Assembly: GCF_002787055.1 (NCBI RefSeq) | Contig: NZ_CP024808.1 | Coordinates: 956,328-1,020,327 of the forward strand | Direction of reading: 5' to 3' | DNA: 64,000 bases | Source: Candidatus Nitrosotenuis aquarius | Lineage (GTDB): Archaea; Thermoproteota; Nitrososphaeria; Nitrososphaerales; Nitrosopumilaceae | In this document: positions 1 to 64,000 of the stretch, piece after piece | How the letters are laid out: every line of letters begins with the position of its first letter | How positions within the stretch are numbered: position 1 is the stretch's first letter | Translations under genes and position numbers: made by a program | The notes under the pieces: model-generated | Database searches by the model: none | What the model was told of the DNA's origin: nothing | Seen by the model: only the letters and a program-made list of their open reading frames with translations

Positions 1-204
1 ATGGCCTACGTTGAGGAAAAAGACTTTGCACCAGTCGAGATAATCGACGAAGAGCACTACGAGCCAACAGGCGCCGTGCGAATAACAGGCACATACGGCA
101 ATGTCAACAAGGTCTCAGGCGATGGCAAGTTTTGCTCAGAGTGCGGCTCCAAGATCTCTGCATCGGCCAAGTTCTGCACAGAGTGCGGCGCAACCCAGGA
201 TTAG
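1..204 (+). CDS. Zinc-ribbon protein, possibly 5'-truncated by the window edge
   Basis: The 67 residues readable here end in a double-CxxC zinc ribbon (FCSECGSK ... FCTECGAT, residues about 44-63), a treble-clef or ribbon module that recurs in several neighbouring genes (1420-1947, 2433-3158). The N-terminal part is acidic and has no recognisable domain. The frame is open at base 1 and begins there with ATG, so this may be the true start or an internal Met of a longer protein. Function unknown; the ribbon suggests zinc binding and a protein- or nucleic-acid-contacting role. Confidence 0.6.
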   Translation: MAYVEEKDFAPVEIIDEEHYEPTGAVRITGTYGNVNKVSGDGKFCSECGSKISASAKFCTECGATQD

Positions 205-239
205 AGAATCTTTATCTCAAGTTATTATTGTATAGTATC

Positions 240-602
240 ATGGCAAAGAAAAAGACACAGGCACCAAAGACAAAGAACTGGGATTCTCTATGGAATGAAT
301 ACTCGAGTCTGCTCAAAAAATGGGCGCAAAACCTAGAGACCCTGCAAAAGACAAGCTCCGATGTCCAGGCAAAATACAACGAGGTAATGCTCAAGGCCGC
401 AAACGAGTCCAGCGAAAAGACACTAAAAGAATTTCACAAAAACTGGCAAAAGGCAATGAATGACGCGGCACTGGAGGCATTCAAGCAATTTGACAAAAAC
501 TGGCAAAATATCACATCCGAATCAGGCATGGAACAGCTAAAGGCATATGGCGAGCTCATGGACAGCTTTGCAAAAACCTGGCAGAAAATGTGGCAAAAGT
601 GA
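240..602 (+). CDS. Small coiled-coil protein, phasin-like
   Basis: A 120-residue helical, charged protein with a Lys-rich start and spaced Trp-containing motifs (KNWDSLW, KNWQKAM, KNWQNIT, KTWQKMW), no Cys, no signal peptide and no membrane segment. The pattern of amphipathic helices with repeated K-N/T-W-Q resembles phasins and PhaE-type subunits associated with polyhydroxyalkanoate granules, but this is inference from composition; no PHA synthase is visible nearby. ATG at 240 was chosen because it follows a TATA-like AT-rich stretch and begins a Lys-rich segment; the frame upstream overlaps the preceding gene. Confidence 0.65.
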   Translation: MAKKKTQAPKTKNWDSLWNEYSSLLKKWAQNLETLQKTSSDVQAKYNEVMLKAANESSEKTLKEFHKNWQKAMNDAALEAFKQFDKNWQNITSESGMEQLKAYGELMDSFAKTWQKMWQK

Positions 603-610
603 ATTTGTGT

Positions 611-961
611 CTAAAGCGGTACTGCTTTAGCAAATTCTCGATTTAGTTTTTTATTTCCCTGCGTGTCAATCCACGTAAGGGATCCGTCGTTGTTTATGAC
701 GATTTTATTCTGATATGCCAGATATGCGATAATCGTGTTCAGTATGGTGGATTTCATTGTTCCATCTAGTTTTCTGAGCAGCTGACTCCTAGAATCAAAC
801 TCGATATGCTTTTTGAACAAGCTTTCAATTTTCATTATGCTAAGTAAAGTGGGATTGTTTTTTTCTGCCAGATTATGAACAAATTCTTCTAGTTTCTTTT
901 TTGCAATTAATTTTTGCAAGAAAACATCACCACTGGAACGAGTGTTTTTACTTGCTAGCAC
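611..961 (-). CDS. Hypothetical protein with a C-terminal winged-helix-like segment
   Basis: A 116-residue protein without Cys, signal peptide or membrane helix. Its helical N-terminal half is followed by a segment (residues about 60-105) ending in a beta-hairpin-like NNDGSLTWIDTQGNKK, which could be the wing of a small helix-turn-helix domain; this is only a fold guess. The start codon is GTG at 961, about 24 bp after a TATA-like stretch (about 980-990), compatible with a leaderless transcript. It faces the same way as the next upstream gene at 1005-1346. Confidence 0.5.
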   Translation of the reverse strand: MLASKNTRSSGDVFLQKLIAKKKLEEFVHNLAEKNNPTLLSIMKIESLFKKHIEFDSRSQLLRKLDGTMKSTILNTIIAYLAYQNKIVINNDGSLTWIDTQGNKKLNREFAKAVPL

Positions 962-1004
962 ATGTATATTATCTACTTAATAGTATATAACTAAATCGTA
1001 TACA

Positions 1005-1346
1005 TCAATGAGATTTCTTTTTAAAATAGCCAAATTGCTTGTTGTATTCATCATGAGAAAGCAACTTTAGAAATAATGCTTCTTTGTCATCATTAGATCT
1101 AGATCTCCTCACAGTATACATCAACCTATGATGATTAGGCATCTCAAAGTGATAAAGCGTCTGAAGACTGAATCTTGCAACATAACAAGTTGGAATCGTA
1201 TTCTTTTGGTGATGAATTCCTAGAGGTTGGTTTGATTGTTCTAGTTGTTGTTTGACGGTTTTTATTGCATCCAACATTGTCTTGTTTTGTTCCTCATAAG
1301 TAATGAGTTTGTGATACATTGGCATGAAACTTTCTTGATGTGCCAT
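1005..1346 (-). CDS. Hypothetical protein, RelE/ParE-like C-terminal pattern
   Basis: A 113-residue protein. The N-terminal half is helical; the C-terminal half (HRLMYTVRRS then ALFLKLLSHDEYNKQFGY) resembles the strand-and-basic-tail end of RelE/ParE-superfamily toxins, where HR-hydrophobic-YTI and a terminal hydrophobic-D-H-x-x-Y-x-x-F-G-Y motif are common. The rest does not clearly match, and no antitoxin partner is obvious except perhaps the downstream gene at 611-961. ATG at 1346 is preferred over an in-frame TTG at 1355. Function not assigned. Confidence 0.5.
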   Translation of the reverse strand: MAHQESFMPMYHKLITYEEQNKTMLDAIKTVKQQLEQSNQPLGIHHQKNTIPTCYVARFSLQTLYHFEMPNHHRLMYTVRRSRSNDDKEALFLKLLSHDEYNKQFGYFKKKSH

Positions 1347-1419
1347 TACTTGCAAGATTGTTTTTTGATGAAATTCTGATTAATAAGATGCAGGTAATTA
1401 TAATGTCAAAAATACAGAT

Positions 1420-1947
1420 CTAAACTTTGGTTCCGCACTTGGTGCAGAACTTGGCGCCTGCTCGCAGCTCGGCACCACATGACTTGCATCCAGATCCTGA
1501 GGATTGCACGGATGATCTTGGCGCCAGTGCCGGATCCGGAGACGGTAATGTTCCTGGCGCAGAAAACGCTTGTTGTGCAGAAACAACAGATGGCGGCCTT
1601 CCCGGTGTTTGTGCAGGCATTACTGGGACTCGTCCCGGCATTCCCAGTCCCGGTGCGCCCATTCCAGGCATCAACCCTGGAGACTGTGTTCCGCCAAGAT
1701 TTCCAGCGCCTGCCCTGTCGAGCGCTTTTTTGAGCTCAAAGATCACCTTGACTGCCAAAAACTCTAATGCTGAATATGCAACGGTATAGTCACCTAGCTT
1801 TTCAAAGAATTCCTTGTCTGATAGCTTGCCCTGCTTGTACATTGTGTTTGCATCCAAAAACGACTCATAGTATCCTTGCGAGTCCTTGAAGAGATTGTCT
1901 AGCTTTTCGGCTAAAAGATTGAGTGTGTCTACCTCGCCTAGCGACAT
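1420..1947 (-). CDS. Zinc-ribbon protein with helical N-terminus and Pro/Gly linker
   Basis: A 175-residue, three-part protein. Residues 1-75 form an alpha-helical domain (start MSLGEVDTLNLLAEKL), residues about 78-145 are a low-complexity Gly/Pro/Ala/Met linker, and the C-terminus is a zinc ribbon (CKSCGAELRAGAKFCTKCG). Such architectures are common in Thaumarchaeota but have no known role. The C-terminal ribbon matches in style those at 1-204 and 2433-3158, so this locus clusters several ribbon proteins. It lies directly downstream of thioredoxin on the same strand. Confidence 0.7.
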   Translation of the reverse strand: MSLGEVDTLNLLAEKLDNLFKDSQGYYESFLDANTMYKQGKLSDKEFFEKLGDYTVAYSALEFLAVKVIFELKKALDRAGAGNLGGTQSPGLMPGMGAPGLGMPGRVPVMPAQTPGRPPSVVSAQQAFSAPGTLPSPDPALAPRSSVQSSGSGCKSCGAELRAGAKFCTKCGTKV

Positions 1948-1998
1948 GCAAAAAATCCGTTCAAACTGGTATTAATTACTTGGGATCAAAAAAAGAGT

Positions 1999-2331
1999 TT
2001 AGGCGTTTGCCAGCGCGCGCTCTATCATGTTTTTGTAAGATTCCTTGGAAGCTGCGCCTACTTGCTGTGCAACGACTTGGCCCTTGTTTAGCAACATTAG
2101 TGTCGGAATGGAAAAGATGTTGTATTTTGCTGCCAGTTCATTGGCCTCATCTACGTTTACCTTGACAAACTCAACTTTGCCTGCGTAATCCTTTGCTAGC
2201 TCCTCGACTACAGGTCCTACCATTCTGCATGGTCCGCACCATTCAGCCCAAAAGTCCACAAAGACAGGCTTGGCAGAGTCTACTACCTTGGTCTGCCAGT
2301 CTTTAGCGTTTGAAACGTGATCTAGTCCCAT
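1999..2331 (-). CDS. trxA: Thioredoxin
   Basis: A 110-residue single-domain thioredoxin, normal for the family. It has FVDFWAEWCGPCRMVGP with the redox-active CGPC pair, the conserved cis-Pro in SIPTLMLL, and the C-terminal strand-helix. It would act as a cytoplasmic disulfide reductase, receiving electrons from a thioredoxin reductase that is not in this window. ATG at 2331 is preferred to a TTG at 2340. It is divergent from the PRC-barrel gene at 2433, with about 100 bp of shared upstream DNA. Confidence 0.93.
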   Translation of the reverse strand: MGLDHVSNAKDWQTKVVDSAKPVFVDFWAEWCGPCRMVGPVVEELAKDYAGKVEFVKVNVDEANELAAKYNIFSIPTLMLLNKGQVVAQQVGAASKESYKNMIERALANA

Positions 2332-2432
2332 TTTAATCAAAATTGCTCCATTCTAAGAGACCTAAAAATCTTGAGGTCAAATCCGGAACAAACAACATAT
2401 ACTTTAATTGGATCTGGCCTCGATTTGGAATT

Positions 2433-3158
2433 ATGAGCTCTGAGCTTCGCCTAAAAAAACTACGGGGATCCGGAGGATTCATCATGGCTCAAGTCACAGA
2501 TGACCAGCAAAGAAAGGGAAACCTTGGTGGACCAGACTTGTTTTTGGCCCCCATTGGAAGACTGGACGTTCAGCTAATTTCAAAATATTTCTGCAACACT
2601 TGTGAAAAAGATTATGAGGGAGGCCCAAAAATCGAATTTGAAAACCCAAACGAGGAGGTAGCGCAAAACCTAATCCTAAAAGAGCGCGGGCAATACGTAT
2701 GCACCACGTGCGGCAGTACAATTGCAGAATACAGGGAATTCCAAAAGGTTGGCGAAGTGGGTCTTGCAAAGCCAATAACTCCAGAACAACCACCCATGCC
2801 AACAGTAAGCTTTGAGCAGCCAGCTGCAATTCCAACACCTCCACCGGCAGTCAACACGACGCCAGTCCAATCGGCAGATTCCACATTTAGCTCAATTACC
2901 GGCATGACAGTGTACGATTCCAATGCAAAAAAGGTGGGAATTGCAAAGCAAGTTGGAATCAATTCTTCGCACCAAGTAGTTCTAGTTATCACCAAAAACG
3001 ACGGCTCTGATCAAACAATAGAGTGGGCCAAAATCAAGAAAATAGGCGAAATCATTCTGCTTGGCGACGGATCGCAAGAATCAAGCGCACTGTGCAAGTG
3101 CGGCTTTGAGAACAAGCCCGGCTCCAAGTTTTGTGAAAGCTGCGGAACCAAGCTGTAA
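2433..3158 (+). CDS. PRC-barrel protein with N- and C-terminal zinc-binding segments
   Basis: About 241 residues. An N-terminal part carries two CxxC pairs (FCNTCEKDY and CTTCGST), then a Pro-rich linker, then a PRC-barrel-like beta domain (from about SSITGMTVYDSNAKKVGIAK to GEIILLGD) and a C-terminal zinc ribbon (CKCGFENKPGSKFCESCG). PRC-barrels are found in ribosome maturation factors, photosynthetic H subunits and archaeal CdvA; this is not CdvA, because it lacks the long coiled coil. ATG at 2433 follows a TATA-like stretch near 2396-2405; a second in-frame ATG lies at 2484. The signal peptidase gene starts 1 bp after the stop, so the two are probably cotranscribed. Confidence 0.75.
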   Translation: MSSELRLKKLRGSGGFIMAQVTDDQQRKGNLGGPDLFLAPIGRLDVQLISKYFCNTCEKDYEGGPKIEFENPNEEVAQNLILKERGQYVCTTCGSTIAEYREFQKVGEVGLAKPITPEQPPMPTVSFEQPAAIPTPPPAVNTTPVQSADSTFSSITGMTVYDSNAKKVGIAKQVGINSSHQVVLVITKNDGSDQTIEWAKIKKIGEIILLGDGSQESSALCKCGFENKPGSKFCESCGTKL

Positions 3159-3159
3159 C

Positions 3160-3807
3160 ATGGCAAAGACAAAGAGCATCATCAAGGATGTCATAATTGT
3201 AACAGTAGGAGTTGCCGCAATCTGGATTGGCCTCCAAGTGGTCTTTGGAACGCAAAATCCGTTCTATGTCGTGTCTAGCGGAAGCATGATTCCCGTTTTG
3301 CAGGTATATGACGTTCTGGTAGTAAATGGAAACGAGCCTTTTGAGAACATACAAGTAGGCGACATCATTGTGTTTAATCGACCCAACGGACACGACAGGG
3401 TAATTGTGCACAGGGTAGAGACAATATTAGATGACAGGTCAGAGTCCAAGACAATACGCACAAAGGGAGACGCAAACCCAATCTCTATTCCTGGAACCGA
3501 CTATCCAATCACAGAAGAAGAATACATCGGCAAAGTCTTCTATGTGGTGCCGCAAATCGGCTATGTCACAAGGATTTTGGCCCCGCCAATCAACTATGTC
3601 ATAATTGCAGTCATCATAGGAATAATGATAGTAAAGCAATATTCGCAAAAATCAAAGGAGAAAAAAGAGCCGAAATTTGAGACAGACCCCGCAAAGGATC
3701 CAGTCCCGCCAAAAGAGGAATTTACAAAGCAAGACGACACGCCATACAACGATTCCAAAATGCCCGAAATTGATGAAGATTCAGAAAGAGACAAGACCCA
3801 AGTTTGA
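3160..3807 (+). CDS. Archaeal-type signal peptidase I
   Basis: A 215-residue membrane protease of family S26B (Sec11-like). An N-terminal membrane helix (about residues 8-27) precedes the catalytic Ser in SGSMIPVL; the catalytic His that replaces bacterial Lys is in VIVHRV, and the conserved Asp is in TKGDAN. A second membrane helix (YVIIAVIIGIMIVKQY) is followed by an unusually long, charged, Pro/Asp/Glu-rich cytoplasmic tail. It removes signal peptides from secreted proteins such as those encoded at 4204-4482, 4615-5619 and 7012-8025. The start ATG at 3160 sits directly after the PRC-barrel stop. Confidence 0.9.
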   Translation: MAKTKSIIKDVIIVTVGVAAIWIGLQVVFGTQNPFYVVSSGSMIPVLQVYDVLVVNGNEPFENIQVGDIIVFNRPNGHDRVIVHRVETILDDRSESKTIRTKGDANPISIPGTDYPITEEEYIGKVFYVVPQIGYVTRILAPPINYVIIAVIIGIMIVKQYSQKSKEKKEPKFETDPAKDPVPPKEEFTKQDDTPYNDSKMPEIDEDSERDKTQV

Positions 3808-3873
3808 TCTCATCTGTGAACATAAATGATCGTGGTTGAGACGTAGCGCTTAAAAGATATTTTTACAAAATAT

Positions 3874-4182
3874 ATGAGCATGTTTGAGTTTTTTCGTCAT
3901 AAAACAGATTCCCAAGAGCCAGACAACGACAAGAAAAAGATCTTTGTTCTGCTAAACTGCTACAACGGAGGCATGGAATACACCATGGAACGGCTAAGGC
4001 AAATCGACGCAGTAACTGACACCATAAGAACCAAAGGCACCTACGACATAATTGCTGAGCTAGAATCAGATTCCAACCAAGAATTGCCGGATCTGGTGCT
4101 GGGCGACGTAAAGAAGATCAAGGTGGTCCAAAATGTCCTTGCACCGCAGATTGGAGTCCAGAAAACAAAGATATCAAATTAA
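3874..4182 (+). CDS. Lrp/AsnC-type ligand-binding domain protein without HTH
   Basis: A 102-residue protein whose body (about residues 25-95) matches the RAM/AsnC C-terminal effector fold: a beta strand KIFVLLNCYNG, a helix, then GTYDIIAELESDS and a final strand. No DNA-binding helix-turn-helix precedes it; stand-alone RAM proteins are frequent in Thaumarchaeota and are thought to bind amino acids or partner with full-length Lrp proteins. A TATA-like CTTAAAAGATAT about 25 bp before the ATG suggests a leaderless transcript. Confidence 0.8.
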   Translation: MSMFEFFRHKTDSQEPDNDKKKIFVLLNCYNGGMEYTMERLRQIDAVTDTIRTKGTYDIIAELESDSNQELPDLVLGDVKKIKVVQNVLAPQIGVQKTKISN

Positions 4183-4203
4183 AAAATAGAAGAAAGATAG
4201 GAC

Positions 4204-4482
4204 TTAGAGTCCGTATTTCTTTTTGACGAGTTCTTGGGCTTTTTGTGCTTCCACCAGCTTTAGGTATGCCTTTTGCTGCTCAGCCTTGTACGATATTGGT
4301 TTTATGGGCTGGTCATCAAATGACTTGGCAGTGATTACTTTGGTGAATGTCTTTTGGCCATAGCTTTTTGGAGACAATATCTCTGATGTGTCTGCTTTTT
4401 TTGCCTCAGCTGAAGTAAAGCTAACAGAGACTAGTGCCACTGCCAAAAGCGCTGCAAGAGATACGATTTTGAGTGATTTCAT
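4204..4482 (-). CDS. Small secreted protein
   Basis: A 92-residue protein with a clear signal peptide: MKSLKIVS, then a hydrophobic core LAALLAVALVSVSFTS and a probable cleavage after AEA. The mature part is Lys-rich, without Cys, ending in a helical QKAYLKLVEAQKAQELVKKK. ATG at 4482 is chosen because a strong Shine-Dalgarno AAGGAGGTG lies 5 nt upstream, uncommon in this mostly leaderless genome. A 12-bp motif shared with two other promoters lies about 100 bp upstream (4584-4595). Function unknown. Confidence 0.75.
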   Translation of the reverse strand: MKSLKIVSLAALLAVALVSVSFTSAEAKKADTSEILSPKSYGQKTFTKVITAKSFDDQPIKPISYKAEQQKAYLKLVEAQKAQELVKKKYGL

Positions 4483-4487
4483 AAGTT

Positions 4488-4496
4488 CACCTCCTT
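4488..4496 (-). promoter_or_regulatory. Strong Shine-Dalgarno sequence
   Basis: On the minus strand the sequence reads AAGGAGGTG, then 5 nt, then the ATG at 4482. It decides the start codon of the small secreted protein and implies a leadered mRNA. Confidence 0.8.
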
Positions 4497-4583
4497 GCTT
4501 GGTGCTCTTTGGAAAGAGTTTTCGTTTGATTTTGTTTTCATGACTATGAAATAGTATAACAATATTAGTCAATACCCAACAAA

Positions 4584-4595
4584 ATGCGGTATGCC
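4584..4595 (-). promoter_or_regulatory. Shared upstream motif GGCATACCGCAT, copy 1
   Basis: The minus strand reads AAAAGGCATACCGCATTTT, upstream of the secreted-protein gene at 4204-4482 and about 17 bp before a TATA-like TAATATT. The same 12-mer, in the same orientation relative to its downstream gene, occurs at 6016-6027 and, with one mismatch, at 6426-6437. Interpreted as a candidate operator or activator site. Confidence 0.5.
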
Positions 4596-4614
4596 TTTTG
4601 ATACGGAACTGGCA

Positions 4615-5619
4615 CTAAACCACAATAATTTCTTGTTCTATTAGGTATTGAATTCCCAATAAAAAGTCCTCAGTTGTTATTTGGTTTTTGCTGTACCAGC
4701 TTGCATTGTTTTTGAACCAAAACGGAATTGTCTTGTCTCCGTTGTTCTGTTTTATGATTTGACCATCTACTTTGATGACATCTTGTGCTATGAGATTTGA
4801 TATTCTGTCAATAAACAAAACGTCATCTATTTGTCCAGCTGACCACAACTGCGCATATTGCTTTATCCAGTCTGGCACAGTTGCCATGTTTTCTTCGGTT
4901 ACATTCACTACATCGTAAATTGATTTTTCTGGAAATTGGCGCTCAAACCACAATGCAAAAAGATCCTCGTTTTTGTACCTATCCATGTAATACTGCGGGG
5001 AATAGGCCTGATCTGGGAATCCAGCCACGTGTGTAGACTTGTATCCCACCACACTTTCTATTTTCCTTCCTGCAAACATAGAGTCGAACCAAGTTTTGAA
5101 TTCTGCATTGTCCTTGTATCTGTCATAATAATATTGAGGGGATTTTGTCGGATCTGGGAATCCCTTAATTTCTACTTTGATTTTTGCCTTTTCTTGGGTA
5201 GGCGTTACTTTGGGTTTTTCTTGTATTTGCTTGCTTGGATGTGACTGGGCCGGTTTGGTTGGCTCGGAGATAGCTGAGAATTGGAATGTTTTTTGCGCAG
5301 TTTGCCCTGCATACGAGACCAATACAGTATATGTTCCGGATTCTTGCCATTTTGATCCTTCAGTGTTAAACGTGGTAGTGAATTTACCAGAAGGTGAAGG
5401 AAATTTTTGGTCAATGGCAACTATATCTGATGAGCTCCTCAGCTGAATTATAATTGGTAAGCCTTGTTGGTATTCCACGCTTCCAGAAAGAATAATTGTC
5501 TGACCAACATTGTATGATGATTTATCCAAATACATCGATATGTCAGCAAAAGCACTAGTTGGCAGGAATAATCCTGCAAAGATTGTCAAGACAATTGCAA
5601 ATATGGTTCTGTAGATCAA
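4615..5619 (-). CDS. Secreted protein with beta-sandwich and repeated helical modules
   Basis: A 334-residue protein. It has a signal peptide (IFAIVLTIFAGLFLPTSAFA), an N-terminal Ig-like or MG2-like beta domain (DKSSYNVGQTIILSGSVEY to about residue 118), a Pro/Lys linker, two copies of a module containing GFPDxxxSPQYYxDRYK (about residues 150-235), and a C-terminal helical domain with two WIKQYAQLWSAGQI-like repeats ending in LLGIQYLIEQEIIVV. The C-terminal repeat type (W-hydrophobic-K-x-x-A-x-W-x-S-x-Q-I) is common in thaumarchaeal exported proteins. Probably extracellular or envelope-bound; no enzymatic motif seen. Confidence 0.75.
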   Translation of the reverse strand: MIYRTIFAIVLTIFAGLFLPTSAFADISMYLDKSSYNVGQTIILSGSVEYQQGLPIIIQLRSSSDIVAIDQKFPSPSGKFTTTFNTEGSKWQESGTYTVLVSYAGQTAQKTFQFSAISEPTKPAQSHPSKQIQEKPKVTPTQEKAKIKVEIKGFPDPTKSPQYYYDRYKDNAEFKTWFDSMFAGRKIESVVGYKSTHVAGFPDQAYSPQYYMDRYKNEDLFALWFERQFPEKSIYDVVNVTEENMATVPDWIKQYAQLWSAGQIDDVLFIDRISNLIAQDVIKVDGQIIKQNNGDKTIPFWFKNNASWYSKNQITTEDFLLGIQYLIEQEIIVV

Positions 5620-5700
5620 TTTGTAAGAATAATCTAGACTGCTATTTGATCATTACTAATGATTTACCCAACAAATGCCAAATGGATTGTCTTGTCATTT

Positions 5701-5973
5701 TTATCTAGTCCAGGATTTTGTAGTTAGCACTTCGAGCTGACAATAACAGAATTCGTGATTGTCATACATTATTTTTTGGCCGCATTGCATGCAGATTAGA
5801 TCTATTGGATTTTTGCATTCTGTGCAATAGCTGTCTGCAATCATAATACCGTTGCAGATCTCACAATCGTGGAATTTTTTGTAGCCAAGTTTTTCTCCTT
5901 TTTTATCTGGAACACCTGAGACCAGACTTTTTTCTGGCAAAGGATGCCAGTTTTTTATTATTTGTTGTGACAT
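5701..5973 (-). CDS. Small multi-Cys zinc-binding protein
   Basis: A 90-residue protein with a run of four Cys pairs: CEIC, CTEC, CMQC and CYC near residues 37-78, consistent with two zinc-binding sites of the double zinc-ribbon type. There is no signal peptide or membrane segment. A copy of the GGCATACC motif ends 42 bp before its ATG (6016-6027), followed by a TATA-like AAATTATT near 6003-6010. Function unknown. Confidence 0.6.
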   Translation of the reverse strand: MSQQIIKNWHPLPEKSLVSGVPDKKGEKLGYKKFHDCEICNGIMIADSYCTECKNPIDLICMQCGQKIMYDNHEFCYCQLEVLTTKSWTR

Positions 5974-6015
5974 GTAATGACAAAAGAGATATGTTATTTG
6001 TCAATAATTTTGATT

Positions 6016-6027
6016 ATGCGGTATGCC
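6016..6027 (-). promoter_or_regulatory. Shared upstream motif GGCATACCGCAT, copy 2
   Basis: The minus strand reads ATTGGCATACCGCATAATC, ending 42 bp before the ATG at 5973, just upstream of a TATA-like element. It is identical over 12 bp to copy 1 at 4584-4595. Confidence 0.5.
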
Positions 6028-6425
6028 AATATTTCCAGCAATATCTGATATATACAAATTTTAAATCAGCACAAAGATTGAGACTAGGTTCGAAGCGGTT
6101 CAGTTTTAACATCAGGCGCCTTTTCTCAGACACATTTCTTTGCAGGCATGTTGATCATTTTTTGTCTCTGCATAAACAGACTAAATTATCAGGTACAACA
6201 CCCAACAGCGTGCAAGATAGTCCTAAAGATTTTGTTTGCTGTTCACACAAGTCTAGAAAAAACTCGGACACAGACCAATGGCAAATGGGGATTTGATGCA
6301 CGAGTTAACTGGTCAATTTGAGTTTGACTGCTTGGAGGCCATTGTTTGTGTCCATGTAAGATTATTGTCGTAAAGTTATTAGTGCATAATTATCAATTTG
6401 CGGCGTGCCTTGCAATCTGAAAAAA

Positions 6426-6437
6426 GGCATACCGTAT
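6426..6437 (+). promoter_or_regulatory. Shared upstream motif GGCATACCGTAT, copy 3
   Basis: The plus strand reads AAAAAGGCATACCGTATTG, one mismatch from copies 1 and 2. It ends 43 bp before the ATG at 6481 and about 15 bp before a TATA-like ATATTATTAAAT (about 6452-6463). Confidence 0.5.
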
Positions 6438-6480
6438 TGCGGTGTACATGTTGATATTATTAAATCACACACATACAGTC

Positions 6481-6696
6481 ATGTCAACAATCCAAATCCA
6501 AGGGGAATGGGAACCTTCCCCGGCAAAAACTCTGGCAAGTTGCTGGCCAGTAAAAGAAGGCAAAACACAACAAGCAAACTTGTACAGATGCATAGTTTGC
6601 TCCAACTTGAAGACTCCTTGTACCTTCGATGAAAACGACAAGCCACTTGTTTTGAGATGCATAAAATGTGGCCACAAGTCTTGGGCCAATGGGTAA
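6481..6696 (+). CDS. Small zinc-ribbon protein
   Basis: A 71-residue protein with two Cys pairs (YRCIVCSN and LRCIKCGHK, residues about 38-65) typical of a zinc ribbon, after a Trp-containing N-terminus. ATG at 6481 lies about 25 bp after a TATA-like element, so the mRNA is probably leaderless; an upstream in-frame ATG at 6442 would lie before the TATA box and is rejected. It is one of three genes behind the GGCATACC motif. Function unknown. Confidence 0.65.
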   Translation: MSTIQIQGEWEPSPAKTLASCWPVKEGKTQQANLYRCIVCSNLKTPCTFDENDKPLVLRCIKCGHKSWANG

Positions 6697-6729
6697 CCAA
6701 GATTTGTGCATTTTCATTAGTTTGCATAT

Positions 6730-6963
6730 ATGATAGAGATTTTACGAAGAGACAAGATTCTTTGTGCAAAAAACGTAATAGAGTTTTTTGATAAAATAGA
6801 GATAGGTGCTCCTGCAGAAAAGATAATTGAGTATTCACATAGATGGCACTTTGTAATTACTATGGGATCAAAGCGGTCAGGCCTGAGAGCCAAGTATTAT
6901 TTGAGAAGTGTCGCAAATGAAGTGCTGAAAAATTCGCCAGTTCCAGTTCTAATAGTAAAATAG
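6730..6963 (+). pseudogene. C-terminal half of a universal stress protein
   Basis: The 77 residues align with the second half of UspA-family proteins: GAPAEKIIEYSHRWHFVITMGSKR corresponds to the usual 'P...I...A......DLIVMGSRG' strand and phosphate loop, and it ends in the typical NSPVPVLIVK. Usp proteins are normally about 140 residues (compare the intact one at 31914-32324); the N-terminal strand-helix units are missing and are not found upstream in another frame. It may be a degraded remnant or a stand-alone half-domain with an intact ATG. Confidence 0.6.
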
Positions 6964-7011
6964 TATTTTGTAGATCCACACCAAAGATAATATGCGCATA
7001 TCAATGTAGAA

Positions 7012-8025
7012 TCATTGCAGATTGGATGCCAAAAACGAGATTGTTTTTTGCCACGCATCCCTTGTTTCCTCAGGTGCATATCTCTGTCCTGACGGATTTG
7101 CAAACGCATGATCCACATCCGGATAGATGTGAATTTCATTTTGTATTCCCAGCTCGTCTAGTGCCTGCTCAAATTCATTAACAGACTCTACTGGAATTCC
7201 CTGATCAAGGCCGGCAAAAATTCCAAGGACTGGCCAGTTTATTGCAGATAGCTGGTCCTTGTCTGTTACTAGCCTTCCATAGTAAATGACGGTTGCATCC
7301 ATGTCAGTGTTTAGCGCCAAGTTTAGGGATTGTGCTCCTCCAAAGCACCAGCCAATTGACGCAATTTTCTCAACTCCATGGTTTTCCTCCAAGTATTTTT
7401 TTGCGCCAATCATGTTGGCCGTTCCTTTTTGCTGGTCGTATGACGCAGTCAACTGTCTTGCCTCATCTGCCATTGTTACTGCTGGCTTGCCATAGAGATC
7501 AACTGCAAGTACAACATATCCGTGCGATGCCAAGTTTTCCGCCGTCTGCTTGATGTTGTCGTTTAGCCCCCACCATTCATGAATTATGATTATCCCGGGA
7601 TAGCTCTGATCCTGATTTGCAGGTGCTGCCAGATATCCAACATAATCCTCAAAATAATTCACATCGTGCGCCTCAACTTTGAGGCCTCCCAAGCTTCCCT
7701 CGAAGAGCTCAGAGTTGTTGTCTGTATTAGTATAGTCAGGCAGGACATGTAATGCCCAGCCTCGATCGATTAGCAGAGTTGCAGTATGTGGCCTAACGCA
7801 TGCAGGCGTGCCAGTGCTTTTTTTCATTACAAGGTCTAGTCCCTCTGGACACGAAACCATGTTTATGGAGCCAGACTTGAGAAACTGCATTCTTGGCGAT
7901 TCAGATACCACAAAATGGATATGCGAGTCGTCGTTTGTCTGGACTGCTTTTGCTGGAATTACAAACACCGAGAAAAGCAATGCAGTCATTATACCAACTA
8001 CAAATATTCCAGTACGGCGCATCAT
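7012..8025 (-). CDS. Secreted dienelactone-hydrolase family protein
   Basis: A 337-residue alpha/beta-hydrolase. A signal peptide (residues 1-28, ending PAKA) and an extra N-terminal domain of about 90 residues precede the DLH fold: GIIIIHEWWGLND, the nucleophile Cys in GWCFGG, Asp in GLDQG and His in DHAFANP. Family members hydrolyse dienelactones or other esters; this one would act outside the membrane. The substrate is unknown. It is separated from ureD by about 100 bp of DNA and is not an obvious part of the urease cluster. Confidence 0.85.
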   Translation of the reverse strand: MMRRTGIFVVGIMTALLFSVFVIPAKAVQTNDDSHIHFVVSESPRMQFLKSGSINMVSCPEGLDLVMKKSTGTPACVRPHTATLLIDRGWALHVLPDYTNTDNNSELFEGSLGGLKVEAHDVNYFEDYVGYLAAPANQDQSYPGIIIIHEWWGLNDNIKQTAENLASHGYVVLAVDLYGKPAVTMADEARQLTASYDQQKGTANMIGAKKYLEENHGVEKIASIGWCFGGAQSLNLALNTDMDATVIYYGRLVTDKDQLSAINWPVLGIFAGLDQGIPVESVNEFEQALDELGIQNEIHIYPDVDHAFANPSGQRYAPEETRDAWQKTISFLASNLQ

Positions 8026-8131
8026 TGGATTAACTACATTATAGTTAATTAATTATGCTCACAATCTTTGCAAGAATTCAAAATCAGGGCAAAACAGACA
8101 CAGATTTGACGCGCATTAATTTCATTATGAA

Positions 8132-9031
8132 TTAGGTCTTTCTTAGTTCAGCAAACGAAGAATCTAAAACATGTTTTCGCACAACTCTGACGCACTGGTG
8201 CATTAGAGTTTTGATGTCTTCAGAAAGATCTCCCAGTATTTTTACGACTAGGCCGCAATCTTCTGGCAAAAACGAACAGCCACTTGTCAGATCAGAATTT
8301 TCCAAGACAGAATTGATCTCGTCTGAGATTTTTTGCAGTTGTTCCTTTTTTGTTATAATGTACATGGTTCCAAAAACGGACTTGGTTCCAAGAATTCCCA
8401 TTCGGCTGAATTCATGCTTTGGATCAAGCTTGAGAGAATCCATGAACAAGGTCTTGCCATTTTTGTTTTTTGCAACCATCTTCAGATAGCATAAATCATA
8501 GTCAAATAACTCACCCATTGCCACACGTCCAGGCATTACTATCTCTGAATACACTATAGTAGAATCGGCTCCAGCCGTCATTTGCACCCGCTGAAAATAC
8601 CTGGATTTTTTGTACGGAATTATCTGGTCTGGTAAAAACTCTAGATACGCATTATCGCCTACTGTGATGTCTATGAATTGGGCGGCATAGTTTGACTCCA
8701 TTTTATAGATTCTTGTGGCTCCTTGCGTAGTCACGTTTGCAATTGCATTGTTTTGTACCGATATCTGGATGTGATGCCTGTCTCCCTGAAGAATTCCGCC
8801 AGACGAAGACATCAAGAACAAATAAGCCATGGCGGGATTTGCCACATCATAGTGCAGAGCCTTTTGCGTCAGAAGCGGCGCCTTGGAATATTGATGCACT
8901 ATTATTGTCTTGTTTTTTGCCTCATCCATTGCAAGTGTGATTTGCAGGTTGCCGACTTTTTCAATGTCAGAATTATTTTGCAAATACTGGGCAAATTCTT
9001 CCGGTATCTTTTCTGAATTTATCTGAATCAT
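8132..9031 (-). CDS. ureD: Urease accessory protein UreD
   Basis: A 299-residue UreD (UreH in some nomenclatures), the scaffold that binds apo-urease and channels nickel from UreG. Characteristic stretches are MSSSGGILQGDRHHIQISV, TTQGATRIYKM and LEFLPDQIIPYKKSRYFQ. It is the last gene of the leftward ureE-ureF-ureG-ureD operon; its start overlaps the end of ureG by 4 bp, indicating translational coupling. Confidence 0.95.
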   Translation of the reverse strand: MIQINSEKIPEEFAQYLQNNSDIEKVGNLQITLAMDEAKNKTIIVHQYSKAPLLTQKALHYDVANPAMAYLFLMSSSGGILQGDRHHIQISVQNNAIANVTTQGATRIYKMESNYAAQFIDITVGDNAYLEFLPDQIIPYKKSRYFQRVQMTAGADSTIVYSEIVMPGRVAMGELFDYDLCYLKMVAKNKNGKTLFMDSLKLDPKHEFSRMGILGTKSVFGTMYIITKKEQLQKISDEINSVLENSDLTSGCSFLPEDCGLVVKILGDLSEDIKTLMHQCVRVVRKHVLDSSFAELRKT

Positions 9032-9678
9032 TTCAGTTGCGCCTTTGGAGGCTCCTCAAAGAGCAGATCTTCAACGATATGGTCAGATACTTTTTCTATT
9101 CCGGTTTGGTCCATGCAGTTTACAAATACGTGCGGCCTGCCCTTGCGGATTGTTTTGGCGTCCCTGTCCATTACTGAGAGGTCTGCATTGACAAGCGGCG
9201 CAAGATCGATTTTGTTTATTACAAGAAGATCGCATGACTCTATCCCAAGGCCTCCCTTTCTTGGATACTTGTCGCCTCCAGAGACATCAACGATGTAAAT
9301 GAAATAGTCCGCCAGTGCAGGACTAAACGTAGTCATCACGTTATCGCCCCCGCTTTCAAGAATTATCAGGTCTAGCTCAGGATGGTTTTGCTCAATTTCC
9401 TCAATTACTGCCAAATTCATCGACGGATCTTCGCGTATTGCTGTGTGAGGGCATCCCCCGGTGGCAATTCCAATGACCATGTTTTCAGGAAGCAATCCCT
9501 GTGTTGTTGCCAGATTTTTTCTTATTCTGTCGGCATCTTCCTTTGATATTACATCGTTTGATATGACGCAGATCCTATAGCCACGCCTTGCAAGCACTGG
9601 AACAATTTTCTCAATTAGCATGCTTTTGCCAGAGCCGACGGGGCCTCCAATTCCTATTCGCGGGATTCTTTTTGCCAT
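9028..9678 (-). CDS. ureG: Urease accessory GTPase UreG
   Basis: A SIMIBI-class GTPase of about 216 residues that delivers Ni2+ to urease. Visible motifs are P-loop GGPVGSGKS, the nickel-binding CPH in GGCPHTAIREDPS, the switch region LESGGDNVMTTFSP and the base-recognition motif NKIDL. ATG at 9678 gives a typical start; an in-frame GTG at 9687 would create a 4-bp GTGA overlap with ureF and is an alternative. It lies in the ureEFGD operon. Confidence 0.96.
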   Translation of the reverse strand: MAKRIPRIGIGGPVGSGKSMLIEKIVPVLARRGYRICVISNDVISKEDADRIRKNLATTQGLLPENMVIGIATGGCPHTAIREDPSMNLAVIEEIEQNHPELDLIILESGGDNVMTTFSPALADYFIYIVDVSGGDKYPRKGGLGIESCDLLVINKIDLAPLVNADLSVMDRDAKTIRKGRPHVFVNCMDQTGIEKVSDHIVEDLLFEEPPKAQLK

Positions 9679-9683
9679 GGTTT

Positions 9684-10382
9684 TCACGTTATGAACATTT
9701 TTGCTTCCATTTTTTCATGGTGCATCTGCAAAATGTCTGCTTGTGGCAAGAACTGCCAAATTCGGTCTGGGGACTTTGAGATGTATTTTCTTACTTGGTC
9801 ACTGATGACTGGTTTGAGTGAGTTGATTATTTGCTGGCTTTGTATGTGCTGTATGATTCCAAGACGCAATGCAGCCCCGACCATACTTGTTGCAAACCCA
9901 TAAAACAACATAAGACATGCGTCTTGTTTTGAGATCCCAAAAAGTTGGGCCGCAATGGAAAAGGCAACAGGATATGTGCCAGGGGTTTTTGACTGTAGAA
10001 TCTTTTCATGATATTCCGTGGCAAATGAATCATCAACAAGGGATAAAACGCACTTGATTAGCTGTTTGCCAGATCGCACGGATGCCTCCCGTTGTTCTCT
10101 TACCAGCTTGGTTTTGTAGATTGTGTCATCAATCTGTATTATCTCATCTAGGCTTTTAGTGGCAGCAAAGTCATATGCATTTGCAAGCGCCACGCAGTCA
10201 GCAGGTCCTACTTGCTGTACATAATACATCTCGATTAGATTTTGCACATCAGTTGGGCCGGTTATCATTTTTTGTCGATGCATTGCCTCAAGCCCATTTG
10301 ACATGGTGTAAAGGCCGGCCGGAAAAAACGAGTCCGACAGCTGCATTATACTAAGGCTTGAAAAATCAGTGTCCATGTACAT
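9684..10382 (-). CDS. ureF: Urease accessory protein UreF
   Basis: A 232-residue all-helical UreF, which together with UreD and UreG forms the nickel-insertion complex. Recognisable segments are LSDSFFPAGLYTMSNGLE near the N-terminus and GYFATSMVGAALRLG-like residues (GFATSMVGAALRLG) near the C-terminal third. It overlaps ureE by 17 bp and abuts ureG. Met 3 (MDTDFSS) is an equally possible start. Confidence 0.94.
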   Translation of the reverse strand: MYMDTDFSSLSIMQLSDSFFPAGLYTMSNGLEAMHRQKMITGPTDVQNLIEMYYVQQVGPADCVALANAYDFAATKSLDEIIQIDDTIYKTKLVREQREASVRSGKQLIKCVLSLVDDSFATEYHEKILQSKTPGTYPVAFSIAAQLFGISKQDACLMLFYGFATSMVGAALRLGIIQHIQSQQIINSLKPVISDQVRKYISKSPDRIWQFLPQADILQMHHEKMEAKMFIT

Positions 10383-10869
10383 CCATGGATTTGTGAGGCT
10401 GAAAAATTTTTTCTTCCTGTACTAGCTCGATTTTGTCTGCCAGATCCCGGAATGCTGAGCGAAACATGTCAATTTCTGCCTCAGAGTGAATTGGAATCGA
10501 TATAGAGTCGTTTCCAAGCGAGACAGGCCTGTGCAGATTACCTATGATGTGCCCAAGTAAAATGAGGGATTTTGGCTCAAGGCCTGCAAATCTGACTGTG
10601 ATCGTAGGCTCTGGGACCTGCCGTATCAGAACTTTGACGTCATCCCCATACAGGACATCCCCGTGTGTCATTTTTTTGTCATATTCGATGTTTATTCCGA
10701 TTGCCGTGCCGTCGGATGCTTTTTGCTTTAGTCTTGTTTTTTCAAGATCATGGCGTAAAACATGTATGGTTTTGTAATTTTCATTATGTGTGTTGGACTC
10801 GAATTCTTTTGCAATAGCGGGATCATCAAAAATATTTCCAATTATTCTTTGAACTTTGAGCAACAGCAA
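10366..10869 (-). CDS. ureE: Urease accessory nickel chaperone UreE
   Basis: A 167-residue UreE. The N-terminal peptide-binding-like domain is followed by the metal-binding domain with the signature LGHIIGNLHRPV, whose first His is the conserved interfacial nickel ligand. The C-terminal tail contains a few His (QPHKSMDVHGH), shorter than the poly-His tails of some bacteria. First gene of the leftward accessory operon, transcribed away from ureA across a 66-bp gap. Confidence 0.94.
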   Translation of the reverse strand: MLLLKVQRIIGNIFDDPAIAKEFESNTHNENYKTIHVLRHDLEKTRLKQKASDGTAIGINIEYDKKMTHGDVLYGDDVKVLIRQVPEPTITVRFAGLEPKSLILLGHIIGNLHRPVSLGNDSISIPIHSEAEIDMFRSAFRDLADKIELVQEEKIFQPHKSMDVHGH

Positions 10870-10935
10870 TTATAGAATTTTTATCAAGTTATACTTTCTC
10901 TTAATTATTAAATACAAGATCTGACAAAACAAAGC
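10870..10935. promoter_or_regulatory. Divergent urease promoter region
   Basis: A 66-bp AT-rich gap separates ureE (leftward) and ureA (rightward). A TATA-like TTATTAAA at 10906-10913 lies about 25 bp before the ureA ATG, fitting a leaderless transcript. The opposite strand has AT-rich candidates for ureE, none decisive. Confidence 0.6.
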
Positions 10936-11238
10936 ATGTTTTTGACTCCAAGAGAGATTGACAAGTTACACATTTTTTTGGCCGCAGAACTTGCGCGCAA
11001 AAGAAAAGCAAGAGGCCTCAAGCTTAATCACCCAGAAGCAGTGGCACTAATTACTGATCATATACTAGAGGGGGCAAGGGACGGCAAGTCAGTTGCAGAC
11101 TTGATGAGCTCCGGAAAAAAAGTCCTAACAAGAAATGATGTTTTACCCGAAGTTCCCGAAATAATTCACACTATTCAAGTCGAGGCCACATTTGATGATG
11201 GAACGAAGCTAGTCACAGTTCACGACCCTATTGTGTAA
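10936..11238 (+). CDS. ureA: Urease gamma subunit
   Basis: A 100-residue UreA of canonical length, colinear with bacterial gamma subunits: [41 protein letters not shown], then [19 protein letters not shown] and the terminal VHDPI. It forms the (UreABC)3-type holoenzyme that hydrolyses urea to ammonia and carbamate in the cytoplasm. The ureB start lies 4 bp after its stop. Confidence 0.97.
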
Positions 11239-11242
11239 TGCC

Positions 11243-11605
11243 ATGATACCAGGACAGTACTTTATCTCTGAGAAGCCAATAATTGCAAACCAGGGAAAAA
11301 AGACAGTAACAATATCGGTCAAAAATACAGGAGACAGGCCAATCCAAGTCGGCTCTCATACTCATTTTTTTGAGTCAAACAAGGCACTCGAGTTTGCGCG
11401 AGAGGAATCATATGGATTTCATCTCAACATTGCCGCAGGCACATCAGTTCGATTTGAGCCTGGCGAGACAAAAAAAGTCGAGCTGACCGAATATGGCGGA
11501 AAAAGAGTCGTCTTTGGGTTCAGCGGGCTGGTAAATGGGCCGCTATCGGAAAAAAAATCAGAGGCGATGCAAAAGGCCAAAAAGGCCGGGTTTAGAGGCG
11601 CATGA
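11243..11605 (+). CDS. ureB: Urease beta subunit
   Basis: A 120-residue Ure[14 protein letters not shown] start, [20 protein letters not shown] core, and [22 protein letters not shown] at 11243 gives the standard IPG start; a TTG at 11231 inside ureA is rejected. Its last codons overlap the ureC ATG by 4 bp (ATGA), so beta and alpha subunits are translationally coupled. Confidence 0.96.
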
Positions 11606-13314
11606 CGCTAGAGATTCCGCGGAAAAAATACGTTGATCTTTTTGGTCCCACAACAGGAGACAAAGTCAGGCTTGGAGACACTGATCTAATCATAGAAATT
11701 GAAAAAGACTTGATTGGATATGGGGATGAGGCCGTCTTTGGCGGAGGAAAAAGCATCAGGGACGGTTCGGCACAAGCAAGTGGTGTGATTTACGACGACT
11801 CGGTGGATCTGGTCATTACAAACGCAATCATCATGGATCCAGTTCTTGGAATAATCAAGGCAGACATTGGAATCAAGGACGGAAAGATTTTCAAAATAGG
11901 TAAAGCCGGCAATCCAAACACCACAGACGGAGTTGATATCATCATATCGTCAAACACGGAGATAATTTCTGGCGAGCACTTGATCTGCACGCCGGGAGTA
12001 ATAGACACGCATATCCATTTTATTTCTCCACAGCAGGCAATAGACGCAATTTGCGGAGGCACCACCACCATGATAGGAGGCGGGACGGGGCCTGCAGACG
12101 GAACCAATGCCACCACATGCACACCAGGAAAATGGAACATGCACAGGATGATACAGGCAACAGAAGAATTCCCAATCAATTTTGGCTTTCTTGGAAAGGG
12201 AAACGACTCTCAAGAAGAATCCCTAATTGATCAGATCAGAGAAGGCGCATGTGGCCTCAAGTTGCACGAAGACTGGGGTACTACGCCGGCAACAATAGAT
12301 GCCGCGCTACGAGTAGCAGACAAGACTGATACCCAGATTGCCATACACACAGACACGCTAAACGAGTGCGGTTATGTGGATGATACCATTGCAGCAATTG
12401 CCGGAAGGGCAATCCATACATACCACACAGAGGGCGCCGGAGGAGGCCATGCCCCAGACATAATGAAAATAGCAAGCGAGCCAAACGTCCTGCCCTCATC
12501 TACAAACCCGACTAGGCCATATACGGTAAACACACTTGATGAGCACCTAGACATGATGATGGTTTGCCACCACCTCAACTCGTCTGTTCCAGAGGACGTC
12601 TCGTTTGCAGAGTCAAGAATTCGCGCAGAGACAATTGCCGCAGAAGACATCCTTCATGATGTTGGGGCAATAAGCATGATGTCATCAGACAGCCAGGCAA
12701 TGGGAAGAGTTGGCGAGACGACCACCAGATGCTGGCAAAGCGCAGACAAGATGAAGAAAAGTTTTGGCAGACACAAGGACGAAACTGCAGAGAATGACAA
12801 TTTCAGAGTAAAGCGCTACTTGGCAAAAATAACAATAAACCCGGCAATAACTCACGGAATCTCTCAACATGTCGGCTCGCTAGAGCCCGGCAAAATTGCG
12901 GACATTGTGGTGTGGTCGCCGCAGTTTTTTGGCGCAAAACCCAAAATGATAATCAAGGGAGGTATGATTGCGTATTCTTTGATGGGAGATCCAAACGCCT
13001 CAATTCCCACAACAGAGCCAATCTACTACAGGCCCATGTTTGGGTCCCTGGGACGGGCAAAGCAGGCAATCTCGTTTGTGTTTACGTCAAGACTTGCACT
13101 AGAAAACGGCATCGAGAGCAAGCTTGGGATAACAAAAAAGTTTCTTGTCGTAAAGAACTGCCGTAACATTGGGAAAAAAGACATGGTCCTCAATGACGCC
13201 ACGCCAAAAATCGAGATCGACCCAGAGACATACCAAGTAAAAGTTGACGGCAATCTAGCAACAACAAAGCCTGCCACAAGCGTTTCGCTTGCAAGGCTAT
13301 ACAACTTGTTCTGA
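11602..13314 (+). CDS. ureC: Urease alpha (catalytic) subunit
   Basis: A 570-residue catalytic subunit, normal length. All metal and active-site elements are visible: HIH in DTHIHFISP, the carbamylated Lys in GLKLHEDWG, His residues in AIHTDTLNE and [15 protein letters not shown], the flap with VCHHLN, and the Asp ligand in [10 protein letters not shown]. The enzyme holds a dinuclear Ni centre assembled by UreDEFG. It is the end of the ureABC operon and converges with the leftward 4-hydroxybutyryl-CoA dehydratase gene, with the stop codons 1 bp apart. Confidence 0.98.
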
Positions 13315-13315
13315 G

Positions 13316-14818
13316 TTATTTTGTGATTTTGAAGACTCGCTTGAAATAGTCCGAGTTTTCTTTTGCGTCTTCTGGATCGTCCTTTACGTTTGCCAGATTC
13401 TTTGCAAGAGTTTTCTTGTAGCTTAGCTGCATTTGTCTTGCGATTTGGATTCTCTGTGCCTGTGGCGAGCCTGCGCCGTGCATTGATTCTGTCAGATAGC
13501 CTACTGCGTTTCTGCCCAGAGTCATGTTTTCAATTAGTCTCAAGATCCTCATTCTGTTTTCTACGTCAGTTCCCTTTCTGCCCGCCAGGTATTTTTTGAG
13601 CAGTGGTCCTGTTGTTGGGTTTCTAAAGTCTTGCTCAGAGGGCAAAGTAACGACTAGACCCCCCGCGATGTCTTGCGCAAGTCTTGATATCTCATATGGG
13701 AAGCGGGTTACGTTGTGCTTGCATACGTTTGCCAGCATGTCGTCATTTAGCCAGACACCGGACTTCATTTCCTGTGCTTGGTATGACGAGGATATTCCTG
13801 CAGCATAGATTGATTCGTTAAGATGCGTCATCTCGACTAGCTTTTCTCGTATGTGGGATACGTCTGGAATACCGTTATAGTCAGAAATTGCAGCTGCTGC
13901 TCCAATTAGAACATCGCCTAGGCCTGTCTTGCAAACATAGCTTCGCCTGTGATAGCAGGTAAATCGCTCAACTAGCATTGCGGCAAACTCTACTTCGCCG
14001 TTCATGAAAATCAGATCATTTGGAATGAACACATTGTCCAGTATGACCATTGCCTCTTGGCCTGCAAATTGAGAATTGCCTGCATCAATGTCGCCTCCCT
14101 CCATGCTTCGCGTGTCGCAGGACTGTCTTCCGTAGATGTATGTGATGCCAGGTGCGTCAACTGGGATTGCGCCGACAATGCCCCAGTCCTTGTCTTTTTC
14201 TGTCAAGCGTATTGTGGGCATTATTATCATCCAGTGAGAGTTGATAACTCCTGTCTGGTGGGCCTTTGCTCCTGTTACGTACACTCCTTCCGGTGTTCGC
14301 TTAGTGACATGCACAAAGAGGTCAGGGTCTCCTTGTTCGGATGGTGCCTTGCTTCTGTCGCCCTTGACATCAGTCATTGCGCCTCCGATTACGTAGTTGT
14401 TTTCCTGCATTTTTTTGATAAATTCCAAGAGTCTTTTGTGATAATTGGTATGATACTTTTCATCGATTTCAAATGTAGTGGAGTGAAGCGAGTTTAGCGC
14501 ATCCATTCCTACGCATCGCTGAAAACATGTTCCGGTCAGCTGGCCTAGCTTTCTTTGCATTTTGTTTTGGAGTACCAAATCATTTGCAGATTCCGCAATG
14601 TGCAAGAATCGGTTTACTCTTTTTCCCGCTATTTTGGACATGGGGGATGCAAGATCTTCTTCGCGCACCGCTAGATCGTATGTTTCTGCAACTGCGTTAA
14701 TTGACGGCCGGATCATCGGATGTTCGACTGGATCTTGTATTTTTTCTCCAAAAAGATAGACAGTCAGATTTCTGCCCTTAAGACTATTGATGTAATCTTG
14801 GCCAGTCCTAATTGCCAT
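13316..14818 (-). CDS. abfD: 4-hydroxybutyryl-CoA dehydratase
   Basis: A 500-residue FAD/[4Fe-4S] enzyme of the HpaB/4-HBD family that dehydrates 4-hydroxybutyryl-CoA to crotonyl-CoA, the marker step of the 3-hydroxypropionate/4-hydroxybutyrate CO2-fixation cycle. Cluster ligands appear as CFQRC (two Cys, 3 residues between) and as His and Cys in YHRRSYVCKTG; other family segments are GRQSCDTRS and YLTESMHGAGSPQAQ. A TATA-like box about 27 bp before the ATG suggests a leaderless transcript. An ADP-forming synthetase that may supply its substrate is encoded at 20545-22638. Confidence 0.93.
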   Translation of the reverse strand: MAIRTGQDYINSLKGRNLTVYLFGEKIQDPVEHPMIRPSINAVAETYDLAVREEDLASPMSKIAGKRVNRFLHIAESANDLVLQNKMQRKLGQLTGTCFQRCVGMDALNSLHSTTFEIDEKYHTNYHKRLLEFIKKMQENNYVIGGAMTDVKGDRSKAPSEQGDPDLFVHVTKRTPEGVYVTGAKAHQTGVINSHWMIIMPTIRLTEKDKDWGIVGAIPVDAPGITYIYGRQSCDTRSMEGGDIDAGNSQFAGQEAMVILDNVFIPNDLIFMNGEVEFAAMLVERFTCYHRRSYVCKTGLGDVLIGAAAAISDYNGIPDVSHIREKLVEMTHLNESIYAAGISSSYQAQEMKSGVWLNDDMLANVCKHNVTRFPYEISRLAQDIAGGLVVTLPSEQDFRNPTTGPLLKKYLAGRKGTDVENRMRILRLIENMTLGRNAVGYLTESMHGAGSPQAQRIQIARQMQLSYKKTLAKNLANVKDDPEDAKENSDYFKRVFKITK

Positions 14819-14837
14819 GCAAATATCCCATCGAACT

Positions 14838-14849
14838 TGTATAAATATT
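14838..14849 (-). promoter_or_regulatory. TATA-like box of the 4-hydroxybutyryl-CoA dehydratase gene
   Basis: The minus strand reads ATATTTATACAA centred about 27 bp upstream of the ATG at 14818, the spacing expected for a leaderless archaeal promoter. Confidence 0.6.
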
Positions 14850-14907
14850 GACCATCTGTTGACTGTTTTCGTTTTTTGTGTCGGTTTAAAAATGCGATAA
14901 AAAATTG

Positions 14908-15456
14908 CTAGTGCCTAAAGCAGTTTTTTGTATGGTCGTTTACAACACCGACTGCCTGCAAATATGCATAGATTATTGTGGTGCCAACAAAGCTAAAGTC
15001 GCGTTTTTTGAGATCGGAACTGATCTTATCAGAGAGTTCGGTTGATGCGGGAATGTCGGAGTGTTTTGTAAAATTGTTTTTGATAGGCTTGTTATTGACA
15101 AACCCTCAGAGATATTTGTCAAAGCTGCCAAACTCTTTTTGGATTTGCAGGAATTTTTGCGCATTGTTAATTGCGGATTTTATTTTTAGTCGGTTTCGGA
15201 TTACTCCCTCATCGGATAGCAATCTTGTGATGTCTTTTTGCGTGTATTTGGATACTTTTTTGGGATCAAACCCATCAAATGCAGCCCGGTATGTCTTTCT
15301 GCGCTTTAGTATTGTGCTCCAAGACAAGCCTGCCTGTGCTCCTTCTAGTATGAGCATTTCAAAGAGATTTTTGTCGTTGTGAATTGGTATGCCCCATTCA
15401 GAATCATGGTACTGGATCATCTCGTCCCCCTGCGCCCAGTCACATCTTTGTTTCAT
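14908..15456 (-). pseudogene. tag: DNA-3-methyladenine glycosylase I with an in-frame UGA
   Basis: Residues 1-116 match Tag: RCDWAQGDEMIQYHDSEWG, the catalytic-region LEGAQAGLSWSTIL, and DEGVIRNRLKIKSAINNA. After GSFDKYL a TGA at 15106-15108 stops the frame, but the same frame continues without shift as GFVNNKPIKNNFTKHSDIP ... KRDFSFVGTTIIYAYLQAVG and VVNDH, the normal Tag C-terminus, to a TAG at 14908. At the UGA position family members have Trp (motif (F/Y)LWxFVN), so a single TGG-to-TGA change explains the break. It may be a nonsense mutation, a sequencing error or read-through. The enzyme would excise 3-methyladenine from DNA. Confidence 0.88.
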
Positions 15457-16119
15457 CTATTTTACAAATTTCTTTTTGTATATTATTCCCACTATTGCAG
15501 CTCCGATGAATGGTGCAGTCCAATATAACCACAGATCTTTCGTTGCACCAGTAAATAGCGCAGGAAACAGCGATCGAATTGGATTCATTGATGCACCAGA
15601 GACGGCGCCTAAGAAAAACACATCTAGTGCAACAGTTCCAGCAATTATGGCGCTGATAAGAACAGTCTGCAGTCCCCTTATGTTCACTGCAATCAATATG
15701 CTTCCCATCAAAAATACAGTAGCTAAGACCTCTACGCCAAAGAACCCCCATGCCGGGTATTGATGGTTCGGTGAATTGAGCCCAAGTCTTGCAAAATCCC
15801 CAATTACATATTTTACAAACAGGCTTCCCAAGAACGCACCTATTGCCTGTGCCGTAACATAAACTAGGATTTGTTTTGCGCTGATGTATTTTGCAATAAA
15901 ATATGCAATTGTGACTGCAGGATTAAAGTGAGCCATCGAGTATCTGCCAAACAAAAATATCATTGCCCCCAATCCAACAAAATGGATCATGGCAATAAAA
16001 CCAATACCAAGTGCATTTCCCATCATTCCATCATATACAATAGAGCCAGTGGCTGCGACAAGCAGCCCAAATGTTCCGGCCAGTTCTGCCAAAAATATGA
16101 CAAAATTGGACTTGTGCAT
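15457..16119 (-). CDS. Aquaporin/aquaglyceroporin (MIP) in an arsenic cluster
   Basis: A 220-residue MIP channel with six membrane helices. The first NPA box is canonical (HFNPAVTIAYF); the second reads SMNPIRSLFP, with Ile replacing Ala. It starts at the base where the arsC-like gene ends (1-bp overlap), so it belongs to the leftward arsM-arsC-MIP operon. In Sinorhizobium an AqpS channel in an ars operon releases arsenite made by ArsC; the same role is inferred here. Plain water or glycerol transport is the alternative. Confidence 0.88.
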   Translation of the reverse strand: MHKSNFVIFLAELAGTFGLLVAATGSIVYDGMMGNALGIGFIAMIHFVGLGAMIFLFGRYSMAHFNPAVTIAYFIAKYISAKQILVYVTAQAIGAFLGSLFVKYVIGDFARLGLNSPNHQYPAWGFFGVEVLATVFLMGSILIAVNIRGLQTVLISAIIAGTVALDVFFLGAVSGASMNPIRSLFPALFTGATKDLWLYWTAPFIGAAIVGIIYKKKFVK

Positions 16120-16523
16120 CAGTTCTGGCCTTCTTCAAGTTTTTTTACCAGCTCCAGTACTTTGAGCTCGATTTGGTCGCGGATTTTACGCACTTCACTA
16201 ATTGACTTTCCTTTTGGGTCAGAAATGTTCCAGTCAAGAACGTCCTTTACAAACAAGGCAGGGCATGACTCCTTATCCATACATCCCATGTTGACTGCTA
16301 CAGAATCGCTCAGCATTTCATTTGTTAGGGATTTTGGAGTGTTGTCTTGAAGATTAATTCCGACCTCTTTCATTGCCTCCACGACCATGGGGTTGACTTT
16401 GGAGCTTGGTTTTGTGCCAGCGCTTGATGCGTAAAATTTGTCTGGAGCATATTTCCTAAAGAACGCTTCTGCCATCTGGCTTCGGCCTGCGTTTTCAACG
16501 CAAACAAAGAGAATTTTTTTCAT
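16119..16523 (-). CDS. arsC: Arsenate reductase, low-molecular-weight phosphatase family
   Basis: A 134-residue protein with the phosphatase P-loop at the N-terminus (FVCVENAGRSQMAEAFFR; Cys-x5-Arg nucleophile motif C-V-E-N-A-G-R-S), the helical ASSAGTKPS segment and further Cys residues (NMGCMDKESCPA) that could act as the resolving redox pair of thioredoxin-coupled ArsC. It would reduce arsenate to arsenite, with thioredoxin (1999-2331) a plausible donor. Flanked by arsM and the MIP channel with 1-bp overlaps. Confidence 0.88.
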   Translation of the reverse strand: MKKILFVCVENAGRSQMAEAFFRKYAPDKFYASSAGTKPSSKVNPMVVEAMKEVGINLQDNTPKSLTNEMLSDSVAVNMGCMDKESCPALFVKDVLDWNISDPKGKSISEVRKIRDQIELKVLELVKKLEEGQN

Positions 16524-17290
16524 TAGATCGATCGTTTTTCTGCCTTTATTACAAGGCTGACAATCTTTCGTCCGCCGACTTTTTCTCCTTCCATGTAGGT
16601 TCGCTCTTCCAACACCTGAATTCTCTCAAATCCAGCTTGCTCCATGCACAAGATGTAATTTTCCTTTGTCATGGCTCCATCTATGCATGCACACCATTGA
16701 TCAGAGCTTATTTGCTCTTGTAAAATCTCGGCATCAGTGATAAGATCAGAAATCACCATTCTCCCCCCATGTTTTAAAATTCGATAAACTTCTCTGAATG
16801 CGCTAGTTTTGTTTGTTGTAAGATTGATGACGCAGTTGCTAATTACGGCATCAACTGTATTGTTATCCAAGGGAATGTTTTTCTCAATATCGCCTTTTTT
16901 GAATTCAACATTGGAATAATTTCCCTTTAGTGCGTTTGCTCTTGCTTTTTCTAACATTTGATCTGTCATGTCGATTCCTATTGCTTTGCCTGAACCAGAT
17001 ACTTTTTTTGCGGCCAGAAAGATGTCAATTCCGGCTCCAGAGCCCAAATCAACCACAATTTCGCCCTCCTTCAGATCAGCATGATTTAGTGGTGCACCGC
17101 AACCAACACCAAGGATCGATTCCTGTGGGATTGATTCAAGGTCTTTTTGATCATAACCTATCAGCTTCGTTGCGTCTATGGGTGAGTCTCCACTTTTACA
17201 TTCGCCCGGCATGCAACAGCAATCAGAATTTCCAGATAACGCTATTTTGCCATATCTTTGTTTGATTTCTTTTTTGATTTGTTCACTCAT
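16523..17290 (-). CDS. arsM: Arsenite S-adenosylmethionine methyltransferase
   Basis: A class I SAM methyltransferase of about 255 residues. Features are a Cys-rich N-terminus ([16 protein letters not shown]), [17 protein letters not shown] followed by the SAM loop [30 protein letters not shown] with the conserved arsenic-binding Cys, and [10 protein letters not shown] with further Cys. ArsM methylates As(III) to volatile or exported species. ATG at 17290 is preferred because a TATA-like box lies at 17326-17333; the upstream ATG at 17314 is only about 12 bp from it. Confidence 0.9.
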
Positions 17291-17314
17291 GTGATTGTTT
17301 ACTAGGTAAACCAT

Positions 17315-17353
17315 TTAAGTTGTCAAGTATAAACTGGTATAGTTAGTGTAATT
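17315..17353. promoter_or_regulatory. Divergent arsenic-cluster promoter
   Basis: A near-palindromic AGTATAAACT at 17326-17335 can serve as TATA box in both directions: about 25 bp from the regulator ATG (17354, plus) and about 40 bp from the arsM ATG (17290, minus). The regulator bound here could block both promoters at once. Confidence 0.5.
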
Positions 17354-17737
17354 ATGGAAACTAAAAGAAAACAGATTCCGATCATTTCTGATGCGTGTAG
17401 TTTTCAAGGCTATGATGCAGCTTCGCTCATGTTGGAAACATCAAAGCTGAGAAAAATAATCACAAGGAGGGGAACTCTTGAGATCTTGATTCCTCTTTGT
17501 TGCACGACGGAATCCGTACGATACAAACAATTCCGTCAAGCTTTACATGGCATAAGCAGTAAGACATTGGCAATCAGGCTCAAGGAGCTTGAAAAGAGTG
17601 GAATTTTGCAAAGACAGTCGTTCAATGAGATCCCGCCACGTGTAGAATACAGGCTGACAAACAAGGGTCAGGATCTAGTAGAATCCATAATAGCATTATT
17701 ACAATGGATGAAAAAATGGTCCAGTACAAAAAAATAA
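17354..17737 (+). CDS. HxlR-type winged-helix regulator, probable arsenic sensor
   Basis: A 127-residue HTH protein. After an N-terminal extension it follows the HxlR pattern: RGTLEILIPLCC, RYKQFRQALHGISSKTLAIRLKELEKSGIL, and the wing PPRVEYRLTNKGQDL, then a C-terminal dimerisation helix. Cys residues at LCCTT and near the N-terminus (DACSF) could bind As(III), as in ArsR-type sensors. Its divergent position next to arsM-arsC-MIP suggests it represses that operon; this is inference from context. Confidence 0.8.
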   Translation: METKRKQIPIISDACSFQGYDAASLMLETSKLRKIITRRGTLEILIPLCCTTESVRYKQFRQALHGISSKTLAIRLKELEKSGILQRQSFNEIPPRVEYRLTNKGQDLVESIIALLQWMKKWSSTKK

Positions 17738-17824
17738 TCTCTCACATAATACTTAAATTTCATAAATTATCAAATAGTTTAGTGTTTACATTAAACGGTC
17801 TTACATAAAACAGATTTTCTAGAC

Positions 17825-18115
17825 ATGTTCGTACACTGCATTTTATCTCTCATTTTGTTGCTTAATGCAGTTATTTTCATGATAATGAAGAAAAAGAAAA
17901 ACACCGCACGTATCGTGGACAATTCCAGTGTAAACTATACATTTACGAACAATGCTTTGATCCCAAATCAAACAAACGAACCGGTCAAAGAGAGATCATC
18001 GCAGAAACCCAACATTACAAAAATGACAAAAAAGGATCTCAAAAACCTGAATCGCTATAAAGCAAACAGCAAGACTGCAAAATCAATGCAGAATCACTCT
18101 CCCGTATACGAATAA
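17825..18115 (+). CDS. Hypothetical small membrane-anchored protein
   Basis: A 96-residue frame with one N-terminal hydrophobic segment (CILSLILLLNAVIFMIM) followed by a basic, Asn/Thr/Ser-rich tail without Cys. It stands alone between the arsenic regulator and sbtA; no family is recognised. It could be a signal-anchored protein. Coding status is moderately supported by its length and the absence of a competing frame. Confidence 0.45.
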   Translation: MFVHCILSLILLLNAVIFMIMKKKKNTARIVDNSSVNYTFTNNALIPNQTNEPVKERSSQKPNITKMTKKDLKNLNRYKANSKTAKSMQNHSPVYE

Positions 18116-18238
18116 CTATGCTTATATGGATAACAAAAATTCCAATTAACTATATGCCGACAGTAAGACATTCTGTTTCATCTGCATCTGTTGTTAGCAT
18201 GAATTCCGTAATCCCATAAAGCTTTTCGAGTTGATTTG

Positions 18239-19321
18239 ATGGACATATTACAGTTAATCCAAGATAATATTCTAACACCCATAGTGTTGTTTTTCCTATT
18301 GGGAATAGTCGCAGCTAGGATCAAATCTGATTTGAAAATTCCAGAGGCAATATCGGAATTTTTGCCAATCTACCTCCTTGCAGCAATAGGACTGCATGGT
18401 GGAATTGAGATGAGAAAAACAGGATTTGAGACCATGCTGATTCCAATGCTTGTCGCAATCGTATTATCACTATTGATGACTCTAAATCACTATCAGATCC
18501 TAAGAAGGCTTGGAAAATTCAACATATTTGACTCGTATGCGCTTGCATCCACGTATGGTGCAGTGGGTGCAATAACCTTCTCTGTTGGACTGTCTTTTTT
18601 GAAAAACCAAGGAATAACATCAGAAGGATACATCACTGCAATACTGGCAGTCCTAGAGCCCCTGGCGTTCATCCTAGCCATATTTCTGACAAATATGGCT
18701 GTTGCAAAACAGATTCGTGCAAAAAAACAGACGTTTACGGAAGATGCTGACTCGGATAGTTTTGATGCTTCAAGTGGGCAGGCCAAGACTAGACTGTTTC
18801 AGGTATTACGTGAATCCATAACGGGTAAAGCAATTGTGATCTTAATTGGTAGTATCATAATCGGATACACCATAGGATATGGCGGATTTGCGCCAATTAA
18901 GATCCTCTTTGAAGATCTGTTTGTAGGTGCAATTGTGATATTCCTAATAGAAATGGGAATAATTGCAGGACAAAGACTAGACGACGTAAGAAAAGTCGGA
19001 GCATTTTTGATAGGATTCTCGCTGATAATTCCAACCATGAATGGGATAATCGGCGTCTTGGTGGCAACTTATCTAGGATTGAGTGTAGGCGGAGCGGTAA
19101 TGTTTGGTTTGCTTTTGGCAAGCGCGTCCTTTATTGCAGCTCCGGCAGTACTAAGAACTGCAATACCGCAGGCAAAACCAAGCCTATACATCACATCGGC
19201 GCTTGGAATAACATTCCCATACAATATCATCATATTGCTTCCAGTGATGCTGACCATATCCACAATGGCCCACAGCAGCGAAACAATAAACTTATTCGAT
19301 TATCTGAGGCAATATTCATAA
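18239..19321 (+). CDS. sbtA: Sodium-dependent bicarbonate transporter SbtA
   Basis: A 360-residue integral membrane protein with about ten helices in two inverted halves, typical of SbtA (former DUF897). Recognisable parts are LPIYLLAAIGLHGGIEM, ASTYGAVGAITFSVGLSF near the first crossover, a hydrophilic central loop (KKQTFTEDADSDSFDASS) and GLLLASASFIAAPAVLRTA near the second. ATG at 18239 is preferred to TTG at 18236; CATAAAGC about 25 bp upstream is TATA-like. Its stop overlaps the sbtB ATG (TAATG). It would import HCO3- for the acetyl-CoA/propionyl-CoA carboxylase of the carbon cycle. Confidence 0.88.
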   Translation: MDILQLIQDNILTPIVLFFLLGIVAARIKSDLKIPEAISEFLPIYLLAAIGLHGGIEMRKTGFETMLIPMLVAIVLSLLMTLNHYQILRRLGKFNIFDSYALASTYGAVGAITFSVGLSFLKNQGITSEGYITAILAVLEPLAFILAIFLTNMAVAKQIRAKKQTFTEDADSDSFDASSGQAKTRLFQVLRESITGKAIVILIGSIIIGYTIGYGGFAPIKILFEDLFVGAIVIFLIEMGIIAGQRLDDVRKVGAFLIGFSLIIPTMNGIIGVLVATYLGLSVGGAVMFGLLLASASFIAAPAVLRTAIPQAKPSLYITSALGITFPYNIIILLPVMLTISTMAHSSETINLFDYLRQYS

Positions 19322-19626
19322 TGAAGCTCTACAACGTCAAGATGCTTACCATAGTATGTGAGATTCTTGCGCAAAAAAATATCATCGGTATTCTTGAAAA
19401 ACATAATGTATCAGGATACACAACCTACGAAACAGACGGGAATGGAGCAAAAGGAATTCGCGGTAGAGGCTTCAAAAATGAAAAAAACGTAAAAATCGAA
19501 GTCATATTGAGAGAAACTACTGCAGAAAAAATAATTGAGGACATACTAAGCAAACTAATATCAGATTTTGCTATAATTTTCTACATGAGTGATGTCCAAG
19601 TTGCACGATCGGAAAAATTCACCTGA
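19321..19626 (+). CDS. sbtB: PII-like regulatory protein SbtB
   Basis: A 101-residue PII-superfamily protein, directly coupled to sbtA. The ferredoxin-like fold is visible (LYNVKMLTIVCEI, helix, SGYTTYETDGNGAKGIRGRG forming the T-loop region, KIEVILRETTAEKIIEDIL and a final strand). It lacks the C-terminal CGPxxC redox motif of many cyanobacterial SbtB. SbtB binds adenine nucleotides and gates SbtA according to cellular energy or carbon status; here presumably the same. Confidence 0.83.
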   Translation: MKLYNVKMLTIVCEILAQKNIIGILEKHNVSGYTTYETDGNGAKGIRGRGFKNEKNVKIEVILRETTAEKIIEDILSKLISDFAIIFYMSDVQVARSEKFT

Positions 19627-19639
19627 ATTGTGATTTAGA

Positions 19640-20038
19640 CTAGATGTGATTCGATGCCTTTTTGGCCTTGTAGAAGATTTTAAAGCCGCTCTTGGATGCC
19701 TTTAGAGTCTTTACCAGTTTGACTGAGAACTTGACTATTTTGAATGCAGTCAAAAACGGAATCAAGGCCAACATTACTATTTCATGCCAGTGTTTGTTCA
19801 AGAAAAGTCTCCAGTCGTTTAGCTTTTTGTATTTCAAGTATAGGTCCAGCACCAGCAATCCAAAGAAGACCCACAACAAAACCTCAAAATAAATTTCATA
19901 TTCGTGTGGAATGTGATACGGCGCTTCCTTTAGCAGTAATGATTCGGGATGAAATGACACAAATCCGACAAAATACACAATTGCCATTGCAAGCAGTACA
20001 AAGTCTAATGATTTTGCCAGAGAGCCTCTTTCTACCAT
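19640..20038 (-). CDS. Hypothetical membrane protein with two to three helices
   Basis: About 132 residues. Two hydrophobic helices (DFVLLAMAIVYFVGFVSF and YFEVLLWVFFGLLVLDLYLKY) and a third weaker one (IVMLALIPFLTAFKIV) are followed by a Lys-rich C-terminus. The layout faintly resembles the voltage-sensor or ion-channel S1-S3 region but no defining motif is present. ATG at 20038 is chosen over a TTG at 20062. It converges on sbtB. Confidence 0.6.
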   Translation of the reverse strand: MVERGSLAKSLDFVLLAMAIVYFVGFVSFHPESLLLKEAPYHIPHEYEIYFEVLLWVFFGLLVLDLYLKYKKLNDWRLFLNKHWHEIVMLALIPFLTAFKIVKFSVKLVKTLKASKSGFKIFYKAKKASNHI

Positions 20039-20285
20039 GTGCCTTTGGCCAGCTAGTTGCAAAATAAAGCATTCCTATTTTGGCAAGAATGCATGCCAAG
20101 GCTGTGCCCAAACTGAGGAATAGGGTGCTTGGGCACACTTGAGCATACGCGCACACTCATTGGCTGAAAAAACATGTGCGATATCACTAGTGGAATCTGA
20201 TTCATAGGCATCTCTAAGCTAGTTTGATTACAAATCAGCTAAGTTGTTGATCCGATCTAATATCTGGCATATTGCTAGTCACAAC

Positions 20286-20462
20286 ATGCGAATAGATTTA
20301 TGCAAAAAATGTGGAACAGAACTACGCGAATATGACGAGTCAGAGAGATGCCAGAGTTGCGGAAAAGAGTTCACACAATTTGTGTGTGTGCGATGCGACA
20401 TAGTAACAGAGCCACAATACCACATACACAATACAGAAGACGCTCTAAGGATAGTGATTTGA
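20286..20462 (+). CDS. Small zinc-ribbon protein
   Basis: A 58-residue protein beginning MRIDLCKKCGTELREY, with pairs CKKC, CQSC and CVRC, enough for one and a half zinc sites. Its stop codon overlaps the start of a 28-residue hydrophobic ORF (TGATG), so the two are probably translated together. Function unknown. Confidence 0.55.
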   Translation: MRIDLCKKCGTELREYDESERCQSCGKEFTQFVCVRCDIVTEPQYHIHNTEDALRIVI

Positions 20463-20548
20463 TGAATAATCTGCCAAGACACAGAATTGGTTTTTACTCG
20501 TTTGTCGGCGTTGCAATTGCCGCAGCGGTTTTTCTAACTATATTCTAA
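20462..20548 (+). CDS. Candidate 28-residue single-pass membrane microprotein
   Basis: ATG at 20462 overlaps the TGA of the zinc-ribbon gene. The product is a short basic start (MNNLPRHRIGFYS) followed by one hydrophobic helix (FVGVAIAAAVFLTIF). Coupled start and clean membrane-helix composition argue for a real gene; length makes this uncertain. It ends 4 bp inside the convergent synthetase gene. Confidence 0.4.
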   Translation: MNNLPRHRIGFYSFVGVAIAAAVFLTIF

Positions 20549-22638
20549 GACAGTCCGATTCGGACATCTAGGACTTTGCAGCCTTTTCCTTGTTCCATTA
20601 CAAGTACTGGGTTCATGTCAAGCTCCTTGATTTCCGGAAAGTCAATTAACAACGCAGACAGTCTTTGTATTAGCTCTGATAGCTTTTTCTTGTCTGCTGG
20701 CTTTTCTCCGCGGACTCCCTCTAGTAATTTTTTAGTTCTGATTGAATCAATCATGTCGTCTGCTTCCTTGTTTGTTACTGGCGCCAGTCTGAATGTGACA
20801 TCTTTTAGAACCTCTACGTAGATTCCTCCCATTCCAAGCATTATGACCTGGCCAAATCCAGGCTCTTGCTTTGAGCCAATGATGAGCTCTTTGCCGCCCT
20901 TGACCATTTCCTGGACGAGTACGCCCTTGATCTGCGCGTTCTTGTTGTATTTTTTGGCGTTTTTGATTATTACATCAAATGCATCTGTTACTGCCTGCTC
21001 GCTTGCAAGGCCTACCTTGACTCCTCCCGCATCGGACTTGTGGATTATTTGGGGCGATGCAATCTTCATTACAACTGGAAATCCAATTTTTTTGGCTGCC
21101 TTGACCGCCTCTGCCGGTGTTTTTGCCAGGATGCTTTGCGGTAGTGGGAATCCATACGCACGCAGTACTTCTTGGCCTTCCTCTTCTAGGAGGTTTGTTC
21201 TCTTTTGTTTTCGAACAGAGTCAAAGACCTTTTTTGCGGCTGCCTTTTTGGCTGCAAACTTGGTAATTGTTCCTTCGGTGGAGCTGACCCACTTTGAGAA
21301 TCGAAGCATTGCCCGTAGTGCGCGAATTGCGCCCTCTGCATACGTATAGTATGGAACGCCGCCATCCGCCAGAATTTGCCTGTTTGTGATTCCCTCGTCT
21401 AGGCCCATCAAAGACGCAAGCATCGTCTTTTTGTATTTTTTAGACATTGATACTATGACTTCGGCCAGCTTGTCATAGTTTAGAGTGGCAGAAGGAGTAC
21501 ACATGGCAATAACAGAGCCGACGTTTTTGTGCGCCAAGACATTGTCCAAAACTCCGCTGAATCGGTTATAGTCAGCATCGCCCACTATGTCGACTGGATT
21601 GCGTGAGCTTCCCCACGGAGGAATCACTGCGTTGATTTTTGGCCTAATGTCCTCAATTGAGGCCATCTTGATTCCATATTTGGAGCAGGCATCAGTGGAG
21701 ATGATTGCAGGACCTCCTGCGTTTGACACTATAACCAAATCGCCTTTTAGCGGCAGTGGTTGCTTTGAGAATGCCACTGCGTAATCGAATAGTTCTTCCA
21801 TGGTGTCAACACGAATTGCGCCAGACTGGTTTAGAACAGCATCATAGATTTCATCAGAGCCCATCAGTGCACCAGTATGCGACATTGCTGCCTTTGCTCC
21901 CTCTGGGCTTCTGCCAGACTTTAGAATGATCACTGGCTTTTTGTGTTTTTTAGTGATAGTTTTGCAAACCTTGAGGAACTCTTGGCCGTTTCCCATGTCT
22001 TCTAGATACATGACAATTACCTTGGTCTGCTTGTGTTCTGCAAGCATCTTGAGAAGATCAATTTCGTTCAGATCAGCCTTGTTTCCAACGCTGATTACTG
22101 CAGAAAATCCGATTCCCTGCGCGCTTGCGTCCTCAACTAGTGCTGCGCATATTGCGCCGCTTTGCGAGACCAGCGCAATTTGGCCAGACTTTGGCGTAAC
22201 TTTGAGAAAAGTGGAATTCATCATTGTATTTGGGTCCAAGTTCATGACTCCAAGGCAGTTGGGGCCAATCATGCGGATGCCGTATTTTTTTACTATTGTC
22301 TTTAGCTGTTCTTCTAGCTTTTTGCCTTCCTCGTTTACCTCCTTGAATCCAGCTGTGATGACTATGACTCCCTTAATTTTTTTCTTGCCGCATTCTTCCA
22401 GTACTGCTGGCACGACATCATTTTTTGTAACAACAATTGCAAGATCGATTGGGTCTTTCACATCAAGGACTGTCTTGTATGCCTTCATGTCAAATACAAC
22501 GTCACGTGTTGGAGAAATTGGGTAAATCTTGCCCTTGTATCCTTTCATAATATTTGATGTTATAGTACGGCCGACACTTCCCTCCTTGTCGGATGCACCA
22601 ATAATTGCAATAGACTTTGGCTCCAAAAGAGAAGTCAT
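20545..22638 (-). CDS. ADP-forming acyl-CoA synthetase, candidate 4-hydroxybutyrate-CoA ligase
   Basis: A 697-residue single-chain ADP-forming acyl-CoA synthetase. Domain order: CoA-binding domain (SIAIIGASDKEGSVGRTI), succinyl-CoA-ligase-like domain (LVSQSGAICAALVEDA), phospho-His loop (AAMSHTGALMGSDE), and a C-terminal ATP-grasp (GFPVVMKIASPQIIHKSDAG ... MDMNPV-like LDMNPVLVM). In Nitrosopumilus such enzymes activate 3-hydroxypropionate and 4-hydroxybutyrate with one ATP-to-ADP, the economical step of the thaumarchaeal cycle. Proximity to 4-hydroxybutyryl-CoA dehydratase favours the 4-HB enzyme, but the sequence alone does not decide. A TATA-like stretch lies about 27 bp upstream. Confidence 0.87.
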   Translation of the reverse strand: MTSLLEPKSIAIIGASDKEGSVGRTITSNIMKGYKGKIYPISPTRDVVFDMKAYKTVLDVKDPIDLAIVVTKNDVVPAVLEECGKKKIKGVIVITAGFKEVNEEGKKLEEQLKTIVKKYGIRMIGPNCLGVMNLDPNTMMNSTFLKVTPKSGQIALVSQSGAICAALVEDASAQGIGFSAVISVGNKADLNEIDLLKMLAEHKQTKVIVMYLEDMGNGQEFLKVCKTITKKHKKPVIILKSGRSPEGAKAAMSHTGALMGSDEIYDAVLNQSGAIRVDTMEELFDYAVAFSKQPLPLKGDLVIVSNAGGPAIISTDACSKYGIKMASIEDIRPKINAVIPPWGSSRNPVDIVGDADYNRFSGVLDNVLAHKNVGSVIAMCTPSATLNYDKLAEVIVSMSKKYKKTMLASLMGLDEGITNRQILADGGVPYYTYAEGAIRALRAMLRFSKWVSSTEGTITKFAAKKAAAKKVFDSVRKQKRTNLLEEEGQEVLRAYGFPLPQSILAKTPAEAVKAAKKIGFPVVMKIASPQIIHKSDAGGVKVGLASEQAVTDAFDVIIKNAKKYNKNAQIKGVLVQEMVKGGKELIIGSKQEPGFGQVIMLGMGGIYVEVLKDVTFRLAPVTNKEADDMIDSIRTKKLLEGVRGEKPADKKKLSELIQRLSALLIDFPEIKELDMNPVLVMEQGKGCKVLDVRIGLS

Positions 22639-22684
22639 GTGTTTGGCTCAACGCTGATTCGTAAATAAAGTTATTCTTAGATCT

Positions 22685-23041
22685 CTAGCTGCCAAGCATT
22701 TTTCCGGCCAAGTTCTGAGCTCGCGGAATCCAGATTATTTTGAGATCGGGAATTTTGCCCATCAGGGACCACGCCTTTCTTGCAAGCTCGCGCAAGCTTT
22801 CCGAGTTTATCGCAAACTCGTGATTAAGCTGAGATACTGTATTTTTGGAATCAGAGTAAATCGTAATTGCGTTGCCCTGCCCCCCAAGTCTTTCCAGTGC
22901 AGATATTATTCCCAGGTATTCCGCCTGGTTGTTTGTGATTCCGGGCTTTTTTTCATAGAAGGATTCGCCTGTTTCCTTGACAAAATACCCATAGCCGGCA
23001 TTGTCTCCCCCAGAGCCATCCACGTAGACGCTAAGTTCCAT
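22685..23041 (-). CDS. Ribonuclease HI-like protein
   Basis: A 118-residue RNase H-fold protein: VYVDGSGG (first Asp), NNQAEYLGIISALE (Glu), TIYSDSKNTVSQL (second Asp), and IIWIPRAQNLAGKMLGS at the end. In RNase HI the last catalytic Asp sits in an N-x-x-A-D motif; here that residue is Gly (NLAGKML), so activity may be reduced or the role altered. It would cleave RNA in RNA-DNA hybrids. It overlaps the upstream membrane-protein gene by 11 bp. Confidence 0.82.
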   Translation of the reverse strand: MELSVYVDGSGGDNAGYGYFVKETGESFYEKKPGITNNQAEYLGIISALERLGGQGNAITIYSDSKNTVSQLNHEFAINSESLRELARKAWSLMGKIPDLKIIWIPRAQNLAGKMLGS

Positions 23042-23483
23042 CTTTGTACAGCTTGGTAAGCTTGACTCCTAAATTAACAATGACCAGATAGACCATAGCA
23101 GATATGACGTGCGTAATTATCGAGGCCGCATACGGCTCATAGTTAATTGTGAGAAGATAATATTGCAAATACCACCTAATTGCAATGTACACTATCTCGC
23201 CTGACCCAACCGATGTGATTATTTTTAAGAGATCCTTTCTGAGTCTTGGCGAATCAATTTTGCCAGATTCTGTAAGGTATTTTTTTCTATTGTCTACATA
23301 GTACAACACACCAAAGGTAGAATAGAAAACAACAAGGTCCACTAGTAAAGTATAGCTGCTGTTCAGATAGTCTTCTTGTTCTGCCAAAAGTTGTGCAGAC
23401 ACAGCAGATACTATTACTGCCACAACAATTGACAAAAACAGGTTTTTGTTTAGCTTCAGATATTCCGCATATTTTTGTCTCAT
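23031..23483 (-). CDS. Hypothetical four-helix membrane protein
   Basis: A 150-residue integral membrane protein with helices near residues 13-31, 42-60, 92-110 and 120-140, a basic N-terminus and no Cys. No family motif is recognised. It is translationally linked to the RNase H-like gene downstream (11-bp overlap). Confidence 0.65.
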   Translation of the reverse strand: MRQKYAEYLKLNKNLFLSIVVAVIVSAVSAQLLAEQEDYLNSSYTLLVDLVVFYSTFGVLYYVDNRKKYLTESGKIDSPRLRKDLLKIITSVGSGEIVYIAIRWYLQYYLLTINYEPYAASIITHVISAMVYLVIVNLGVKLTKLYKDGT

Positions 23484-23539
23484 AAATTCTTGGAAAAAAA
23501 ACTTGCAGATAAACTAGTCTTATATGATTCTTTTAAAAT

Positions 23540-24307
23540 CTAGAGGAATTGCAGGTCAAGGCCAACAAAATTTCCGCTTGATATGACATCATACAAAATG
23601 TCAATTCCTATTACAACACTAATAGAGCCAACCACATAGCGTAAAATTTTGTTAATTTTACCAGAGTTGCGCGCCAGCGAAAACGGCAATCCTATTACAC
23701 TACTCACCAACATCATCCCAACAATAGAGCCTGCGCCAAACATTATCACAAGTGACAGGATGTTTTCCAGATTATTCAGTGTCGAGAGCGCCAATACAAC
23801 CAGGCTTCCGCTGCCGGCAAGGCCATGTATGCATCCAATGATGTATGATTTGTGCCCGTGTGTGTGGGAGTTGTCGTGCGAGTGAGGGTGCGTGTGCACC
23901 AGATTGTCATGGGCATGAGGATGGATGTGTTTTTGTCCAATCAAGGCTTTTTTGCGGTATGTAAAAACGCCAAGTGCCACAAGCATCAAGCCCACCCCAA
24001 TCTCAAAGCTGCCAAAGACCTTTTCTGGAATGCTCATCGAGAACACAAAGATCAAAAGGCTCACTAGGACAAGTGCGGATGTGTGTCCTGCCCCCCACAG
24101 TGCCCCCAGGATAGAACTTTTTACGGCAGATGCGCCAATTTGATAAAATCTCGAAGGCGAGCCTTTCTGCAATAGCTTGGAGTTCTGCGTTGCCACTGCA
24201 ACCACATGATCAGGCTCAAATGCATGAGATAGCCCTATCACAAATCCGGCAACAAGCGTAAAGAAGGGCGTTGCAGTTGGTAGTTGTTTGACTAGTTCTT
24301 CTATCAT
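23540..24307 (-). CDS. Nickel/cobalt permease, NiCoT/UreH type
   Basis: A 255-residue, six- to seven-helix permease. The signature HAFEPDHV (H-x4-D-H) in the first helix region is the metal-binding motif of NiCoT/HupE-UreH-type Ni2+ transporters. A central cytoplasmic loop is extremely His-rich (HIHPHAHDN, HTHPHSHDN, HTHGHK). Other conserved segments are GAGHTSALVLV and GCIHGLAGSGSLVVLAL. It would supply Ni2+ for urease and possibly for the ureohydrolase encoded two genes upstream in the same operon (9-bp gap to the UreA-like gene). Confidence 0.88.
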   Translation of the reverse strand: MIEELVKQLPTATPFFTLVAGFVIGLSHAFEPDHVVAVATQNSKLLQKGSPSRFYQIGASAVKSSILGALWGAGHTSALVLVSLLIFVFSMSIPEKVFGSFEIGVGLMLVALGVFTYRKKALIGQKHIHPHAHDNLVHTHPHSHDNSHTHGHKSYIIGCIHGLAGSGSLVVLALSTLNNLENILSLVIMFGAGSIVGMMLVSSVIGLPFSLARNSGKINKILRYVVGSISVVIGIDILYDVISSGNFVGLDLQFL

Positions 24308-24316
24308 TTTTGCGCC

Positions 24317-24706
24317 TCAACTAGACTTTATGATATAGTCAGAAATGCGAATTGGCGTCTCCAAAACAACCATCCTTGTGATGCAGTCATCAAGTGTAAC
24401 CTCAAAGGACATTTTTCTGAGTGTTTCAGGAACCCCTATCATAACTTGCTCTGGCCTTAGTAGACAAGACGCATCCCTTTGAATTTGCTCTATTGGCATA
24501 TCATTGGATAGTCCAGATATTACAAACGCCGAATACAGGGCAATGCTTTCATTGATGTTGATTCTAAGATTTTTGTCAAGCTTGCTTTTGACCATGGCAA
24601 CCAAGTTGGCAGCTATCTCCTCATCTGTTTTGCTAAGGTATGAGATATCACTAGTAAAGGGAGGAATGTCTTGCTCCCCTTTTACTGTTAGTTTGATGTG
24701 GATCAA
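24317..24706 (-). CDS. Divergent paralogue of urease gamma subunit (UreA-like)
   Basis: A 129-residue protein. From about residue 25 it aligns nearly without gaps to the UreA encoded at 10936: NESIALYSAFVISGLSNDM matches [39 protein letters not shown] matches [19 protein letters not shown], and VVLETPI matches VTVHDPI. An N-terminal extension of about 25 residues (MIHIKLTVKGEQDI) and a short tail are extra. It cannot be the structural gamma subunit because ureA is present and canonical. It starts 4 bp inside the ureohydrolase gene and is followed by the nickel permease. Role unknown; an accessory subunit or metallochaperone of the ureohydrolase is a hypothesis. Confidence 0.75.
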   Translation of the reverse strand: MIHIKLTVKGEQDIPPFTSDISYLSKTDEEIAANLVAMVKSKLDKNLRININESIALYSAFVISGLSNDMPIEQIQRDASCLLRPEQVMIGVPETLRKMSFEVTLDDCITRMVVLETPIRISDYIIKSS

Positions 24707-25824
24707 TCCCGCTTGGGTATCTTTGGTCGCGGAATATTTTTGTCAAAGTGATACGTGTTCCCTGTTCCGCGGTAGTTGTGTGGTCGTACAGGATCGCCGT
24801 TTTCCAGTCCTCTCTTTGTAAGTGATAGGCCAGCCAATAGCTCTATGATCAGTCGCTGGCCAAGACCGGAGGTAATGCCTCCGTTGTATGAACTACTATC
24901 ACTTACGTCATATGCAGGAGCTACTTCGACTAGATCCATTGCAAATCTGTCGGGATCAAATGATTTTGATAACAATCTCACCATTCTCATTCCTTCTCTT
25001 GATGTTAGGCCGTTTGGTTCTGGTTCACCAGTTCCTGGCGCATATGCAGGATCAAAAGAGTCAATGTCCCAGCTTAGGTATACTGCATCGGTGCCATCAT
25101 TGGCTCTGTCAGCTATTTCTTTTGCAATCATGTCAATTCCCAATTCCTCAACATCAAGCATTGTAAACCACTGGAAATCCTGGTCTGACATCCACTTGTA
25201 CAGGTCACGTCCCGGCCAGTAGCCTCTTGGGCCAACCAATGTGTAGTTTTTTCCTTTGAGGCAGCCCATCTCCATTATTCTTCTAATGTGTGCACCGTGA
25301 TCATACTTGTAGCCAGTGAGTCCTTGCGGTGCGCAGTCGGCGTGGGTATCAAAGTGAATCATGCCGATGTTTTTGTATTTTTTAGCAAAAGCGCGAACAT
25401 TTGCAAATGTTATAGAGTGGTCTCCCCCAAGCATGACTGGGATTCCCTCTTGGTCTAGGACTTCCTTGACTTTTTGGGTCATCCTTTTGTGGGATTCTAT
25501 TACGTCGCCCGGAGAAACCTGGACGTCCCCATAGTCAACGGTTTTGAAGGTTCCAAATGGGTCTGCGCCAGTCTCTATGTTAAATCTCTCATATGGTGGT
25601 GAAGGAATGGTAGAAGCAGCACGAATTGCACGTGGCCCATATCGAGCGCCTGGGCGAATTGTGGTTCCAAAATCAAACGGCTCGCCAATGATTGCAACAT
25701 CGGGTTTTGCCTGGACTAGTTCCTGGTGTGTCCTAATCCAAGGCAGGTGCAAAAATGTGTTTATTCCAACAAATGGCGCAACATCAGGCCCGTTGTAATC
25801 ATTACCGTAAAATTCCATTCCCAT
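24703..25824 (-). CDS. Ureohydrolase (agmatinase/guanidinase superfamily)
   Basis: A 373-residue arginase/agmatinase-fold enzyme that splits a guanidino group to urea. All six metal ligands are visible: His136 in GGDHS, Asp159/His161/Asp163 in DTHAD, Asp253/Asp255 in WDIDSFDPAYAPGTGEPEPNG. The N-terminal FGTTIRPGARYGPRAIR motif is typical, but the protein is longer than classical agmatinases (about 300 residues), with an N-terminal extension and a C-terminal tail. Agmatine, guanidinobutyrate or free guanidine could be substrates; Ni-dependent guanidine hydrolases (Sll1077/GdmH) belong to this superfamily. First gene of an operon with a UreA-like protein and a Ni permease. Met 3 (MEFYGN) is an alternative start. 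Confidence 0.9.
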   Translation of the reverse strand: MGMEFYGNDYNGPDVAPFVGINTFLHLPWIRTHQELVQAKPDVAIIGEPFDFGTTIRPGARYGPRAIRAASTIPSPPYERFNIETGADPFGTFKTVDYGDVQVSPGDVIESHKRMTQKVKEVLDQEGIPVMLGGDHSITFANVRAFAKKYKNIGMIHFDTHADCAPQGLTGYKYDHGAHIRRIMEMGCLKGKNYTLVGPRGYWPGRDLYKWMSDQDFQWFTMLDVEELGIDMIAKEIADRANDGTDAVYLSWDIDSFDPAYAPGTGEPEPNGLTSREGMRMVRLLSKSFDPDRFAMDLVEVAPAYDVSDSSSYNGGITSGLGQRLIIELLAGLSLTKRGLENGDPVRPHNYRGTGNTYHFDKNIPRPKIPKRD

Positions 25825-26068
25825 TTTTTATCAAAAATATTATCGTGGCCAAATAATTAAACATTCCAAGTAAACTACGTATTGCATTGTGTAATATGAT
25901 ATAATTTTGTCTGAAAAACAAATAAAGTTCAATCAAATATGTGTAAATTACTTTTTTTGAATTTCAAAAATTTACATCAAATGTAGTTACAATTGCAAAT
26001 AACAAAATCAAATTATTTTGGAAAAAAAATTACAAAATTTTTATACATGTTAAGCATTCTACATAGAC

Positions 26069-26320
26069 ATGACCAGGGTCAGCACAAAAGAAGACATTGA
26101 AAGAGAATCAAAGCGAGTGATTTCTGCCCTATATGGAGATGTGGCCGGTTTTCGAGTCAATGAGACATTCCAAATTCCTGAGAAAGGACCCAGAGAGGCA
26201 TGGGACGTTCAAGTAAATTTCATGCTAAACGGTCTAAAATACACAGTGGATCTTGAAATACAGGAAAAGGATGGTCAAGTAACCAATGCTAGGCTACTAG
26301 ATACAATGACTCCACTTTAA
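26069..26320 (+). CDS. Conserved hypothetical small protein
   Basis: An 83-residue alpha/beta protein with a helical start (TKEDIERESKRVISALYGD) then beta-rich segments, no Cys or membrane helix. A TATA-like ATTTTTATACATG lies about 25-30 bp upstream, so the promoter is well placed. It overlaps the 3' end of the convergent gene by 4 bp. Function unknown. Confidence 0.6.
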   Translation: MTRVSTKEDIERESKRVISALYGDVAGFRVNETFQIPEKGPREAWDVQVNFMLNGLKYTVDLEIQEKDGQVTNARLLDTMTPL

Positions 26321-26880
26321 TTTTTTTTACTTGTAAAATCCAGATTGCTTGAAATGTTTGACAGAGTCAGAATTTCCCTTGCTGCCTTGATTTTATTGGA
26401 CAGCTCATTAAGATACACATCGGCAAATTTCTCAAATGTCGGCACCGGGTATTTTCCCTTGTTGTTAGCCTTGAATTTCGCATATTCTTCCTGAAGCCAA
26501 CCGAAATCAGCCTCTTTTAGCCGAATTACGTGATTTTGGGAGTCAAGTTTTGACTCAAAAAGATTGGCCAGAAAATAGCTGGTAAATCTGCTAAATCCCT
26601 TGACATTGTATTTTTTCTCATAGTCCTCGCTCATCTCTTTGTAATTCTCCCTCAGCCAATCTGAAACATCCAGTCGTATTGTAATGGAGTTGTATCGCCC
26701 AGACAGATCTAGTCGGAGGTTGTGCAAGTTTACAGAATAATATCCACGTTTAACTTCGTTCATCAGTATTATCAGCGTGCTTGGTAGAAACATTCCGGGA
26801 TAATACACATTAGTTATGTTTTGCAGTCTTGTAAGAATGTCAGGCTTTAATCCAATTGTAGAATATCCTTGACTTGGCAC
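26317..26880 (-). CDS. Hypothetical protein with RHH-like N-terminus
   Basis: A 187-residue protein whose first 45 residues (GYSTIGLKPDILTRLQNIT) resemble a ribbon-helix-helix strand and first helix, followed by two related helical segments (DWLRENYKEMSEDYEKKYN-like and LQEEYAKFKANNKGKYPVP-like) that look like internal repeats. It may be a DNA-binding protein, but this rests on pattern only. The start codon is GTG at 26880; a later ATG is not better placed. Confidence 0.55.
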   Translation of the reverse strand: MPSQGYSTIGLKPDILTRLQNITNVYYPGMFLPSTLIILMNEVKRGYYSVNLHNLRLDLSGRYNSITIRLDVSDWLRENYKEMSEDYEKKYNVKGFSRFTSYFLANLFESKLDSQNHVIRLKEADFGWLQEEYAKFKANNKGKYPVPTFEKFADVYLNELSNKIKAAREILTLSNISSNLDFTSKKN

Positions 26881-26978
26881 ACACAGTTTGGCACAGAAGT
26901 TATATTAATTTTGATGTTTTTTGGAGAAAAATTATTCCACTGCAATTGCCCGCAAAATTGTATGATTATGGAAAAAAA

Positions 26979-27146
26979 TTATTTCTTTTTCAAATCCCTT
27001 ATTATGAGAACCACTATCCACGCCGACGCCATTGCAATTGTGCCAACACCAAGTCCCACAGTAAAGGCATCGCCAGGTTTGAATTGAGTTAGGCCAACTC
27101 CCAACAAAATCAGTATCACGGCAACTATGTTTTGCTTGCTTACCAC
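26979..27146 (-). CDS. Small two-helix membrane protein (GTG start)
   Basis: A 55-residue product: VVSKQNIVAVILILLGVG, a short turn with Pro/Gly (QFKPGDAF), a second helix (GVGTIAMASAWIVVLII) and a Lys-rich end (RDLKKK). GTG at 27146 is the only start in frame before the first helix. The clean hairpin-of-helices pattern supports a real gene; no homolog function is known to me. Confidence 0.55.
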   Translation of the reverse strand: MVSKQNIVAVILILLGVGLTQFKPGDAFTVGLGVGTIAMASAWIVVLIIRDLKKK

Positions 27147-27182
27147 TGAAAATCAAGATTAGCCCAAATTAATAAAACTTCT

Positions 27183-28259
27183 ATGTGTTATTATGTACCG
27201 GACCAAAATAGACAAAAAATAAATCCAAAACAAACCACAACAAAACTAGTGTTCAAATTTTTTCACAAGGGCTCAGACGATCCGCTCAGCAAGGGCATCT
27301 CATTGGCAGCAAAAAGCAACTTTGCTGAGGCAATACCGTATTTTGATCTGGTCCTAAAGGAAGACCCAAAAAACACGTCTGCTCTGTTGCAGAAAGGATT
27401 GGCGCTCAGCCGTCTTGGGAGGACAGAAGAGGCAATAGCAAGTTTTGACCAAGTTCTAGAGGTAGAGCCTGAGAATTCCTCTGCCCTATACAACAAGGGG
27501 CTTGCACTAGACATGCTTGGAAAAAGTGAAGAGGCCAAGTCGTATTTTGACGCATCTTTGAGCATACAATACAACGAATCGGCAAATTTGTATGATGAGG
27601 GAGGCAGGTTTCAAAGGCAGGGCAAATACCAAGAGGCACTTGCTTTTTACTCAAAGGCTTTGGAGAGCAACCCAGAAAACGTTCACGCGTTGATCTCCAA
27701 GGGGTTTTTGCTTGATCTGCTCGGCGTGCGCCCAAAGGACGCCATGTCTTTTTTTGACAAGGCATTGGAGATTCAACCAAACAACACAGAAGCATATCTC
27801 CATAAAGGATTCATGCAAAACAGAATGGGAAAATACCAAGAAGCAATATCATGTTTTGAAAAGGCTCTAGAGATAGAGCCAAACAATGTCCGCGCCCTCT
27901 ACAGCAAGGGAGTCGCCCTTCATTTCCTAAAAAAATATGACGAGGCCATTTTGTATTGTAGCAAGGCCTTGCAGTCAAACCCAAATCACGTCAAGGCTTT
28001 GTCTACCATGGTTTGGCTTTTGGCTCACCAAAAAAAGTATGACAGCGCAATGATGTACTGCGACAGGGCAATTGAGATAGACCCAGGATACGTCTATGCG
28101 CTAAGCTACAAGGGATATCTGCTCTTTGAGCGCGGCAAGCTAGATGAGGCACTCAAATGGTACGACAGGGCACTAGAGCTTGATCCCAACAACCCCAGAG
28201 CCCTGCACTACAAAAGCAAAATACTGGACAGGCAAAAAAAGCGCCGTTTCACAAAGTGA
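27183..28259 (+). CDS. TPR-repeat protein
   Basis: A protein of up to 358 residues made of about nine consecutive 34-residue tetratricopeptide repeats, e.g. AIASFDQVLEVEPENSSALY, each with the G/A-Y/L-x8-A-x3-A-x4-P pattern. It is a soluble scaffold for protein-protein contacts; partner unknown. ATG at 27183 is used, though a GTG at 27249-27251 (giving M-F-K-F-F-H-K-G) is plausible because only low-complexity residues precede it. It converges on the symporter gene, stop codons adjacent. Confidence 0.85.
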   Translation: MCYYVPDQNRQKINPKQTTTKLVFKFFHKGSDDPLSKGISLAAKSNFAEAIPYFDLVLKEDPKNTSALLQKGLALSRLGRTEEAIASFDQVLEVEPENSSALYNKGLALDMLGKSEEAKSYFDASLSIQYNESANLYDEGGRFQRQGKYQEALAFYSKALESNPENVHALISKGFLLDLLGVRPKDAMSFFDKALEIQPNNTEAYLHKGFMQNRMGKYQEAISCFEKALEIEPNNVRALYSKGVALHFLKKYDEAILYCSKALQSNPNHVKALSTMVWLLAHQKKYDSAMMYCDRAIEIDPGYVYALSYKGYLLFERGKLDEALKWYDRALELDPNNPRALHYKSKILDRQKKRRFTK

Positions 28260-29801
28260 CTAGATTGCAGTAGATTTGGTACCGTCTCCGGCCAGCTTAA
28301 AGTGCTTGAGGTCTTCGCCAGATATCAAGTCTTCTTCTGGAGGCACATAGTCGTTGACATCGTGCCTTTCCTTGCCGGGCCATTTTTTCTGAGTTGCCAG
28401 CGCCACTATGATGAAGAGCGCAAACGATATTGGCGGAGGTATCATGGTATCTAGTCCTGCCCATTCCAGAGGAACAACAAAGAACATCAACATTCTTAGC
28501 GCAGAGCCGACAATAAGCGACGTTACGGCGGCAGGCATGTTTGCCTTTTTCCAGAACAGTCCAAGTGTGAGTGGGGCAAGTGCTCCGGCAAACACAATGT
28601 CAAATGCAAGAATAAGATAGATTCCAGGCTGGGGCATAATATAGCCAAGAGTGAGCGCAGATATCATGACTGGAATCACTGCTAGTCTGGTTATCCATAA
28701 TAATTTAGAATCATTCCAAGCCTCCTTGCCTAGCCACCTTCGCCTGATTATTCTTTGGAGCAGGTTTCTAGATATCACACTAGATACTGCAAGTAGTCCG
28801 CCGTTTGCAGTAGACATGGATGCGCCAAGGACTCCCATCAAAAGCGCCGCACCTATTGCAAACGGCATGTGGTTGAGTGCCAAGCTCGGCAGTGCATGGT
28901 ACGGATCCTCAAGTCCCGGCAAAAAGTGAATTGCCACTATACCAAGCATGCCGACAGGCAATACCGTAAAGAATGTCAGTCCTGCTCCCATGAACGCACC
29001 ACGTCGAGCCGTCTTTGGATCTCTTGCCGCAAAGACTCTTTCCATAAAGTCCAGTGCAACAATGTCGCCCAGCCCCAAGGCAAGAATTCCTGCCCAATTG
29101 ATCAGAGCGCCGTTTGCCACATCAAACAACCCAGATAGATCAAGATGTGACGGTGGAGAGCTAGCTAGTATTGTGTCAAATGGAACTCCAGAGAATCCTC
29201 CTGCAAAGAACAAAAATGCCGCCCAGAACGAGCCAATTGCAAGATATATCTGGAAAATATCAGTATATGCAGAGGCAAATAGCCCTCCCGCAATTGTATA
29301 TGTCATTACTACTAGGGCCGCAATTATTATTCCCCACACAAATGGTATGCCCAGCGTAGTTTCCAAGATAAAGCCGCTTGCGGCAAAATTTCCTGCAACC
29401 AATATGGTGAAGCTGATTATCATCAATACGCCAGACATTCCTTCTGCGGCGTTTCCGTATCGTCTAAAATAATAGTCAGGCAATGTAAACATGGACATTT
29501 TGTTGAGCTTTTTTCCATAGACTAGGCCAGTCATCAAAAGACAGATTCCCAGCCCTATTGGAATTACTGCACCGCCCCAGAAACCAAACTGGAAGATTAG
29601 CGCCACGGATCCTAGTGACGAGTTTCCATCAACGGACTGCGCCACAAACATGGTTCCAACCATTAACAGCGGTAGGCTTTTTCCTGCAACGATCAGCCTT
29701 TTTCCACTTTTTTGAACTAGTCTGTACGTGAGGCTGCCAATAACCAGCGAAAATACAAGAAACGCAATTACGGCAATCCCATATCCCCCAAGCTCAACCA
29801 T
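28260..29801 (-). CDS. Sodium:solute symporter family transporter, candidate urea uptake
   Basis: A 513-residue SSS-family permease with about 13 membrane helices (LeuT fold): YGIAVIAFLVFSLVIGSLTY, the VAQSVDGNSSLGSVALI segment of helix 2 with the usual unwound region, TIAGGLFASAYTDIFQIYLA of helix 5, and GVLGASMSTANGGLLAVSS of helix 8, matching the Na+-site Ser/Thr motif. Thaumarchaeal urease users often encode an SSS-type urea transporter (DUR3-like), which makes urea a candidate substrate; proline, acetate or other solutes cannot be excluded. A TATA-like ATATTTATATAATTT lies about 28 bp upstream. Confidence 0.85.
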   Translation of the reverse strand: MVELGGYGIAVIAFLVFSLVIGSLTYRLVQKSGKRLIVAGKSLPLLMVGTMFVAQSVDGNSSLGSVALIFQFGFWGGAVIPIGLGICLLMTGLVYGKKLNKMSMFTLPDYYFRRYGNAAEGMSGVLMIISFTILVAGNFAASGFILETTLGIPFVWGIIIAALVVMTYTIAGGLFASAYTDIFQIYLAIGSFWAAFLFFAGGFSGVPFDTILASSPPSHLDLSGLFDVANGALINWAGILALGLGDIVALDFMERVFAARDPKTARRGAFMGAGLTFFTVLPVGMLGIVAIHFLPGLEDPYHALPSLALNHMPFAIGAALLMGVLGASMSTANGGLLAVSSVISRNLLQRIIRRRWLGKEAWNDSKLLWITRLAVIPVMISALTLGYIMPQPGIYLILAFDIVFAGALAPLTLGLFWKKANMPAAVTSLIVGSALRMLMFFVVPLEWAGLDTMIPPPISFALFIIVALATQKKWPGKERHDVNDYVPPEEDLISGEDLKHFKLAGDGTKSTAI

Positions 29802-30090
29802 CGCAAAGTTATGATTGAAAAATTATATAAATATTGAAAAAATCAAGTATTATACGTATTACGATTCCAAAACAATATAAGAAATTCATATTTTTTGGGA
29901 AAAAAAATAATTATTTCCAAAAACTTACGTACTATACATTTTACCAGAACCATGCCAGCAAAATAATCGAATCGATCAGCTACAAGACATCAATGTTAGT
30001 CTGTTTTGCAAAAAGATCAGAAAATGATTTGTTAAGATCTGATCATATCGCGGTATAAGATTTAATAATTTAACGAGTTTTCTTTTGAGG

Positions 30091-31779
30091 ATGAAGTATC
30101 CAGAACTGCTCAATCATGATGTAGCGCGAGTCGAAGAGTCTAGAAAATTGAATTTGGTTGTAGGCGGAATAATTCTGGACGTGATCAGAACCAGTTTTGG
30201 GCCTCGAGGCATGGACAAGGTCTACATCGATATTCTAGGCGACGACACATGCACAAGGCACGGCGGAGCCCTTCTAAGAAAGGTCGATCTCAAGCTTCCA
30301 GCTGCCAAAGCGATCATCGAGGGAGTCAATGCAGTAGACACCCATGTTGGCGATGGGACGATTTCTTCTGCTATCCTCATCGGAATGCTGCTAAGAAAAT
30401 CCGAGGAACTGCTGAAAATGGGAATATCCCCCCCAACAATCATCCGCGGTTATGAAAAAGCCCTGGAATTTGCACTAGACACGCTAGATAAAATCAAGAA
30501 AAAAGAGGACAACCGTGACAAAAAAATCATGCACAGGCTTGTCACCTCGTGTCTTGCAGGAAAGGCAATTGCAGACCTAGTCCCCGAAGACATGCAGATT
30601 GTCGATTTGATTGTGGATGCGGTTTTTAGCATAACAAACTTTCAAAAAAACTCACTAGACGTAGACGACATAAAGATTGAGGAAAAGGCAGGAAACACAA
30701 ACAAAATCCAGCTGGTCAGAGGAACAGTAATCGACAAGACAATTGATGATTCTGCCATGCCGCGCAGCATCGAAAATGCCAAAATTCTCCTGCTAAACGA
30801 GCCACTAGAAATGATGCGCACAAAAACAGATGAGCAAATTCAAATCGACTCCCCCGAGCAGATGGTGCTTTATTTGAATCAGGAAAAAATAGACATACTT
30901 GCCAAGGCAAAAAAAATTGTCAGTTCCGGCGCCAATGTAGTAATATCAAGAAAGGGAATCAATTCCATTGCGCAGGAATATTTCGCAAAGAACGGAGTGA
31001 TCTCACTCCGCAGGGCAAAGATAAACGATCTTTTGTGGCTAGAAAGATCAACTGGGGCAAAGACGTGCAAGAGTGTGGAAGACATTTCACAGGATGAGCT
31101 TGGATTTGCAAAAAGGGTCTATGAGAAAAATGTCGGCGGCGACAAGATGTTGTTCATAGATGGATGCAACGATTCCAAATCCCTGACCATACTTTTGAGG
31201 TGCAGCTCCAAGCGTTATCTTGATGAATTCCACCGTGACACGCTAAACGCAATCTATGTTCTGCGAAATTTTATCGAAAATCCGTTTATTGTCAGGGGAT
31301 GCGGCTCAACTGAAGCAATCATTGCAAACAATGTAAGGAAGCAGAGCGCAACAATAGAAGGGCGAGAGCAAATAGTAATTGAGAAATTCGCAGATGCAAT
31401 AGAGGAGATTCCGATAACGCTTGCAAGAAACGTAGGGATGGATCCCATAGACACACTCACGCAGCTTAGATCAAAATACGCAAACTGCCAAGATGGATCG
31501 CTAAAATGGTACGGAATAGACTCTCAGAACAGAAAGGTCTCAGAAATACCCCCAGGCGAAATTATCGAGACGCTTGCGGTAAAGCAGCAGTTCATCAGAA
31601 CGGGAGTCGAGATAGCCAACATGATACTCAACGTCAACGACATATTCATGAAGGACGAAATTGACAACACTCACTGCCACATTGATGGAACCGTCCATGC
31701 TCACCATGACGGAGGAAAGGCGCACAATCACTTTGAGCAGGAAGGACTAGAACAGCGCCAGATGCACCATTACTACTAA
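30091..31779 (+). CDS. Divergent thermosome-like (group II chaperonin) protein with His-rich tail
   Basis: A 562-residue chaperonin of normal length and domain order: GPRGMDKVYID, then VGDGTISSAILIGMLLRKSEELL, apical domain, and RDTLNAIYVLRNFIENPF in the equatorial C-terminal half. The nucleotide-site motif usually written TNDGATIL reads TRHGGALL, and the usual VPGGGA reads VRGCGS, while the D of GDGT and of RDTLN remains. The C-terminus (NTHCHIDGTVHAHHDGG, KAHNHF, MHHYY) has nine His instead of the usual Gly/Met tail. ATG at 30091 lies about 27 bp after a TATA-like ATTTAATAATTT. Probably a specialised paralogue with altered ATP use and metal binding. Confidence 0.85.
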   Translation: MKYPELLNHDVARVEESRKLNLVVGGIILDVIRTSFGPRGMDKVYIDILGDDTCTRHGGALLRKVDLKLPAAKAIIEGVNAVDTHVGDGTISSAILIGMLLRKSEELLKMGISPPTIIRGYEKALEFALDTLDKIKKKEDNRDKKIMHRLVTSCLAGKAIADLVPEDMQIVDLIVDAVFSITNFQKNSLDVDDIKIEEKAGNTNKIQLVRGTVIDKTIDDSAMPRSIENAKILLLNEPLEMMRTKTDEQIQIDSPEQMVLYLNQEKIDILAKAKKIVSSGANVVISRKGINSIAQEYFAKNGVISLRRAKINDLLWLERSTGAKTCKSVEDISQDELGFAKRVYEKNVGGDKMLFIDGCNDSKSLTILLRCSSKRYLDEFHRDTLNAIYVLRNFIENPFIVRGCGSTEAIIANNVRKQSATIEGREQIVIEKFADAIEEIPITLARNVGMDPIDTLTQLRSKYANCQDGSLKWYGIDSQNRKVSEIPPGEIIETLAVKQQFIRTGVEIANMILNVNDIFMKDEIDNTHCHIDGTVHAHHDGGKAHNHFEQEGLEQRQMHHYY

Positions 31780-31913
31780 AATGATTTGCGTAATTTATTG
31801 GTAAAGTACGTCTAGTTTTTTGTACATGAGATTCGTACATTACGTAATTGGCAAAAACAAAAAACATCCACAAATGTGCAAACATTTTTACGTAAAACAA
31901 GCTTCTCTATTGC

Positions 31914-32324
31914 ATGAAAACAATCAAGAAAATTCTTGTAGCAATAGGAAACGAATCTAGCTTAAACAGATGTTTGAATGTGGCATTACCAATAGCTAAA
32001 GGCGTCGGCGCCTCAATTACAGGCATTTACGTTCTTGCCCCACGACCCAGAAATCTCTACGTAGCATTAGAGCAAAGCTGGCGCAAATATGAAAAAGAAA
32101 ACGCTCAGAAATTTTTAGAAATTGCAAAGGAAAAATGCAATAAAGAGGGAGTGGAATTTGACCAGATCATTGCAAAGGGACAACCAAGAGAAACACTCCT
32201 AGAACACGAAAAAGACTTTGATCTAATTGTGCTTGGCAGGGCCGATTGGGGTTCTAAGCTTCTTGGCAGTGTTTCGCATGGTGTCGTGTCCAGCTCAAAA
32301 AAAGAAGTCTTGCTTGTAAAATAG
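31914..32324 (+). CDS. Universal stress protein
   Basis: A full-length 136-residue UspA domain: KILVAIGNESSLNRCLNVAL start, GVGASITGIYVLAPRP, then the ATP-binding-type DFDLIVLGRADWGSKLLGSVSHG and final KEVLLVK. The usual GxxGx9GS phosphate loop is close to canonical with W/S changes. Stress-associated nucleotide-binding protein, target unknown. Confidence 0.88.
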   Translation: MKTIKKILVAIGNESSLNRCLNVALPIAKGVGASITGIYVLAPRPRNLYVALEQSWRKYEKENAQKFLEIAKEKCNKEGVEFDQIIAKGQPRETLLEHEKDFDLIVLGRADWGSKLLGSVSHGVVSSSKKEVLLVK

Positions 32325-32340
32325 CCAGACTAGATATTCA

Positions 32341-33276
32341 TTATTTGATTCTAGACAATAACGCCTGGTAAAGAAACGGCAGAATTGTAGTTACCTCGGC
32401 ATGTATTGTGGTTTGCTTTGCGTTTTGTGTAACCTTGCCCCACGAGATTGCCTCTCGGACCAAAGCTCCACTCAGGCTTCCGTCAAACTCCTGGGCAGTG
32501 GTGATGTACACAGCATAATCTAGGCCATCCCTATACTGGTTCCACCACAGGGTGTGGTGTTTTGATATTCCACCGCCCAACATGAGCGAGCCGGATTTTT
32601 TTGCCTTAAAGACAAGCGAAGACAATAGTTCGCTGTCAGATACTACATTTAGCTTAAAGTCTCTGTGCTTTTGCGTAAATAACCAAATCTGGCTGCCCAC
32701 GGCACCGTCTACAATTCCCGGCACTATTACTGGGATGTTGTTTTTGTACGCCCAATAAAGGAACGAGCCTTCGCCAAGATGCTCGCCAATCATTTTAGTA
32801 ATGTCTGCAGTTGACATTTCTCTCTTGCCGGACTTGTAGGCTTCTTCTAGAAACATTTGCATTTTCTCTTCAATTATTGGCCCGTAGCTGTCCATTGGTA
32901 CAAGCACGTTGCCCAGCCTGTGAATGTTTTCTTCCAATAATTTAGAGTCATCCAAGGTAAACGAGCCTTCCAGATAATGCGAAAAGTATCTAGCAATGTC
33001 GTGGTCCAGTGCGCCGCATGTAGTAATAACAACATCAAACATTTTTCTGCGAAGCATGTCAGTAATTATTCCCCGAAGGCCGGTGGACGTGATTGCGGCA
33101 ACAAACGAGAGAAACTTGAGGCAGTCCTTGTCGTTTATCATAGTAGAGAGAATTTCAAGGCCGTCGGCAAGATTTCTTGATTCAAAGCCGCCCGATTCTG
33201 AGAGCTGCCTAAAGATGCTTTGAAGGTCATCATCTTTGTTAATTGAAATGTCCTTTACTTTGCGGTGCTCTTCCAT
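32341..33276 (-). CDS. dys: Deoxyhypusine synthase
   Basis: A 311-residue NAD-dependent enzyme that transfers an aminobutyl group to a Lys of aIF5A. Conserved parts are AAITSTGLRGIITDMLRR, TTCGALDHDIAR, the nucleotide-binding VPGIVDGAVGSQ, and the catalytic Lys in LMLGGGISKHH. The ORF is slightly shorter than the neighbouring paralogue. In some archaea the aminobutyl donor is agmatine, linking hypusination to ureohydrolases. Confidence 0.88.
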   Translation of the reverse strand: MEEHRKVKDISINKDDDLQSIFRQLSESGGFESRNLADGLEILSTMINDKDCLKFLSFVAAITSTGLRGIITDMLRRKMFDVVITTCGALDHDIARYFSHYLEGSFTLDDSKLLEENIHRLGNVLVPMDSYGPIIEEKMQMFLEEAYKSGKREMSTADITKMIGEHLGEGSFLYWAYKNNIPVIVPGIVDGAVGSQIWLFTQKHRDFKLNVVSDSELLSSLVFKAKKSGSLMLGGGISKHHTLWWNQYRDGLDYAVYITTAQEFDGSLSGALVREAISWGKVTQNAKQTTIHAEVTTILPFLYQALLSRIK

Positions 33277-33349
33277 CCATTACCAACTTTGTACACGGTA
33301 TAAATTCTTTGAAAATTTGCCTTTTGCGGATTTTGCATGTCTCTGAGAA

Positions 33350-34411
33350 TTATTTTTTGCTAAAATAAGTCTCGGACAGATCCTTGTAGTATTGGTCTAG
33401 TTTTTTGTACAGTCGTTTTGGCTTGCGGGTTTTCTGCGTGCTTAGTGCATAAAGGCACAGTACAGGAAACGCAATGGTGGCATCCGCATAGACTACAACT
33501 ACGTCCTCATGCGAATCCTTTACTTTGCCCCAGCTCTTTCCCTCTTGTAGCGTGGCGCCGGACAGGCCTCCTGTGTCAGGCCTAGCATCAGTAATTTGAA
33601 TAATGTAATTTTGTCCGCCATGTCCTAGGCCCAATATCTGATCCAAGAGCGGGCCTGTTTGTTGAGCGGTGTTTTTTGGAACACCGCCGCCAATTTCGAC
33701 AATTCCAGCCTTTTTTGAATTGTACAGAATTGCCGCCTGCTCGATTATCTCTCGCACAAAATCCAGCTCAAATGGCTTGTTGGCAAGCCTAAGTGGTGCC
33801 AGATCAAGCGCAAGTGAGGAATCCTTGAGTGTCGAGATGTAAAGCGGCACATCATAATCATATGCAGACACGACGAAGCTTTTCTGCGGGCTCTTGGAAT
33901 GTTCTTTAGAATATTTGCCCATCCAGTTTGCAAATTCCGCAGTGGTGAACGGCTTGTCAAAAAAGTTGTTATCAAACATTTTTTGCACGATTTTGTCTTG
34001 TTTTTTGAGCGTTTCTTCGCCTTTGATGTACACGTCCCTTATTCTGACAATGTCTTTTTCGTATAGAACCATGTCATCGACCTCAAAATGTCCCTGCTTT
34101 ACGGGCAGGTTCCATGCAAAATGGTCCTCGTGGTACAGATTAGAGCCAGTCGATATTATCCAGTCAACAAAGCCTCTTTCGATTAGAGACTTGAAGAGCC
34201 CCCCAAACCCAACTGGCGTCATGGCACCAGCTATAGTAAGGCAGATTGTTGCGTCATCCTCAATCATTTTGCCAAAGAGCTTTGCAGCTTCGCCGAGCTG
34301 TCTTGCATTGTATCCAGAATTGGAATAAATTTCTACAAGATCTTCAATTTTCATGTTTGGGCTTATTTGTACATGAGGAATGTTTTTTCCATGAAAATGA
34401 TGATGGCTCAT
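33350..34411 (-). CDS. Deoxyhypusine synthase-family paralogue
   Basis: A 353-residue homologue of deoxyhypusine synthase, 70 bp upstream of the first copy. It keeps AGAMTPVGFGGLFKSLIERG and the catalytic-region VEIGGGVPKNTAQQTGP with Lys, but differs in DYDVPLYIST and other substrate regions. Such second copies (sometimes called homospermidine-synthase-like or SpeY) may act on small amines rather than aIF5A. Substrate not decidable from the sequence. Confidence 0.82.
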   Translation of the reverse strand: MSHHHFHGKNIPHVQISPNMKIEDLVEIYSNSGYNARQLGEAAKLFGKMIEDDATICLTIAGAMTPVGFGGLFKSLIERGFVDWIISTGSNLYHEDHFAWNLPVKQGHFEVDDMVLYEKDIVRIRDVYIKGEETLKKQDKIVQKMFDNNFFDKPFTTAEFANWMGKYSKEHSKSPQKSFVVSAYDYDVPLYISTLKDSSLALDLAPLRLANKPFELDFVREIIEQAAILYNSKKAGIVEIGGGVPKNTAQQTGPLLDQILGLGHGGQNYIIQITDARPDTGGLSGATLQEGKSWGKVKDSHEDVVVVYADATIAFPVLCLYALSTQKTRKPKRLYKKLDQYYKDLSETYFSKK

Positions 34412-34608
34412 CTATTCATAGCAAACTCCACTAGATAATATATTTAATGATGCAAATTTTTTCGATAAAAAATTTAGGAAAAAGATTACAGATCTGAAAT
34501 GAAAAAATTATTGCGAAAAAAAAATTACAGACGATGATTTGATTTTTGCAATTTGATCCAGAATTTGGTAAATTACGTATACCAAAAGTATAGAGAATCC
34601 ATTGCAGA

Positions 34609-34776
34609 CTAGTCAAATTTGATTTCTTCTTGGTGTGCTGATGCATTGCAGTGCGCACATTTTTCTGATGCCGTCTTAAAGTACACCATATGACATTGTT
34701 TGCAGGCTCGCAGATCGCTTAGTCTAACCATTGTTAGTCTGGCCTCAGACACATACAAAAATCTTGTTTTACTCAT
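34609..34776 (-). CDS. Small zinc-ribbon protein
   Basis: A 55-residue product ending DLRACKQCHMVYFKTASEKC and AHCN, i.e. CxxC-x11-CxxC, the spacing of an Spt4/RpoP-type zinc ribbon, although other hallmarks of Spt4 are missing. The first ATG is at 34776; an internal ATG at 34731 (MVRLSDLRACKQC) would give a compact 40-residue ribbon. Function unknown. Confidence 0.55.
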   Translation of the reverse strand: MSKTRFLYVSEARLTMVRLSDLRACKQCHMVYFKTASEKCAHCNASAHQEEIKFD

Positions 34777-34811
34777 GATTTGTGGCTTTTTTTGAAAAAT
34801 CTGATCCCAAG

Positions 34812-35096
34812 CTAGTCCATTGTGATTTTAAGAAATATCAAAATTCCTGCAAGCTCGGCAATGTGCACCCCAAGCAAATATGGAAAGATCTCAGGTGCAA
34901 ACAATGTCGACATGGAAAAGTACGCATATGCTCCAATGGTATTGTGCAAAAACAGCATTACAGAAAACAATATCATGCCAAGTGGAAGTTGCGCCTTGGT
35001 TCTGACATACATTCTTCCAAAGACAAACATCAGAACTCCAAGCACAATCATGTTTGCTATCGATACGCCAGATAGGATTGCTGATGTTTGTTCCAT
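34812..35096 (-). CDS. Small three-helix membrane protein
   Basis: A 94-residue protein of three membrane helices (IANMIVLGVLMFVFGRMY, MILFSVMLFLHNTIGAYAYF, GVHIAELAGILIFLKI). It lies 25 bp downstream of a winged-helix gene on the same strand. Paired membrane-protein and HTH genes of this kind are widespread in archaea (DUF7521-like), and a regulator of membrane state is inferred. Confidence 0.65.
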   Translation of the reverse strand: MEQTSAILSGVSIANMIVLGVLMFVFGRMYVRTKAQLPLGMILFSVMLFLHNTIGAYAYFSMSTLFAPEIFPYLLGVHIAELAGILIFLKITMD

Positions 35097-35121
35097 GTAG
35101 AGAAAACCACCTTTGCTATAC

Positions 35122-35433
35122 TTATTTACTTTTTTCCAGTTTTTGCACTATTTCCAAAAACGAGTCCATGTTTGCCTCCAAAAACCCAGAGACAAAAAAT
35201 GTGACATTGTATTTTTCCCCAATTCGTAAAATAATGTTATTTTTCTCCAAGACCTCCACATGGTGAATGATTGCCTTGTAATCCAAGCCCAGTTCTTTTG
35301 CAAGCTGGTTTGCATTTAGCGGCGTTTGCCTGATTGCCTGCACGAGCCTGAGCCTGTTCGCGCCTCCGCGAGATCCCGCAAACACAAACCAAAGTAGCCT
35401 CTTTGCATACGGATCATTTGCCAATGCCCTCAA
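35122..35433 (-). CDS. ArsR-like winged-helix transcriptional regulator
   Basis: A 103-residue HTH protein: GGANRLRLVQAIRQTPLNA, LAKELGLDYKAIIHHVEVLEKNN as the recognition region and RIGEKYNVTFFVS as the wing, then a C-terminal helix. No metal-binding Cys motif is present. It is likely cotranscribed with the membrane protein just downstream. Confidence 0.8.
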   Translation of the reverse strand: MRALANDPYAKRLLWFVFAGSRGGANRLRLVQAIRQTPLNANQLAKELGLDYKAIIHHVEVLEKNNIILRIGEKYNVTFFVSGFLEANMDSFLEIVQKLEKSK

Positions 35434-35499
35434 AGGTTTCGAGAAGCTAGAAAAACATAGTGTACAAAAATAATATTACCAAATTCACCTAGTCATATC

Positions 35500-36381
35500 A
35501 TGATGCTAAACTATGATTATCCACTGTATAGGCCGCCATCGGAGGCAGACTCGCTCATCTTCCAGGTTACCTTGGGCTGCTCATTTAACCAGTGCTCGTT
35601 TTGCGACATGTACCGATCCAAGGAATATTCAGAGCGACCATGGGAAGAGGTAAAAGCAGAAATCGACATGATGGCAAAAATGCTTCCAGACACAAGACGT
35701 ATCTTTTTGGCAGATGGCGATGCACTAAATCTCTCAGTAGAATACATGCAAAAAATAGTAAGATACTTGCGGGAAAAATTCCAAAACTTGGAGCGAATCG
35801 CATGCTATGCAATGCCGATGAATGTTCTCAAAAAAACGCCAGAAGAGCTAAAACTATTACGAGAGTCAGGCCTAGACATGTTTTATCTTGGAATAGAGAG
35901 CGGCTCTGATCTAATACTAAAAAAAGTAACCAAGGGTGCAACATCTGCCACAATAATTCGCGCATGCAAAAAGGCAAAGGATGCAGGCTACATACTGTCA
36001 TGCATGATAATTTTGGGCCTAGGAGGCAAGACCCACTCCAAGGAACACATTCGCGGAACAGCCCAGGTCATCAATGCCGCAACGCCTCACTATGTAGGCG
36101 CCCTGACTTTATACTTGGAAAATGGGATCAAGCAAGAGTTTTTGGACAAGTTCGGCGAGCCTTTCATTCCCGTTTCTGATGCCGAGGCGCGAGAAGAGCT
36201 GGAAGACCTAGTATCACAAATCAATGTTACAGATCAAATAATATTTCGAGCAAACCATGGCTCCAATGCCTATACTATCAAGGGAACCTTCCCCCAGGAC
36301 AAACAGATGATGCTAGACAAAATAGCTTGGATGAAGCAGCACCCCGAAGTAGTCAGGCCTGTCGGTCTTCGCGGCTTTTAG
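35500..36381 (+). CDS. Radical SAM protein
   Basis: A 293-residue radical S-adenosylmethionine enzyme. The cluster motif CSFNQCSFC (Cx4CxxC type: C-S-F-N-Q-C-S-F-C) lies near residue 27, followed by a TIM-barrel with RIFLADGDALNL, FYLGIESGSDLILKKVTKG and a Gly-rich LGLGGK SAM-binding segment. The family resembles coproporphyrinogen-dehydrogenase-like (HemN-like) radical SAM proteins without known substrates. Starts at either of two adjacent ATGs. Confidence 0.85.
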   Translation: MMLNYDYPLYRPPSEADSLIFQVTLGCSFNQCSFCDMYRSKEYSERPWEEVKAEIDMMAKMLPDTRRIFLADGDALNLSVEYMQKIVRYLREKFQNLERIACYAMPMNVLKKTPEELKLLRESGLDMFYLGIESGSDLILKKVTKGATSATIIRACKKAKDAGYILSCMIILGLGGKTHSKEHIRGTAQVINAATPHYVGALTLYLENGIKQEFLDKFGEPFIPVSDAEAREELEDLVSQINVTDQIIFRANHGSNAYTIKGTFPQDKQMMLDKIAWMKQHPEVVRPVGLRGF

Positions 36382-36425
36382 AATTCAAAAATTCTCATCT
36401 ATTGTTATTTGACTAGATTTTCAGA

Positions 36426-36677
36426 CTACAAGCTGTCAATAATTGGCTTTAGATTTTCCGGCAGATCCGGCAGTTCGGTATGTGAGGTGTTGTTTTGCAA
36501 AATTTCTGGTCCTATTCTGCGCACCCGCTGGGTTCCAATCAAGGTATCGATGCTTCTTTGCGCATCTTTTTCAGATAGCACCGTCTTTAGCTTCTCAAGC
36601 AATACAGTCTCGTTTTCGTATTTTTGAATGGCATATTGCACTATGACTAGTCTGTCGTTGAATGAGAAATCTGCCAA
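36426..36677 (-). CDS. Hypothetical small protein
   Basis: An 83-residue helical protein without Cys or signal peptide; the frame starts with TTG at 36677. Between the radical SAM gene and a membrane-protein gene. No family recognised; coding status moderate. Confidence 0.4.
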   Translation of the reverse strand: MADFSFNDRLVIVQYAIQKYENETVLLEKLKTVLSEKDAQRSIDTLIGTQRVRRIGPEILQNNTSHTELPDLPENLKPIIDSL

Positions 36678-36719
36678 TTCATGGTTTGTTGCATGCTGCA
36701 GTAAAAATATTTTTGTGGC

Positions 36720-37520
36720 TCATCTGAGGTTTTTCTGATCATAGAATCGGTTTTCCTGATTTTTTGTCCTAAAGACCTTGAGATGATGATACACCCCAAA
36801 TGCAAAAAACACGTACGCCCACAGATATACAATGTCAAATGGATGGCCGGTATAATACAGGTCATCCTGAGACAACACCTGATAGGCAGAGTCCGCCACG
36901 ACAAAGCTGAACATGCCAATCAGCAAGAGCAGCCAAGTGAAATTGACTTGGCCTCTCAAGAACAGCATCAACCCTATTACGGTTGGGGCAAGGCATATTG
37001 CATCTCCTATTGGATATGTAGTCAAGAGTGCGGTCTCAAATTCAGGCAAATCTGATTTTGCAATTGCGCAATAAACCAGAAAAGCCATCAACGTAGCAGA
37101 CACAGACGTGGCAAGTGCAATAGTTTTTGGAGTTATTGAATTTCTGAATGGCCGAATATACAATATGGCAAACGCAAAATATGCAGGATAGCCAAGCAGC
37201 CAGAAAAAGTCGGCCACAGACGGAAACGGATCCTTTTGGAACACTAGCTCGTCTGCTGCCCAGATTATCTCGCCAACTGACCAGCTAATGGCAAACACAG
37301 CAAAGCAGATCCAGGCTTTACCGAGGTTTCCCGCAGTTTTGTTGCGTCCAACCAAAATCAGGGAAAATACAACAAATGGAGCAATGATTCCAAGGTTTAG
37401 TGCATTTGAGGCGAGTATGAGATTGGCCTGGCCAAAAACATTCAATATTCCAATTACCGCAGCTATTACTCCCAGTGAAACAGCAAGAGGCCACTTGATT
37501 AGCCCAGTATTGGTTTGCAA
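36720..37520 (-). CDS. Seven-helix membrane protein of unknown function
   Basis: A 266-residue polytopic membrane protein with about eight hydrophobic segments (from WPLAVSLGVIAAVIGILNVF to PFDIVYLWAYVFFAFGVY). Conserved-looking charged residues lie in loops (WAADELVFQKDPFPSVADFF). The start codon is TTG. It follows directly after the small gene at 37523-37813 on the same strand (2-bp gap). No transport or enzymatic motif recognised. Confidence 0.7.
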   Translation of the reverse strand: MQTNTGLIKWPLAVSLGVIAAVIGILNVFGQANLILASNALNLGIIAPFVVFSLILVGRNKTAGNLGKAWICFAVFAISWSVGEIIWAADELVFQKDPFPSVADFFWLLGYPAYFAFAILYIRPFRNSITPKTIALATSVSATLMAFLVYCAIAKSDLPEFETALLTTYPIGDAICLAPTVIGLMLFLRGQVNFTWLLLLIGMFSFVVADSAYQVLSQDDLYYTGHPFDIVYLWAYVFFAFGVYHHLKVFRTKNQENRFYDQKNLR

Positions 37521-37522
37521 GA

Positions 37523-37813
37523 CTATTTTAAAATCACACCAAGAAAGTTTGATATTGGTTTTTGGTCTTGTAGCTCATCTAGTCTTTTTCGGATTTCAAT
37601 CGTAATTGATTTGTAGCTGTCTCCAAACAATTCTTCCAGTACCTCTCGAAGATATTGCGGGTTTTGCAGACAGTCAGAAAAGTAACATCGGTGTTTTTCA
37701 TATAATCTGTGGCCTACTTCATCCAGCGCAAGCTGGCCCACATTGAGAAGAACTCGCTCTATTACAAAACTTACCAACGCCTTTTGGGCGTCCTCATGTG
37801 AGTCACTTGCCAT
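37523..37813 (-). CDS. Hypothetical helical protein, NitrOD5-like pattern
   Basis: A 96-residue all-helical protein: MASDSHEDAQKALVSF, then HRCYFSDCLQNPQYLREVLEE-like (the segment YFSDCLQNPQYLREVLEELF) and FGDSYKSITIEIRKRLDEL. The C/Y-x-x-P-x-x-L...FG...I pattern resembles NitrOD5, an output-domain family of Thaumarchaeota; this is a tentative resemblance. The ATG at 37813 is preferred because the upstream part of the frame runs antisense to the thioesterase gene. Confidence 0.6.
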   Translation of the reverse strand: MASDSHEDAQKALVSFVIERVLLNVGQLALDEVGHRLYEKHRCYFSDCLQNPQYLREVLEELFGDSYKSITIEIRKRLDELQDQKPISNFLGVILK

Positions 37814-37890
37814 ATGCACTATTCCAAAAATTCCCTTAAAAGCATTAAGCTTGCAAAACAAGAAATACCTCAGATCTCCAAGTTGAGTTC

Positions 37891-38373
37891 TTGGAGCAGA
37901 AAACCGTAAACGACTCCAAAGTCGAGGTAATAGCAAGAATGTTTCCCCATGACGCGAATCCGGCAGGAAATGTCTTTGGAGGAGAGATACTCAAACATAT
38001 TGACATTGTCGCAGGAATTGTGGCCCACAGGCATTCCAGAAAAAACGCAGTAACTGCAAGCATAGACCGGGTGGACTTTCTCAAGCCAGTCTATGTTGGA
38101 AACGCATTGATTCTCAACGCAAGACTAAATGCGGTCAGAAAGTCTTCAATGGAAATCGAGGTGCGAGTGGAAGCAGAAGACCTGATCCGCGGGACCAAGA
38201 CTCTGACTGGAACCGCACTGGTAACATCGGTAGCACTGGATGAAAACGGCAGGCCAACACAAGTTCCAGAACTAGTCCTCAAAACCAAGGAAGAAAGGCA
38301 GAGATTTGTCCAAGGCATAAAGCGAATGAATCAGAGAATCAAGGAAAAAAAGCGCAACAAGGCAAAAAACTAG
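37891..38373 (+). CDS. Acyl-CoA thioesterase (hot-dog fold)
   Basis: A 160-residue 4HBT/ACOT-family hydrolase: the start VIARMFPHDANPAGNVFGGEILKH contains the conserved Asp and N-G-G motif of acyl-CoA hydrolases, followed by VTASIDRVDFLKPVYVGN and a charged C-terminal tail. It cleaves fatty acyl-CoA to free acid and CoA, perhaps in membrane or acyl-chain turnover. The start is TTG at 37891; a TATA-like CTTAAAAGCA lies about 50 bp upstream. Confidence 0.87.
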   Translation: MEQKTVNDSKVEVIARMFPHDANPAGNVFGGEILKHIDIVAGIVAHRHSRKNAVTASIDRVDFLKPVYVGNALILNARLNAVRKSSMEIEVRVEAEDLIRGTKTLTGTALVTSVALDENGRPTQVPELVLKTKEERQRFVQGIKRMNQRIKEKKRNKAKN

Positions 38374-38465
38374 TCGCCAGATCCCCATTCAGATTTTGTG
38401 TGACCAGAGTTTTGCTCCGATATTGTTCCCCACCTGAATTTTGGAGTCTTTGTTTGTATTTCCAT
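38370..38465 (-). CDS. Candidate 31-residue small protein
   Basis: ATG at 38465 to TAG at 38370, overlapping the 3' end of the thioesterase gene. The product is hydrophilic with MEIQTKTPKFRWGTISEQ. It is only supported by a clean ORF in an otherwise empty gap before the tRNA gene. Confidence 0.25.
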   Translation of the reverse strand: MEIQTKTPKFRWGTISEQNSGHTKSEWGSGD

Positions 38466-38517
38466 GAGTAATTATGTTATTACAGTATAGTAAGGTGCTG
38501 TATGTTTAATGTGAAAA

Positions 38518-38591
38518 TGGGCCCACTGGGATTCGAACCCAGGGTCTTCGCCGTGTAAGGGCGACGTCATAACCAACTGGACTATGAGCCC
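38518..38591 (-). tRNA. tRNA-Val (anticodon TAC)
   Basis: The minus strand folds as a complete cloverleaf: acceptor GGGCTCA paired with TGGGCCC, anticodon stem TCGCC/GGCGA with loop CTTACAC (anticodon TAC, reads GUA), and T-arm CTGGG-TTCGAAT-CCCAG. No CCA is encoded and no intron is needed. Length 74 nt. Confidence 0.95.
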
Positions 38592-38647
38592 AGCAAAATT
38601 CCTTTTCAGAAACCATTTAAACTTTGAGAGATTCAACACAAAAATCA

Positions 38648-39658
38648 TTGAACCAAAACATCGGGTTTTTCTGCAGCCCAATAGGACTAGGACATGCAAC
38701 ACGCGATGTCGCAATAGCGCAGTTTTTGCAAAAACCGCCAAAGTTTCTCACAGGAGCAGGTGCTGCCAAGCTGATCTCAGAGTACGGATTTTCGGTAAAT
38801 GACGAGTATACCCCGCCAAACTTTGATGTGCAAAATGGAGTGCTACAGGGCTCGCTAGGCTGGCTTTGGAAATACTATCAGTACTACAAGGACTGCAAGA
38901 AAATATCAGACAGATTCATCAGTTCTGAGCGCCCCCAAATTATAGTAAGTGACGAGGATTTTGCTTCGCTGGCAATAGCGCAGCAAAAAAACATTCCAAC
39001 CATACTGATCACAGACATTTTGGAGACCAGATTCACCAAGGGAATAGGCTCGATTATAGAAAAAAAGATGAACAAATCCATGAGGGAAATCATCCAAAAA
39101 TGCGACATGGTAATACTCCCAGAGTCAGGCCAAGATCAAGACAACATTAGGCGAGTCGGCCCAATAGTAAGATCCACACAATACACCAGAGAGGAGCTAC
39201 GAAAAAGGCTCGGATTTGAGAAAAAAACCATAGTTGCAAGCGTCGGTGGGACAGATGCAGGAAGATTCCTAATCCAGAAAACAATCGAGGCGGCCTCCAA
39301 GCTAAAGGATGTAGACTTGGTCCTCGTCAGCGGCCCAACACTGAAAATCCAAAATCAAAACGTCAGGAACTTGGGCTTTGTAAATAATTTGCATGAGATA
39401 ATTTTTGCATCAGACCTGGTGATCTCACTTGCCGGCAAATCCACAATAGACGAATCAAAAGCGTATGGCACGCCGGGAATTTTCATTCCAATCAAGGGCC
39501 ACTTTGAGCAGGAAGACAATGCAAAAGAGGAAGGCTATTTCTTTGATGACATTTACAAGCTAGATTCTCTGATTCCGCAAAAGCTAGAGTCAAGGCGTGC
39601 ACAGGTGCAGACCGACGGCGCAAAAAAGGCAGCCGAGATTATTTTGCAATATTCATAG
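38648..39658 (+). CDS. Glycosyltransferase, MurG/GT28-like
   Basis: A protein of about 336 residues with the GT-B fold: GFFCSPIGLGHATRDVAIA at the N-terminus, VASVGGTDAGRFLIQK as the domain-linking Gly-rich loop, VNNLHEIIFASDLVISLAGKSTIDE and the sugar-nucleotide-binding GTPGIFIPIKGHFEQEDNA. It likely transfers a sugar from a UDP- or GDP-sugar in cell-envelope synthesis. There is no ATG: a TTG at 38648 gives M-N-Q-N-I-G-F-F, about 30 bp after a TATA-like CATTTAAAC; TTG at 38624 is the longer alternative. Confidence 0.8.
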   Translation: MNQNIGFFCSPIGLGHATRDVAIAQFLQKPPKFLTGAGAAKLISEYGFSVNDEYTPPNFDVQNGVLQGSLGWLWKYYQYYKDCKKISDRFISSERPQIIVSDEDFASLAIAQQKNIPTILITDILETRFTKGIGSIIEKKMNKSMREIIQKCDMVILPESGQDQDNIRRVGPIVRSTQYTREELRKRLGFEKKTIVASVGGTDAGRFLIQKTIEAASKLKDVDLVLVSGPTLKIQNQNVRNLGFVNNLHEIIFASDLVISLAGKSTIDESKAYGTPGIFIPIKGHFEQEDNAKEEGYFFDDIYKLDSLIPQKLESRRAQVQTDGAKKAAEIILQYS

Positions 39659-39697
39659 CGTACCCTTAAAAGTGGTTTTAATTGCAACCAATCTTAC

Positions 39698-41113
39698 TTG
39701 GAAAGACTTGTAGTAGCAAAGTTTGGCGGAAGCGCAAGCGGAATTGACGGCGAGTTTGTATCAGATATTGTATTACGAATAAAGCAACTAAAGCAGGACT
39801 CTAAGGTAATTGCAGTTTTTTCAGCTCCGCTTACAATGCACGAGGGAAAAAGAAAATCACTCACAGACCTAGCATTATACATTGGCAGAAAGGCAGAGGA
39901 GGGTGCAATGCCAGACATTACACCAATCAAGCAATCATACCAGAAAATCCTATCATTAGTGTCGGATCAGTACAAATCCGAATGCCAAAAGACAATAGAT
40001 TCATTTCTTGCAAGGGCAACCCAGACGTTTTCTGAGGCAAAAGACAAAAAATCATTTTCAAACGAGGTCCGCTCACGTGCACTTGCGTTCTCAGGCGAGA
40101 TCCTCATGTCGTATGTGATGAGCTACATCCTCAAGAGTGCCGGCCTAAAGTCAGACGTTGCAAGCTATGACGCCTGGCCTATCATTACCGACAACAATAT
40201 CGAGTCGACTAATTTCCTTGCATCAGAGTCTGCCGCAAGGCTAGGACCGCTAGAGGATCTAGTCAAAAACAATGAAGTGGTATCCATTGGAGGATTTATC
40301 GGAAAAACTGCGGACGGAGTCGAAACAACATACGAGCGTGGAGGCTCAGATAGAACAGCTGCAGATCTTGGAATTTTGTTCCACAAAAAATATGACACTA
40401 GAATCGACTTTGAAAAAGACAGTGCAGTGGTGTCAGCAGACCCAAGAATAGTATCAAAGGAGCTAGAAGACATTACACTGCTGTCATACAATGAGGCAAG
40501 AATTGCAGGCATGTTTGGCATGAAGATACTGGATCCAATTGCAATCAAGGAAATTCTGGAAAACGGAGTAGACATGCCAATCATAATTACAAACATGAAG
40601 GATCCCAGCAAAACCACGACAATACTGCGCAAATCAGACAACCAGAATGGCCACCCACTAAAGATAGTTACAGGCAAAAAAAACTGTGCAATTCTCAAAA
40701 TAGAAAGCGTCGCCGCCGAAGCACTCCTAGAATCGCTGGAAAAAGAAAAGCGTTATTCCGAGTTTGTGATTTTGTCGCCATTTACCAAGGATGACATCGA
40801 GTTTACAAGAATTTTATTCCTGGATGCAGACTATGTCAAGCGAAACGAGCGATACTTTCTTGGGTTTGACTCGCTAGCTACCATACAGTATAATCGGGGC
40901 GTCATAACACTAATTGGCGACCAGATGTGGCGAGTCCACCAAATCGTGTCCAAGGCAAGCTCCAGAATAGGAGACGCTGGCCTCAACATCCTGAACATGG
41001 ATGCGCAGGAAGAAACGTCACGAGTCATAATAGTAGTCGATGATTCTGCAGATAACATAGAGACAGCGATTCGTGCTGTTCATTCCGAAAGGTCAAAAAT
41101 CACCTTCTCCTGA
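39698..41113 (+). CDS. Aspartate kinase
   Basis: A 471-residue aspartokinase that phosphorylates aspartate at the entry to lysine, threonine and methionine synthesis. Signatures: VAKFGGSASG at the N-terminus, TYERGGSDRTAADLG, and two C-terminal ACT regulatory domains (from about residue 330, ending ASSRIGDAGLNILNMDAQEE). The start is TTG at 39698. No other pathway genes adjoin. Confidence 0.93.
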   Translation: MERLVVAKFGGSASGIDGEFVSDIVLRIKQLKQDSKVIAVFSAPLTMHEGKRKSLTDLALYIGRKAEEGAMPDITPIKQSYQKILSLVSDQYKSECQKTIDSFLARATQTFSEAKDKKSFSNEVRSRALAFSGEILMSYVMSYILKSAGLKSDVASYDAWPIITDNNIESTNFLASESAARLGPLEDLVKNNEVVSIGGFIGKTADGVETTYERGGSDRTAADLGILFHKKYDTRIDFEKDSAVVSADPRIVSKELEDITLLSYNEARIAGMFGMKILDPIAIKEILENGVDMPIIITNMKDPSKTTTILRKSDNQNGHPLKIVTGKKNCAILKIESVAAEALLESLEKEKRYSEFVILSPFTKDDIEFTRILFLDADYVKRNERYFLGFDSLATIQYNRGVITLIGDQMWRVHQIVSKASSRIGDAGLNILNMDAQEETSRVIIVVDDSADNIETAIRAVHSERSKITFS

Positions 41114-41297
41114 ATAGTACAAATCGCATATGGAGCCCTTGGTCATCCAAGAGTTCCATGCTGGGTTTGTTCATGGGCCATAGTCTAGAATTAGCCCGGC
41201 GTTACCCAAAACACGCGCTGATAATACTATGCGATCGGAATATTTAGACCTGATCTATATAGTTCCTCTAGAACTTTTTGCGAGCTAGGCACGAATC

Positions 41298-41498
41298 CTA
41301 AAACTTGGTAAAGCTTAGAACCAGGCCTGCGGCAATCAGTGCGTACCACTTGAAGTTACGCCTATCTGTAAAGACATTCTTTGGGCTCATCTGCTCATCA
41401 GTCCTAATTGAGGCTCGAATCTTTTTCATCTCAAAGCCCTGCCCAATTAGGCCTGCGGCAACTAGGCCCATGGCTAGAATGGATGACGCTATTTCCAT
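41298..41498 (-). CDS. Small membrane protein
   Basis: A 66-residue protein with two hydrophobic segments, SSILAMGLVAAGLIGQGF and WYALIAAGLVLSF, separated by a basic polar loop. No family recognised. The 184-bp stretch between it and aspartate kinase holds no gene. Confidence 0.5.
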   Translation of the reverse strand: MEIASSILAMGLVAAGLIGQGFEMKKIRASIRTDEQMSPKNVFTDRRNFKWYALIAAGLVLSFTKF

Positions 41499-41582
41499 GG
41501 TATCATAATGCCAATCCCACTATTTAGTTGTGCATGGGCTTTTCGGATAATTTTTTAATTAGTGGCGCTTTTCCGACATTCT

Positions 41583-42497
41583 ATGAAAGAGATAGGAAAA
41601 ATCTGGATGAACGGCAAGCTGGTACCATTCAAGGATGCCAAAGTCCACGTACTGACTCATGCATTACATTATTCAACAGCAGTCTTTGAGGGAATTCGCT
41701 GCTACAACACCCCAAAGGGCTCTGCAATATTTCGACTGCCAGAACATGTTGATAGGTTCTTCAGGTCCGCAAAACTGTATTCGATGAAAATGGAATACAC
41801 AAAAGAGCAGATAACAGACGCCATAGTAAAGACAGTAAAGGCAAGCACCCTAAAGGAGTGCTATATTCGACCACTGGCATATTACGGATATGGCACCATG
41901 GGCCTGACTCCCACTCCAAACAAGGTTGATGTCTCCATTGCATGCTGGGAGTGGAAGATGGGCGAATCAAAAGCAGGAAAGCAGACCGGTGCAAAATGCA
42001 AAATATCCAGCTGGCTGCGAATCGACTCCAGATCACAGCCAATGCAGGCAAAGGCAGCATCAAACTATGCAAATGCGGCTCTGGCAAGAGTAGAGGCACT
42101 CAAAAACGGATACGATGAAGCAATCATGCTAAACTATCATGGAAAAATAGCCGAAGGCAGTGCAGAAAACATTTTTGTTGTAAAGGATGGCCAAATTTAC
42201 ACGCCGCCGCTAACATCAGGATGCCTTGCAGGAATCACACGAGACTCTGTAATCCAGATAATAGAATCAAACGGCATGGACATTGCAGAACAAGAGCTAG
42301 AGCGAGACGATCTATATTCAGCAGACGAGATATTCATGACCGGAACTGCAGCCGAGGTCAAGTCGGTATCCCAAGTAGACGATGTAACCATAGCAGACGG
42401 CAAAATGGGCAATGTCACCAAATCCCTGCAAAAATCATTCATGGATGTAGCAATGGGCAAAGACGAGCGATTCATCCACTGGTTACAATACCTCTAA
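41583..42497 (+). CDS. ilvE: Branched-chain amino acid aminotransferase
   Basis: A 304-residue PLP fold-type IV aminotransferase for Val, Leu and Ile. IWMNGKLVPFKDAKVHVLTH at the start, FEGIRCYNTPKGSAIFRL, and the PLP-lysine region near QAKAASNYANAALARVEA; the C-terminal half has EGSAENIFVVKDG and FMTGTAAEVKSV. ATG at 41583 is supported by a TATA-like element about 25-30 bp upstream; an earlier ATG in frame at 41562 is rejected. Confidence 0.95.
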   Translation: MKEIGKIWMNGKLVPFKDAKVHVLTHALHYSTAVFEGIRCYNTPKGSAIFRLPEHVDRFFRSAKLYSMKMEYTKEQITDAIVKTVKASTLKECYIRPLAYYGYGTMGLTPTPNKVDVSIACWEWKMGESKAGKQTGAKCKISSWLRIDSRSQPMQAKAASNYANAALARVEALKNGYDEAIMLNYHGKIAEGSAENIFVVKDGQIYTPPLTSGCLAGITRDSVIQIIESNGMDIAEQELERDDLYSADEIFMTGTAAEVKSVSQVDDVTIADGKMGNVTKSLQKSFMDVAMGKDERFIHWLQYL

Positions 42498-42528
42498 GGT
42501 TTTTTACATATTATATCAAATTACAATC

Positions 42529-42693
42529 ATGGACTCGTGTTCAGTCGGTGGAAGCACAGACAGGATTTGCTGGTTTTGCAAAAAAGGAAGGCACTCTGAA
42601 TGCATGAAAGAAATGGCAGTGGATGCCAGATCAGAAGGCCCGCACGACTGTACATTTGACACCAAGATGGTTCCCTGCCAATGCCAGCACTAG
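42529..42693 (+). CDS. Small Cys-rich protein
   Basis: A 54-residue protein with seven Cys (MDSCSVGG, RICWFCKKGRHSECM, HDCTF, VPCQCQH), plausible for one or two zinc sites. A TATA-like TTTTTACATATTATATC lies about 20-25 bp upstream, so the ATG at 42529 would be leaderless. It overlaps the downstream methyltransferase by 13 bp, suggesting cotranscription. No family recognised. Confidence 0.6.
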   Translation: MDSCSVGGSTDRICWFCKKGRHSECMKEMAVDARSEGPHDCTFDTKMVPCQCQH

Positions 42694-43238
42694 AATATTG
42701 GGATGATTACGCAAAGAATCATCTTGGCAACTTTAACTATGAGATGGCAAAATTCATCCCCGATTTGGCAATCTCACTGCGGGCACAAAGCATTCTAGAA
42801 GTAGGATGTAGCGCGGGAAATGACCTAAAGTTATTTCCAGACGAGTCAAACGTTAACGGAATCGATATTTCTGAGCTGGCCATTACGCAGGCAAATGAAA
42901 ATCTGCCAAAGTTTAACTTTCAGACTGCAAACATTTGTACAATTCCATTTGAGGACAATTCCATTGATTTGGTATTTACAAGAAACGTAATGAATTACCT
43001 TGACTCTCAAGATATCAAAAAGGCAGTAGCCGAGTTGTTTCGCGTATCAAAAAAATACATTTTCAACATAGAGTTGTTTTCTGAAAATGAGGAAAAGATC
43101 AGCGACAGTCCAGTCACATATGGGCGAAACATGAAAAAACATTGGATGGATTATAAGGTGAAAGTAATCAGCAACGTAGACATGCATGAGGAGATCGAGC
43201 CTAAAAAGTCCAGATTTACGTTACTAAGAAAGCTTTGA
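42681..43238 (+). CDS. SAM-dependent methyltransferase
   Basis: A 185-residue class I methyltransferase: SILEVGCSAGNDLKLF (SAM loop), VNGIDISELAITQANENLP, and DLVFTRNVMNYLDSQD. It is similar in style to small methyltransferases of sugar or surface biosynthesis, but substrate is unknown. It starts inside the Cys-rich ORF (13-bp overlap). Confidence 0.82.
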   Translation: MPALEYWDDYAKNHLGNFNYEMAKFIPDLAISLRAQSILEVGCSAGNDLKLFPDESNVNGIDISELAITQANENLPKFNFQTANICTIPFEDNSIDLVFTRNVMNYLDSQDIKKAVAELFRVSKKYIFNIELFSENEEKISDSPVTYGRNMKKHWMDYKVKVISNVDMHEEIEPKKSRFTLLRKL

Positions 43239-43535
43239 TTATTTTATTTTGGACTCTATTGCAGTTATGTATTTTGATAAAAATTCGTGAAACATCTCTA
43301 TTTTGGACTGGTCCATGGCTTGGGCGCCAGAGAACTTGGTCATTTCCTGCTTTGCTTTCAAATGTTGTGACAAAATCTCTTGCAGTTCCGACTTGGATTT
43401 AGTATCAAGATTTTGTATCAGGGTGTTTGTTTCTTTTTCCAGCTTTTCCTGTAGTTTTTGGTCAGCTTGCGGCATCTCACCCAAAATGTCCTGTATGGTA
43501 TAGTTCTCAAAGACGCGAATGTCAAGATTGACCAT
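43239..43535 (-). CDS. Hypothetical small helical protein
   Basis: A 98-residue, highly charged helical protein with NVxD-type start MVNLDIRVFENYTIQDI and KLQEKLEKETNTLIQNLD, a likely coiled coil. No Cys or signal peptide. It is the last chromosomal gene before the integrated element; its stop abuts the methyltransferase stop. Confidence 0.55.
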   Translation of the reverse strand: MVNLDIRVFENYTIQDILGEMPQADQKLQEKLEKETNTLIQNLDTKSKSELQEILSQHLKAKQEMTKFSGAQAMDQSKIEMFHEFLSKYITAIESKIK

Positions 43536-43588
43536 TAAAAAGACACTCTAGCCGATTTAATAAAAAACTATTTTTGAATTTCAGGTAT

Positions 43589-43605
43589 AGTAGCGGGTCT
43601 GGTGG
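43589..43605 (+). repeat. Left 17-bp direct repeat of the integrated element
   Basis: AGTAGCGGGTCTGGTGG, identical at 59904-59920 next to the integrase gene. The G+C-rich core contrasts with AT-rich flanks. It does not lie in a recognisable tRNA. Confidence 0.7.
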
Positions 43606-43704
43606 TTAGTCCGTATCCCAATACCACGCAGTATGCGCGGTTCATGCCTCGGTATGGGTATGATGTTCTGATGATTATACTTTTCTATTTTCTGTTATAA
43701 TGAT

Positions 43705-44106
43705 TTACAATGTAAAAATTTTGTCGATTACTGCGCAGATTAGATCTAGTTGTTTAGGTTCCCCATTATTTGGTAGAAAATCATAATATCCTTCATTTTT
43801 GTAATTCCGTTTCATACTTTTTAGATCGGTTTCTTCGCCAGTGCATCCAATAAGATGAATTTTATGATCAGTGCCGGCAAATGCGCGTTTCACATCTTGT
43901 GCAATATGTGCATAATGTGTTTCACCATTTAGATCATCATCTACAATAATTATTCGTGGCTTCTTCTCTTGTAAGAACTTGATGAATGTGTCAGAGTCAT
44001 ATTCATTCAAAAATTCTATTTCATATTTCCTCGATTTAAAATAATTATCAAGAGCTAATGTTATAGCTTGGTCATCATCAATGTAGATAATAAGACTTTG
44101 ACTCAT
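43705..44106 (-). CDS. Receiver-domain (REC-like) protein
   Basis: A 133-residue stand-alone response-regulator receiver: acidic pocket IYIDDDQAI, phospho-acceptor Asp in IIIVDDDLNGE, and Thr in LIGCTGEET. The usual C-terminal Lys of a KP motif is replaced (LPNNGEP), so signalling may be atypical. No output domain. Its 3-prime neighbour in the operon is the large GHKL kinase at 44103, overlapping by 4 bp; the two should work as a pair. Confidence 0.75.
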   Translation of the reverse strand: MSQSLIIYIDDDQAITLALDNYFKSRKYEIEFLNEYDSDTFIKFLQEKKPRIIIVDDDLNGETHYAHIAQDVKRAFAGTDHKIHLIGCTGEETDLKSMKRNYKNEGYYDFLPNNGEPKQLDLICAVIDKIFTL

Positions 44107-46472
44107 CTCAATATCTCAGATTTAGGAAATACAATCTTAAAGGTTGCTCCAGTAGCAAGTTCAGATTTTTCAATTGAAATATCACCTTTATAATCTCGAA
44201 TTATTTCTTTGATTATTGGTAATCCTAACCCACTACCGCTTTTTACAGATTGATGAGATGCGGCTCTAGTCCAGAACAAGTCAAACACAAGACCTCTGTC
44301 GATGGTTGGAATGCCAATACCGTTATCACTTACAAACATTGTAATGTCGGTTTTTGTTGTGTAAGTTGAAATTCTTATAATTCCTTTTTTACCCAGTTCT
44401 CGTCTTTCGGATACCAGAATTTTTAATGACTTGATTGAGTTTGAAATCAGATTAAGCAGAATGGATTGAATATCTGCTTTGTACATGTACAATTTTGGTA
44501 ATTGTGAAGGCACTTTATTTTCTAGTTCTATGTTCCATCTACTGAATATTCCAGATAATGATTGTTTTATTTCCTCTATTTCATTGTGTAAGTTAATTTC
44601 TTTCTTCATACGAAATTCTTTTTTGCGACTAGATAGATCAGAGGTAAAACCGCTAACCAAAGTCATAAAGCTTGAAAGATTTTCTACTGATGGTGCTATA
44701 ATATCAAGACTTTGTTTTAATTTTTCTTGATCAATTGTTGTACCATCTATTGTTCGTTTTAGTACTCCGGTATGCAAGAGAATTTTCTTTAGATAGTCTT
44801 TAACTTCGTGAGATACAGCACCAGTGGTTATTCCTAATGATGCTAAGTTCCTATATGCTCCCAGTTCATCCATCAATGAGGTTTTAGTTGCGTATTCTGT
44901 TCTTTCTTCACCTACTAATTTTTCTTGAATTTCATTTAGTGATCCCAGTAACTTTTCTTTTGTGCTCTTGGTCATACTAGAATCCTCTTCAACAAATTTT
45001 GTGAGTTTGACTACTAATGAGGGGGTTTTTTTCCGAGTTTCTTTTTTGATTATTTCTTGACGTCGTTTTTCCGAGAAAACATAGTATCTGCGCATAGACT
45101 CTGTGACAAAATCTTTGAGATCATTGAATGCCTCATTTTCAATAATTTTTTCTCTTGTGGTAGTATCCAGAACATTAGAGTTTTTGTCTCTAGAGATCTC
45201 TACCCAACCAATGATATTTTTTGGTGGTAGTTTTCCAGCTGCTGCACGTGCACTAGAACCAGTTCCTAGCCAATCATTGTTTAGATCACCATACGGTCTT
45301 ACACGAAATCCATCTCTGTAGATCTTGATTCCTGACGCATATTCAACATCTTGTTGTATTTGTTCCACTCTTGTTTTACCATACCAATCAGACCATCCCA
45401 AATCTCTGCCAGACGGATCAAAGGGATAGCCGTAAAATGTTAACTTTACTGGGCCGCATTTTGCAATTGCTGCTTCTCCTAATCTAGTACCATCAACATC
45501 ATATCGCACAAATGGAAATACATCAAGTAACTCATTGTATTCTTTTTTACGCTTGTTTGGAATGATTTGCTCATCTTTATACCAAAATGAGGTGAATCTT
45601 ATCATAGAATCTTCTGAGAGTATGGATTCAAACTTGTATGGTGCTATTTTGAATAGACTGCTTTCTACTTCAATATTTAGCTCTTTTCCGTTCATCTGAT
45701 AAACGACTTTTACTTCAAAGTTAGAGCTAGCGTGTGATTTTGGTAGGATTAACATTGATAGTTGATTTAAAAAATTCTTAATTTTTTTCTCAGTCCACGC
45801 TTCTCGCAAATCTTCCAACAATATTGTTAACCCATGATCAGATGGATCTTTTTTCATGTACGTTATTGGAATTTTGACATCGGTAAGATTTTTTGCTCTC
45901 TCAAATTCACTCCAATCACACGTGAACATGATTGTTTGATTATAGTTACGTGGTCTAGATCGTAGAGTTACTTTGTTAGATAGTTTCTCTACGGCAAATC
46001 TTCCTACCCCCTTTTCACCTACTACTCGTCTTCCTTTTGATGTGAGTATCTCGTGTTGTTCCTTGCTTACACCTATTTTCATCCATTTGTTTTGTATTTG
46101 ATCTATTGTCATGCCATTACCATTATCAGTGATCAAAATCTTTGTTTTTTTCATTAATTCATTGACGATGTGTTCTTGTTCGAGATATTTAGGATCGTTT
46201 TGAATTAGTCGTTCTATTTCATCTAATGAAAGACTGGTCTTGGAGGCTCTAAGTGCGGATAAGATTTCACTGTAAATTTTTTCTAGTTTTTTGTATTCTT
46301 TTTGAAAGGAATCAATATTTTCAAATTTTACAATTACCTTTGTTGCATCTGCATCATAGGAATTTTTTACTAATTCAAATAATGCTGCTTCATCAGTAGA
46401 TACTGATTCTCTACCAAGTAATTTTGTTAATCTTCCAGATACAGAATACTTTAAGGAATCGGGCTTGTTCAT
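44103..46472 (-). CDS. Dual GHKL-ATPase/histidine kinase fusion
   Basis: A 789-residue protein with two ATP-binding folds. Residues 1-230 are an Hsp90/MutL/MORC-type HATPase (ELVKNSYDADA, ITDNGNGMTI, GEKGVGRFAVEKLS). Residues about 300-460 include GWVEISRDKNSNVLDTTTRE, seen in related defence ATPases. Residues 540-560 contain an H-box (LASLGITTGAVSHEVKDYL, His about 555), and 670-789 a classical HATPase (ISNSIKS, DNGIGIP, GSGLGLPI). No transmembrane segment. Paired by a 4-bp overlap with a receiver protein, it may be a cytoplasmic sensor kinase in a defence system. Not assigned to a named family. Confidence 0.78.
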   Translation of the reverse strand: MNKPDSLKYSVSGRLTKLLGRESVSTDEAALFELVKNSYDADATKVIVKFENIDSFQKEYKKLEKIYSEILSALRASKTSLSLDEIERLIQNDPKYLEQEHIVNELMKKTKILITDNGNGMTIDQIQNKWMKIGVSKEQHEILTSKGRRVVGEKGVGRFAVEKLSNKVTLRSRPRNYNQTIMFTCDWSEFERAKNLTDVKIPITYMKKDPSDHGLTILLEDLREAWTEKKIKNFLNQLSMLILPKSHASSNFEVKVVYQMNGKELNIEVESSLFKIAPYKFESILSEDSMIRFTSFWYKDEQIIPNKRKKEYNELLDVFPFVRYDVDGTRLGEAAIAKCGPVKLTFYGYPFDPSGRDLGWSDWYGKTRVEQIQQDVEYASGIKIYRDGFRVRPYGDLNNDWLGTGSSARAAAGKLPPKNIIGWVEISRDKNSNVLDTTTREKIIENEAFNDLKDFVTESMRRYYVFSEKRRQEIIKKETRKKTPSLVVKLTKFVEEDSSMTKSTKEKLLGSLNEIQEKLVGEERTEYATKTSLMDELGAYRNLASLGITTGAVSHEVKDYLKKILLHTGVLKRTIDGTTIDQEKLKQSLDIIAPSVENLSSFMTLVSGFTSDLSSRKKEFRMKKEINLHNEIEEIKQSLSGIFSRWNIELENKVPSQLPKLYMYKADIQSILLNLISNSIKSLKILVSERRELGKKGIIRISTYTTKTDITMFVSDNGIGIPTIDRGLVFDLFWTRAASHQSVKSGSGLGLPIIKEIIRDYKGDISIEKSELATGATFKIVFPKSEILR

Positions 46473-46603
46473 TAAACGCTTGTATTATCGAATCTACCAT
46501 TTTAAATTCTCTCTATTCATGTGGAGTTTGTCTAATATTCCCTCGAAAAAGTCTAATCTTTTTATCTAATTATGTTAAAGATCAACCGATAACACCAACA
46601 ATC

Positions 46604-47656
46604 ATGACAAATATTCTCATTCATTCAGATTCGTTATCCGTACTAAAAGATACAAGTTCAAAAAAAGCGAACCTCATTTATCTTGACCCGCCATTTTTTA
46701 CAAATCGCTCATTTGAATCAGACAGCTATGATGGAAAAAGAATTACATTTGATGATGTTTGGAAGAATGGAATTTCCGAGTATCTGAATTTTATGAGAAA
46801 TGTGTTACAAGAATCTTTGAGAATTTTGCATCCAACTGGTATGCTTTTTCTTCACTGTGATTGGCATGCGAGTCATTATCTCAAAGTTGAGTTGGATAAA
46901 ATATTTGGATACCACAACTTTGTAAACGAGATAATTTGGAAAAGGCATAACTCACAGAACAACTCTAAGCAAGGTGCAAAAATTTTTGGACGAATGCATG
47001 ATACAATTTTAGTTTATTCAAAGACTAAGGACTACACGTGGAATCAGATCTATGACAATTATTCTGATGAATACAAAAAAAGAGCATACAGAAACGTAGA
47101 TGGAAAAACGGGGGAACGCTATGCATTAGGTGATTTGTCTGGCCCTGGTGGTGCATCCAAAGGCAATCCCAGATACGAATTCCTAGGATTCACCAAGTAC
47201 TGGCGATACAGTAAGCAGAAGATGCTACGTCTTTACAAAGAAGGAAAAATAGTACAAACCAGACCCAACACAGTTCCAAAGCTAAAACGATATTTGAAAG
47301 ACATGAAAGGCATACCACTGAGTGACATTTGGTCAGACATCAATAATCATCAAATAAAAAATCGTAAATCCATTTTGTATCCAACTCAGAAACCAATTGA
47401 ACTACTAGATCGCATAATTAGATGCTCTACTAAAAAAGGCGACTTGGTGTTAGATCCATTTTGCGGTAGTGGAACAACTCTGATTTCTGCGCACAAATTA
47501 CAGAGAAATTGGGTTGGAATTGACAAGAATCATGTTGCAATTGATATTGTAAAAAGGCGATTACAAGAGAGTGGAGTTCTTGAATCAGAATACAAATTAC
47601 TTGAAGAACCATTAAAGATCAATGGCACAAAACGAAGAAAATTCATCGATAATTAG
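46604..47656 (+). CDS. DNA adenine/cytosine-N4 methyltransferase (orphan, DPPF type)
   Basis: A 350-residue SAM-dependent DNA methyltransferase. Catalytic motif LIYLDPPFFTN near residue 28 precedes the target-recognition region and the C-terminal SAM motif VLDPFCGSGTTLISAHKL, the beta-class order. Start MTNILIHSDSLSVLKD at 46604; the upstream frame is non-coding. It is divergent from the kinase gene and near no cognate nuclease of its own. Confidence 0.85.
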   Translation: MTNILIHSDSLSVLKDTSSKKANLIYLDPPFFTNRSFESDSYDGKRITFDDVWKNGISEYLNFMRNVLQESLRILHPTGMLFLHCDWHASHYLKVELDKIFGYHNFVNEIIWKRHNSQNNSKQGAKIFGRMHDTILVYSKTKDYTWNQIYDNYSDEYKKRAYRNVDGKTGERYALGDLSGPGGASKGNPRYEFLGFTKYWRYSKQKMLRLYKEGKIVQTRPNTVPKLKRYLKDMKGIPLSDIWSDINNHQIKNRKSILYPTQKPIELLDRIIRCSTKKGDLVLDPFCGSGTTLISAHKLQRNWVGIDKNHVAIDIVKRRLQESGVLESEYKLLEEPLKINGTKRRKFIDN

Positions 47657-47686
47657 TGCTAAACCAAAAAATGATTGGGTATGAAA

Positions 47687-48223
47687 TCATATGATTACTT
47701 TGCCATTCAAATCCAACCATTTCCTTCTTTGTTCATAGTCTGGCATGAATCTATGAACCAGATTCCAGAACTGATGTGAGTGTTCCTTTATTTTGATATG
47801 GCATAGTTCATGCAATACGACATAGTCAATTACTGGTTTTGGTGCTTTTAGCAAGTCCACACTTAGATTGATGGCATTATCTTTTGTAGTACTGCCCCAC
47901 CGCCCCCTTAGTTTTTTGAATACTATCTTTTGTGGTGTGACTTGCAATTTGCCAGAATAATGTCGTATACGCCCTCGAATGAATGACTTTGAATATTTTT
48001 TTATTGATACTTTGTTAGGTTGCTTTGCAAATTCTAGTTGTTTTTTGTATATCCATTGCTTTTTGCACTCGATGGTCTTTTTGATTTCGGAATTGGTCTT
48101 TTTAGCTGGTACTCTGAACACCACACCGCCCTTATCAACTTGAATCTCTGATGTCTTTCTCCTATTGCTTTTGATTACGTGATACTGGATTACGCTGTTG
48201 CCGTACCTTATTTTGCCGATCAT
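47687..48223 (-). CDS. YgjP-like M48-type metallopeptidase
   Basis: A 178-residue protein with the zinc motif HELCHIKIKEHSHQFW (HExxH and a third His) and the WGSTTKDNAI segment of the YgjP/SprT-like family. These often travel with type I restriction genes, here as last gene of hsdM-hsdS-hsdR (4-bp overlap with hsdR). Function in restriction is uncertain. Confidence 0.85.
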   Translation of the reverse strand: MIGKIRYGNSVIQYHVIKSNRRKTSEIQVDKGGVVFRVPAKKTNSEIKKTIECKKQWIYKKQLEFAKQPNKVSIKKYSKSFIRGRIRHYSGKLQVTPQKIVFKKLRGRWGSTTKDNAINLSVDLLKAPKPVIDYVVLHELCHIKIKEHSHQFWNLVHRFMPDYEQRRKWLDLNGKVII

Positions 48224-51201
48224 ATTCGATGCTTTGCTATCTCTATTATTTTTGCAGCAAATCCGTCAAGTTTGTCTTCTGGAAATCCAATGTTGCCCAG
48301 CTCATCATAAATTATTTCCATTATCTTTTTCTCGCTGCTGGTTTTGTGTTTCCACCCCACAATCTGGGTTTCTTGGTATAATTTTGCAAAGATTGCCTTG
48401 GTAGCATCAATTGACTTGTCTCTGTTGTCCAGTATTTCTTGCAGCTCGCTGTATAATGCAAACTCGAATGGGTGTGCCTCATAATCACCAAAGACCATTT
48501 TGCGCTCCTTTTCCTCATGGACTGCCGACTCGTAGATCTCCTTGTATTTGCCAAAATAGTCAGCGTCTTCTTTGCGTCTGGATTTTTCCTCTTCAATTAT
48601 TCTTTGTAGGCGCTCCCATAATTTTTCATAGTATGCGGGATTGTTGCCCTTTAGTTCTTGAATGACTTGAATTGCCTTGTTTTTGACAAGTGCGGTTCTT
48701 GCACGATTTGACTTGAATTTGTCAACAAAGGCTAGGAAATTCTCGTATGTAATTTCCATTGGGTTGATTAGTTCTTTGACGTTAAGTGATCTGATATGAT
48801 CATCAATTAGTTGCTGTATCTTTTTGGCATACGGCTTGGTGCTGGGCTTTACTCCCTCATAGTATGTGCGTATGGTTTGCCTTGCCATGCTCAAAAACTT
48901 GAAGTCATCAATGTACGGGTCTGACTCTTTTGATGGCATTACCGCATCCAGTGCTTTTGAGAATGCCTTGAAATCATATTCGAATTGGTCTCGTATGTCG
49001 ATTGGCTCAAACTTTACAATGATTTCATCCTTGGAGTTTTTGTCAACGCCCCTAAAATGCGACATTACTTGCAAGTGCCTTAGTCTTAGCTCTTGCAGTT
49101 CCAGATCAATTGGTTCCAGTGCACCTTGAATGTCCTGCTCTTCGAATATTTCCAGTGCCTTTTGCAGATCTTTTGTTATTCCGCAATAGTCCACAATCAG
49201 ACCATAGGTCTTTGCCTCATCATATGGTCTGTTTACTCGAGCAATTGCTTGAAGCAAATTGTGTTCTTTTAGTGATTGATCCAAATACAACACTTGGACA
49301 ATTGGTGCATCATAGCCAACCAACAACATGTCCACCACGATGAGAATCTTTGTTGGATCTTTGGGATCCTTGAATTTTTCTGCTTCTTGTTCTCGTTGCT
49401 CATTTGTTAGATAATACTGATCCCATAATTTGTCGTCTTTGCCCTTTTCACCCAAGTGTGAGGTCATTATGATTTTACATGATACATTGAGTTTGTCCAA
49501 TTCTTGTTTGTATAGGACTGCCGCCTCCCGTGATGGGGCAACTAGCATTGCCTTGTAGCCATTTGGTTCTATGCGTTGGGAATAGTGATTGACCAAGTCC
49601 CATGCAATCTTTTTGATTCGTGATGGCGCCTCGGCAATTTTGCCCTTGGTGACGTATTGCTTTTTGAGCTTGTCCTTCATTTCTTGGTCAAGGTCGGAAA
49701 ACACTCGCTCAAAGACTTGCTCTATTGTCTCCCCGCCCTCGACAAACAATTCTGGTAGCCTTCCCTCGTATCGGATTTGCAGTGTTGCGCCATCTGCCTT
49801 TGATTCCTCAAAGCCATACTTGTCTAGGAGTTGCCCGAATACTTTGTAGTTGTTTCTGTCCTTTTTGTCAATTGGTGTTCCAGTAAATGCAAAAAACACT
49901 GCATTTGGCATTGCCGCCCGCATTGATTCGGCAGTGATTTTGAATTGGGTTCTGTGTGCCTCATCAACTAGGACAATTGCCTTTTGGTCTGTATGGATTG
50001 GTGCATCCGTTGCAAATTTTTGGATTGTAGTCATTATGGTTTTGCCCTTTGGGTTTGCTAGCAATTCAGATAGGTGTTTTGCAGAATCTGCTTTTACTGG
50101 TGCTGGATAGCCACAACTCTCAAAGGTGTCATGGATTTGCTTGTCGAGTTGCTTTCTGTCTGTGACTATGATGATAGGTGGATTGTTTAGTTTGTTTACT
50201 AGTTGGGTTGCGAACCAGAGCATCGTATAGGATTTACCAGATCCTTGTGTATGCCAGATCACCCCGCCCTTGTCTGCTATGTCATCACTTGTTTGTAATC
50301 GGGCAATAGACTTGGTTACTGCTCGGTATTGCTGGTGTTTTGCAATTTTTTTGATCTTTTTGTTGTTTATCACATCATAAATGACATAATTTTCCAGTAG
50401 GTCTAGCAGATGTTTTTTTGAAAACATGCCAGCAATGAGGATCTCTTGCTCTCGGAGTGTTCGGTTGCAAATTCGCTCTAGTTCATTATCTTCAAACGGA
50501 TAGGCTTTGCCCCATCTTGCATAATAATTCACATCAGAGAGTATGGTTCCATGTCTGGCTAGTGTTCCACATGTTGCCACTAAACAATGATTGTAAAAGA
50601 ATAATCTTTCATATCCCAGTCCACGTGTCTGATAATGATCAAAGTTCTTTTCCACGGCTTGCTCTATTGGCTTTGGAATGCTGGGCGACTTGCATTCAAT
50701 TACAACTAGCGGTATCCCGTTTACAAATAACACAATGTCTGGAAATATTGGATTTTTGAGACCCTCCAGTTGGAATTGATTTGTTACTAGGAAATCGTTG
50801 TTGTCTGGGTTTTCAAAGTCAAACAGTTTGACTGTTTTTGGTTCTGCACCATCACCATAGTTTTGGATTACTGTTATTGGTTCCAGTCCTTCCGAATTTG
50901 ATAGCCCAACCAGTTTTGCCCGAATCTTTTCGTTTGTATCAACTGGATCTAGTGTTCTAGGATACGAGTCCTCTCGGATTTGTGCTAGTGCATCTTGGAT
51001 TCCATCCTCGTCAAACTTTGGGTTTAATCGGCGGATTGCTTGTTCTAGTCTGTCATAAAGCAGAACTTGACGATAATCAGATCTGGTTTTGTTTAGTTCT
51101 AGTTGTGATTTGTATTCGTATCCTAGGTTGTGCAGTAATTCCAGTGCTGGAAGTTCGGATTCTTGTGCCTCATCACCATCACCCACTACAAATTTGACCA
51201 T
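48220..51201 (-). CDS. hsdR: Type I restriction enzyme R subunit
   Basis: A 993-residue translocase-nuclease. N-terminal nuclease motif FPDIVLFVNGIPLVVIECKS (PD...ExK), Walker A WHTQGSGKSYTM, DEAH box VLVDEAHRTQ, FFAFTGTPI, and helicase motif VI region LLQAIARVNRPYD. It cuts unmodified DNA after ATP-driven translocation. The 1-bp overlap with hsdS places it in the hsdM-hsdS-hsdR operon. Confidence 0.96.
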   Translation of the reverse strand: MVKFVVGDGDEAQESELPALELLHNLGYEYKSQLELNKTRSDYRQVLLYDRLEQAIRRLNPKFDEDGIQDALAQIREDSYPRTLDPVDTNEKIRAKLVGLSNSEGLEPITVIQNYGDGAEPKTVKLFDFENPDNNDFLVTNQFQLEGLKNPIFPDIVLFVNGIPLVVIECKSPSIPKPIEQAVEKNFDHYQTRGLGYERLFFYNHCLVATCGTLARHGTILSDVNYYARWGKAYPFEDNELERICNRTLREQEILIAGMFSKKHLLDLLENYVIYDVINNKKIKKIAKHQQYRAVTKSIARLQTSDDIADKGGVIWHTQGSGKSYTMLWFATQLVNKLNNPPIIIVTDRKQLDKQIHDTFESCGYPAPVKADSAKHLSELLANPKGKTIMTTIQKFATDAPIHTDQKAIVLVDEAHRTQFKITAESMRAAMPNAVFFAFTGTPIDKKDRNNYKVFGQLLDKYGFEESKADGATLQIRYEGRLPELFVEGGETIEQVFERVFSDLDQEMKDKLKKQYVTKGKIAEAPSRIKKIAWDLVNHYSQRIEPNGYKAMLVAPSREAAVLYKQELDKLNVSCKIIMTSHLGEKGKDDKLWDQYYLTNEQREQEAEKFKDPKDPTKILIVVDMLLVGYDAPIVQVLYLDQSLKEHNLLQAIARVNRPYDEAKTYGLIVDYCGITKDLQKALEIFEEQDIQGALEPIDLELQELRLRHLQVMSHFRGVDKNSKDEIIVKFEPIDIRDQFEYDFKAFSKALDAVMPSKESDPYIDDFKFLSMARQTIRTYYEGVKPSTKPYAKKIQQLIDDHIRSLNVKELINPMEITYENFLAFVDKFKSNRARTALVKNKAIQVIQELKGNNPAYYEKLWERLQRIIEEEKSRRKEDADYFGKYKEIYESAVHEEKERKMVFGDYEAHPFEFALYSELQEILDNRDKSIDATKAIFAKLYQETQIVGWKHKTSSEKKIMEIIYDELGNIGFPEDKLDGFAAKIIEIAKHRI

Positions 51202-52433
51202 TAGACTTTGACCCGCATCTGTCCAGTGAGTAGTTTTTGCATTAATCCTTTTTTAAGATTTTTGAGATGGGATTCAAATTGTAGATTAGCAAGTAATTTC
51301 TTTTCGACTACGGTAATACTTCTTGTTATTCTTTTTTGTTCATCGATTGGAGGTAATGGCATTTTGAGATTTAACCACTCATCTAACAATAAAATGTATT
51401 TTTCTATGTGAACTCCATGTGTGGTAAGAACTATTGTTTTATGGAATAAATCGGTTTGTGAAAAATAATCAAAATAATTTATGTCAAGTTGACGAGTACC
51501 GCTAAATATTGAGTACTCATTTGAAACTACCGCACCATCAAACTGTTTTGGTACAAGTCCGCATGCATTATGAATAATTTGTCTCCTAGAAATAATGAAT
51601 TCGCCTGCATTAATTCTAAATTGATTTTCAGTTAGAATTTGTTTTCCATACACTTCATCTCTTAAGACAATTCCGTCATGTCTTCGCTTAACAGTTATTC
51701 TGACGTATTTTTGAGAGTCCATCAGATCTATAGAATTCTGTTGAACAGAAAGAATTTTTTTAAATGGTTCAACTGTCCATGCTTTAGGAATTTTAACAGT
51801 TAAGAAGGGTTTCCCAAGATTAACTTTCTTAAACTCGGTATGTCCAATTCCTCTAGTCAGTAATTTCTGCATCAAACCTTTCTTGAGTCTTTGAGTTTGT
51901 TCGATAATTTTCTGAGTTTGACTGATCAATGAATCAATATTTGATAATATAGAAGCGATTTTTTGTTGCTCTTTGAGAATAGGGAAAATAATTTTCTTAT
52001 TTTGTAGTACATTTACAACGATTTGGGGTTGCGCAGAACCGGTTATGTCTGCGTAAAATTTAGAGTTTTTTAAGAAATGATAGAAAAAATTTGGTTCTAG
52101 TTCATTTTTTTTCTTTGGTATTAGTGCTATTGAATTGTTACTTACCCAGCTAAACCTATCTGTAAAGTGAGTTGCTCCACAATATTCACCTCTGCAAGAA
52201 ACAAGGACAGTTCTGTCTTCATGCATGTATTGATTAGAATATCCAATCACACCATTTGCACCATAAATTTTGAATTTTCCACTTGCGGTTTGAAAACTAT
52301 CTAGGTATGTGCCTTGTTTTAAATCAAATACGTCTTTGAGTTTTTTTATTTCCCATTCATCTGGAATTTCAATTTCTTTTCCATAATTCCAGTTTACAAG
52401 CTTGTAACCATGTCTTGCTTTTTGCACTTGCAT
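51201..52433 (-). CDS. hsdS: Type I restriction specificity subunit S
   Basis: A 410-residue S subunit with two target-recognition domains, each followed by a conserved helix: ILKEQQKIASILSNIDSLISQTQ and PPIDEQKRITRSITVVEKK. TRD1 begins with IPDEWEIKKLKDVF and TRD2 with IPKAWTVEPFKKIL, giving the usual two half-site recognition. It is the most variable part of the operon. A 4-bp gap separates it from hsdM. Confidence 0.94.
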   Translation of the reverse strand: MQVQKARHGYKLVNWNYGKEIEIPDEWEIKKLKDVFDLKQGTYLDSFQTASGKFKIYGANGVIGYSNQYMHEDRTVLVSCRGEYCGATHFTDRFSWVSNNSIALIPKKKNELEPNFFYHFLKNSKFYADITGSAQPQIVVNVLQNKKIIFPILKEQQKIASILSNIDSLISQTQKIIEQTQRLKKGLMQKLLTRGIGHTEFKKVNLGKPFLTVKIPKAWTVEPFKKILSVQQNSIDLMDSQKYVRITVKRRHDGIVLRDEVYGKQILTENQFRINAGEFIISRRQIIHNACGLVPKQFDGAVVSNEYSIFSGTRQLDINYFDYFSQTDLFHKTIVLTTHGVHIEKYILLLDEWLNLKMPLPPIDEQKRITRSITVVEKKLLANLQFESHLKNLKKGLMQKLLTGQMRVKV

Positions 52434-52437
52434 TATT

Positions 52438-53934
52438 CTAAACCTTCAGGCCTAGTTCTTTGAGGTCTTGTTGCACTTTACTTTCAATTTCTTGTCTTTC
52501 TTTTTCCAGTTTTTTTAACTCGTTAATTGTGCTTTGAATATCAATTTCCTCTTCTGGCTCCGAAATGTCTACATACCTTGGAACATTAAGGTTAAACTCG
52601 TTTTCTTTGAATTCGTCAAGTGCTGCAACGTGACAATATCTATCTACATCTTTGAAATCAGAAAATGCCTTTACAATATCATCAATGTCAGAGTCTCGTA
52701 GTCGGTTTCTGCTTTTGCCTTCTAGGTAATGCTCCTCTCCCGCAGCATAAATGAAAATTATCTTGTTCTTTCTTTTCTCTGGTTTTTTCTTGTTTAGTAT
52801 CAAAACGCATGCTGGGATACCAGTTCCAAAGAACAAGCCTTCGGGTATTGCAATGATTCCTTCAATGACATCATCGTTAATCATGCCCTCCCGAATCCTT
52901 GATTCCTCACCACCCCGAAACAAAATTCCTTGAGAACAGACAATTGCCGCTTGACCCTTCTCGTTCAGACTTGCAAGCATGTGCTGGATAAACGCAAAGT
53001 CTGCCTTGTCTTTGGCTGGTGGAATTCCATACTTGAAGCGGTTGTATGGATCTTTTTCTGCTCCAGCATTATCCCAGTCCATTGAAAAGGGAAAATTAGC
53101 CAAGACCCTATCATACAGTTTTAGTTTTCCGCCCTCGACAAGTTTTGGATTTGATAGCACATCACCATATTCAATGTTAAAGTCAATGATTCCATGCAAG
53201 ACCATATTCATCTTGCACATTGCCAAGTTACCATAGTTTGATTCCTGTCCGTCAAGTACCAGATTACGTGGATTACCGCCATGTTTTTCCACAAATCTCC
53301 TTGATACAATCAGCATGCCACCAGAACCACAAGTTGGATCACAAATTTTCATTCCTTCCTTTGGCTCTACTATGTTTACCAGCAGTTTGACTACTTCACG
53401 TGGCGTGAAAAATTCACCGCCCTTTTTCTTTATTTCATCTGCAAAGTGTTCCAGCAAATACTCGTATGCATCGCCAAAAATGTCCTCTTTTACTAAATCA
53501 GAATTGCGCAGTCTTGGCTGGTTAAAATGGGAAACTAGCGCCTTTAGCTTATCATCGGGATATTTTCTTTTGTCATTGTACTTTGTATTGGTTAAAACTC
53601 CGTCAAGTTGCGGATTTTCCTTTTCTATTATTTTGCATACTGCATCAATCTCCTCACCGATATTTTTTGAAGCATCAGATAAAACAGACCAGCGGGCGCT
53701 TTGTGGAATGAAAAAATCGTGCAAGAATTTTTGTGAATAGATCTGCTTTTCCGTCTTGCCTTTTTTTAATAATGATTCAACGTTTTCTTCAAATCTGTCG
53801 TTTAGTCGCTTTAGGAATAATAACGTCATTACTGGCTGTCTATATTCCGAAGCATCAAGGCTTCCACGTAGAATGTCTGCTGCCGCCCAAATGTGCGAGC
53901 TTAGAAACTCAAAGGTTACTTTTTGGTTCGACAC
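52438..53934 (-). CDS. hsdM: Type I restriction DNA methyltransferase subunit M
   Basis: A 498-residue adenine-N6 methyltransferase. The SAM motif is KICDPTCGSGGMLIVS; the catalytic motif reads LANFPFSMDW, where the usual NPPF is NFPF. N-terminal helical domain typical of HsdM (SSHIWAAADILRGSLDASEYR) and C-terminal part with FGTGIPACVLILNKKK. Methylates the sequence recognised by HsdS. First gene of the operon. Confidence 0.95.
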   Translation of the reverse strand: MSNQKVTFEFLSSHIWAAADILRGSLDASEYRQPVMTLLFLKRLNDRFEENVESLLKKGKTEKQIYSQKFLHDFFIPQSARWSVLSDASKNIGEEIDAVCKIIEKENPQLDGVLTNTKYNDKRKYPDDKLKALVSHFNQPRLRNSDLVKEDIFGDAYEYLLEHFADEIKKKGGEFFTPREVVKLLVNIVEPKEGMKICDPTCGSGGMLIVSRRFVEKHGGNPRNLVLDGQESNYGNLAMCKMNMVLHGIIDFNIEYGDVLSNPKLVEGGKLKLYDRVLANFPFSMDWDNAGAEKDPYNRFKYGIPPAKDKADFAFIQHMLASLNEKGQAAIVCSQGILFRGGEESRIREGMINDDVIEGIIAIPEGLFFGTGIPACVLILNKKKPEKRKNKIIFIYAAGEEHYLEGKSRNRLRDSDIDDIVKAFSDFKDVDRYCHVAALDEFKENEFNLNVPRYVDISEPEEEIDIQSTINELKKLEKERQEIESKVQQDLKELGLKV

Positions 53935-54007
53935 AGTTTCTCTGTTATTTTGTAGTTTATAGAGGTTGATTGGCGAACAATTGAAAGATCATTTCAACAA
54001 GAATGAC

Positions 54008-54142
54008 TCAAGGGAATAGTCCTTCTAATTTTTGGGCACGATTCAGTCCACTATTACAGTGTGGACATTTTAGTGGTCTAAATTGAATATGAAAAATGGT
54101 GCCACATTCCATGCAACCATAAACATTTTTCGTGTGAATCAT
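54008..54142 (-). CDS. Small zinc-ribbon protein in the element
   Basis: A 44-residue protein MIHTKNVYGCMECGTIFHI, then LKCPHCNSGLN, a CxxC-x15-CxxC zinc ribbon. It overlaps the upstream HTH gene by 4 bp (ATGA), a strong sign of translational coupling. Probably a DNA- or RNA-binding partner of the HTH protein. Confidence 0.6.
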   Translation of the reverse strand: MIHTKNVYGCMECGTIFHIQFRPLKCPHCNSGLNRAQKLEGLFP

Positions 54143-54582
54143 ACATCAACCCCCGAAATACCGCCAAGACTTGGCATGAGCGGTTGTGGGATTGTGTCTG
54201 TTGCGTATTTCTTTCTGAAAACCTCCAAACTCCATACCATTGGGGCTCGTAGTAGGTGTTTTAGGTGAGCTTCTCGTACTGTAGTAATTTGTTTTCTGAT
54301 TTGTAGTACTAGTTCGGGGTTGCCCTTGACGTCTGGCTCTTCCAGCATGTCATGCAATCTTGCCAAGTCTTGCAACAGTCCATCAAGTGAGTCTTTGTAA
54401 ATTCTGGTAAAATCTCGTTCCGCTAGGTCTGTCATCCATTGTTTGCTGGCTTCCCGCATACGTCTGCACTCACGATAAACTGAACTTATCGAGGTGTTGA
54501 GTCTTTTTGCCACCTCTTCTTGGGTTCTTCCTTGAAGAATTCCTTCTCTTATTGCTAGTTGTCTTTGGAGCTTTGCCTTCAT
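54139..54582 (-). CDS. HTH protein, terminase-small-subunit-like or replication control
   Basis: A 147-residue protein with an N-terminal helix-turn-helix (IREGILQGRTQEEVAKRL and NTSISSVYRECRRM) followed by helical segments (DGLLQDLARLHDMLEE, LRAPMVWSLEVFRKK). Small viral terminase subunits have a similar plan, but no large subunit is present. It lies immediately beside an iteron-like repeat cluster (54641-54816), so control of replication or its own promoter is an attractive role. Confidence 0.6.
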   Translation of the reverse strand: MKAKLQRQLAIREGILQGRTQEEVAKRLNTSISSVYRECRRMREASKQWMTDLAERDFTRIYKDSLDGLLQDLARLHDMLEEPDVKGNPELVLQIRKQITTVREAHLKHLLRAPMVWSLEVFRKKYATDTIPQPLMPSLGGISGVDV

Positions 54583-54640
54583 TTTTTGTGTCTAAAAATG
54601 ATTAGTTCATTCAAGTACTTTAGCATATTTTGTACGATGA

Positions 54641-54816
54641 TGTAACCGAAAATTGTTACATGTTATCAATATGAGATGTACAAAATAGATTCTAATGTGT
54701 AGAAAAAGAATGTAAATACGGTTACACAGACACAAATGTAACCACAATTAATGATATTTCGGTTACAAATCAATAAAATAACAAACAAGGTCTGAATGTA
54801 ATAAAATACGGTTACA
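54641..54816. repeat. Iteron-like cluster of CGGTTACA motifs
   Basis: Six copies of a core in both orientations: TGTAACCG at 54641, GTTACA at 54655, CGGTTACA at 54719, TGTAACC at 54737, CGGTTACA at 54760 and at 54809. The region is AT-rich and gene-free (54583-54819). Its position between the prim-pol gene and the HTH gene suggests a replication origin or operator for the HTH protein. Confidence 0.6.
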
Positions 54817-54819
54817 AAA

Positions 54820-56928
54820 CTAGAGTGTTTGGTCTACGCTGGACTTTCCCGCTAAATTCCATCCCAGATAGACCTTGACTGGTTTTCCATTCACTCTTTT
54901 TGACATACTTTTGATATCAAGCTCCCTTGCGAATTTTGCAGGAGAAAATTCTTTGTTAATGCCATTTTCCTTGCGGAACTTGTCAAATGCATCATAAACA
55001 TCGGGTGGCATGCAGTATTCTCCATCATTTTGATACATGTAATTTTCTTTAAAGTGTCTGACTGGGTCTCCTAATATTTCATAGAGTATAGCTTTTTCAT
55101 TGGTGTTCATATCCAATAACGGATTCTTGGCACCAGATTTGGCATAGTCAATAGCTGTGATAAGGAATCTGTCTAGATTGTCTTCGGTCAGAAGTGCTTT
55201 TTTCCATACGTCATTTTTCTCAAAGTGATTTCTGCAAGGTATTCGAACTATTCTTTTTGCAATACCCGCTTCACCCATAATGTCTGGAATGCCGTTTGCT
55301 CCACCAACATGAAGAACTTTGTTTGGATCATATGTAGCGAATTCCTTCTCGTACTTCCATGCTTCTTGCTGGACAGTTCCGTCAATGGTTTGTTTGAATC
55401 TGTCTGGATCACTGATGCAGTTTTCAGCCTCGTCAGTTACATTAAGTCGGCAAGTGCATTTTGCAAGCAATCTCGTCTCTTCTTGTAATTTTCTGATGTG
55501 AATCGATGTAAAAATGCCAACAAATGTTTGCAGTATTTCCAATAATGTAGTCTTGCCAGAATCTGGGGCTCCATCAAATATGGGCATTTTTTTGACATTG
55601 TTTTTGCCAGTCAACAAGATTACACATATGGCAAGAAACTTGTCGTATTGATCATCAAGTATCTGTTTTATTGCAGTTAGTATTTTGTCTTCCAAATTTC
55701 TTAATTCTGGTCTATACCGTCTAGGCAAGAATGAATTAACATACGCAGTAGTGGTAATTGGTTCAAATGTATTTGGATCAAGAACCACGTTTGATAATCC
55801 AATTAGATCATTATCAAACGGATTAGGTTCGCCCATTGGAATTTGTGATTGAATGCCAATGTTGAATTTCAAATCATTGTAATGTTGATTGCTAATTATT
55901 ATTCTTCTAAGCTCATCCTTTAAAATTCCATCAATTCCAAGTTTGTGAATAACTCCATCTCGATAATAAATGTCATTTGTGTTGTGAGGTGTAACTATAT
56001 CGTATCGTCTAATAAAATAGGTAATGAATTTCTGTATCTCGTCCTTAGTGTGTACTGGATTAATTACATCTTCTTGGTATCCCCATGTAGGCAACACTAC
56101 ATTTTGAAAATATTTTTCTGCATCTTTGAAATTATAATCCAGCTCGTCTTTGTCCAATGGCTCGTCTTGTGTATCATTGATTTGTGATATGATTTTTTTA
56201 ATTTCACGGGGGGATTTTTTCATTCGTCTAAGTTTGCAGTAAAGCGATTTTTGTTTCCTCCTTCTTTCTCCCCTAATCCACGGTTCATGCATAAGTTCTT
56301 CAATAGTCCAAGTGTTGAAATCATTCTGAATCTCGTTATTCCATTCATTCGGTGATCTAAAACCAATTTTATTCAGATTTTCAAGGACTAATTGTAGATC
56401 AAGTCGTTTTATGGTTGTGGTGTTTGAAATTATTTCGTATGGATTACCGTTTTCATGAATAGATCCAGCCTCAACGCACTGTCCAGTTACTTTAAAATCA
56501 ATCTGGTAGATGTTCTTTTCATCTTTGATGTAGATCAACTTGCTTGTTTTAGGCGGTATTTTTTCTAGTTTTACCAAAATGTGGACGTTCTGGGAACCAG
56601 TTTTAGTGGTAAATGTCTCATTTAGGCAATTGGGAATGATTCCATCAATGAATCCGTCTTCTAATGGAATGTGTTTTGGTTTTGGATTCTTGCTCCAATA
56701 GTCATCTGGATCTATTTTTTCAATATCAAATACTGTTAGATTGTCAGATGTTTTCCCGCATATGACGCCATAATTCTGCTCTGTTGTTATTTCATCATCA
56801 TACAACTTTTCACCAGTAAGATACTTTTCAAAGTCAGGAACGTCTGGTTTTTTGCTATGCATTTTTACTGGGATTATTTTGACGCCTTGATCTTTGAGGG
56901 TTTTGATTGTTAATTGTTTGTCATTCAT
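54820..56928 (-). CDS. Primase-polymerase/SF3-type helicase replication protein
   Basis: A 702-residue replication protein. N-terminal prim-pol-like domain (VKIIPVKMHSKKPDVPDF, TVFDIEKIDPDDYW, FKVTGQCVEAGSIHENG with conserved acidic and His residues) and a C-terminal SF3/D5-type ATPase: Walker A GAPDSGKTTLLEI and the Walker B region LNVTDEAEN. This architecture is common in archaeal and bacterial plasmids, satellites and viruses. It starts inside the upstream small gene (8-bp overlap) and would initiate replication of the element. Confidence 0.87.
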   Translation of the reverse strand: MNDKQLTIKTLKDQGVKIIPVKMHSKKPDVPDFEKYLTGEKLYDDEITTEQNYGVICGKTSDNLTVFDIEKIDPDDYWSKNPKPKHIPLEDGFIDGIIPNCLNETFTTKTGSQNVHILVKLEKIPPKTSKLIYIKDEKNIYQIDFKVTGQCVEAGSIHENGNPYEIISNTTTIKRLDLQLVLENLNKIGFRSPNEWNNEIQNDFNTWTIEELMHEPWIRGERRRKQKSLYCKLRRMKKSPREIKKIISQINDTQDEPLDKDELDYNFKDAEKYFQNVVLPTWGYQEDVINPVHTKDEIQKFITYFIRRYDIVTPHNTNDIYYRDGVIHKLGIDGILKDELRRIIISNQHYNDLKFNIGIQSQIPMGEPNPFDNDLIGLSNVVLDPNTFEPITTTAYVNSFLPRRYRPELRNLEDKILTAIKQILDDQYDKFLAICVILLTGKNNVKKMPIFDGAPDSGKTTLLEILQTFVGIFTSIHIRKLQEETRLLAKCTCRLNVTDEAENCISDPDRFKQTIDGTVQQEAWKYEKEFATYDPNKVLHVGGANGIPDIMGEAGIAKRIVRIPCRNHFEKNDVWKKALLTEDNLDRFLITAIDYAKSGAKNPLLDMNTNEKAILYEILGDPVRHFKENYMYQNDGEYCMPPDVYDAFDKFRKENGINKEFSPAKFARELDIKSMSKRVNGKPVKVYLGWNLAGKSSVDQTL

Positions 56929-57202
56929 CTTCTAATTTCTCCTCTGATTCAAATTCCATTACATCAAATCCATCATCAAATGATTCATCCATCGGCGAAT
57001 ATTTTGAGATAGATTGATCTACGGATTCTTTTATCAATTTGATGATATCAAATGGATGATCACATTTCATTTCTTCACTCAAGTATTCCATAAATTCCCA
57101 AACAGCAAACTTTAGTTTCTGATCACATTCTTCAAGTTTCGCAAGTATCGGATCTTTGGTGTAACTTTCCCAGTTAAGCGAAATGGCAAAGGTAGGAGTC
57201 AT
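56921..57202 (-). CDS. Hypothetical small acidic protein of the element
   Basis: A 93-residue protein with an acidic C-terminus (FDDGFDVMEFESEEKLEDE) and helical centre. A GGAGGT Shine-Dalgarno lies about 8 nt before its ATG, overlapping the 25-residue ORF upstream. Cotranscribed with the prim-pol gene; possibly a replication accessory protein, but no family is recognised. Confidence 0.6.
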   Translation of the reverse strand: MTPTFAISLNWESYTKDPILAKLEECDQKLKFAVWEFMEYLSEEMKCDHPFDIIKLIKESVDQSISKYSPMDESFDDGFDVMEFESEEKLEDE

Positions 57203-57276
57203 GTCTTGACCTCCAATTCTAATGATAATTCCTTGATGTGTGTTGCAACTCTTTCAGTTTCCATGTAAAATTTCAT
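57199..57276 (-). CDS. Candidate 25-residue leader ORF
   Basis: MKFYMETERVATHIKELS and a few more residues, ending in TGA that overlaps the ATG of the next gene (ATGA). Too short for assignment; translational coupling is the only evidence. Confidence 0.25.
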   Translation of the reverse strand: MKFYMETERVATHIKELSLELEVKT

Positions 57277-57450
57277 TGCAAATATCCTCCAAAAACAACA
57301 GTCAGAATTTTGCGCAAACAAAATGCTTGTAGAGGTATTTTATTTGGCAATTCAATACCGTACGCAGGAATTTTTGCGATTCCTATTTTCTTTTTTATAA
57401 TTTTTAATTTCAACAATAACCCTTAAACCCACTAGCTTGAATACAATTTT

Positions 57451-58509
57451 ATGACTAGAATTAGATTCTATTCTAGGACATCACAGGTGGATGAGCCAAT
57501 TTTATGGGATAACGAATTTCCTTATGGAACAGTCCCAATATTCATTGGAAAAAAGGCAAAAAACGCCATGGATTTGCTGGCATCATTGGAATTGTGTGGA
57601 GCATCTACTACTACAGACATTGCCCGCTACGCCATAGAATCACATTATTCAAAGGGTGAGATTGATGGGATGGGAATTCATTTTCTGAAAAGGCGTGAGC
57701 ACTACTATTGGAATCACATTTGGGGGTATGTAAAAAACAGACGGGCAAAAAACGGAATGAAATATCATGGTTTGATAAAAGAAGAATATGTCAAAAAAGT
57801 AGATTCGTTAACAGAAAACGTTCATGTTTATGCTCCCACATTGAAGGGGCATTTGGCATCTTTGGGATACAAATTCAAGGATGATGAATTAATCAAGTTC
57901 ATCAAAAATGCTTCAAGAAATTCTTTGTATTTTGCATTTCTCAATCACATAATGGAAAAAATATCATTGGATTTTATTAAAGAGATTTTTTTATTTCCAG
58001 TAAAACACATGATAAGATATCAAAGGATCCGTTTTGATGACGACTATAGACTAAATTTTGATTTGATTGCAAGTGCTACAGCCATAAGAATAGAGCGAGC
58101 AATTAGGTTGTCTTGGGACGAAATCTATAGGCACATGCCAGCATCAAGTAGAATCCGAATGAAAGCAAACCGAGTTCTTTTAAAACAGATAGATGTTTTG
58201 ATGCAAAATACGTGGTTTGATTTGCATGCAAATTCCAAATGGTTAGGACATCTAATCGAGTTGTACTATCCAACAGAAGAGCAACGCGTATTTTATGAAA
58301 GACACAGTGATCCATCAGACAAAAACCTAATTTACAAAGTTATGAGAGAAATCCATCTAGCCTATTACAACGGATATGAGGAAAAAATACCCAACAAATA
58401 CACACAGAAATTCCCATTACCAATTAGAAGAAACAGAAAAAAGACAAACAAGAGATCTGGTAAAAAGCATGCCCTTAAACTAAAGCTGACTAAGTATCAT
58501 TTTGACTAA
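57451..58509 (+). CDS. Hypothetical protein of the element, basic C-terminus
   Basis: A 352-residue protein with no recognised domain. The N-terminal part includes FIGKKAKNAMDLLASLELCG and TTTDIARYAIESHYSKG, resembling a winged-helix; the centre is alpha-rich (LSWDEIYRHMPASSRIRM) and the tail is Lys/Arg-rich (RRNRKKTNKRSGKKH). DNA binding in element maintenance is plausible. Oppositely oriented to its neighbours. Confidence 0.65.
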   Translation: MTRIRFYSRTSQVDEPILWDNEFPYGTVPIFIGKKAKNAMDLLASLELCGASTTTDIARYAIESHYSKGEIDGMGIHFLKRREHYYWNHIWGYVKNRRAKNGMKYHGLIKEEYVKKVDSLTENVHVYAPTLKGHLASLGYKFKDDELIKFIKNASRNSLYFAFLNHIMEKISLDFIKEIFLFPVKHMIRYQRIRFDDDYRLNFDLIASATAIRIERAIRLSWDEIYRHMPASSRIRMKANRVLLKQIDVLMQNTWFDLHANSKWLGHLIELYYPTEEQRVFYERHSDPSDKNLIYKVMREIHLAYYNGYEEKIPNKYTQKFPLPIRRNRKKTNKRSGKKHALKLKLTKYHFD

Positions 58510-58545
58510 AACAAGTCACGCCGTTCTTTTTGTGTTGTGTCATGA

Positions 58546-59817
58546 TCAGGCTTTGATATAACAAGGATCCCCATGTTTTTCAATTCTCTCGATCTTTGCC
58601 CTTAGTTGCTCTATCATTAGTAATGCGTTGTCCTTTTCCTTGATTGTACGCTCCAAGTGTCTGTTCTCATCTTGTACTAGTGCAAGTTTTCTTTTTGCCC
58701 GATATTCCTCAGAAATCATCAGCTCCGGCATTGCTTGTAGGTATTGCTGGATGGATTCTTCAATTTCGCTAAAGAAATAGGAATTGTCCAACTTTGTTAC
58801 GCCAGTCTTGTGTCCAAAGAGTCGCTCTTTTCTAATCAGATTTGCGTGCGAGTCCTCGTTGATTTTTTGCTCGGACATTATCTTGTTCCATCTTTTTCTA
58901 AAGCCATGAGTCAGTGGAACCTCATAGTTGCGCTCATCTTTTTTCATGTGTTTTTGCACACCAGAGCGCAGAATTACTTTGTTGAGCTTGTTGCGCACGC
59001 CATTTCTTGTAAACGGCTTTTTGCTTCGATTCAGAATCAATTGGTCTTCTGGCGCTGGCTCTCGACCAAAGTGTTCAGTCCACTGCTTTTTTACTACTTG
59101 TAGTTTGTCCCACGCCTCGATTGAAATCAGCCCCACGTACTTGCTACTGGTCTTGTCATAGACTACCATGCTTGCACATATGATTCTGGAATCAGCATTT
59201 GCCTTGGCAATATCATGTGTGTAGACGCCGGCGCCAACCTCATAGATTGGTCTGATATTTCCCCACACTTGATCTTCCCATGCCCCGACCCTAATCCCAG
59301 ATGAGGACTCTGCCAGTATCAAAAACTCGGTAATTGCATCAGTGGTATAGTCCAGTATGTGTCGGATTTCCTCGGTGGTATAGCCCCGAGTCTGCCTTGA
59401 GTTGTTGATTTCTGGAAAGGTTGATTCTATGATTGCCCACGCTATTGGGATTTCGTTCATTTTGAGGAATTTTTTGATTCCCTTGAACTTGTTGGGAACC
59501 GTGGTCGGGTTGAGGTATTGCGGGTTAGATGTAGGCAGTTGCACCCGCTCTTTGAGATATATGGCATAGGCTTGGAGTAGTTGCTTGGTTTTGTCTGGGT
59601 CTTTTTTTGCAAGTTTGGCAAACTGGACAGTTCTGTTTTCATATGTGCCAGTAAAGTCTTCAACCAAAAAAAGAAAGTCAGTCAGTGTCTTTCGGTATGC
59701 GTCCTTGGTGTCTTGTGCCTTGATACCAGAATAGAATTTTTCTAAAGGATCAGCTTGCTTTTCTGCTTGGATTTTTGCCAAGGACAATACTGGCTTTACA
59801 GATTTTTTTGGTATCAC
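58546..59817 (-). CDS. Tyrosine recombinase (integrase)
   Basis: A 423-residue integrase. N-terminal SAM-like core-binding domain (LEKFYSGIKAQDTKDAYRKT), catalytic domain with Arg in SSGIRVGAWEDQ, HGFRKRW (H-x-x-R), the His-Lys FGHKTG and the nucleophile Tyr in DNSYFF, and a C-terminal coiled coil (ENRHLERTIKEKDNALLM). It lies 87 bp from the right 17-bp repeat, the usual place of an element-encoded integrase, and catalyses integration/excision at the repeat. Confidence 0.9.
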   Translation of the reverse strand: MIPKKSVKPVLSLAKIQAEKQADPLEKFYSGIKAQDTKDAYRKTLTDFLFLVEDFTGTYENRTVQFAKLAKKDPDKTKQLLQAYAIYLKERVQLPTSNPQYLNPTTVPNKFKGIKKFLKMNEIPIAWAIIESTFPEINNSRQTRGYTTEEIRHILDYTTDAITEFLILAESSSGIRVGAWEDQVWGNIRPIYEVGAGVYTHDIAKANADSRIICASMVVYDKTSSKYVGLISIEAWDKLQVVKKQWTEHFGREPAPEDQLILNRSKKPFTRNGVRNKLNKVILRSGVQKHMKKDERNYEVPLTHGFRKRWNKIMSEQKINEDSHANLIRKERLFGHKTGVTKLDNSYFFSEIEESIQQYLQAMPELMISEEYRAKRKLALVQDENRHLERTIKEKDNALLMIEQLRAKIERIEKHGDPCYIKA

Positions 59818-59903
59818 TGTATCTTAGAACCGCAAAATTGTGTTGCATCTTTTCCCAGAATGACGGGTTTCTCGCCTTTTTTCCCCAAGATGGTAGTATT
59901 GGA

Positions 59904-59920
59904 AGTAGCGGGTCTGGTGG
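59904..59920 (+). repeat. Right 17-bp direct repeat of the integrated element
   Basis: AGTAGCGGGTCTGGTGG, identical to 43589-43605. Directly followed by the first 33-bp repeat. Confidence 0.7.
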
Positions 59921-59952
59921 GATGTTTTACTATATAATGCGATTTTAGGTTC
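59920..59952 (+). repeat. 33-bp direct repeat, copy 1
   Basis: Starts GGATGTTTTACTATATAATG and ends GATTTTAGGTTC. Copy 2 at 60690-60722 is identical over 33 bp; both lie at the 3-prime side of minus-strand genes. Confidence 0.7.
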
Positions 59953-60003
59953 CATACAATTTATTCAAATGTCTTTAAGGTAATAAGTACAAATACAAGA
60001 TTA

Positions 60004-60678
60004 TCAATTTTTGTCTTTTATAATATCCGCAATGTCTCTTTCAAATGCTCTCATTGAATTCTGTGAACTCGTCGACGCCCATACAGCATCCTCCTCATCC
60101 TTTATCTCAGATATTTCAAGAAGTCTTTTTTTGTATGATTTTTTCGCTTCAACATAAATCTTCATCACGCTATCTTTATTCATTTTTAGATACTCTGTAA
60201 GAAGTCGTTCAAGATTCAAAACATGTACTTTAAAATGTAGAATATCTTTGTGAAGACGAAAATCTGTTTCTAAAATGTCTAAAATTTTACCTAAGAGTAT
60301 GTGTTGTTCTGTATTAAGTATGTCTCCACTAACTGTCAATAACGGATAAATCCTAGACTTCCAATCTCGTATTTGTTCCCATATCGATTGTAGTTTATCG
60401 TATTTTTCCAGTTCATATTCTGGTTTTTTAATTTCAATTTGATCAATAATAATATTATAGAATAATCTAATTTTTTTTCTTAATGGTATGATTGTGTCTC
60501 TAACTATTGTATTAGTGAGTAAATCGCCTCTTGATTTTTTTCTGTTTTTTTCTCGTTTAATAAAGATCCAAGTTATTGCAATACCTCCAATAGCGCCTAC
60601 AATTAATTCAATTTGCATTGTCGCAATGTTTGTGAGATCTGTGCATGATGAAGTATAATTCAAAAAATGACAATCCAT
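60004..60678 (-). CDS. Hypothetical protein with single N-terminal membrane helix
   Basis: A 224-residue protein: one membrane helix (ELIVGAIGGIAITWIFI) followed by a basic segment (KREKNRKKSR) and a long helical, charged cytoplasmic region with no Cys motif. Internal Met at residue 21 (MQIELIV) may be the true start. The gene is enclosed between two copies of the 33-bp repeat, giving a 770-bp unit. Confidence 0.6.
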   Translation of the reverse strand: MDCHFLNYTSSCTDLTNIATMQIELIVGAIGGIAITWIFIKREKNRKKSRGDLLTNTIVRDTIIPLRKKIRLFYNIIIDQIEIKKPEYELEKYDKLQSIWEQIRDWKSRIYPLLTVSGDILNTEQHILLGKILDILETDFRLHKDILHFKVHVLNLERLLTEYLKMNKDSVMKIYVEAKKSYKKRLLEISEIKDEEDAVWASTSSQNSMRAFERDIADIIKDKN

Positions 60679-60689
60679 CGTTTGATTTA

Positions 60690-60722
60690 GGATGTTTTAC
60701 TATATAATGCGATTTTAGGTTC
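60690..60722 (+). repeat. 33-bp direct repeat, copy 2
   Basis: Identical to 59920-59952; overlaps the last 8 bp of the gene at 60715-61275. Confidence 0.7.
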
Positions 60723-61275
60723 TAGTTTCTGAATAACTCAATTCTCCATTTAAGATGATGCTCATTAATTTTGATAATGTCAAATAACCATATTTCACCA
60801 AGAATTGATCCCTATCATCTTCAGGATCCTTGTATGCATGAAAAAGGTTATTTCGAACACTATACCAAAATTCCACCATATTTTCCCAATCATCTAAAGA
60901 GTGAATAATGCCTTTCTGTTTCCTTGTATCTTTTTCAGTTTGATTATCCAGTTGATCATATTTACAATTCCACCATTTAATTTCCGAAGATTCGCCAGTT
61001 TCATTAGTTAATGGTTTTTCAGTTAACTCTTCCTGAATTCTCTTCCAACTATTTCGCAGATCTGAGTTTTGTTGAATATCTTGAAGGTATGTTGTTTTAA
61101 GTGTTTGATATTGTTTTAGTTTCTGTATTGCATTTCTGTCCATTTCAGTTGATGGAAAGAATTTAGTTTTAACTTGAGCAATAAAAGACAGATATTCAAA
61201 TACAAATCTGGAAAAATCATCATTTTCATTTTGAGCTTTATTGTGCCATTTTATAATTAGTTGTTCATAATTCAC
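60715..61275 (-). CDS. HEPN-type protein, candidate RNase toxin
   Basis: A 186-residue alpha-helical protein. The segment MVEFWYSVRNNLFHAYK matches the HEPN Rx4-6H RNase motif (Arg-Asn-Asn-Leu-Phe-His) followed by PEDDRDQFLVKYG, a pattern seen in HEPN proteins of defence and toxin-antitoxin loci. No nucleotidyltransferase antitoxin adjoins it. It sits beside the McrBC genes, so an RNA-cleaving abortive-infection role is inferred. Confidence 0.7.
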   Translation of the reverse strand: MNYEQLIIKWHNKAQNENDDFSRFVFEYLSFIAQVKTKFFPSTEMDRNAIQKLKQYQTLKTTYLQDIQQNSDLRNSWKRIQEELTEKPLTNETGESSEIKWWNCKYDQLDNQTEKDTRKQKGIIHSLDDWENMVEFWYSVRNNLFHAYKDPEDDRDQFLVKYGYLTLSKLMSIILNGELSYSETRT

Positions 61276-61430
61276 AATAATATTTTAGTGATCTTTTAAA
61301 ATAATTCTTTCGATAGCGATTAATTAGATAGCATTCACTTTGAGATTAAATTAAAACATTGAAAATACAAATTGATAATGAGATTTACTCCTGCACAACA
61401 TATTATTAGAAATAATGAATAAAGTTATCT

Positions 61431-62066
61431 ATGAACAGATACAAATTAAATCCCAATTGGATTGGATTTGCTGCTGTTTTAACTACCATTTATTTTGTTA
61501 TCATGTTAGTGTTACCACAGATAACAGGTTATCCGAAATTGAGTAATGAGGATGTTCAAACAATTCTAGGTGGATCTGGTATAGTTTTAGGATTGGTGAT
61601 TTTTATTATTCAGGCATATCAAAGTAAAGAAATTGAAATAATAAACAAAGAATTACGAGATCTTTTAGACGTAAAGCGTAGAGTATACGCAAATGCGATT
61701 TTAGGTTGGCTCTGGTTAGTTGTAGAGCAGAAAGATAGTTTGTTAAATGCACATAACGGTACAACGCCAATTAATTTTGTAAATGATCAGGCAAAAAAAA
61801 ACTTCATAGTTTCTGAATACAAAAGATTACTACAAGATCTTAAACCAGCTAAATTACAGTTTGATGATTTAGTTGGAGTTTTCAAAGAGGATGTACTGGA
61901 ACCGTATGGGAAATTAGAAAAAATGTGTAGAATATCAATAACTCAATTTCCATCTACAATTGATAATATTGTGAATGAATTTAACAAAGGATTTGAATTA
62001 GTGTTAGAAACTAAAAAAGCATTATTACCTTATGCGTCAGACGAAATTAGAAAGCTCTTTGACTGA
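61431..62066 (+). CDS. Membrane protein of unknown function
   Basis: A 211-residue protein with two N-terminal hydrophobic helices (NWIGFAAVLTTIYFVIMLVL and GGSGIVLGLVIFIIQAYQS) and a helical cytoplasmic region. It contains a 16-bp segment (61692-61707) identical to the core of the 33-bp repeats, encoding AILG in frame. Its 3-prime end overlaps mcrC convergently by 30 bp. Function unknown. Confidence 0.65.
   Translation: MNRYKLNPNWIGFAAVLTTIYFVIMLVLPQITGYPKLSNEDVQTILGGSGIVLGLVIFIIQAYQSKEIEIINKELRDLLDVKRRVYANAILGWLWLVVEQKDSLLNAHNGTTPINFVNDQAKKNFIVSEYKRLLQDLKPAKLQFDDLVGVFKEDVLEPYGKLEKMCRISITQFPSTIDNIVNEFNKGFELVLETKKALLPYASDEIRKLFD
61692..61707 (+). repeat. 16-bp partial copy of the repeat core inside a CDS
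   Basis: AATGCGATTTTAGGTT, identical to the internal part of the two 33-bp repeats. It lies in the coding region of 61431-62066. Confidence 0.5.
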
Positions 62067-63314
62067 TTTTAGAAATGGCGATATCGTAGTTTTTATCTCA
62101 AATTTAGTTTTCTCTATAAAATTTACCACGTCTGAAAAATCAATAGAACGGACAAAAATTTGAGCATCTTTTTTGAATTTAGGATTCAACATGAATCCGT
62201 CTAAGATTTTAGAACCAAATTCTGGGATTAAAAGTATGGTTGGACATTCAAAGGTAATCGAATATGCAAGTGATTGATAGATGTCGCTTGTAGATACTTT
62301 TTCTTTGTATTTTGTATCTAATATTAGAATGGAGTCTTTTGATTGCTTATTTTTAATCACAATATCGGGCTTTAGAATCACTCTTTGAATTTGATTTGTT
62401 GTGTAATTGGGTTGTTGAATATGAATTAGCATATCGTCATTTTTTAATTCAGCATACACATCATAACCAATTAAGATTTCTTGAACAATCTTTGTCACAA
62501 ATTTTTGATATAATGTATTCATGTTATACAAAAATCCGTAAATCGGTAGATTTTCTTCTCTGGTGAAATCATTATACCAGATTATTTTTAAAATAAATTC
62601 ACAGAGCAGTAAAGCTTTTTCATAATGTTCATTGTGTTTCTGTAGTGAAATTGAGTCTAAATGATATGATTCTAGAAATGTAAGTGATACACCATGATTT
62701 TCAAAAAATTGTTGTATGTGATTTAGTTCGTTACCAACATCATCATTTCTAATAAAAATAGAAAGTAAATGTGTACAATACAATAAAACTTGATTTTCCA
62801 TGATGTTTTCAGTTAATTCATCGTGTTCACACCAAAATTTTTCATGAGTTAGACGTGGATGTCGTATATTTTCAGATAACAATAATCTGCCTTTAACAGC
62901 TGGTATTTCATCTATAATTGGTACATAGTTTTTGTAAATTCCTTCTTCAATTATTGGTCTAATAGTATCGACAAATAATTTGCCCATAAAATAGACCAAA
63001 TCCTTGCCTTCAGATGCATAAACAGGATCAAAAAACTGAATCCCATCATAATTTTCACAATAGGTTAACATTTTAAAGAAATTTAGATTGCCAACTTTTG
63101 GTTTTATTGTAATTGAATGCGATGTAGGAAGTTTTATTGTACCAATCCAACTTGTTGCTTTTAGATAATATTGATCATTTCCTTTTGTTAGGATTTCAAT
63201 TTTTGAATTGGATTTTCCTTCATTGACTTTATCGTTTAAAAAATCAATTTCTTGTTTTGTAAGATTAACTAAATCAGATGATTCCCACTCATTAATTGTA
63301 ATTGATTTTTGCAT
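62037..63314 (-). CDS. mcrC: McrC, nuclease subunit of a McrBC-type restriction system
   Basis: A 425-residue protein with the PD-(D/E)xK nuclease core of McrC: KPDIVIKNKQ, LILDTKYKEK and a further helical domain. Other family segments are KGRLLLSENI and CENYDGIQFFDPVY. It cleaves modified DNA together with the McrB GTPase encoded directly upstream (1-bp overlap). Confidence 0.88.
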   Translation of the reverse strand: MQKSITINEWESSDLVNLTKQEIDFLNDKVNEGKSNSKIEILTKGNDQYYLKATSWIGTIKLPTSHSITIKPKVGNLNFFKMLTYCENYDGIQFFDPVYASEGKDLVYFMGKLFVDTIRPIIEEGIYKNYVPIIDEIPAVKGRLLLSENIRHPRLTHEKFWCEHDELTENIMENQVLLYCTHLLSIFIRNDDVGNELNHIQQFFENHGVSLTFLESYHLDSISLQKHNEHYEKALLLCEFILKIIWYNDFTREENLPIYGFLYNMNTLYQKFVTKIVQEILIGYDVYAELKNDDMLIHIQQPNYTTNQIQRVILKPDIVIKNKQSKDSILILDTKYKEKVSTSDIYQSLAYSITFECPTILLIPEFGSKILDGFMLNPKFKKDAQIFVRSIDFSDVVNFIEKTKFEIKTTISPFLKSVKELSNFV

Positions 63315-64000
63315 TATTTTTCAATAATTGATTCTAATAGATCATCTAATTTTTCTTCATCAAAATCAAGAATACCCTGTTGAACATCAATGATTTCTTC
63401 AGATAGAATATTTGTCAATTCATCAAATTTAGAACTATAGAATTCTTCCAATAGAGGCAGTATTTGATATTTCCAGACAGTTAGATATTGTTCTGCATCG
63501 TCAACAATTTTTAAAAGATAAGTATGGCCAATTTGTTTTTCTCGACCCATTCTTATATCAGAAATTATTCTCTCATTAATTTTTTTGATAGCCAGAATAG
63601 ATAAGATAATTCTTCTTTTATGAGAATCAAAAGTAGATAATTTTTGTACTATGTTTTCATCTTCAATATCAATTGGGATTCCAGCACGGTTAAGTATGAC
63701 ATCAAAATCCGGCATCAGAGATACAAAAGTAAATCTTCGTCTTAATGCACTATCAAATAATGAAATACTTCTATCTGCAGTATTCATGGTTCCTATGATC
63801 AGCAAAGAATCAGGCACAGATAGCATGTCGTTATTCCTATCTTTATCGAATTCAGAGTATTGTAAACGAATTTTTTCATTTCTATACTCCAGTGCATAAA
63901 TTAATTCTCCAAAGATTTTTGAGAGATTTCCTCGATTAATCTCATCAATTATCAATACTTTGGTTTGAGAAGGTGAACCAGTTCCCAGAAAGCCATCAAT
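63314..64000 (-). CDS. mcrB: McrB GTPase, 3-prime part (cut by window edge)
   Basis: The readable part of a McrB-type AAA+ GTPase: Walker B VLIIDEINRGNLSKIFGE, GTMNTADRSISLFDSALRRR with sensor and arginine-finger region, then helical lid. The frame is open to base 64000 so Walker A and the DNA-recognition domain lie outside. It would move DNA to McrC after binding modified cytosines or similar. Start unknown. Confidence 0.88.
   Translation of the reverse strand: MDGFLGTGSPSQTKVLIIDEINRGNLSKIFGELIYALEYRNEKIRLQYSEFDKDRNNDMLSVPDSLLIIGTMNTADRSISLFDSALRRRFTFVSLMPDFDVILNRAGIPIDIEDENIVQKLSTFDSHKRRIILSILAIKKINERIISDIRMGREKQIGHTYLLKIVDDAEQYLTVWKYQILPLLEEFYSSKFDELTNILSEEIIDVQQGILDFDEEKLDDLLESIIEK

Follow-up and report, generated by a model that had tools for sequence, protein, structure and literature searches.

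A conserved archaeal ureohydrolase gene cluster and its possible role in supplying urea to urease

On balance, we favour the view that many ammonia-oxidising archaea carry an import-and-hydrolysis module that turns a guanidino compound into urea for their urease. The window, a 64,000-nucleotide stretch of Candidatus Nitrosotenuis aquarius DNA (contig NZ_CP024808.1, positions 956,328 to 1,020,327), is part of a complete 1.697-Mb genome whose relatives are ammonia-oxidising archaea. In the proposed module, a symporter would import a small guanidino compound, and a ureohydrolase (UH) would cleave it, releasing urea together with an amine or ammonia. Urease, whose genes are 12 kb away, would then split the urea, and the ammonia would enter oxidation and assimilation. 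A UreA-like protein, a NicO-type permease and a His-tailed chaperonin would serve UH assembly and metal loading. We infer the direction of flow in this module. Candidate substrates of UH include guanidine, methylguanidine, guanidinoacetate/creatine and guanidinobutyrate, among others.

The core of the cluster is the set of three leftward genes described in the first-pass annotation, whose open reading frames occupy exactly the positions given there; the first two overlap by 4 bp, and 9 bp separate the second from the third. These encode UH (24703-25824; 373 aa, Arginase family PF00491), the UreA-like protein (24317-24706; 129 aa, a urease-gamma fold with an N-terminal beta-hairpin) and the NicO-type nickel/cobalt permease (23540-24307; 255 aa, with an H-x4-D-H motif and a His-rich loop), all on the minus strand. 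Two further genes, absent from that annotation, belong to the same conserved cluster. One encodes a Na+/solute symporter (SSF, PF00474; 28260-29801, minus strand; 513 aa) that is tightly linked to UH, and the other a divergent, thermosome-like group II chaperonin (30085-31779, plus strand) with the His-rich C-terminal tail ...HAHHDGGKAHNHFEQEGLEQRQMHHYY. The full urease cluster is located at 8.1-13.3 kb of the window, about 12 kb from UH, and comprises the accessory genes ureD (8132-9031), ureG (9028-9687), ureF (9684-10382) and ureE (10366-10869) on the minus strand and the structural genes ureA (10936-11238), ureB (11231-11605) and ureC (11602-13314) on the plus strand.

A gene for an 83-aa protein without a family match (26069-26320, plus strand) is divergent to UH. 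Across archaeal families, 25 of 29 loci have it close to UH.

The ureohydrolase and its active site

UH matches the Arginase profile PF00491 with 277 bits in a Pfam search. The earlier observation that all six metal ligands are visible is borne out by alignment with GdmH and others, which places them at H136, D159, H161, D163, D253 and D255. The references for GdmH, a nickel-dependent guanidine hydrolase, were Synechocystis Sll1077 (PDB 7esr/7oi1) and the Nitrospira inopinata enzyme (9fek). The best-scoring solved proteins are the guanidinobutyrase 3nio (190.6 bits) and GdmH (187.6 bits, with 7esr and 9fek close). Guanidinase specificity is associated with the pair Thr97/Trp305 (PMC11410670). 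The first of these is kept in the alignment as Thr55 of UH, and the second is replaced by Glu267. This Glu and the segment GTGEPEPNG show no variation among all 58 archaeal orthologues, and the Glu is also kept in four haloarchaeal relatives that are about 49-53% identical to UH. Purifying constraint on UH is strong, with dN/dS of about 0.01-0.02 and 212 of 373 residues invariant.

Together with its haloarchaeal relatives, UH forms its own clade (100/100), apart from GdmH, GbuA, GpuA and SpeB. The GdmH clade (100/100) is separate, and the sister grouping of the two is weak (88/38). Judged by sequence, UH is an uncharacterised archaeal subfamily of the arginase family; we call it a subfamily of its own because of the conserved Glu, the 100/100 clade and the weak support for a link with GdmH. 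With a Glu next to the metal, the active site might accommodate a small, strongly cationic substrate. Other Thermoproteota ureohydrolases were rejected as members, as their scores of about 170-205 bits fall far short of the 800-830 bits of true members, and the six that were tested have Thr at the position of Glu267. An AlphaFold model of UH was set aside (pLDDT 55.7, shallow alignment). In one genome (G095; L082 7364-8473), an in-frame TAG splits UH into two open reading frames, through either a sequencing error or early decay.

The first-pass annotation proposed that the archaeon may hydrolyse guanidine or another guanidino compound with a nickel enzyme, giving urea and ammonia. That UH is a GdmH-like, nickel-dependent guanidine hydrolase is possible, though rather unlikely. 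The six ligands and Thr97 are retained, the profile score to GdmH approaches that of the best match, the tree groups the two clades weakly, and UH has a NicO neighbour. Guanidine would also yield no carbon product, in keeping with the fact that we found no conserved enzyme that would process an amine product. However, the comparison with GdmH that supports the ligands and Thr also reveals that the diagnostic Trp is Glu in every member of UH, and UH lies outside the GdmH clade. Moreover, neither a guanidine riboswitch nor any other Rfam RNA was detected at 20-31 kb of the window up to E = 1, HypA has no match in the genome of the window, and the cluster has a symporter, whereas the transporters reported for guanidine are APC or ABC permeases (PMC11410670). 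N. inopinata also lacks the HypA/HypB-type nickel chaperones (GhaAB) (PMC11410670), and neither of two published screens detected guanidine genes in ammonia-oxidising archaea (PMC11410670, PMC12625717). Guanidine may be a substrate of UH, but the sequence does not favour it over other guanidino compounds.

The symporter, urease and distribution of the cluster

The symporter gene is found within 6 kb of UH in all 29 archaeal loci with full flanks. Across a set of 80 genomes, 24 of the 25 with UH have it, against 3 of the 38 that are urease-positive but lack UH and none of the 17 that have neither (p ~4e-16). The three exceptional assemblies are 84-93% complete, so UH was possibly missed in them. 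A relative of the symporter (about 36% identical) adjoins UH in Haloglomus, Haloarcula and Halalkalicoccus. Most simply, the symporter would be the importer of the UH substrate, and UH a source of urea for urease.

Alternatively, the symporter might be a urea transporter for urease, with UH merely helping to tune urea, as published for the NS-delta archaea. Sodium-solute symporters are indeed named as low-affinity urea transporters in archaeal papers (PMC10579303, PMC11131427), and urease usually accompanies UH. The genome of the window has urease and a single SSF gene, the symporter at 28260-29801. In NS-delta, the presence of urease without urea transporters was found puzzling (PMC10579303). 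Nevertheless, very few (3 of 38) of the urease-positive genomes that lack UH have this symporter. Urease-positive genomes without UH instead have a different, long SSF (DUR3-like, frames of 669-928 aa) a few kilobases from ureC; the 513-aa, UH-linked SSF of the window is distinct from that type. In Haloarcula and Halalkalicoccus, furthermore, the symporter accompanies UH in a stretch whose listed genes include no urease. We therefore regard a role in urea transport as improbable, and the tie to UH points to a likely misannotation of this symporter as a urea transporter. A profile search of the genome with PF03253 (UT urea channel) gave no match, and no control matched either.

Import of a UH substrate that ends as urea is consistent with the distribution of urease. 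UH is present in 73 of 301 genomes of the order. A ureC match occurs in 61 of these 73 (Fisher p ~3e-23), and 44 urease-positive genomes lack UH. The other 12 UH genomes gave no ureC match, but at least half of them have urease or accessory genes, and most of the assemblies concerned are fragmented. A genome with UH thus nearly always has urease, while many with urease lack UH, a pattern that a role of UH in feeding urease would predict. UH is within 9 kb of ureC in 16 of 29 archaeal loci, and in Natronorubrum a complete urease cluster adjoins it. Provision of urea to urease and of ammonia for oxidation, which the first-pass annotation had suggested, is the best-supported use of UH, a third, non-housekeeping ureohydrolase in urease-bearing genomes. 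An apparent case of UH and the UreA-like protein without urease, in the genus g58, had arisen from missing ureC matches and was discarded: ureC is present but split in G128, whose ureEFGD genes are on a different contig, and ureG is present in G207 and G209.

It is very unlikely that UH is a manganese-dependent agmatinase of polyamine synthesis, even though haloarchaeal records carry agmatinase-family annotations, as do soil archaeal metagenome-assembled genomes (PMC11131427). UH scores under both NCBIfam agmatinase cut-offs (163.1 against 174.3 for TIGR01230 and 212.2 against 302 for NF002564). The genome of the window has three arginase-family genes including UH, and it is one of the UH paralogues that groups with the archaeal agmatinase 3pzl (99/95). 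Also, the patchy occurrence of UH (73/301) is unlike that of arginine decarboxylase/agmatinase, which is described as ubiquitous in the group (PMC6790972).

The UreA-like protein, the permease and the chaperonin

The UreA-like gene begins with a TTG codon that overlaps the TGA stop codon of UH by 4 bp, and in most loci it starts inside or just past the UH stop. Its product scores 39.6 bits against Urease_gamma (PF00547), above the Pfam cut-off of 23.9, and is far below every NCBIfam urease-gamma cut-off (42 against 123; 35.8 against 82.3). An AlphaFold model (mean pLDDT 91.6) has urease gamma subunits as its top PDB matches, with a TM score of 0.81 by target length to 4fur. Residues ~26-119 form the urease-gamma fold, to which an N-terminal hairpin is added. 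The model agrees with the previous description of the protein as a divergent UreA paralogue. The copies form a clade outside true UreA, except for an intermediate copy in G002. The true ureA is with ureBC at 10936-11238; the UreA-like gene is instead downstream of UH.

After a score cut-off was applied and two weak positional cases were retained, the UreA-like gene is present in 63 of 301 genomes of the order, 62 of which also have UH. The synteny survey proposed by the first-pass annotation places this gene directly downstream of UH in other archaea, and the co-occurrence of the three genes holds for this pair and partially for NicO, which adjoins UH in 14 of 29 loci. In G212 and G259, the UreA-like gene is missing and NicO directly follows UH, and it is absent from all four haloarchaeal UH loci. 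Therefore, the protein is not essential to UH chemistry. Between closely related species it is about 60% identical, compared with 95% for UH, and its dN/dS is about 0.06-0.33 (a simple estimate, with synonymous sites near saturation in wider pairs). By these sequence measures, the UreA-like protein appears to evolve quickly and yet to be constrained.

The G218 locus (L241) retains intact NicO and urease genes and a remnant of the UreA-like gene (6570-6710), and has lost UH and the symporter. Its ureD is split into two open reading frames. The decay of the UreA-like gene despite retained urease implies that it depends on UH, not urease. We infer that the UreA-like protein works specifically with UH, as an accessory or a subunit, and is not a urease subunit. 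If confirmed, it would be a urease-gamma paralogue in the service of another enzyme. That it modifies urease and follows UH incidentally is the least probable of the readings considered, since its urease-gamma fold and the urease of nearly all its hosts are outweighed by its absence from nearly all urease-positive genomes that lack UH, its translational coupling to UH and its decay in G218 after UH was lost.

The description of the third gene as an H-x4-D-H nickel permease with a His-rich loop is upheld for the motif (HAFEPDH) and the loop, but the score against PF03824 (25.6 bits) is slightly under the cut-off of 27.7. A UH-linked NicO clade (99/99) includes 24 UH-adjacent members, three urease-only members and one with neither. 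Related archaea that lack both urease and UH have NicO homologues of other clades, so the permease is not proof of nickel and may carry nickel or cobalt.

The tail of the chaperonin ends in HHYY, and its gene is near UH in 26 of 29 UH loci, in varied arrangements. Possibly it is a maturation or metal-loading factor for UH. The Haloarcula chaperonin was considered as independent support for this association, which is weakened because it pairs with the formamidase gene fmdA in other haloarchaea. A divergent haloarchaeal chaperonin is repeatedly beside fmdA, which encodes another amidohydrolase (L226 8202-9818; L287 8932-10578; L288 6908-8611), and these chaperonins look dedicated to such enzymes. 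The tail of the divergent Haloarcula copy contains His. In the urease cluster of G128, a stretch between ureC and ureE (L237 1508-2941) also resembles a chaperonin, though very distantly (22% identity).

The adjacency of NicO, the UH-linked NicO clade, the UreA fold and the His-tailed chaperonin suggest metal handling. NicO, the UreA-like protein and the chaperonin probably act in assembly of UH and loading of its metal, perhaps nickel, which these three neighbours make a plausible metal for UH. A more specific proposal, that the UreA-like protein docks on UH (possibly borrowing the urease nickel chaperones UreDEFG, given the absence of HypA) and, with NicO and the His-tailed chaperonin, loads nickel into a new Glu267 ureohydrolase whose substrate is new to the family, is tentative and, taken as a whole, unlikely.

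Comparison with known systems

UH has the same fold family as GdmH, its six ligands and Thr97, and shares the positions of His222 and Glu344 (N. inopinata numbering). Urea-producing chemistry is expected of UH also, with urease downstream in ammonia oxidisers. In contrast to GdmH, UH has Glu for Trp305, belongs to a separate clade and is accompanied by a symporter rather than an APC or ABC permease. Its cluster contains no HypA/HypB-type gene, and has the UreA-like protein and the chaperonin instead. Of the Pseudomonas enzymes guanidinobutyrase (GbuA, 3nio) and guanidinopropionase (GpuA, 3nip), which have the same ligands as UH, 3nio gives the top score. However, both have Thr where UH has Glu in the key loop, and the two form a group that excludes UH (98/97). 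Urease gamma UreA shares the fold of UreA-like residues ~26-119, but the UreA-like protein has the extra N-terminal hairpin, its own clade and a location outside ureABC.

The metformin and dimethylguanidine hydrolases MefH and DmgH of Aminobacter and Pseudomonas also come from a ureohydrolase operon that encodes a partner subunit as well and has a nickel transporter gene (hupE) downstream; the metformin hydrolase operon contains hypA, hypB and hupE (PMC11399263). Their partner is a degenerate ureohydrolase subunit and not a UreA fold, and cellular activation requires HypA and HypB, which are encoded there. By analogy, the metformin hydrolase operon appears to be a functional parallel to the UH cluster, not a family match.

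The closest published precedent is from NS-delta soil archaea, in which an SSS symporter is clustered with an 'agmatinase SpeB' (PMC11131427). This is probably the same gene pair as UH and its symporter, although there it is interpreted as a urea transporter and an agmatinase. The UreA-like protein, NicO, the chaperonin, the tie of the symporter to UH rather than to urease and the haloarchaeal relatives do not appear in the consulted text of that paper.

Follow-up and report, generated by a model that had tools for sequence, protein, structure and literature searches.

The window, i.e., the whole stretch of 64,000 nt that was analysed, belongs to a closed genome of 1.70 Mb whose relatives are ammonia-oxidizing archaea. 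It contains two blocks of urease genes and a second group of genes around a chaperonin paralogue with a His-rich tail, designated CPN (Table 1). Near CPN there are also an arginase-family ureohydrolase, designated ARG, a sodium:solute symporter (SSF), a TPR protein, and two conserved proteins labeled c3 and c5, neither of which showed a Pfam match over the cut-off. Besides its ATG start codon, CPN has a possible alternative start upstream, a TTG at position 30085.

Table 1. Genes and sequence features of the window discussed in the text
Feature	Coordinates	Strand	Remarks
Urease genes UreD, UreG, UreF, UreE	8132-10869	-	Model matches
Urease genes UreA, UreB, UreC	10936-13314	+	Model matches
NicO-like transporter, His-rich loop	23540..24307	-	PF03824, 25.6 bits, just below the cut-off of 27.7
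Urease-gamma-like protein, 129 aa	24317..24706	-	PF00547, 39.6 bits; 4-base overlap with ARG
ARG, arginase-family ureohydrolase, 373 aa	24703..25824	-	PF00491, 277 bits; proposed partner or client of CPN
c3, conserved 83-aa protein	26069..26320	+	Relative in 50/72 loci
c5, conserved 187-aa protein	26317..26880	-	Relative in 39/72 loci
SSF, sodium:solute symporter, divergent neighbour of CPN	28260..29801	-	PF00474
CPN, His-tailed chaperonin paralogue	30091..31779	+	562 aa, ATG start
CPN codon 57, His for the Asp of TNDGATIL	30259..30261	+	Asp in 28/28 canonical rows
CPN codon 386, Asn for the catalytic-helix Asp (Mm-cpn D386)	31246..31248	+	From alignment
CPN His-rich C-terminal tail, residues 524-562	31660..31776	+	Nine His, end QMHHYY, predicted disordered

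The initial annotation had described 30091-31779 as chaperonin-like in length and domain order, and this was borne out by a match to PF00118 of 434 bits (cut-off 34.3) over residues 29-521, corresponding to a full-length Cpn60_TCP1 domain. The product passes the cut-offs of NF041082 (471.1 bits, cut-off 450) and NF041083 (468.5 bits, cut-off 400) and misses that of TIGR02339, thermosome_arch (472.9 bits, cut-off 671.1). Models for GroEL reached at most 56 bits, versus 473 for the thermosome model, which indicates that CPN is not a group I chaperonin. An AlphaFold2 model built from 27 aligned sequences (pLDDT 80.6, pTM 0.79) shows the three-domain chaperonin fold, including the apical domain; it aligns with Mm-cpn (3ruq_A) over 510 residues at 3.1 A (Z 42.5), and its structural matches to chains of Mm-cpn, KS-1 and CCT have Z values of about 41-43. 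The host genome contains four further PF00118 genes, all canonical, scoring 604-634 bits compared to the 434 bits of CPN. The gene thus codes for a group II chaperonin paralogue that has a His tail and departs from the usual ATP-site motifs. CPN shares with the archaeal thermosome (PF00118; NF041082/NF041083) the full domain order, the fold and the nucleotide-binding Gly-Pro and GDGT motifs, but it stays below the TIGR02339 cut-off, has other residues in place of the NDG Asp and of the catalytic Asp, carries a His-rich instead of a Gly/Met-type tail, and forms a sister clade of the canonical subunits with a patchy distribution.

A single scan of named genomes identified 71 loci with CPN relatives, and a relatives search retrieved five orthologues besides the window gene, two of which duplicated loci already obtained. 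In a quick tree, without bootstrap and with a deep order within the CPN family that is not reliable, a branch with SH-aLRT 99 separated the 69 CPN rows from their sister group of 28 thaumarchaeal thermosomes. These 69 rows exclude seven cut-off orthologues (L033, L059, L067, L069, L072, L073 and L074) and count the identical L010 and L081 both, whereas the duplicate loci L005 and L078 were omitted from the motif alignment. The canonical set comprised 28 rows for the tree and the count of residue losses, and 29 (one partial) for comparing tails and clades. Based on record titles and tail type, the CPN rows were assigned to three clades: that of the window (33 rows), a Nitrosotalea-type clade (11 rows) and Nitrososphaerales (25 rows). 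Spread beyond the class was not borne out: in a sample of 300 genomes from the phylum, a model of the tail matched 8, all of them within the window's own order. No viral relatives of CPN were found in one scan of viral contigs, and a viral origin was discarded on this basis.

Two acidic residues of the ATP site are replaced in CPN. As pointed out previously, TRHGGALL stands in place of TNDGATIL; position 57, thus occupied by His, corresponds to about residue 63 of the T. acidophilum alpha subunit, using the offset of the matched ranges. The most telling change, missed by the initial annotation, is nevertheless Asn386, in place of the catalytic-helix Asp; its equivalence to D386 of Mm-cpn is supported by the match of residues 302-461 of PDB chain 3kfb to residues 302-461 of CPN, with equal length. 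The GCGS segment, also reported as a departure from GGGA, does occur in the window CPN, but its Cys is peculiar to this genome; the aligned relatives contain GGGS, GAGS, GSGS or GGGA in this position, and the Cys was dropped as uninformative. His57 and Asn386 were each present in 33/33 members of the window's clade, and the canonical rows had Asp in both positions in 28/28 cases. Across the family, the residue pairs at 57/386 were H/N (33 rows), D/D (20), S/D, N/D and D/S (5 each) and N/N (1), and on the tree the Asp was lost at least four times at position 57 and at least three times at position 386. Within the 27 aligned members, G37, P38 and G40 of GPxG and G87, D88, G89 and T90 of GDGT are invariant, as are other nucleotide-pocket residues besides the P-loop Gly-Pro and the GDGT Asp. 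Because GPxG and GDGT remain while both Asp are replaced, CPN from the window's clade is expected to bind ATP without hydrolysing it, and passages of one paper (PMC5019054) describe this very behavior, ATP bound and hydrolysis abolished, for the D386A mutant of Mm-cpn. At the level of sequence, the earlier suggestion that CPN lost normal ATP cycling appears well supported, both by the two replacements in the window's clade and by the independent losses elsewhere in the family. Two further family-specific positions close to the ATP site also contain His: H381 is invariant in the 27 aligned members, with E or D in canonical rows, and H85, directly before GDGT, occurs in 30/33 members of the window's clade, with E in canonical rows.

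The nine His attributed to the tail are present in the window CPN, and the AlphaFold2 model has a disordered tail with pLDDT <50 from residue 517. A tail not conserved among relatives had been named beforehand as the contrary outcome; what we observed is that the last ca. 40 residues contain 7-10 His in 69/69 full-length CPN members, compared to 0-1 in canonical thermosomes. Seven of them (H528, H530, H536, H538, H545, H547 and H559), together with G533, G552, Q555 and R556, do not vary among the 27 aligned members, and Y561 and Y562 are nearly invariant. Mean pairwise identity was higher for the tail than for the body in the window's clade (92% and 66%, 33 rows; tail above body in 520/528 pairs), in the Nitrosotalea-type clade (79% and 76%, 11 rows) and in Nitrososphaerales (75% and 57%, 25 rows). 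When the 69 rows were pooled, the tail exceeded the body in only 1642/2346 pairs, because there are two tail types that differ between clades. Among the 400 genomes of the class, a model of the tail alone found chaperonin-sized frames and cut pieces of them, along with two weak matches to short frames. In one member, L153:494-2272 (-), the apical region carries a long insertion with about 15 His in addition to the His-rich tail.

Decay of ATP-site motifs would also be seen in an ordinary thermosome paralogue on its way to losing function. Such a gene would hardly maintain open reading frames across the class, a tail more constrained than the body and H57 plus N386 fixed in 33/33 members, and we consider this explanation highly improbable; the sequences instead indicate that CPN is a monophyletic family of ammonia-oxidizing archaea and not a decaying gene. 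Three HxH pairs plus HH make a typical metal-ligand pattern, and the tail may plausibly bind metal, seven of its His being invariant in the 27 aligned members. The same pattern, and the second His-rich insertion of L153, argue against the tail serving to dock a protein partner instead of acting as a metal ligand. According to this alternative, CPN would be a non-catalytic adaptor subunit in mixed thermosomes, recruiting to the ring either ARG or the urease-gamma-like protein encoded next to it; the four canonical subunits of the host genome could be its ring partners, and the conservation of G533, G552, Q555, R556 and, nearly, Y561 and Y562 would suit a docking role, which we nonetheless judge improbable.

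In the window, the gene overlapping ARG codes for a urease-gamma-like protein that scores far under the NCBIfam cut-offs for urease gamma, unlike the true UreA at 10936. It is unusual for a relative of a urease subunit to go with an arginase-family enzyme, and this protein might connect, as an adaptor, to the nickel-loading proteins of urease. The gene, divergent and second to that of the true UreA, accompanies ARG in many loci. The loop of the NicO-like transporter (23540-24307) is very His-rich (HIHPHAHD...HTHGH). No Rfam hits, guanidine riboswitches included, were obtained at gathering thresholds between positions 22000 and 36000. In the fetched flanks of 72 CPN loci, many on short contigs so that the counts are lower bounds, we found relatives of SSF in 52, of urease-gamma or gamma-like proteins in 51, of c3 in 50, of ARG in 43, of c5 in 39, of UreB and UreC in 30, and of UreF and UreD in 27. 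The gene directly preceding CPN is SSF in many Nitrosopumilaceae loci, and ureD in Nitrosotalea-type and Nitrososphaera loci.

Co-occurrence was examined in 400 genomes of the class, with the tail in 82, strong UreC matches in 140, ARG orthologues in 86 and SSF in 81. Genomes were taken as UreC-positive when the E-value was no higher than about 1e-15 (140 of the 166 with a UreC match) and as ARG-positive after omission of two remote hits, in G032 and G052 (86 of 88). Tail and ARG were found together in 77 genomes, tail only in 5, ARG only in 9 and neither in 309 (phi 0.895); the corresponding counts were 71/11/10/308 with SSF (phi 0.838) and 73/9/67/251 with UreC (phi 0.575), the Fisher p-values of the co-occurrence analysis ignoring kinship and, the genomes being related, overstating independence. 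Considering only the urease-positive genomes within four genera, ARG was present in 24/26 of those with CPN and in 0/41 of those without it. CPN and ARG were on the same contig in 62 genomes, less than 15 kb apart in 62/62; CPN and UreC shared a contig in 42 genomes and were less than 15 kb apart in 33, with distances computed only from the listed UreC matches. On the same basis, UreC lies 2.16 Mb from CPN in G120 and 0.81 Mb in G126, both of them complete genomes. These patterns of presence and linkage indicate that ARG, rather than urease, is the consistent partner of CPN, and that urease is a much poorer fit. The link to nickel enzymes that had been proposed from gene location therefore stands only in part: CPN is in a urease/NicO neighbourhood, and follows ureD in some lineages, but the consistent partner is ARG and not urease, leaving an only indirect link.

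The genomes departing from the pattern mostly correspond to fragmented assemblies. ARG can exist without CPN, because G026 (97% complete) carries ARG with a urease-gamma-type gene next to it, SSF and urease in an 18-kb stretch (L147) and has no CPN, which counts against a chaperonin dedicated to ARG. There are eight other ARG-only genomes, and in the four inspected (L149, L150, L151 and L155) the contigs are short (4.3 to 13.3 kb) or end near the ARG or urease genes. As for the presence of CPN in urease-free organisms, it was discarded as an interpretation: six of the nine tail-bearing genomes without UreC contain UreF (G277, G216, G348, G267, G345 and G366), and the only three that lack both, G191, G244 and G286, are fragmented.

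One competing explanation is that CPN is dedicated to urease, stabilising it or helping to metallate it, as suggested in the literature for a Hsp60 homologue of archaeal urease loci. CPN indeed occurs in urease neighbourhoods, directly after ureEFGD in the Nitrosotalea-type, Nitrososphaera and some Nitrosopumilales loci, and UreC is present in 73/82 tail-bearing genomes and in 9/9 of the single-contig genomes with the tail. We regard it as distinctly unlikely, given that 67/140 UreC-positive genomes lack CPN, that ARG occurs in only 6 of those 67, and that urease is 2.16 and 0.81 Mb away from CPN in G120 and G126, the urease of G120 having its own, different chaperonin. Urease as the sole partner was rejected as the best-fitting reading, considering those 67 genomes and that ARG predicts CPN within genera.

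The passages of Abby et al. (2018, PMC5797428) on urease loci place the Hsp60 homologue in Nitrosocaldus and Nitrososphaerales, report it absent from Nitrosopumilales, and suggest urease stabilisation. In G025, G031, G120 and G154 we found a chaperonin of 516-524 aa between UreC and UreE, with the NDG motif and Asp intact and no His tail. This protein (L139:3210-4784 (-); also in L137, L138 and L141) is very divergent, with 28-30% identity to the thermosome and an intact ATP-site Asp, and it sits on its own long branch (support 100), apart from the CPN family; G154 and G120 carry both. From its place and its taxa, it is probably the Hsp60 of Abby et al. Both that Hsp60 and CPN are chaperonins in or near archaeal urease loci with a possible role with an enzyme, but the former was reported absent from Nitrosopumilales, where CPN occurs, and the presumed Hsp60 has no His tail.

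The host genome contains three genes of the arginase family, including ARG. The best solved relative of ARG is the guanidinobutyrase 3nio (181 bits), followed by two guanidinases (173 and 169 bits); its strongest relatives of solved structure include the guanidinases 7esr/7oi1 (GdmH) and 9fek (N. inopinata). Guanidinases are of the nickel-containing kind, and passages of one study (PMC11410670) define them by Thr105, His222 and Trp313, in N. inopinata numbering. ARG resembles GdmH and the N. inopinata enzyme in belonging to the ureohydrolase superfamily and in the aligned Thr and His, but has Glu (in PGTGEPEP) in place of the required Trp, and its identification as a guanidinase was rejected. 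Given this residue, and that the best solved relative is guanidinobutyrase 3nio, a nickel dependence of ARG is not established. In their passages on this subject, PMC11410670 reports no guanidine-degradation genes for archaeal ammonia oxidizers, and PMC12625717 none for the nitrifier MAGs of its study, while those of PMC10753782 state that most archaeal ammonia oxidizers have two to three copies of speB, treated as agmatinases.

Our best explanation, put forward tentatively and with a probability slightly short of even, is that CPN is a dedicated metal-handling group II chaperonin of the ARG module in ammonia-oxidizing archaea. Its conserved tail, the replaced Asp residues and the co-occurrence and linkage with ARG count in favour, and so do its NicO-like and ureEFGD neighbours, the nickel-containing guanidinases among the strongest solved-structure relatives of ARG, and the lack of any HypA found in the host genome; the position of CPN directly after ureD in several lineages counts against, since it fits urease or a shared nickel supply equally well. 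We infer that the tails would be placed in the folding cavity, as chaperonin architecture should have it. The C-termini of thermosomes lie at the cavity. A similar location is discussed for GroEL in passages of PMC11978752. A ring of CPN tails could thus form a densely packed metal-binding site within the chamber, holding or passing a divalent metal while ARG, the putative client, folds, assembles or gets metallated; from the context the metal would most likely be Ni, with Mn, Zn or Cu also possible. The essential part of CPN would be its conserved tail and not an ATPase cycle, and the protein might work without ATP hydrolysis or on borrowed hydrolysis: binding ATP without hydrolysing it, CPN of the window's clade could form a slow holding cage, or take part, as a non-catalytic subunit, in a ring shared with canonical thermosome subunits. 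A more specific version of this model, which we consider doubtful, is a metal-loading chamber without ATP hydrolysis, in which sixteen subunits would provide more than 100 conserved His lining the cavity where one ureohydrolase folds and receives its metal, the urease-gamma-like protein perhaps linking it, as an adaptor, to the nickel supply; the independent Asp losses would then be parallel steps towards it.

Mycobacterial GroEL1, for which we know of no comparable tie to one enzyme, belongs to group I, whereas CPN belongs to group II, and their tail sequences differ. They are alike in being paralogues with a His-rich tail linked to metal, which in GroEL1 replaces the GGM tail, as described in passages of PMC5904260 and PMC10170517. 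Passages of the same papers predict for GroEL1 a role in metal homeostasis rather than folding, and CPN could similarly be a metal buffer or store that does not fold proteins, with module neighbours that merely share the metal. The repeated loss of ATPase residues alongside a strictly kept His tail, and the nearby NicO-like transporter, agree with such a role, which seems unlikely to us because a general buffer should not track one enzyme so closely, and because both Asp are kept in 20/69 members and the model retains the apical domain. Another comparison is offered by GroES/HspA of Helicobacter pylori, which binds nickel. It is a co-chaperonin, not a cage subunit, and its fold is unrelated to that of CPN; the likeness, in excerpts on this protein, is that of a chaperonin-system protein with C-terminal His in a urease organism. 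In the open-access PMC literature, we found no report of a His-tailed thermosome like CPN or of its link to an arginase-family gene.

The prevailing view is that chaperonins need their ATPase cycle, and the CPN family, with repeated losses of the hydrolytic Asp and a tail more constrained than the body, offers a natural test of chaperonin function without it. Should CPN metallate a single enzyme, it would count as a metallochaperone of the chaperonin type, and a ureohydrolase module so far uncharacterised, found in archaea that are among the most abundant, would gain a function; this would bear on which organic nitrogen compounds ammonia-oxidizing archaea can turn into urea and ammonia.

Beyond CPN, at positions 32341-34411 (-), the window contains two adjacent genes of the deoxyhypusine synthase family, the second of which passes the homospermidine biosynthesis model and begins with a short His-rich stretch, MSHHHFHG.
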